Virus record (IMG/VR): IMGVR_UViG_3300027971_000251
Span: 1-21,560 of that record
Reading direction: 5' to 3' (one strand)
From: a virus
DNA: 21,560 nucleotides
Positions 1 through 21,560 of the stretch are shown in pieces (the stretch's first letter is position 1; every line of letters starts with the position of its first letter). The notes under the pieces were generated by a model. The model saw nothing but the letters and a program-made list of their open reading frames with translations, did no database searches and was not told where the DNA came from. The translations under genes were made by a program, and so were the position numbers.

Positions 1-306
1 ATCACGCATCTGTTTCAATTGTTCTGTGTTAATCATGTTACCGTAATATTCAACAAGAGCATCTTTTGGATCTACAATCGTCAATACATTAGAAGAATAA
101 ATTGTTGCAGTATTATCTTTAATCAATTCAATTGGTAACCAAGGCAACATCATCATTACTGTACCTTGAGATGTTCTCTTAAAAATAAGATGCATTGGAT
201 TATCAAGCATCATCATTTCAGATTCATCATCATGTGTTAGGCCTGCAATAATATCTTCTCCGCTTTGCAGTCGAATTATTTTAATGCCTTGAATTATATC
301 AGTCAT
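1..306 (-). CDS. Hypothetical protein, possibly Sm-like fold (C-terminus cut by window edge)
   Basis: The first 102 codons of a gene are visible; the end lies outside the window. The ATG at 306 overlaps the last codons of uvsW by 8 nt, so the two are probably translated together. The start reads MTDIIQGIKIIRLQSGEDII, followed by a DNPMHL stretch and an NVLTIVDP stretch. A charged strand with a 'SGEDIIAG' turn followed by an 'NPM' strand resembles the small Sm/LSm-type beta-barrel hypothetical proteins found beside uvsW in T4-like marine phages. That resemblance is from memory, not from a search. There is no catalytic motif, signal peptide or membrane segment. The gene is real judging by its open frame, overlap and conserved-looking context. 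The function is unknown; RNA binding would be a guess. Confidence 0.75.
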   Translation of the reverse strand, partial: MTDIIQGIKIIRLQSGEDIIAGLTHDDESEMMMLDNPMHLIFKRTSQGTVMMMLPWLPIELIKDNTATIYSSNVLTIVDPKDALVEYYGNMINTEQLKQMRD

Positions 307-1780
307 TTTTAAGGTTGATATTGTAGAACTTGTAATTAAATTTTTCATCATCGTATATTCTAACACGCTCAACAAAATGGTGCAAGCTATAATTGGTATA
401 TTTGCCTATTCTAAAATCATCTGAGATATCAAATAAAGTTGCTTCTTGTTTGTTATCTCCTATTCTAAGTCCTCTTCCTATCGATTGTAGATTTCTTATG
501 CGAGACTTTGAAGGAGAAGCAAAAACAATATTGTGTAAATTCTTAATGTTAACGCCAGTAGAAAAGGTACCATAAGAAGCCACAATAATAGCGTCTTTTT
601 CTTTTTCAGTAATTGCACGAACTGATTCCCGAATCTCAACATCGGTGCCACCAAAGACAAAGAATACATGCCTATTTTTTGCATGTTCTTTAATAAGTGC
701 ATGTAACTCCTTGCCGTGTTTTTCAACAAACTGAAATAACACAAGTGTATTACCTTTGAGTGACAACACCAAGTTTTTGATAAAATCATTTCTTGGTTTG
801 CTTTTAACTATGTAGTCAATTTCAGATTGATAGTCCCAGTCTCTGGCTTGTTTGCAAATCGGTTCGTCATATTTCAGAATCAAACATTTAATTTTGAATG
901 ATGCAAGTTGTCCTTTTTCCATCAACTCAGCAGTAGATGTTGCCTTGTAGACTGGACCAAATAAACCTTCTAATACAAGTTTATGTGTTTGTGTACCATC
1001 AAGTGTACCTGTTGTACCTATTCTATATTTAGCATTTGAACAACCTGTAAGAATAGTTGTCAACGATTTGGCCTTGAATTGGTGTGCTTCATCACCAAAA
1101 ACAAATTCGAATTGTTCAAAATACTCTTTGTCGTTTTTGTAGATTGATTGCCAAGTTGTAATGGTGATAAATTTGTTTGTATGTTTTTCTTTACCAGAAT
1201 ATTGGCGATGGCAGTATTGGTCTGAATCGTAACCATAGTCTGCAAAATCTTTATACATCTGTTCAACTAAAGATGTAGTAGGCACAATCAACAGGCCTTT
1301 TTTGTTTTCTAGTTGTAAGTGTCTTAGTATCAAGTATATAATTAAAGACTTACCAGACGCAGTAGGAGACAGTAGGAGAATTCGTTTGTTACGAACTGCG
1401 TGTACGAATGACTTTAACTGATAGTCTCTTACTTCAAGTGGTATTTTTAATGTTGAGATGAATTGTTCTGCCTCAACAACAGAATAGTTTTCTGTAGAAT
1501 TAACATCAGAATCAATTTCTAATGTGTAATTCCGTTCTTTACAAAATGTTTCAATGTAAGGAACAAGACCGTGATAGATGGTAAAGTTTCTTAGGTCAGC
1601 CAAGCGTATGCGACCATCCCACATTCTTGATTTGTATGCAGGTGTGAATTGAAATCCCGGAACAAAAAAGCAAAAGAAATCACTCAGTTCTTGTGCAACA
1701 TTTCGGTCACACTCAAACTGAATAAACGCTTCATCTTTTTTATGTAGAATTAAATCAGACACCACTAATAAACTTTTCAA
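299..1780 (-). CDS. uvsW: UvsW-type DNA/RNA helicase
   Basis: Superfamily 2 helicase of the T4 UvsW family, which unwinds branched recombination intermediates and R-loops and helps switch the phage from origin-dependent to recombination-dependent replication. Length (493 residues) matches T4 UvsW (about 500). Visible motifs: an N-terminal domain with MWDGRIRL near 53-60, RDYQ at 118-121, Walker A SPTASGKS at 138-145, DEAH at 230-233, TTGT near 256-259, and motif VI QSIGRGLRI at 432-440. The frame opens with TTG at 1780, inside the end of uvsY; there is no ATG. Homology to T4 UvsW seems to begin near residue 7, so one of the tandem GTG codons at 1765 or 1762 is an equally good start. Either way the start is non-ATG and nested in uvsY, which implies translational coupling. 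Confidence 0.95.
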   Translation of the reverse strand: MKSLLVVSDLILHKKDEAFIQFECDRNVAQELSDFFCFFVPGFQFTPAYKSRMWDGRIRLADLRNFTIYHGLVPYIETFCKERNYTLEIDSDVNSTENYSVVEAEQFISTLKIPLEVRDYQLKSFVHAVRNKRILLLSPTASGKSLIIYLILRHLQLENKKGLLIVPTTSLVEQMYKDFADYGYDSDQYCHRQYSGKEKHTNKFITITTWQSIYKNDKEYFEQFEFVFGDEAHQFKAKSLTTILTGCSNAKYRIGTTGTLDGTQTHKLVLEGLFGPVYKATSTAELMEKGQLASFKIKCLILKYDEPICKQARDWDYQSEIDYIVKSKPRNDFIKNLVLSLKGNTLVLFQFVEKHGKELHALIKEHAKNRHVFFVFGGTDVEIRESVRAITEKEKDAIIVASYGTFSTGVNIKNLHNIVFASPSKSRIRNLQSIGRGLRIGDNKQEATLFDISDDFRIGKYTNYSLHHFVERVRIYDDEKFNYKFYNINLKND

Positions 1781-2189
1781 AATCTATGAACGACCTTAAC
1801 TGGAAAGTTCTGCTGTGTAATTCTTTTAATATACTTGAACATACTTCCACAATCTCATCATGTAATACTTTTTGAGCAATGTGTTTGTTGATATCTTCAT
1901 CACTCTCTAAGTATGTAGTGAGCTCAGATTTAAGCACAAATGGAAATGGTTCCCATCCGTGTTTATCAAGTTGGTCTTGGTCTAACTTACCTGTATAGTA
2001 TTCCCACTTCAACTTTTTCATTTTGTTATATTTGAATTCTGACTCTTTCGAAAGCAAACGATGCCTTGAAAGTATATTCAAATACTTACTGTGAAGTTGT
2101 GGGATATTGATTAAGGCTTTACCGGGTTCTGTTCTATCAATAATAGAATCGGTACGCCACATTTCTAACAAATCATCAAGTTGTTTCAT
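1755..2189 (-). CDS. uvsY: UvsY recombination mediator
   Basis: UvsY helps load the UvsX recombinase onto single-stranded DNA coated with gp32 and is needed for recombination-dependent replication. The 144-residue length is close to T4 UvsY (137). The protein has the family pattern: an N-terminal LLEMWRTDSIID helix, IPQLHSKYLNILS near residues 29-41, KWEYYTGKLD near 62-71, and the C-terminal signature RTFQLRSFIDFEKFISG. The ATG at 2189 is set by a perfect AGGAGG at 2201-2206 (minus strand), 11 nt upstream. Its last 26 nt overlap the uvsW frame. It is the first gene after the structural block and is preceded by a sigma70-like promoter, consistent with expression earlier than the late genes. 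Confidence 0.93.
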   Translation of the reverse strand: MKQLDDLLEMWRTDSIIDRTEPGKALINIPQLHSKYLNILSRHRLLSKESEFKYNKMKKLKWEYYTGKLDQDQLDKHGWEPFPFVLKSELTTYLESDEDINKHIAQKVLHDEIVEVCSSILKELHSRTFQLRSFIDFEKFISGV

Positions 2190-2200
2190 AAAATATAAAT

Positions 2201-2206
2201 CCTCCT
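2201..2206 (-). promoter_or_regulatory. Strong ribosome binding site of uvsY
   Basis: The minus strand reads AGGAGG, a perfect Shine-Dalgarno core, 11 nt before the uvsY ATG at 2189. It is among the strongest ribosome binding sites in the window and contrasts with gp3 just upstream, which has none. Confidence 0.75.
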
Positions 2207-2214
2207 ATTTACAG

Positions 2215-2243
2215 AGGATACACTAAAAGGGTTTACTTGTCAA
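2215..2243 (-). promoter_or_regulatory. Candidate sigma70-type promoter for uvsY-uvsW
   Basis: On the minus strand a perfect TTGACA (-35, positions 2243-2238) is separated by exactly 17 nt from TATCCT (-10, positions 2220-2215, 4 of 6 matches to TATAAT). It lies in the gp3-uvsY gap and would start transcription a few nt before the AGGAGG of uvsY. This is the only such site I noticed between genes here; the other promoters are of the late TATAAATA type. It makes sense for recombination genes used before or across the late phase. No start site has been measured. Confidence 0.45.
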
Positions 2244-2252
2244 GCCTTTTAG
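2223..2252. repeat. 8-bp inverted repeat between gp3 and uvsY
   Basis: ctaaaagg at 2223-2230 pairs perfectly with ccttttag at 2245-2252 around a 14-nt loop. It overlaps the gp3 stop codon and contains the -35 element of the candidate uvsY promoter in its loop. There is no U-tract after it on the minus strand, so it does not look like a terminator for gp3. It could be a mRNA 3'-end structure, a regulator site or chance. Confidence 0.4.
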
Positions 2253-2788
2253 AATAATTTTTCAATGTCATAGTAACTATACCTAAATGATGCATCGGCA
2301 CTCATTGTGGTATCAGGACTATCGGTTGCACTTAAAATGAATGCTGATACCGATGTTGGAAAACAATCATAAAATTTGAACTTGTAGTATGGTGTATTAG
2401 AAGAAGACAATACCGTAATTGAGGCATCTGAATATTGTGGTTTTGGTTTTGCCATACCACCTGCAATTCTATTCAATTGACCTAGACTTTGATATTCAGC
2501 AAAATCATATGGAAAAGTCATTGCACGAATCCAATCATGCATTTCTGTCCATGCTTTTAATTCTTCATCAATCAAAAATGTAACATTTAATATATCATAG
2601 ATGGCCTTTTCACCAGGAAGATACACATCTACAAATGGATTAGTTTGCGGCACTTCTGATAATGCTATGCCAGGAACACTTACTGATTGACAGAAGTATT
2701 GTATACTTGGTGCCCTTGCAAAATTCAATGTGAATTTATTGGGTTGTAGTATATTAGGATTTGTTGGGTTTCTTGATATTGCGCTCAT
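2249..2788 (-). CDS. gp3-like tail completion / sheath stabiliser protein
   Basis: A 179-residue protein, close to T4 gp3 (176), the protein that caps the tail tube before the head is joined. It lies between the capsid gene and uvsY, where T4-like cyanophages carry gene 3. The sequence has the tail-tube-superfamily pattern: an N-terminal NKFTLNFARAPSIQYF strand, SVSVPGIAL, VYLPGEKAIYDILNVTFLID, and a C-terminal FYDCFPTSV then SFRYSYYDI. I chose the ATG at 2788; the open frame runs back to 3202, but that part lies inside gp23 and across a terminator and reads as nonsense. A TATAAATA late promoter ends 5 nt before this ATG and there is no Shine-Dalgarno sequence. The structural role is fairly sure; the exact gp3 assignment rests on position, length and pattern. 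Confidence 0.65.
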   Translation of the reverse strand: MSAISRNPTNPNILQPNKFTLNFARAPSIQYFCQSVSVPGIALSEVPQTNPFVDVYLPGEKAIYDILNVTFLIDEELKAWTEMHDWIRAMTFPYDFAEYQSLGQLNRIAGGMAKPKPQYSDASITVLSSSNTPYYKFKFYDCFPTSVSAFILSATDSPDTTMSADASFRYSYYDIEKLF

Positions 2789-2793
2789 ATGCT

Positions 2794-2801
2794 TATTTAT
2801 A
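2794..2801 (-). promoter_or_regulatory. T4-type late promoter (TATAAATA) before gp3
   Basis: An exact TATAAATA on the minus strand directly after the gp23 terminator, with a 5-nt spacer before the gp3 ATG at 2788. In T4 this box occupies about -13 to -6, so the predicted mRNA begins at or next to the A of the ATG. It restarts transcription after the terminator. Confidence 0.75.
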
Positions 2802-2803
2802 AC

Positions 2804-2833
2804 AAAAAAAAGAGGCACCGAAGTGCCTCTTTT
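2804..2833 (-). terminator. Intrinsic terminator after gp23
   Basis: An 11-bp perfect stem (2808-2818 with 2823-2833) closes on a C(UUCG)G tetraloop in the minus-strand RNA and runs into eight U residues (2811-2804). The hairpin lies 25 nt past the gp23 stop. It ends the gp22-gp23 late transcript and isolates gp3, which has its own promoter. Confidence 0.92.
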
Positions 2834-2858
2834 AAGTACCCTCTTAACGGGGTTTGAA

Positions 2859-4187
2859 TTACATAATGTTCTTAACTTTGAACGCTCTGTAATATTGATT
2901 GGCCAACTGACCGTTCTGGAGAAGAGCACCAGCACCTTGTGTAGTACCTTGTGCAAACGGATTTGCAACCATGCCGTAACGAGTCTTGAATCCAATTTTT
3001 GGTTGGAAGGTAGTTGTATCAACTGCACGAACCATTTGTAAAGGAACGTATGGGCAGTAGAAAATACCTGCGTCATATGCATTTGTACCTTTGAAGCCGA
3101 TAACTGCAAACTCGGATGTACCGGATGCAACGAAGAACGGATCAATATACACTTTGATACGACCAAACAATGTACCTGCAAAAGTGTTACCTGTATCGTC
3201 AACAGTCAAGTTAACTTGAGATTGCAATGCAGAGTTGTAATCAAGAATACCAGCCATTGCCAATGCAGATGCAACATCTGAAGAGCAAATCATGATATTA
3301 CCTTTGCCACGACGAGTTGCTTTTGCAATTGCATTAGCTTCACGTTCAATTTGGAAAGCAAGACCTTTAACTTTTTCAACCATCCAACGACCATTAGAAT
3401 CGGTGTCAAGGTCAAAAGTACCAGCAGTAGTAGTACCGATTTGTGCGCCTGTTACAGCAGTTGCGTAGATTGTACGAACAACTTCACGGTTAATTTCTGC
3501 AAGAATCTCAGTAGAAAGGATGTTACTCAATTCTGTTTCTGCGTCAAGACCGTGAACAGCTTTCAAGTCTTGTGCGAGTTCCATTGAGTACTCGGCCTTC
3601 AAGGCACGGGTGTTAGCAGTAACGGTAACTTTCTCAATTGAGAAACCCATTTCACGGAAAGGATTATCTTCACCAGTAGCAGTAGTAACACTTGGAACTG
3701 GAGCACCGTTTGCAACGAATGTGTTAGCGGCCGCAGCACCAACTGCCAATGCAGTTTGAGCGGTACCAGCACCAGAGAAACCGGTGTTAGCTTCGTTGAA
3801 GAATGCTTCTACGCCAGATGATGGAGCACGTGTAGTGTCATACATTGAGCGCATTGCGAAAATCAAACCTGTTGGGCCTGTCATTGGTTGCACACCGCAA
3901 ATATCATAAGCGATGAGGTTAGGCAATGAACGGCGAACCAAGCTGATTAGAATTGGATCGAAACCGGCAACTGGACCTGTTGCAGTAGCACCACCACCAA
4001 AACCGCCTGTACCAGCAGAGTTAGTAGGTGCAGCTTCAGTAATCATTCCTGATTTCTGCATTTCGGTTGCTTGGTTTTCCAAAACAACGGCTGTTACAGC
4101 ACGCTTGTATGGATCACTAATTTTTGGCAAGTCGGGATGGTCTAAAACACCTTCCCATTTTTTTTGTAATGATTCGGACAAATACAT
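2859..4187 (-). CDS. 23: Major capsid protein gp23
   Basis: The HK97-fold subunit that forms the hexamers of the T4-type prolate head. 442 residues, somewhat shorter than T4 gp23 (521), as is usual in marine relatives. Family features: the N-terminal LSESLQKKWEGVLDHPDLPKI propeptide, FDPILISLVRRSLPNLIAYD near 75-95, the GVQPMTGPTGLIFAMR motif near 98-113, VTANTRALKAEYSMELAQDL, and a C-terminal KIGFKTRYGMVANPFA. A candidate gp21 cleavage site I-T-E|A falls at residues 49-52 and would remove a 51-residue propeptide, as in T4 (cut at residue 65). The ATG at 4187 has AGGAGA about 7 nt upstream. No late box lies directly before it, so it appears to be co-transcribed with gp22. A strong terminator follows. 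Confidence 0.97.
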   Translation of the reverse strand: MYLSESLQKKWEGVLDHPDLPKISDPYKRAVTAVVLENQATEMQKSGMITEAAPTNSAGTGGFGGGATATGPVAGFDPILISLVRRSLPNLIAYDICGVQPMTGPTGLIFAMRSMYDTTRAPSSGVEAFFNEANTGFSGAGTAQTALAVGAAAANTFVANGAPVPSVTTATGEDNPFREMGFSIEKVTVTANTRALKAEYSMELAQDLKAVHGLDAETELSNILSTEILAEINREVVRTIYATAVTGAQIGTTTAGTFDLDTDSNGRWMVEKVKGLAFQIEREANAIAKATRRGKGNIMICSSDVASALAMAGILDYNSALQSQVNLTVDDTGNTFAGTLFGRIKVYIDPFFVASGTSEFAVIGFKGTNAYDAGIFYCPYVPLQMVRAVDTTTFQPKIGFKTRYGMVANPFAQGTTQGAGALLQNGQLANQYYRAFKVKNIM

Positions 4188-4209
4188 TTTTTTATCTCCT
4201 AGAGTTTAA

Positions 4210-5409
4210 TTAAAATTTGGTTTTAGAAATTGCTTGAGAGACAGCAGCAACGAATGGGTCATGAATGACTTTCTTTTCTTCTGTTTCTTCGAACTGTTCG
4301 TTTAGTTGAGATTCTGTTGCCTTTTTAGCACCAGAAGGGAAGTAGTTTTCACGGATAGTATCAAGCTTTGATTTGTATTCGTCCTCTGTGGAGAATTCTA
4401 CACTCTCTGCGAGTGATTTGATTTTTTCAGCCTGAGTAGCAGGAAGTCCTTCGGTAACTTCACGAGCAATTTCATTCTTGCGTGATTCTACCAATGCCTT
4501 AGCATATGATACACCACGCTCGATTTGTTCATTGAGTTTGCTTTCAAGTTCTTCAACTTTACCAGCAAGTTCGTCAACGAGGTCGACTTTTTCAGCAGGA
4601 ACATCAATATAGTGTTCTGCAAATAGATTACGCAAACCACCAATGAAGTCTTCTGTCAATTCAGCACGAAGACCAGTTTCAATTGCGATTTCGTTTTCTT
4701 CCATCCATTGTTCAACAACATATGAAAGATAGTCATCAACTTTTTCTGTAAGGTCAACTTTAACTGATTCGATTGCTTCTTCAAGCATGCCTGCATAACG
4801 TGTTTCAATTTCTTCTTCAATTTGTGTAACACGGTCTTCGACACGAGCTTCAAAAATTGTAGAGACTTTAGATTTGAATTCTTCTGAGATGGTAGAATCG
4901 TCAGCAAAGAGAGCGTCAATATCTTCTTTCATTGCGTTTAATCTTTTCTTTGCTGCTTTAGCACCTTCATATCTACCATCATCTTTATCATCATCTGTTC
5001 TACCAAGACTACGAGCTTTATCTGACATATGACCGGCAGATCCTAATGATCCTTGGTTTTCAGCTCTACTGCCTTTTAGATATGACCTGAGTGTATTTTT
5101 TGACAACTCATCAAGTTGTTTAAAGTCTTCAGAAACCATAAACTCTTCTAATTCTTCTAGAGAATAATTTTCAACTTCTTCCATTTTAGAAGAAGCAGCA
5201 GATGGCTTTGTTGTTGGTGCGGTTGCGGATTTTGCAGCCTTTGTTACATCAATTTTTGCTGAGTCATCGTCTGACTTGTAGTTTTGTGGTGTTGGTCCAC
5301 CCAAATCTTCAACTTCGGTGCCCTGCATTTTTTCCATTGGCGCACCGTTTTTACCCTTGCTTGAAGCAAGAATATCTGCAGCTGCTTCCATTAATTTGTT
5401 ATTTGACAT
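4210..5409 (-). CDS. 22: Prohead scaffold core protein gp22
   Basis: The main internal scaffold on which the capsid assembles; it is later degraded by gp21. 399 residues, longer than T4 gp22 (about 270). The canonical gp22 part is around residues 165-310: ISEEFKSKVSTIFEARVEDR, then VDDYLSYVVEQWMEENEIAIETGLRAEL, GLRNLFAEHYIDVPAEKVD and a coiled-coil-like acidic helix. The N-terminal half carries a low-complexity A/T/S/P linker (about 50-75) and an inserted motif LDELSKNTLRSY (99-110) ending KAAKKRLNAM (151-160), a signature seen in other marine phage head proteins. L-M-E|A at residues 6-9 is a possible gp21 site. The ATG at 5409 follows a good AGGAG and a late promoter. Confidence 0.93.
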   Translation of the reverse strand: MSNNKLMEAAADILASSKGKNGAPMEKMQGTEVEDLGGPTPQNYKSDDDSAKIDVTKAAKSATAPTTKPSAASSKMEEVENYSLEELEEFMVSEDFKQLDELSKNTLRSYLKGSRAENQGSLGSAGHMSDKARSLGRTDDDKDDGRYEGAKAAKKRLNAMKEDIDALFADDSTISEEFKSKVSTIFEARVEDRVTQIEEEIETRYAGMLEEAIESVKVDLTEKVDDYLSYVVEQWMEENEIAIETGLRAELTEDFIGGLRNLFAEHYIDVPAEKVDLVDELAGKVEELESKLNEQIERGVSYAKALVESRKNEIAREVTEGLPATQAEKIKSLAESVEFSTEDEYKSKLDTIRENYFPSGAKKATESQLNEQFEETEEKKVIHDPFVAAVSQAISKTKF

Positions 5410-5431
5410 TAGGAATCTCCTTTTGGTTTCT

Positions 5432-5439
5432 TATTTATA
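5432..5439 (-). promoter_or_regulatory. T4-type late promoter (TATAAATA) before gp22
   Basis: An exact TATAAATA on the minus strand in the gp21-gp22 gap, 22 nt before the gp22 ATG, followed by a leader with AGGAG. It is in the normal position for a late promoter with a short leader and would drive the scaffold and capsid genes. Confidence 0.8.
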
Positions 5440-5442
5440 AAA

Positions 5443-6093
5443 TTATAGTTTTCTGAGGTAATTTTCAAACAATTTAAGAGCAACTGCTTCTACTTGTTTA
5501 GCAGATGCTTTTGTTATTTGTTTTTTAGCGTTATCAAAATCTGCTTCTACAAAGCGTCCCTCAACAAACATCCATTCTTTATTTTCCATGATACCATTAA
5601 CAAATGCGCCTGGTGCAGATGGGTCTGCCACAATATCAGCCGCAGTTGCCAGTCGTAGGTCATCTTGAACAAGATTATAACCTTCTTTTGTCATGGTTAC
5701 AGAACCTAGAGCTCTTGAAGAAACTCCTAAGTTTACTCCGTTATCAATGAAATTTTTAACGATTTGACCATATGGTGTATCAAGAACTAGAGCCTTCCCA
5801 TAAAATGTATTTCCATCTTCTTTGAGGGACATAATTTTATGGGACACTCTTTCTAAGTTTAGTGTTGGTGTATCAGGATGTCCTAATTCACCTAATGCAC
5901 GATTTGTTTTGATGTATTCTTCATCATAGCGTTTAACTTCATTACGCAAAGTTTTCATTTCGTACATACGATTGTTTTTATTAACGGTATCACCGACTAA
6001 AAAAGTACCTTCAATGTATAGGTTCTTTTTACCGTTTTCTGTTGCTTCAGTTAAATATTTAACCGATTCAATATGTTCTCTGATAAGTTTCAT
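5443..6093 (-). CDS. 21: Prohead protease gp21
   Basis: The serine protease that matures the T4-type prohead by cutting scaffold, core and capsid proteins after (L/I)-X-E. 216 residues, close to T4 gp21 (212). Visible: an N-terminal GDTVNKNNRMYE strand region near 34-45, the catalytic histidine motif GELGHP with H72, and the serine motif GVSSRALG with S125 or S126 as nucleophile, followed by DIVADPSAPGAFV near 153-165. L-T-E|A at residues 15-18 fits self-cleavage, as T4 gp21 removes its own N-terminus. The ATG at 6093 starts 1 nt after the previous gene's stop, with GCGGA upstream. It lies directly before its substrate gp22. Confidence 0.94.
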   Translation of the reverse strand: MKLIREHIESVKYLTEATENGKKNLYIEGTFLVGDTVNKNNRMYEMKTLRNEVKRYDEEYIKTNRALGELGHPDTPTLNLERVSHKIMSLKEDGNTFYGKALVLDTPYGQIVKNFIDNGVNLGVSSRALGSVTMTKEGYNLVQDDLRLATAADIVADPSAPGAFVNGIMENKEWMFVEGRFVEADFDNAKKQITKASAKQVEAVALKLFENYLRKL

Positions 6094-6094
6094 A

Positions 6095-6442
6095 TTAGTA
6101 TCCGCCTGGTGCAGTTGTGTATGTTGCTTCTTTGGTTAGTTCTAATACTACAAAACCACCTGTATTAATTGTAACAACAATTGGTTGAGTGTTATTATTA
6201 GCTAATGTAGTGTTGAGTGAATCAAACTCAAGAGTACCTGTATTATGCAACGTAACAATTGGCACAGAATTACGAACAATTTGAATATTGCCGTTTGTTG
6301 ACCATGCAATTTTACGAATGTTTGCGGCAGTAATAGTTTCATTGGCACCAGTTGAAAGGTTAGCCAATGCGATAGTAGTTCCAGTATCAATAATTCTAGC
6401 TATTGATGCTGAACGAAGTGTGTTTATGTATTCAAATGCCAT
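6095..6442 (-). CDS. Hypothetical beta-rich small protein in the head cluster
   Basis: 115 residues, family not recognised with certainty. It is rich in T, I, N and A with alternating polar and hydrophobic residues (IARIIDTGTTIALANLSTG, IQIVRNSVPIVTLHNTGTLEF, PIVVTINTGGFVVLELTKEA), which suggests a small all-beta protein. It has no cysteines, no signal peptide and no membrane segment. It sits between the basic core protein and gp21 with 1-nt gaps on both sides, so it is expressed with the head assembly set. A head surface or vertex protein, or another small virion component, is a reasonable inference. The gene itself is well supported by its tight fit; nothing in the sequence proves the function. 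Confidence 0.75.
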   Translation of the reverse strand: MAFEYINTLRSASIARIIDTGTTIALANLSTGANETITAANIRKIAWSTNGNIQIVRNSVPIVTLHNTGTLEFDSLNTTLANNNTQPIVVTINTGGFVVLELTKEATYTTAPGGY

Positions 6443-6443
6443 T

Positions 6444-6881
6444 TTATCTTAGTCCTATTGATGAGCGTCTACGCATACTCATTTTTCTTTTCATTAATGT
6501 GCGGCGTAATTTTGCTTTTCTAGTTGTCTTCCATGACCTTTTTAATAGTCTTGCTTTTCTTAATCTTACTGTTGCGGGTATACGTTTAACTGTATTACCC
6601 GATATTCTATAACCTTTAATGGCGGATCGTCTTACATTTTTTTGTATAACAATCTTACCCTTAGCATTTCTTCTAATTCTACGGCGAATCTTTTGGACTC
6701 TACCCATCTTAATGATGTTACGATTTTGAGTTGCCTCATCTAAAACTTCATTAAACATATCTTCTGCAACATAACGCTTTGCTTCTGCAAGACGTTTTGC
6801 AACTATCTCATTTAGATGAGCAAATAACTTTTCTTTTGCTTCATCTAATTTATTTTCTATTAACGATGATACAAAACTCAT
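6444..6881 (-). CDS. Polycationic head-core protein (gp68-like position)
   Basis: 145 residues in two contrasting parts. Residues 1-57 are an amphipathic helical stretch (ENKLDEAKEKLFAHLNEIVA, then KRYVAEDMFNEVLDEA) like the helical parts of T4-type core proteins. Residues 58-145 hold 36 K/R and no D or E, ending KRKMSMRRRSSIGLR. Two candidate gp21 sites, L-D-E|A at 12-15 and L-D-E|A at 47-50, precede the tail; cutting at the second would release a roughly 96-residue strongly basic peptide inside the head. Position between the portal/gp67 and gp21 matches T4 gene 68, but I cannot show homology to gp68. It overlaps the upstream gene by 4 nt (ATGA). A DNA-binding or core role is an inference from charge. 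Confidence 0.8.
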   Translation of the reverse strand: MSFVSSLIENKLDEAKEKLFAHLNEIVAKRLAEAKRYVAEDMFNEVLDEATQNRNIIKMGRVQKIRRRIRRNAKGKIVIQKNVRRSAIKGYRISGNTVKRIPATVRLRKARLLKRSWKTTRKAKLRRTLMKRKMSMRRRSSIGLR

Positions 6882-7579
6882 TTTGCATGTTTGAAAGCAA
6901 AGTCAGATGCTTTCATAAAATGTTCTGGAGACTTGTGTACCAAATCTGCAAACTTCTTTTTGTTATCATCATTTAATGCGTTGTGAACTTGCGTCAATGC
7001 CGATGCGGTGAAATGGTCAATCTTACGACTATGACCAGATGCAAACTTTACCGGTTGTGCCGATTTATCTTTTACTATCTTATGTAGTTGATCCATTACC
7101 GACTCTTTCAATTCAACTTCTTCGGCTTGAATTGTTGAATCTATTGGAGTATCATATGGTACAGAGAAGTATTTGTTTAATTGTTTGTTGCGATACAATG
7201 CAATTTTTGTTCCATCAGGATACAAACGAATCGCTGTTCTCTTTAACAACAAAATATAAGGTGGTGTTGGGCCTGGATTTGCTTCGTCTAACTGTTCTGC
7301 CTCAATAACATCTTCATCTTCTTTAACTGCACGGCGTGCCTGCATGTTAATCTGTTTGTTATTAGAAATTAAATCTACCATCTTGTTAAAGAGGTTTTGA
7401 ATAATCATTCTATCGGCATTATTGAATGTTGGTTTCTCTTCACCCATCTTATCTAAGATTTTGTGAATACGTTGCATCTGTGCCTTGTTGGCCAGACCCG
7501 CACGAACCAAAACATCAAACTTTGAATAGTCTGACTTCTCTTCTTCAACGATAGATTTGAATTCTAATAGAGATTTCAT
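6878..7579 (-). CDS. Conserved hypothetical head-cluster protein, two-part
   Basis: 233 residues. I recognise the pattern from T4-like marine phages but know no assigned function. The N-terminal part (about 16-90) is helical and well formed: SDYSKFDVLVRAGLANKAQM, then HKILDKMGEEKP and IIQNLFNKMVDLISNNKQIN. The middle (about 104-145) is beta-like: PPYILLLKRTAIRLYPDG, then ALYRNKQLNKYFSVPYD. The C-terminal part (about 162-233), with DQLHKIVKDKSAQPVKF, TASALTQVHNALNDDNKKK and HFMKASDFAFKHAK, resembles a short domain shared by several marine phage head proteins. L-D-E|A at 97-100 is a candidate gp21 cut. The start overlaps the gp67-like stop (TAATG), so translation is coupled. A prohead core or internal virion protein is inferred from context. 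Confidence 0.85.
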   Translation of the reverse strand: MKSLLEFKSIVEEEKSDYSKFDVLVRAGLANKAQMQRIHKILDKMGEEKPTFNNADRMIIQNLFNKMVDLISNNKQINMQARRAVKEDEDVIEAEQLDEANPGPTPPYILLLKRTAIRLYPDGTKIALYRNKQLNKYFSVPYDTPIDSTIQAEEVELKESVMDQLHKIVKDKSAQPVKFASGHSRKIDHFTASALTQVHNALNDDNKKKFADLVHKSPEHFMKASDFAFKHAK

Positions 7580-7758
7580 TATTCTTCTGTGGCAACTTCT
7601 TGTGATTGTTCACTACCATTGAAAATGCCTCTAGCAAGTTCAATCTTACGGCCTTCAAGTGCTTCAAAAGCACGAGCAGAAAGCATATCGTTTAAAATAT
7701 CTTTGGCACCAGATGCATTACCTGCGGCCAATTCGTCTATAAATTGTGTTGTTGACAT
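7579..7758 (-). CDS. 67: gp67-like prohead core protein
   Basis: A 59-residue gene directly after the portal gene, in the place of T4 gene 67. The sequence MSTTQFIDELAAGNASGAKD continues with LNDMLSARAFEALEGRKIELARGIF and aligns by pattern with the N-terminal part of T4 gp67 (short helix, A/G-rich turn, 'A(A/M)xARxxxxxxxxKIxIAR(N/G)'). T4 gp67 is 80 residues with a long acidic tail; here only a short SEQSQEVATEE tail remains. gp67 is a minor scaffold protein that helps set head shape and is cut by gp21. The ATG at 7758 has AAAGGA upstream, and a late promoter lies 25 nt before it at the end of the portal gene. Confidence 0.8.
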   Translation of the reverse strand: MSTTQFIDELAAGNASGAKDILNDMLSARAFEALEGRKIELARGIFNGSEQSQEVATEE

Positions 7759-7775
7759 AGTTGTTCCTTTTTATA

Positions 7776-9437
7776 TTATCGCTTATTTAGTAAAGATGAA
7801 TATTTTTCCACCTCAAAATCTAGTTGTGGAGTCAATGATTCATTCGCTGCATCATCTTGTGTATTATCTACGGGAGGATTGGCCTCTGCATCAGCCTGTT
7901 GTTGCTGTTGTTGTTCTGGTGGTGTTGTTGGACCACCAGTACCAGCTGTATCTTCTTTTGCAATTTGTTTCTTCATTTCGGCAATAGTTTCTTTGTCCAT
8001 TTGAAGAACATTTTTCTGAACCCATTCCATAGAATAGTATCTACCAATGTATGGGTCAACAGTTTGCAATACACTTAGTCTTTCACGAAGGATTTCAGCA
8101 TCACGCATTTCGGTGAAGTTGTTGTCCTTCATGTAATTATAATATATGTCTTCCTTAAAATCATCCCATTCTTCTAAAGTGCAAATGCCTTTTAGAACGA
8201 GTTGTACTCTTAATGCATGGTCAAATATCTGAGAAAACTTGTTACGCAGTCTTACAATAAACTTTGTAAACTTAACTTCATCTCTTGTAACTTCAGTTGT
8301 GCGACCAACACCAATCATGCCACCTTGTTGTGGTTCTAAACGAGAGATTGGTACATTTAATGAATTTAATAGTTTCTGTCTGAAATACTTAACATCTTCC
8401 AACTCACCAAGATTTTGGCCTGCAGGTAATGTAGTAATCTCTGTACCTTTACCACCTTCACGGCGAGGTAACCAGAAGTCTTCAAGCATAGACATGTGTT
8501 TGCGGTCATCACGCAATTCACCTGTGCTTGCATCGTAAACCATTTTGTTACGATACTTGGCCATAATATCTTTTAGATATTGTTCTGCTTTGCCTTTTGG
8601 TAAGTTACCAACGTCAATGTAGAAAATGCGGCGTTCAGGTGCTCTTGAAAGACGATAGATAACTACCGCATCTTCAATCATACGCAACTGATTAAGTGGC
8701 TTGATAGCCTTATGAATATACGAAATAACAAATGTGTTTTTTGCATCCATCAAACCAGAGTTCACATTGATAATGGACTCTGGTGCAATTCTTAAACCTG
8801 CATTGACACTACTTGTATATGATTGAGTTGTTGTACCTTTGTCATTATACACATAATATTCGGCAATAGATGCAACAATTTGAGCACCAGTTTTTGGGTC
8901 TCTATCTTTTTTGATTTCACGGACCTTACGAATCTTTCGTGGGTCAATGTATCGTAATTCTTGTATACCTTCTCTTGGTTTGGCTTCATCTACCACAACA
9001 TGGTAATAAATTCGACCATCGATGTACCATCTCTTAAACAAATCATCTGAAAGATTTCCAAAATTTAACATCTTTAAGACATTATGGAATTCTTCTGTGA
9101 TTTTCTTTTTGATTGTATCTGGTTGTTTCAGATTATCTAAAACAATGTCTACTGTCTTACCTGAAACATCATGTGTAATGGCTTCATTGACAATATCATC
9201 AATTGCCATTTCCAATTCAGGGTGATTTGCCATCTCACGGTATCTGGTAACCAATTCTATTTCATTGCGAACAGAACCTTCTAAGTCAACATATGTACCA
9301 TAGTGTGCGTTTTGCGTTATCGTTACCGCACCATCATCCATCGACTCCGTTGGAAGTGCGAATGAGGGTTGCTCAGGTGCTTGAACCTGAACAATGTCCT
9401 TTTTACCGAGTGTAAAGCCGAAGAGCTTGACTGCCAT
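7776..9437 (-). CDS. 20: Portal vertex protein gp20
   Basis: The dodecameric portal through which DNA is packaged and to which the neck attaches. 553 residues versus 524 in T4. Family stretches: NHPELEMAIDDIVNEAI near 71-87, RWYIDGRIYYHVVVD near 136-150, RYIDPRKIRKVREI near 162-175, SYIHKAIKPLNQLRMIEDA near 239-257, LSRAPERRIFYIDVGNLPK near 263-281, and EPQQGGMIGVGRTTEVTRDE near 368-387. The C-terminal tail after about 495 is low-complexity (T/P/Q) with six consecutive glutamines at 509-514, an addition not typical of the core fold. The ATG at 9437 follows the gp19 terminator; only a weak GGAT precedes it and I see no late box between, so expression may depend on readthrough. Confidence 0.96.
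   Translation of the reverse strand: MAVKLFGFTLGKKDIVQVQAPEQPSFALPTESMDDGAVTITQNAHYGTYVDLEGSVRNEIELVTRYREMANHPELEMAIDDIVNEAITHDVSGKTVDIVLDNLKQPDTIKKKITEEFHNVLKMLNFGNLSDDLFKRWYIDGRIYYHVVVDEAKPREGIQELRYIDPRKIRKVREIKKDRDPKTGAQIVASIAEYYVYNDKGTTTQSYTSSVNAGLRIAPESIINVNSGLMDAKNTFVISYIHKAIKPLNQLRMIEDAVVIYRLSRAPERRIFYIDVGNLPKGKAEQYLKDIMAKYRNKMVYDASTGELRDDRKHMSMLEDFWLPRREGGKGTEITTLPAGQNLGELEDVKYFRQKLLNSLNVPISRLEPQQGGMIGVGRTTEVTRDEVKFTKFIVRLRNKFSQIFDHALRVQLVLKGICTLEEWDDFKEDIYYNYMKDNNFTEMRDAEILRERLSVLQTVDPYIGRYYSMEWVQKNVLQMDKETIAEMKKQIAKEDTAGTGGPTTPPEQQQQQQADAEANPPVDNTQDDAANESLTPQLDFEVEKYSSLLNKR
7784..7791 (-). promoter_or_regulatory. Late promoter variant (ACTAAATA) before the gp67-like gene
   Basis: ACTAAATA on the minus strand inside the last codons of the portal gene, 25 nt before the gp67-like ATG, followed by a leader with AAAGGA. 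The same 8-mer precedes gp18. CTAAATA-type late boxes are known from T4-like cyanophages. It would drive the gp67-like, core and gp21 genes. Confidence 0.55.
7896..7913 (-). repeat. CAA/CAG hexaglutamine tract in gp20
   Basis: Six consecutive glutamine codons (CAA CAA CAG CAA CAA CAG on the minus strand) in the C-terminal tail of the portal protein. The mix of CAA and CAG, and neighbouring GTT/GGT-like codons, suggest an older triplet expansion. Probably a flexible linker. Confidence 0.7.
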
Positions 9438-9453
9438 TAATTATCCATTCTAT

Positions 9454-9481
9454 AAAAATTAAGAAAGGCCGAAGCCTTTCT
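9454..9481 (-). terminator. Intrinsic terminator after gp19
   Basis: An 8-bp stem (9462-9469 with 9474-9481) closes on C(UUCG)G in the minus-strand RNA, followed by UUAAUUUUU. It begins 1 nt after the gp19 stop codon and ends the highly expressed tail tube transcript. Its loop and AAAGGC/GCCTTT stem resemble the terminator after gp23. Confidence 0.88.
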
Positions 9482-9482
9482 C

Positions 9483-10028
9483 TTACACAACACCGTCTGC
9501 TACAGCTTCCCACCATTGATAGGCCAGCGAAACACTAAATTCTTCGATTGTGTCGTTTGAACCCCAATCAACATCAATTGCAGATACGTCTGTTGGAAAT
9601 AATCCAACAAATTTACATCTTTTCAATACGTTGCCTTGTTTACCAAATTGAGTAACATCACCATCAACAGAGTAACCTAGTGGTGCATTAGCTAATGGAT
9701 TACGCACATTAAGATTGTGACTATTAATGCCGTTCATCCATCTTTCGAAAGCGTTACGAACAACAAAGTCTTCATCGTTAATGATTGTAATTGTCCAATC
9801 AGCAAATGTTCTGTTACCAACAAATTTTAGTTCACGACCAAAATATTGCACTGGCACAACACCTAGCGTAGAGCCAGGTAATTGTGCAGTTTTACACATA
9901 AATGTGAGTTTAGTTTGAGCATTTCCTGGCGCAGAAAACGCAGGGAAAGGCATAGAGACTTCAAATAGATTAGGACGAGCACCGTCTCCTACCATCTGAG
10001 CTCTAAAATCATTTACATTAAATGCCAT
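9483..10028 (-). CDS. 19: Tail tube protein gp19
   Basis: Subunit of the inner tail tube of the contractile tail. 181 residues versus 163 in T4. Family features: N-terminal MAFNVNDFRAQMVGDGARPN, NLFEVSMPFPAF, the CKTAQLPGSTLGVVPVQYFG motif near 45-64, NRTFADWTITIINDEDFVVRNAFERWMNGIN near 72-102, and the C-terminal FVGLFPTDVSAIDVDW then IEEFSVSLAYQWWE. The ATG at 10028 has ACAGGAGA upstream and an AATAAATA late box 20 nt upstream, overlapping the gp18 stop. It is terminated by its own hairpin, so the tube can be made at its own level. Confidence 0.96.
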   Translation of the reverse strand: MAFNVNDFRAQMVGDGARPNLFEVSMPFPAFSAPGNAQTKLTFMCKTAQLPGSTLGVVPVQYFGRELKFVGNRTFADWTITIINDEDFVVRNAFERWMNGINSHNLNVRNPLANAPLGYSVDGDVTQFGKQGNVLKRCKFVGLFPTDVSAIDVDWGSNDTIEEFSVSLAYQWWEAVADGVV

Positions 10029-10048
10029 TTTTTATTCTCCTGTTTCTC

Positions 10049-10056
10049 TATTTATT
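10049..10056 (-). promoter_or_regulatory. Late promoter variant (AATAAATA) before gp19
   Basis: AATAAATA on the minus strand, overlapping the gp18 stop codon and 20 nt before the gp19 ATG, with AGGAGA in the leader. One mismatch to the T4 late consensus TATAAATA. Confidence 0.65.
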
Positions 10057-11743
10057 AGAACTTACCAACGACTTCATCGAATGATACGCCTGTGCGTACT
10101 GCAACAAAGTTAAGTTGAATAAAGTTGATTGAACGAGCAGGTTTGATATAGATATCACCAATGAACTCATTGCGGTCAATAACTTCACCAGTATTATTGG
10201 TGTCATCACAAACAACACGGAAGTCGGTGATACCACGGCGACCTTGTACATCACGCAAGAATGGTTCTACGAGTGCAACAAATTGTGCTCTTGTGAATTG
10301 GTCATTAAATTCAAACATTGAGAAACGAGCTGCTCTTGCAATTGCTTTCTCAAGTACAATGAATAGTCTACGAACATTGATGCGGTCAAACGCAGATGGT
10401 TTAGACAACATTGTTTTGTCACCAAACAATACTGTGCCTTCGCCTTGGAAGGAAACAATGGGGTTGATACCTTTAACATACAAATCATCACGATTTGTTT
10501 TAGTTGGATTCCATGCAAGTTTGATAACATTCTTAATGATACCACGATTCAAACCACCAGGAGAGAACCATGGGTCTCTTTCAAGGTCTGTTCTTGCACA
10601 CAAACCTGCAACGTCACCATTTAATGGGACCCAACGGTATACATCATTATACTTGTCGTATTGATATTTCCAGTTAGAATCTAAAACGGCATATGAAGTG
10701 CTTGTCAATGTATCACGATAGGTTTTAATATTTGTTGTTTCACTACCAGCATTATCAACACAATTTGATTTTGGTGGTGATAAGAATACCACACAATCTT
10801 TTCTTGCTTCGGCAGTTGTAATAAGAGCATTTGGAATCGTAATAGCATCTGATGGTCCAGAAACAATTAATGAAATGTCAACGGATTCTGCATTGTTGAA
10901 AAAGTCATATGCAGTTACTACGTTTGCAGTTGAGATTGTACCATCAACACCACCAGACAACGATACTGTTACATTGGCAGTTAAGTTTGCAAATGCTGAT
11001 GCGTTTGCAGAAGAACCCCAAGCAGTACCTGTTGAAATTGTGGTTGGATGTGACAACCAGTGAATATATTTTGATTTGTTAGCAATAACTTGTTTATAGA
11101 AATTGTTGTTACCTGAATCGTCTTTAGCATCTAATGATTTAGACACAAAAGCAAATTTCTCAAGGACTGTACCTCTTGAACCAGAAAATAAACCGTCTTC
11201 ATCAATAACTACCACATGCAATTCATCAAATGTACCACCTTTGTTTGAAACATATGTGGATGTTCCTGGTGAAGAGGTGAATAATGATGAATATGTCCAT
11301 GTAGAGTTTGTGTTTGCATCGGCAATAGAAACTTTTAATGTGTTACCAATTGCGCCTGCATAACGAGCACCAACAACACCAAATGCAGTATTACCAGTAG
11401 AATAGTTATCTAACCAATCATCTTCGTTTTTAATGAGTGCAACATTGTTGGCACCATTAGCAGTTGCGTTTCTTGTTGTTGTAATGTTTGCAGCACGAAC
11501 AATTTTTAGATTGCTTGTGTATGCAAGGAAGTTTGCGGCCGAGAACCAATATTCATAATTTGTTGAGTCTGGATTACCGAAAGTAGCGGCAAGGCGAACC
11601 TCATCGGAAATCGTAGTAACTTCACCGATTGGACCCCATGCGAACGGACCGGCAAATGCGCCAATTGAAGTGGCGACTGAGGGGACGATTGTAGTCAGGT
11701 CAATTTCTGATACATTTACCCCAGGTGATAGCTGAAATGCCAT
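10055..11743 (-). CDS. 18: Tail sheath protein gp18
   Basis: The contractile sheath subunit. 562 residues versus 659 in T4, a usual length for marine relatives that lack some outer domains. The conserved N-terminus is MAFQLSPGVNVSEIDLTT with GAFAGPFAWGPIGEVTTI near 28-45. The C-terminal polymerising domain is clear: WNPTKTNRDDLYVKGINPIV, INVRRLFIVLEKAIARAARF, FEFNDQFTRAQFVALVEPFL, and near the end YIKPARSINFIQLNFVAVR. The middle part is more variable and S/T/N-rich, as expected for the surface-exposed domain. The ATG at 11743 has AAAGGAGA upstream and an ACTAAATA box 43 nt upstream. Confidence 0.97.
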   Translation of the reverse strand: MAFQLSPGVNVSEIDLTTIVPSVATSIGAFAGPFAWGPIGEVTTISDEVRLAATFGNPDSTNYEYWFSAANFLAYTSNLKIVRAANITTTRNATANGANNVALIKNEDDWLDNYSTGNTAFGVVGARYAGAIGNTLKVSIADANTNSTWTYSSLFTSSPGTSTYVSNKGGTFDELHVVVIDEDGLFSGSRGTVLEKFAFVSKSLDAKDDSGNNNFYKQVIANKSKYIHWLSHPTTISTGTAWGSSANASAFANLTANVTVSLSGGVDGTISTANVVTAYDFFNNAESVDISLIVSGPSDAITIPNALITTAEARKDCVVFLSPPKSNCVDNAGSETTNIKTYRDTLTSTSYAVLDSNWKYQYDKYNDVYRWVPLNGDVAGLCARTDLERDPWFSPGGLNRGIIKNVIKLAWNPTKTNRDDLYVKGINPIVSFQGEGTVLFGDKTMLSKPSAFDRINVRRLFIVLEKAIARAARFSMFEFNDQFTRAQFVALVEPFLRDVQGRRGITDFRVVCDDTNNTGEVIDRNEFIGDIYIKPARSINFIQLNFVAVRTGVSFDEVVGKF

Positions 11744-11786
11744 TGGATTTCTCCTTTAGTTGTGAGTCAATTTTTCTTGTATTGTC

Positions 11787-11794
11787 TATTTAGT
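11787..11794 (-). promoter_or_regulatory. Late promoter variant (ACTAAATA) before gp18
   Basis: ACTAAATA on the minus strand, right after the gp17 stop and 43 nt before the gp18 ATG; the longest promoter-to-start leader in the window, with a clear AAAGGAGA. It lets sheath be transcribed separately from terminase. Confidence 0.6.
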
Positions 11795-11797
11795 TTT

Positions 11798-13435
11798 TTA
11801 GAAAGTTGCAGAGGAGGAATAACCTCTTTCAGTCCAAACATCTCCATTAGTACTATCAATGATAATTTCCTCTTTGAGGCCATTATCAAATATGCCTACT
11901 GGAGCTAAATCTTCGTCAACTAACATATTTTGTTCTGCTAACATTAATTTTCTTACGTCAATATCAGTACTGTCTTTGAAGAATGTCTGTGCCGTCAACC
12001 ATGCAAAAATAACTAGACCCATCACCAAATCATCATTGTTTCCTTCTTCCGCAGCATAACTGTCACGGACTCGGACAAAGGTATTCATCTCGGCAATAGT
12101 ATCAAAATCGTTGACAATTAATTTGTCGTTTTCAACTAATGTTTTTAAGTTGGCACAACCAATTTTTTTAACTGATTTTGTTGTTTTTAAGCCAAAAGAT
12201 GCAGACCTTTTGAATCCTCCAGAAATACTCTGACCTTTTATATGATGGTGTTCTAGTTTGTAAATGTTTTCGTATTCTAAATCATAATGTAAAATATCAA
12301 CCACTTGTTGGCCAATATTGTTTGTTTCAATCAAAACATATGCTTCATTGTATTTCTTTGCAATCGAATAGATTACAGTTGGAAAAAACAATAAAGGTAA
12401 TTTATTATTACGGTATTTAGCGACTTGTTTATAAGGTGTTTGAGATACATCAAGCACATTAATAGTTGAATAGTCTAAGTTCACACCTTCTGAACAGTCT
12501 ACTGTCGTAATATAAAGTCGGTCTTTAATAGGTTCCTCATATATATCAAAACCTTCAATTGAGGATAATGGATTATGAAATGCAAGACTTCTAAGTTTAG
12601 TGCCAGATATCAATGTTGCCGATGAGCCAATAAATTCGGTTTCAAACTCTTGTCGAAATTGTTCTTCAGAAGTGTTTCGTATTGTTTCGCTTTTCCAATC
12701 CGCATCACGACCTGGTACTTGAGACCAATGAACCTCAAGTGATTTGTATGTGGATCGTCCCTCTATTGCATCAACCCACATCTTATAGAAATGATTTAAT
12801 CCACAAGGTGTTGATACAATAATAACTTTTGTAGTTTTACCAGATGAGATAACAGGGTATGTTGAAGTAAAGAAATCATCTGCCATGTTTTTAGGAACGA
12901 AAGCAAATTCATCTAAGAAAATTAAGTTGTATGTACCACCACGAACACCAGATGCTGATGTTGCATATGCGGCTATCTTAGATTTGTTCTCTAACTCAAT
13001 ATTACCTTTGTTCCAAGTAATGATACCTTGTTGCAACCATATTGGTAAATACTCATAGGCATATTGAATACGACCTAGAATGTCACGAGCAAGAGCACCT
13101 TTGTTTGCAAGAATAGCAATACTGTAGTCATCTTGAAATAAAACTGACCAAAGCATATAACCCACAGTCGTAGTTGTTTTACCAACTTGACGAGGCATCT
13201 TTGCAATACAGAAACGATTGTTATGAAATGTTCTGACCATGTCTTCTTGGAACGGCCACATTTCAAAGTTAATAAGTCCTCGGTCTACGTTAACAATTTT
13301 AACATAGGTTCTAATAAAATACACCGGGTCTTCAGTACACTTTATAATTTCCGCAACTTGTTCCTCGGTGTAGGATATTTCTACACCAAGTTTTTTTAAG
13401 TTCGAATTTCCAAGATATCCACCAGCATCTATCAT
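11798..13435 (-). CDS. 17: Terminase large subunit gp17
   Basis: ATP-driven packaging motor with a headful nuclease; it docks on the portal and pumps DNA into the prohead. 545 residues versus 610 in T4. Motor domain: Walker A PRQVGKTT at 81-88, Walker B LIFLDE at 171-176 with catalytic E176, and coupling motif VSTPCG at 208-212. RNase H-like nuclease: D313 in TVDCSEG, E370 in LIETNNIG, and D468/D469 in NNDDLVMGL, matching the acidic triad of T4 gp17. All key residues are present, so the enzyme should be active. The ATG at 13435 begins 1 nt after the Dps-like stop with no Shine-Dalgarno, so translation likely depends on coupling. Confidence 0.97.
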   Translation of the reverse strand: MIDAGGYLGNSNLKKLGVEISYTEEQVAEIIKCTEDPVYFIRTYVKIVNVDRGLINFEMWPFQEDMVRTFHNNRFCIAKMPRQVGKTTTTVGYMLWSVLFQDDYSIAILANKGALARDILGRIQYAYEYLPIWLQQGIITWNKGNIELENKSKIAAYATSASGVRGGTYNLIFLDEFAFVPKNMADDFFTSTYPVISSGKTTKVIIVSTPCGLNHFYKMWVDAIEGRSTYKSLEVHWSQVPGRDADWKSETIRNTSEEQFRQEFETEFIGSSATLISGTKLRSLAFHNPLSSIEGFDIYEEPIKDRLYITTVDCSEGVNLDYSTINVLDVSQTPYKQVAKYRNNKLPLLFFPTVIYSIAKKYNEAYVLIETNNIGQQVVDILHYDLEYENIYKLEHHHIKGQSISGGFKRSASFGLKTTKSVKKIGCANLKTLVENDKLIVNDFDTIAEMNTFVRVRDSYAAEEGNNDDLVMGLVIFAWLTAQTFFKDSTDIDVRKLMLAEQNMLVDEDLAPVGIFDNGLKEEIIIDSTNGDVWTERGYSSSATF

Positions 13436-13436
13436 A

Positions 13437-13874
13437 TTATTTAATAATACTTCTCAACATCCATGATTTCTTTTGATGAGCACCAAGAAGTTCTTGTAAA
13501 AAGTTTGATACAGCAGGCTCATTAGCTTGTTCAGCGGCTACTATACCTGCACGAAGGTGTATGATATAACGGTCATTGTCCAATTTTAATTGTGTCATCA
13601 TTTCCATTGCGGTTGGAATAATATCTACTGCTTCTTCAATATCTGCCAATTCTAAAAATCTTTCCATAGAACCTGGTACATAAGAATCCAAATATCTCAC
13701 ATGTTCTGCAATCAAATCGGTTTGTGCAAATACTTCAGTATAAAAACCATTTAAGAAATCATGGTATTGAGGAAAGTTAGGACCCTCAATATTCCAATGA
13801 TAGTTGTGCGACTTCAGATACAACGCAAAGTTTGTACCTAAAATTACTTTAAGTTGTTGAATTAATTGTTCCAT
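13437..13874 (-). CDS. Dps/ferritin-like protein
   Basis: 145 residues with the Dps family signature. Dps proteins form 12-mer shells that oxidise and store iron with peroxide and, in many cases, protect DNA. Taking the E. coli Dps ferroxidase residues H51, H63, D67, D78 and E82, this protein shows H26, H38, N42, D53 and E57 with identical spacing; only the D67 position is changed (to N). The motif HNYHWNIEGPNFPQYH at 23-38 is classic, and DSYVPGS near 63-69 matches the loop after helix B. It starts directly at helix A and lacks the lysine-rich N-terminal tail used by E. coli Dps to bind DNA. It lies between gp16 and gp17, which are adjacent in T4. AATAAATA stands 5 nt before the ATG and there is no Shine-Dalgarno. 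Confidence 0.88.
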   Translation of the reverse strand: MEQLIQQLKVILGTNFALYLKSHNYHWNIEGPNFPQYHDFLNGFYTEVFAQTDLIAEHVRYLDSYVPGSMERFLELADIEEAVDIIPTAMEMMTQLKLDNDRYIIHLRAGIVAAEQANEPAVSNFLQELLGAHQKKSWMLRSIIK

Positions 13875-13878
13875 AATA

Positions 13879-14265
13879 CTATTTATTGTTCTTTAAAAAC
13901 TTAACGAGTTCAGTTGTTGATCCAACAAATACAGCCTTATCTATATTCGTAGTTGAATTATTTTTTGATTGAGTTGGATCCAAATCTCTTTTGCGTTTTT
14001 GAATTTCTAATAAATCTTTGTTTAAGTCACCAAGATTTTTAATGAGTCCTGCGGCAACTTCATATGCTCTTGGATGTTCTGATGCATTAGCCACTTGAAG
14101 TAGAGTATCAATTGCACTATTACCTTTTGAAATCAAATCACGAATATTTGTTCGTGCAAATTCAGCATCATCTTCAATAGGTGATTTAACTTCAACTATT
14201 GAAGTTTCAAATTGAATAGGTTCAACATCCAATACTTCAGATAATTTTTGATTCAATTTATGCAT
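13879..14265 (-). CDS. 16: Terminase small subunit gp16
   Basis: DNA-recognition subunit of the packaging machine; in T4 it forms rings and stimulates the gp17 ATPase. 128 residues versus 164 in T4. The helical core lies near residues 32-92: DDAEFARTNIRDLISKGNSA, then LLQVANASEHPRAYEVAAGL and LNKDLLEIQKRKRDLD. The C-terminal part is polar (QSKNNSTTNI) followed by AVFVGSTTELVKFL, a pattern shared with cyanophage gp16. The start overlaps the gp15 stop by 1 nt (TAATG), and the gene ends 4 nt before the Dps-like ATG. Assignment rests on pattern and position before the large subunit. Confidence 0.85.
   Translation of the reverse strand: MHKLNQKLSEVLDVEPIQFETSIVEVKSPIEDDAEFARTNIRDLISKGNSAIDTLLQVANASEHPRAYEVAAGLIKNLGDLNKDLLEIQKRKRDLDPTQSKNNSTTNIDKAVFVGSTTELVKFLKNNK
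13880..13887 (-). promoter_or_regulatory. Late promoter variant (AATAAATA) before the Dps-like gene
   Basis: AATAAATA on the minus strand inside the last codons of gp16, with a 5-nt spacer to the Dps-like ATG at 13874. The geometry is the same as at gp3 and the fibre gene. One mismatch to consensus, and it overlaps a coding region, so confidence is lower. Confidence 0.45.
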
Positions 14266-15257
14266 TAAAATGTGCGCCCAGTAGTTACTGTCTCTGAAAA
14301 TCCAAATTCATCATCTGGTTCGGCAGTCAATGGCTTTGGTCTTGTTGTTATTGTTGTTGATTTTAATGGTGTTTTGTCAGCAGTTTTAATAGTAAATGTT
14401 GCACCAGTAAAATCACCACGAACAACATCACCAACAGCCAAATAATCATTTAATGATTCAACTATTAATATACCATTATTTACATTACTAAAATATGAAA
14501 CTGTACCATGCACATCTCTATCAGTAACTCTAATTGTTTCTGAATCAGAGAATCGCCCAACACCATTTGCAAAGTCTACAAAAACTTGTTGTTCAAGTAA
14601 ACTATTTGGTTGAATGTATAGGTTTGTATTGGCCACATTAATAATTTTACCAGTTTTAACTGGAGGCCAGATATGACTTTTTGCGGTAAATTCTAAATTC
14701 CAAATAATCATGCGAGTTTCCATCATGTCGCCTTCATAAGTGGTTTCATTTGAAACTGAATTCAGAATGATAGGCATATCATATTTTGGGTCCATCAAAG
14801 GAATAAAATCAACAGTCACACTAAAATCTGGTGTAAAGAATGGTAAAATTTGTTCTAGTATCTGTGTGCCATCTTCTGTGTTTCTTACATAGATTGATAA
14901 TGAAAAATCAAAATTGTAAGGCACAGGAACATATTGTGCATTTACAGTTGTTGCATTATTTGCAGAAAAATTACGAACAGTAGTAGGTAATTTTCTACTT
15001 GAATCATAACTCATTCCTGTCATCTCAAATGAAATTCTAGGAACAGTTGTTGCAATTGATTTTGTTAATGTTGGGTCGGCAGTTAATCGTGTTAGATATT
15101 TTTCTTTTGCGCCCCAATTCAAAGGAACTTTTATAGTTTCTTTTGCAGTCAATCCATCTTTGGTATAACGAACCAAATAAATGTCATTGAAAACTGTGCC
15201 AAACGCAACAACTATTTTGCGTATTGTTCTATTATAAAATGTAGCATTACCAAGCAT
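14265..15257 (-). CDS. 15: Tail terminator / sheath stabiliser gp15
   Basis: T4 gp15 forms the hexamer on the head-proximal end of the tail and joins it to the neck. The first 200 residues follow the family: MLGNATFYNRTIRKIVVAFG, VPLNWGAKEKYLTRLTADP near 44-62, PRISFEMTGMSYDSSRKLP near 73-91, PVPYNFDFSLSIYVRNTEDG near 111-130, and WNLEFTAKSHIWPPV near 186-200. Total length is 330 versus 272 in T4. The extra C-terminal segment, about 231-292 (GRFSDSETIRVTDRD, then HGTVSYF, LAVGDVVRGDFTGATF), looks like a small beta module of the kind repeated in phage adhesion and neck proteins. The ATG at 15257 lies 2 nt after the gp14 stop with GGTGAGG upstream. Confidence 0.9.
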   Translation of the reverse strand: MLGNATFYNRTIRKIVVAFGTVFNDIYLVRYTKDGLTAKETIKVPLNWGAKEKYLTRLTADPTLTKSIATTVPRISFEMTGMSYDSSRKLPTTVRNFSANNATTVNAQYVPVPYNFDFSLSIYVRNTEDGTQILEQILPFFTPDFSVTVDFIPLMDPKYDMPIILNSVSNETTYEGDMMETRMIIWNLEFTAKSHIWPPVKTGKIINVANTNLYIQPNSLLEQQVFVDFANGVGRFSDSETIRVTDRDVHGTVSYFSNVNNGILIVESLNDYLAVGDVVRGDFTGATFTIKTADKTPLKSTTITTRPKPLTAEPDDEFGFSETVTTGRTF

Positions 15258-15259
15258 TT

Positions 15260-16165
15260 TTAAGCCTCACCAAAAGGATTAGTTTCACTAAAATCAATTA
15301 TAGAATCTGCTTCACCTTCAATTAAAGAATTGTCCATAATATCTTCAAATGCAGTATTGTCATTGTATGATGTATTTGCAGTACCAAATGAAGTCCACGA
15401 TGCACCACTTGTTGCACCTTTTGTTAATGTATTATTTGCAAAAGTTCCTATTGTGCGAATAACATTCAATTTTCTTGTTGTTGAAGACCAATCATAAACA
15501 ACTGATTGGAATGTTGCATTTGCCAGAGTTGCTCCCTGATAAGCAATTTCATCTGCTACAAATGTACCAGAACCGCCTGCGGCTAATGTAAGTTGTGTTC
15601 TCTTATAGGCATCACGAATCTGTGCATCAATTTCATCATTACCTGTATCAATAACTTCTTCAGAGAATACAAACTGTTTCATTTTTAATGCATAAACATA
15701 TACATTTCCACCACGACCACGACCCAATGTGTAAAACATTGCTTGGTCATTTTCACTTTCAACATGTGTAATTTCAAAAAAGTTTTGAACAAGAGGTGCG
15801 TAAATCAAATCACCTTCTCTTGGGCGAATAAGATTTGATGCACCTGTTGCATATTTGAATCTACGGCGAGATACTAAAAAAGTAACTTCATCTCTAATCT
15901 CTAAACCAAATTTAGAAATGAAATCACCTTCACCATCCATACCTGTAACATTTTCAAGGTACATTTCAATTGGATATGCAGTTACATATTGTTTAAGAGT
16001 GTCTTCTCCATATAACATATCTACAGAATCACGACTTGTTCTAGGAAGATAATAAACATCTAGCCCATGAATTTGCATCGCTTCAATAACGAGGTCCTCA
16101 ACCAGTAATTGTTCACTGGTGATTTGATCCGTTGGTGCGTTATTAAAATAGAAATTTGTAGGCAT
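15260..16165 (-). CDS. 14: Neck protein gp14
   Basis: With gp13 it forms the neck that joins the filled head to the tail. 301 residues versus 256 in T4. The N-terminus MPTNFYFNNAPTDQITSEQL, then VEDLVIEAMQIHGLDVYYLP near 22-41 and DFISKFGLEIRDEVTFLVSR near 81-100, is the typical gp14 pattern of T4-like marine phages. The segment RPREGDLIYAPLVQNFFEI near 114-132 follows. Residues about 200-258 (GTFVADEIAYQGATLANATF, then YDWSSTTRKLNVIRTIGTF, TKGATSG) form a small beta module like those in fibre proteins. The C-terminus returns to family sequence with IDFSETNPFGE. The ATG lies 2 nt after the gp13 stop. Confidence 0.9.
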   Translation of the reverse strand: MPTNFYFNNAPTDQITSEQLLVEDLVIEAMQIHGLDVYYLPRTSRDSVDMLYGEDTLKQYVTAYPIEMYLENVTGMDGEGDFISKFGLEIRDEVTFLVSRRRFKYATGASNLIRPREGDLIYAPLVQNFFEITHVESENDQAMFYTLGRGRGGNVYVYALKMKQFVFSEEVIDTGNDEIDAQIRDAYKRTQLTLAAGGSGTFVADEIAYQGATLANATFQSVVYDWSSTTRKLNVIRTIGTFANNTLTKGATSGASWTSFGTANTSYNDNTAFEDIMDNSLIEGEADSIIDFSETNPFGEA

Positions 16166-16167
16166 CT

Positions 16168-17121
16168 TTATCCAGTAAAGATTTCACTAGGTAATAACAT
16201 ATTATACATTTCTTCTTCAAGTTTGTTTATTTCTTCAAGTGCTTCTTGCATGATTCTAGGACCATCCAATGTAACACCACCAGGCATTTGTATGCCAGCA
16301 AACTTACTTAGGTTGCTCCCCCATTGGTATTTAATTAATGCAGTACCATATCTCTTTAGAAACTTATCATTCCAAACATCTGAAACACCGGCCTTTGTCA
16401 TTGTAACAGAAGTCACATTTGCAGTTACCGTATTTGCAAGTGTAATACTTGTTGGTGAATTAATTTTACGAACTTGAACTTCTTGATTATCAGATAATGT
16501 AATGATATCATTTTCAAGTATTTCTTGGTCAAATATTGTTGATGTTCCTGTCATTGTATTGGAACTTGTGTTACCAGTTAGAGTACCTGTTAAGGTAATT
16601 GTATCAGGCCGCATTGCTCGCATACATTGAATAACAACATACTTACCCACTTCTGCATCACGTTCCCAATCAATATCAAGAAATATTTTATTTTGTTTAC
16701 GATTAAATCTAAATTGTGGAGTACCAGAGAATAACAATTCTAGTGTACGGAGATGTTGCATGGTGATTTCATATGACACATACGATACCGATGTGAAGTC
16801 ATAAAGGTCATGCAAACGCAATTGATAACGCAAATCAAACATATTAATTGATGAAGTTGAATCATCAAATGATTGAACAGACATAACAAAGATTACGGGG
16901 TCTGGAACATATATCCAACGTCTATCAATATCAGCTTGTGTGAATTGATGTTTCATATAAATTTTTTCGCAACCATCAAAATGGTAATCTTCAAAAAATT
17001 GAAGTGCGTCATCAATACGGTCTTCAACTTGGTCATCATCCACGTTGATTTGAATAACAGGATGGCCAAGTCTTCTTAGGCAGTAATCTTTGAATGTTTG
17101 TCTTGATGTAGGTTTAGCCAT
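16168..17121 (-). CDS. 13: Neck protein gp13 with an inserted beta domain
   Basis: Neck protein that follows the portal and closes the filled head. The family pattern is clear at both ends: residues 4-50 (PTSRQTFKDYCLRRLGHP, then VIQINVDDDQVEDRIDDALQ and FFEDYHFDG), RWIYVPDPVIFVMSVQSFDD near 68-87, and 247-310 (SDVWNDKFLKRYGTALIKYQ, then GGVTLDGPRIMQEALEEINKL). Between residues 174 and 246 a T/S/N-rich block interrupts it (TLTGTLTGNTSSNTMTGTST, then ENDIITLSDNQEVQVRKINS and TSITLANTVTA). It looks like an inserted small beta module. 317 residues in all. The ATG at 17121 is 3 nt after the fibre stop, with AGGA overlapping that stop. Confidence 0.9.
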   Translation of the reverse strand: MAKPTSRQTFKDYCLRRLGHPVIQINVDDDQVEDRIDDALQFFEDYHFDGCEKIYMKHQFTQADIDRRWIYVPDPVIFVMSVQSFDDSTSSINMFDLRYQLRLHDLYDFTSVSYVSYEITMQHLRTLELLFSGTPQFRFNRKQNKIFLDIDWERDAEVGKYVVIQCMRAMRPDTITLTGTLTGNTSSNTMTGTSTIFDQEILENDIITLSDNQEVQVRKINSPTSITLANTVTANVTSVTMTKAGVSDVWNDKFLKRYGTALIKYQWGSNLSKFAGIQMPGGVTLDGPRIMQEALEEINKLEEEMYNMLLPSEIFTG

Positions 17122-17124
17122 ATT

Positions 17125-20100
17125 TTATCCTAGTGCAATTGCAAGTGCCAACACATCGCCAATTGAAGCGCCAGCAGAAATTGCGGCATTTGAAACTGAA
17201 GTTATTCTACCAAATGTATCTACTGTAAGTGTAACGGCTGTTGTGGTGTTACCATAAGTTCCTGATGTGACGCCAGAATTTCTAAGGCCAATATCTAAAG
17301 CATCAGTTCCAGCATCAGAATTAATAAAAATGCCATTTGCACTAGCGGCAGTAATTGTTAAAGTATCATTATTTGCATCAGCAACTAAATTTGTTCCATT
17401 TGCTGAAACTGTTGTAAATGCTAATTGTGCAGTTTGATTTGCTTTTGTGAAAGCACCTTGTGCATAATCATAAGCAGTTTTAACTGAGTTTGGAGTTGCG
17501 GCTGTAGTTGTGCTTGTTGAACTAATTGAATCTGTTAACTGCACTATACCAGATACGGATGTTGTTCCTGATTGAATTGCAGTATTTGTAACTGCACTAA
17601 CTCTTCCATATGCATCTGTGGTGATAACAGGAACATAAGTTGTATTACCATAAGTGCCGGCAGTACCTGTATTTGCTAATGCTACAAATGCAGTTCCATT
17701 TGAAGTTAGAATTGCACCAGTGGTGTATGATGTTGCATTTGCACCACCTTGTGCAAACGGAAGAACACCAGATGTAATCTGTGTTGTTGAAATCTGAATT
17801 AATGTATTTGTTACGGCAGAAACTCTACCATAAGCATCGGTTGTGATTACTGGATGATAGGCCGCATTGCCGTAGACGCCAGCAGTTCCTGTATTTGCTA
17901 ATGTTGCAAGTGATGTACCATTATATGCAACGATACCATTTGTGAATGTAGTTTGATTTGTACCACCATTACCAATTGGTAATGTTCCTGTGACGCCAGT
18001 CGTTAACGGTAAACCAGTTGCACTTGTCAATACTGCAAAAGATGGTGTGCCAATGTTTGGTGTTGTAAGAACAGGACTTGTGTTAAGAACAACAGAACCA
18101 GTACCTGTAGAAGTTATTACTCCAGTACCACCTTGTGCAACTGCTAATGTACCAGAAGTAATTGCAGCCGCAGAAATTACGATTGCAGTATTTGTTACAG
18201 CAGTTACACGGCCTTTTGAATCTGTAGTGATTACAGGAACATAAGCTGCATTAGCATAAGTTCCAGCAGTACCCGTAGCTGGTAATCTTGCATCTGCCAA
18301 TGTACCAGAAGTAATAGCAGCAGTATCTATTGCAATCGCTGTGTTTGTAACGGCACTAACTCTTCCATAAGCATCAGTAGTGATTACAGGAATATAAGCA
18401 GCATTAGCATATGTTCCGGCAGTACCAGTATTTGCAACCGATACAAATGCAGTACCATTTGATGTTAAGAATGTTCCAGTAGTATAAGTGATTGCGTTTG
18501 CGCCGCCCTGTGCAAACGGAAGAACACCAGATGTAATCTGTGTTGTTGAAATCTGAATTAATGTATTTGTAACTGCACTCACACGACCATATGTGTCAGT
18601 AGTGATTACTGGATGATAGGCTGCATTACCATAAGTTCCTGCCGTACCAGTATTTGCAAGTATTGTAACTGCACTTGTTCCAGAACCAATAAGAATTCCA
18701 CCGGCAGTTAATGTTGTTGCGCCTGTACCACCATCTGCAACTCCGATTGCTGATGCAAGACTTGATACAGTACCACCAGTAATGTTTGCTCTTAGTGTGG
18801 CAGTATTAGAAGCAGTTAAAGAACCAGTTGCAAGTGCGTTTGATGTTGGATCAGTAGTTAAATCTTTGAACAAGAAGAAGTTTGAACCTGCTTGTCTTAC
18901 AAGACCTGCATACTTTTGACCTGTTGCATTATATGTTCCGTAGAAACCAATATCTAAACTATCACCTGCGGTGTTGTTGTTTGCAAGTTTTAATAATGAA
19001 TCAGATGTGGATACAGTTGAAGTGTTAACAGTTGTAGTTGTACCATTAACAATTAAGTTACCAGTAATTGTTGTATCGCCTGATATTGTACCACCAGATG
19101 AATTAAATTTAGTAGAGGCAAAATTGTAAGTTGCATTAATCGCATTTGCAGTTGCAGCTACTGAAGTTAAAGTTGAAGTTACTGTATCATTTAATTGAAC
19201 AATACCTTGAACAGAAGTTGTTGAAGATTGAATTACAGTATTTGTAATTGCAGTAACACGGCCTTTTGCATCTGTGGTTATAACAGGAATGTGAGTAGAG
19301 TTTGCGTAAGTACCAGCAGTACCTGTAGCTGGAAGTCTTGCATCAGCTAGAGTACCAGAAGTAATTGCTGCCGTGTCTATAGCAATAGCAGTATTGGTTA
19401 CGGCAGAAACTCTACCATAAGCATCAGTAGTGATAACAGGAACATAGGCCGCATTAGCATAAGTTCCTGCGGTGCCTGTATTTGATAGTGCTACAAATGC
19501 AGTTCCATTTGAAGTTAATATTGCACCAGTAGTGTATGTTGTATTATTCGCACCGCCTTGAGAAAATGGCAATACACCTGAAGTAATTTGTGATGCAGCT
19601 ATTTGAACTAATGTATTTGTGACTGCACTAACTCTACCATAAGCATCAGTAGTGATTACTGGAACATAAGCCGCATTAGCATATGTACCAGCAGTGCCAG
19701 TATTTGCAACGGATACAAATGCAGTACCGTTAGATGTTAATAAACCACCAGTAGTATAAGAAGTTGCATTTGCGCCACCTTGAGCAAATGTCATTACACC
19801 AGTAACAGCAGTAGATGTTATTGCAATTGCGGTGTTAGTTACAGAACTGACTCTACCATAAGCATCAGTAGTAATTACAGGAATGTAAGCCGCATTGGCG
19901 TAAGTACCTGCGGTGCCTGTGTTTGCCAATGCAACAAAAGAAGTTCCGTTTGATGTTAGAATTGCACCAGTTGTGTATGTTGTATTATTAGAACCACCTT
20001 GTGCAAATGGTAATACACCTGAAGTAACTTGTGAAGCCGCTATCTGAACTAATGTATTTGTAACTGCACTAACCCTGCCGTAAGCATCGGTTGTGATTAC

Positions 20101-20949
20101 TGGATGATAGGCGGCATTTCCATATGTACCAGCAGTACCAGTATTCGCAACAGAAACAAATGAAGTTCCATTTGATGTTAATAGACCACCGGTTGTGTAA
20201 GTTGTTGCATTAGCGCCACCTTGTGCAAATGTCATCACACCTGTCACAGAAGTAGATGTGATTGCAATAGCAGTATTTGTTACCGCAGTTACACGACCTT
20301 TTGCATCTGTAGTAATAACAGGCACATAAGTTGTATTACCATATGTGCCTGCGGTGCCTGTAGCTGGAAGTCTTGCATCAGCTAAAGTACCGGATGTTAA
20401 TGCAGCTGTGTCTATTGCTACTGCGGTGTTTGTAACTGCACTAACTCTTCCATATGCATCTGTTGTGATAACAGGAATATAAGCCGCATTGGCGTAAGTT
20501 CCTGCCGTACCTGTGTTTGCAACAGAAACAAATGCAGTACCGTTAGATGTTAACAGACCGCCAGTTGTGTAGGTTGTTGCGTTTGCACCACCTTGTGCGA
20601 ATGTCATTACACCTGTAACGACACCAGATGAAATTGCAATTGCAGTATTGGTTACAGAACTAACTCTGCCGTAAGCATCAGTAGTTACGACAGGAATAAA
20701 AGATGCGTTACCATATACACCAGCAGTACCAGTATTTGATAGTGCAAGTAAGTGTGAACCATTTGAAGTCAGTATTTGACCTGTGGTAATCGAAGCGTTT
20801 GCTCTAATTAAAGGATTACCACCCGCAGTTGTACCATCGTGTACGACTACGACTTTTTTATCTGTATCTACAGTAATCTCAGCAATAGAACCTGTGAAGG
20901 TTGATGTTTGTGCTGTATTACCTCTTCGTATTTGGACTTGTGTTGACAT
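17125..20949 (-). CDS. Giant repeat-built tail fibre-like protein
   Basis: 1274 residues. The N-terminus VQIRRGNTAQTSTFTGSIAE followed by VVVVHDGTTAGGNPL (residues 5-47) matches the Mtd-type N-terminal domain of phage receptor-binding proteins. Residues 73-1127 carry 13 good copies of a core motif (TGTAGTYxNxxYxPVITTD(A)YGRVSAVTN), and a degenerate 14th copy sits near 1229-1255. The copies sit in units of about 51, 73 or 74 residues that use three linker types: VTGVMTFAQGGAN, TSGVLPFAQGGAN and TSGTLADARLPA. Two non-repeat inserts break the array: 576-765 (ISGDTTITGNLIVNG and a following globular part) and 940-1010. The C-terminus 1128-1274 is different and ends DVLALAIALG. Almost no cysteine, all-beta character. 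It probably forms a long trimeric fibre, but no chaperone or protease domain is visible. A TATAAATA ends 5 nt before the ATG. Confidence 0.85.
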   Translation of the reverse strand: MSTQVQIRRGNTAQTSTFTGSIAEITVDTDKKVVVVHDGTTAGGNPLIRANASITTGQILTSNGSHLLALSNTGTAGVYGNASFIPVVTTDAYGRVSSVTNTAIAISSGVVTGVMTFAQGGANATTYTTGGLLTSNGTAFVSVANTGTAGTYANAAYIPVITTDAYGRVSAVTNTAVAIDTAALTSGTLADARLPATGTAGTYGNTTYVPVITTDAKGRVTAVTNTAIAITSTSVTGVMTFAQGGANATTYTTGGLLTSNGTSFVSVANTGTAGTYGNAAYHPVITTDAYGRVSAVTNTLVQIAASQVTSGVLPFAQGGSNNTTYTTGAILTSNGTSFVALANTGTAGTYANAAYIPVITTDAYGRVSSVTNTAIAITSTAVTGVMTFAQGGANATSYTTGGLLTSNGTAFVSVANTGTAGTYANAAYVPVITTDAYGRVSAVTNTLVQIAASQITSGVLPFSQGGANNTTYTTGAILTSNGTAFVALSNTGTAGTYANAAYVPVITTDAYGRVSAVTNTAIAIDTAAITSGTLADARLPATGTAGTYANSTHIPVITTDAKGRVTAITNTVIQSSTTSVQGIVQLNDTVTSTLTSVAATANAINATYNFASTKFNSSGGTISGDTTITGNLIVNGTTTTVNTSTVSTSDSLLKLANNNTAGDSLDIGFYGTYNATGQKYAGLVRQAGSNFFLFKDLTTDPTSNALATGSLTASNTATLRANITGGTVSSLASAIGVADGGTGATTLTAGGILIGSGTSAVTILANTGTAGTYGNAAYHPVITTDTYGRVSAVTNTLIQISTTQITSGVLPFAQGGANAITYTTGTFLTSNGTAFVSVANTGTAGTYANAAYIPVITTDAYGRVSAVTNTAIAIDTAAITSGTLADARLPATGTAGTYANAAYVPVITTDSKGRVTAVTNTAIVISAAAITSGTLAVAQGGTGVITSTGTGSVVLNTSPVLTTPNIGTPSFAVLTSATGLPLTTGVTGTLPIGNGGTNQTTFTNGIVAYNGTSLATLANTGTAGVYGNAAYHPVITTDAYGRVSAVTNTLIQISTTQITSGVLPFAQGGANATSYTTGAILTSNGTAFVALANTGTAGTYGNTTYVPVITTDAYGRVSAVTNTAIQSGTTSVSGIVQLTDSISSTSTTTAATPNSVKTAYDYAQGAFTKANQTAQLAFTTVSANGTNLVADANNDTLTITAASANGIFINSDAGTDALDIGLRNSGVTSGTYGNTTTAVTLTVDTFGRITSVSNAAISAGASIGDVLALAIALG
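17750..17811 (-). repeat. 62-nt exact direct repeat, copy 1
   Basis: Identical over 62 nt to 18509-18570, 759 nt away. The distance is 253 codons, so recombination between the copies would delete or duplicate residues in frame. It encodes the TTQITSGVLPFAQ linker region that begins near residue 1055 of the fibre. Confidence 0.9.
18509..18570 (-). repeat. 62-nt exact direct repeat, copy 2
   Basis: Second copy of the 62-nt block, encoding the same linker near residue 802 of the fibre. The base on each side differs from copy 1, which defines the ends of the identity. Confidence 0.9.
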
Positions 20950-20954
20950 AGTTG

Positions 20955-20962
20955 TATTTATA
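20955..20962 (-). promoter_or_regulatory. T4-type late promoter (TATAAATA) before the fibre gene
   Basis: An exact TATAAATA on the minus strand overlapping the stop codon of the upstream gene, 5 nt before the fibre ATG at 20949. There is no Shine-Dalgarno. The arrangement matches gp3, and the predicted transcript would be leaderless or nearly so. It would also drive gp13 to gp16 downstream, which lie 1-3 nt apart or overlap. Confidence 0.72.
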
Positions 20963-21560
20963 GTGTCCCGTAATCAATGGCATAATAAACTGCTTCTGTG
21001 ACAAAACCATAGTCAACAGTCATGCCTTGAGCGCCTGGAGTTCCAGCGACCGTAATTGTTTTTGTTGTTGAGTTTGCAAAGACATATACACCAGACTCAC
21101 CAGTGAAAGTAACTTTATCATTTGCACTAGTGGCATTTGCATATACAGAATTGTTTGGGGTAAAGATTTGACCAAAGCCAAAATCAGTTGTACCACCACC
21201 TGAGGAGTTGATAGTTACAACACCAGTACCACCTCCAGGACTAATTGTTACATTAGTGCCTGCTACAATCTGTGTAACACCACCACTCGCACCTGCGTTG
21301 GCAGTATATTGTTTTGAACCATCTGAAAATTGAACATAACCACCACTATTCGCAACAAATACATTTGAATAGATTACATTCGCACCTGCAATTGTACCAC
21401 CAACACCAGTACCAGTTGTTATACTGTTGACTGTTAAGTTTGCAGTTGTGGCAATTAGATTCGTTGAAACATTAATGTTTTTTACATTAAGTGTCGCAAG
21501 AGTTTTATTAAAGGTAAAGTTTGCGTTTGCACCAAAGGCACCAGCATCATTGAACTGGAC
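20958..21560 (-). CDS. Fibre-like structural protein (N-terminus outside window)
   Basis: The frame is open from the window edge to a TAA at 20958, giving the last 200 residues of a protein. I translated it by hand. It begins VQFNDAGAFGANANFTFNKT, followed by LNVKNINVSTNLIATTANLTVNS-type strands, YVQFSDGSKQYTANAGASGG, TQIVAGTNVTISPGGGTG, FGFGQIFTPNNSVYANA and ends VYYAIDYGTL. The 'VQFNDAG...FTFN' and 'VQFSDGSKQYTA' patterns are common in fibre and baseplate-associated fibre proteins of T4-like marine phages. Rich in G, T, N and V with no cysteine, so all-beta and probably trimeric. It ends 8 nt before the next fibre gene, so the two probably work together in the tail, but no specific role can be assigned. 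Confidence 0.8.
   Translation of the reverse strand, partial: VQFNDAGAFGANANFTFNKTLATLNVKNINVSTNLIATTANLTVNSITTGTGVGGTIAGANVIYSNVFVANSGGYVQFSDGSKQYTANAGASGGVTQIVAGTNVTISPGGGTGVVTINSSGGGTTDFGFGQIFTPNNSVYANATSANDKVTFTGESGVYVFANSTTKTITVAGTPGAQGMTVDYGFVTEAVYYAIDYGTL

Follow-up and report, generated by a model that had tools for sequence, protein, structure and literature searches.

The window, a stretch of 21,560 nucleotides from a viral genome (IMG/VR record IMGVR_UViG_3300027971_000251), encodes a Dps-type mini-ferritin between the two terminase subunits of a T4-like phage. The protein has the Dps fold and an intact first metal site, the gene is under purifying selection, and its location beside the terminase genes is fixed among related phages. 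We consider it reasonably probable (roughly 60%) that the gene provides a late-made ferroxidase shell, which guards the DNA from Fenton damage at packaging.

The first-pass annotation, made from the letters alone, had placed a 145-residue reading frame between gp16 and gp17. The coordinates, the two short gaps and the Pfam matches of the terminase genes all agree with this placement (Table 1). The dps gene starts 4 nt past the gp16 stop (13879), and its own stop lies 1 nt ahead of the gp17 ATG (13435). It is flanked by T4-type late genes, every one of them on the minus strand. The window also encodes, on the same strand, a strongly repetitive 1274-aa protein with near-identical repeats, probably a tail fibre (17125-20949). 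Two proteins with no Pfam or PHROG match lie between gp20 and gp21, a very basic one of 145 aa (6444-6881, minus) and one of 115 aa (6095-6442, minus).

Table 1. Positions of the dps gene, its neighbours and its metal-site codons in the window, and of Dps-fusion frames in other contigs (contig:positions).
Feature	Position	Strand	Evidence
Dps-type mini-ferritin gene, 145 aa	13437..13874	-	Pfam, PHROG, PDB and fold searches
gp16, terminase small subunit, directly upstream of dps	13879..14265	-	PF11053 E 7.7e-8; phrog_445 E 2.6e-34
gp17, terminase large subunit, directly downstream of dps	11798..13435	-	PF03237 and PF17289
gp15, tail sheath stabiliser, upstream of gp16	14265..15257	-	PF16724 E 6.3e-68
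H26 codon, ferroxidase ligand (E. coli Dps H51 equivalent)	13797..13799	-	Invariant
H38 codon, ferroxidase ligand (H63 equivalent)	13761..13763	-	Invariant
D53 codon, ferroxidase ligand (D78 equivalent)	13716..13718	-	Invariant
E57 codon, ferroxidase ligand (E82 equivalent)	13704..13706	-	Invariant
N42 codon, at the E. coli D67 position	13749..13751	-	Variable site
Protease-Tudor-Dps fusion	L580:2356-4446; L615:3083-5587		Pfam, PHROGs
Protease-DUF6321-Dps fusion	L568:2816-5101		Pfam, PHROGs
Protease-Dps fusion	L574; L582:3437-4591		Pfam, PHROGs
Dps-protease fusion	L598:1428-3146		Pfam, PHROGs
Portal-protease-Dps fusion	L566:2-5740; L567:2-4939		Pfam, PHROGs

Membership in the Dps family and the ferroxidase spacing, both recognised at first pass, were borne out by Pfam, PHROG, PDB and ligand alignment alike. 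The profile search that had been proposed as a check matched Pfam Ferritin (PF00210) with E 5.6e-21 and 75.4 bits, against a cut-off of 24.5. The PHROG match was phrog_3636 (E 1.8e-30). A PDB sequence search gave 56 distinct matches, nearly all of the Dps type, the best being 8ff9 (E 6.3e-22). In NCBIfam the protein scored 41.2 bits versus 114 for NF006975, and it lay far under the DpsA and Dps equivalog cut-offs.

An AlphaFold monomer model, built on an alignment of 20 relatives, reached a pLDDT of 94.2, with helices at residues 2-28, 34-61, 70-76, 89-116 and 120-144. It has the four-helix ferritin-like fold of the Dps type, as the structure check had been expected to show. Dps proteins are distinguished from the 24-mer ferritins by the BC helix; the short helix 70-76 matches its position, and a fifth long helix is absent. 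Foldseek comparison gave TM values of 0.90-0.95 to Dps structures, the best match being Pseudomonas Dps (8ff9, TM 0.94), and all of the 50 best PDB fold matches were Dps-family proteins.

Residues H26, H38, D53 and E57 have the Dps spacing (+12, +15, +4) and align to the metal-binding residues of Dps proteins with known structures. All four are invariant in 99 further proteins from the gp16-gp17 slot, 87 phage Dps from outside the slot and 79 bacterial Dps. The second-site carboxylate (E. coli D67) is absent from the window protein, which has N42 instead. The first-pass annotation had remarked on this residue as a possible alteration of iron binding; the observation was right as sequence, but the residue is not special, the site being variable in phages and in bacterial Dps. 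In the 99 further slot proteins, position 42 is N in 56, G in 23, D in 11, K in 3, A in 3 and E in 2; it is mostly G in the non-slot phage proteins, while among the 79 nearest Dps of bacteria 40 have M and 39 have E. Because of this variation, the second-site carboxylate is, on the alignments, not treated as defining for Dps membership.

The window Dps has a pI of 5.1 and a net charge of about -8, and it lacks a lysine-rich tail. Such an acidic, tail-less protein is unlikely to coat DNA as E. coli Dps does, and the earlier view that detoxification or iron storage is likelier than coating still holds. Slot Dps proteins begin straight in helix A (MEQLIQQLKVIL), without a T4-type capsid-targeting N-terminus.

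An IMG/VR search with the window Dps identified 369 relatives, and the best 80 of these were retained for locus comparison. Among these 80, dps lay between gp16 and gp17 wherever the flanks were present. Since this set had been chosen by Dps, a second survey was chosen by gp17; it showed dps between the terminase genes in 67 of the 71 complete intervals, the exceptions being L130, L131, L136 and L155. A further search used a second gp17 type as query (L023, 43% identical to the window gp17). It found 34 loci with dps, in all of which gp17 shares about 71% identity or more with the L023 query; in the remoter T4-like contigs from this search, dps was not found in the slot. Altogether, the gp16-dps-gp17 order was present in 204 loci with 164 distinct dps sequences, and the three genes mostly overlap or lie a few nucleotides apart. 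Conservation of the slot among relatives, which the first-pass annotation had proposed to survey, is thus well documented. The outcome that it had named as counting against its reading, unrelated genes in the slot of close relatives, was not what was found; in remoter T4-like contigs there is either no gene in the slot or an SNase-like one. The SNase-like slot genes are about the size of dps (L438:1174-1632, L439:957-1415, L450:3543-4001 and L458:3545-4001), and that of L458 matches the phrog_452 endonuclease (E 1.8e-32). The closest cultured gp17 proteins are those of Pelagibacter phage Mosig (56.6% identity) and the cyanophages (about 55%); the Mosig slot contains a 69-aa ORF.

No dps was found elsewhere in the slot-less contigs, in 20 fragments of 7-79 kb that were searched. 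Two long contigs, G012 and G013 (143 and 165 kb), have no slot dps and carry dps at another site; the gene is thus not bound to the terminase slot. A second, more divergent ferritin-like gene was seen in two Dps-carrying phage contigs (G003:C1:6042-6413 and G014:C1:23123-23488). The region of gp16 and gp17 resembles a hotspot for insertions. ORFs resembling GIY-YIG or HNH homing endonucleases by eye lie next to dps at L097:3424-4000, L121:3008-3420, L239:3984-4560, L263:1557-2142 and L252:4461-5001, and an intein-like interruption of gp17 is present at L257:3780-5050. A 162-kb contig of a T4-like phage with slot dps (that of L036) carries a cluster of 25 tRNA genes (L470-L471). A cyanophage host was considered and found no support, as no psbA was detected in the 15 long viral contigs searched.

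Simple pairwise counts with the window as reference gave median dN/dS values of 0.093 for dps, 0.072 for gp17, 0.257 for gp16 and 0.270 for gp15. The dps gene is under strong purifying selection, like gp17 and well below gp16 and gp15. In the gp17-chosen set, identity ranged from 44 to 94% for dps and from 79 to 98% for gp17. Between contigs whose gp17 proteins are only 42-46% identical, dps is still about 79-90% identical. The synonymous divergence of dps across the two gp17 types is mostly 0.6-1.6, often near saturation. This large divergence indicates that the similarity of dps across gp17 types reflects constraint, and recent transfer as its source was rejected for most contigs of the other gp17 type. 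Local recombination was seen at L056, where gp17 is 98%, dps 85% and gp16 54% identical.

In the phylogenetic tree, the main slot Dps clade had an SH-aLRT support of 99. Two separate entries of dps into the slot, hinted at by a quick tree, were dropped, as a single clade for all slot Dps is not rejected and fits better (AU p 0.93). The phage Dps proteins were set apart from the bacterial Dps found with a support of only 86. One relative at 46% identity (L157) comes from a Kiruna MAG labelled 'Bacteroidetes'; it adjoins phage virion genes and probably represents a phage contig that was binned with the MAG.

Promoter searches gave no late promoter directly before dps in the window, where the T4 late-promoter-like TATAAATA occurs only at 2794, 5432 and 20955, nor upstream of dps in the 204 slot loci. 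A sigma-70 scan ahead of dps was no richer than shuffles, and an RNA element was looked for without success. Two of the TATAAATA copies (5432-5439 and 20955-20962, minus) closely precede gp22 and the gene of the 1274-aa repeat protein, and the third (2794-2801, minus) lies near a probable gene start, although the total in the window is no more than expected by chance. Since no recognisable promoter belongs to dps itself, the late expression proposed at first pass may be inferred from the place of the gene in the late cluster.

In the 87 related loci outside the slot, dps lies away from the terminase. Its usual neighbours there are a cytidyltransferase-like protein, a virion structural protein (phrog_1645) and head proteins. 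The internal proteins of T-even phages have a common conserved capsid-targeting sequence (PMC3012670). A home-made pattern that only resembles this T4 signal, roughly M-K-x-F-x-x-F/Y-I/L-x-E, matched the N-termini of 122 of 780 same-strand ORFs in the non-slot loci versus 13 in shuffled N-termini. The slot loci were not enriched (4 of 888, versus 14 in shuffles). Clusters of such ORFs surround dps at L293, L300, L328, L342, L465 and other non-slot loci, and are candidate internal head proteins; many have nucleotidyltransferase or unknown domains. Their N-termini resemble those of the T4 internal head proteins, whereas the window Dps has no such N-terminus.

Fold matches in BFVD included Dps domains within proteins named prohead protease. 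When IMG/VR was queried with more divergent Dps, 33 contigs were found to contain a Dps domain together with further domains in one long stop-free frame; L550 was left out of the fusions, being merely an upstream extension. A head-maturation protease in the Dps frame was confirmed by Pfam and PHROGs in all eight of the 33 contigs tested, and most of the remainder have the same N-terminal sequence. There are at least five architectures (Table 1). Each of the 20 fused Dps domains that were aligned retains the four metal ligands. Residues 210-287 of the L568 frame correspond to PF19846 (DUF6321), a phrog_4689/phrog_10346 domain; this domain accompanies Dps both in that fusion and in the T4-like head clusters L342 and L358. 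No description of a Dps-protease fusion was found in the open-access papers searched. The fixed position of dps beside the terminase genes across a large clade of T4-like phages, like its repeated fusion to head proteases, appears to be undescribed.

Among the bacterial proteins, P. aeruginosa PA0962 (8ff9), B. anthracis Dlp-1 and Dlp-2, and T. pallidum TpF1 are like the window Dps in fold (TM 0.93-0.95). They have in common with it the BC helix, the ferroxidase ligands and the length, at about 26-31% identity; to the clearly bacterial genes found, identity is at most about 40%. The window protein differs from the bacterial Dps in being encoded by a phage gene and in having N in place of the second-site carboxylate. 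T4 is not known to have a Dps. The best cultured match (32%) is in the T4-like Synechococcus phage S-SRM01 from a reservoir, whose dps, unlike that of the window, lies among auxiliary and hypothetical genes away from the terminase. The phiEco32-like phages Salmonella 7-11, Privateer and SU10 also encode a Dps (phrog_3636; 25-29% identity to the window protein), but among replication and nucleotide-metabolism genes and not at the terminase. By mass spectrometry, Dps was detected in CsCl-purified Privateer virions (PMC7881722) and in SU10 phage preparations, although the SU10 sample also contained DNA polymerase and other non-structural proteins (PMC4281155). Dps proteins with a proposed oxidative-stress or auxiliary role have been reported from gut phages of the Gratiaviridae (PMC8008677) and from Lactobacillus phages (PMC6669764). 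These belong to other lineages than the window phage; the available text of the two reports describes no link to terminase or head genes and places the Lactobacillus dps near DNA-metabolism genes. Text matches for phage 7-7-1 concerned decoration proteins, not Dps.

In Dps shells, Fe(II) is oxidised, with H2O2 as the preferred oxidant, and the iron is stored, which keeps hydroxyl radicals from cleaving DNA. Twelve subunits of the window protein would probably form such a hollow shell. At the two-fold interfaces, H26 and H38 of one subunit and D53 and E57 of its neighbour would bind Fe(II), which would be oxidised in the way general for Dps and kept as a ferric mineral. By producing Dps together with the packaging motor, the phage could remove free iron and peroxide during packaging, when new DNA may be most exposed to Fenton cleavage. 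The terminase slot and the protease fusions suggest that phages use Dps for DNA protection around packaging. Counting against this are the missing second iron ligand (the D67 equivalent), the lack of a recognisable dps promoter, the existence of some relatives without dps and the different site of dps in the long contigs G012 and G013.

Dps might also be carried in the head. A shell, or its subunits, could be enclosed within the prohead alongside the DNA, protect the free particle in sunlit lake surface water containing H2O2, and perhaps enter the next cell. The fusions to head-maturation proteases or related head domains with their intact ligands, the virion-protein surroundings and targeting-like N-termini of the non-slot T4-like loci, and the mass spectrometry of Privateer and SU10, which are other phages, all point this way. 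However, the window Dps has neither a targeting-like N-terminus nor a fusion, such N-termini are no commoner in the slot loci than in shuffles, the SU10 sample was mixed, and a head-gene neighbourhood proves neighbourhood alone. For the window protein, residence in the virion is thus conceivable but rather doubtful. As protection at packaging and protection in the virion overlap, the likelihoods attached to the four readings weighed here do not form a partition.

It is somewhat unlikely that dps is a general auxiliary gene, whose cytosolic product sustains the infected host under iron or peroxide stress, with the slot as a convenient insertion site. The hotspot-like features of the region (endonuclease-like ORFs, the intein-like interruption and the SNase-like slot gene) would fit this, as would the dps of cultured phages beside nucleotide-metabolism genes or elsewhere, and the role proposed for the gut and Lactobacillus phages. 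Long retention in the slot, the recurring link to head genes and fusion to a head protease would nevertheless be unexpected for a free-floating gene. The Dps fold might instead have been recruited as a redox-inactive terminase partner or DNA-condensing factor, given the position between the terminase genes, the label 'DNA binding protein' of phrog_3636 and the missing second-site ligand. This is very improbable, as no aligned sequence departs from the four first-site ligands and the window protein is acidic and without a basic tail.

In summary, phage Dps proteins are already known, gene by gene, and have usually been treated as auxiliary. Here, the packaging locus of a T4-like lake clade known from metagenomes contains dps almost throughout, and in other lake phages it is fused to the protease. 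If Dps acts at packaging or in the head, iron-driven oxidative damage would exert selection on the virion itself, and mineral iron might be carried by virions. Tentatively, Dps may have been taken up into head assembly by several unrelated phage lineages, whether as a free protein made together with the terminase, placed among putative internal head proteins or fused to the protease. If so, virions would contain a ferroxidase that shields their packaged genome and perhaps carries iron.
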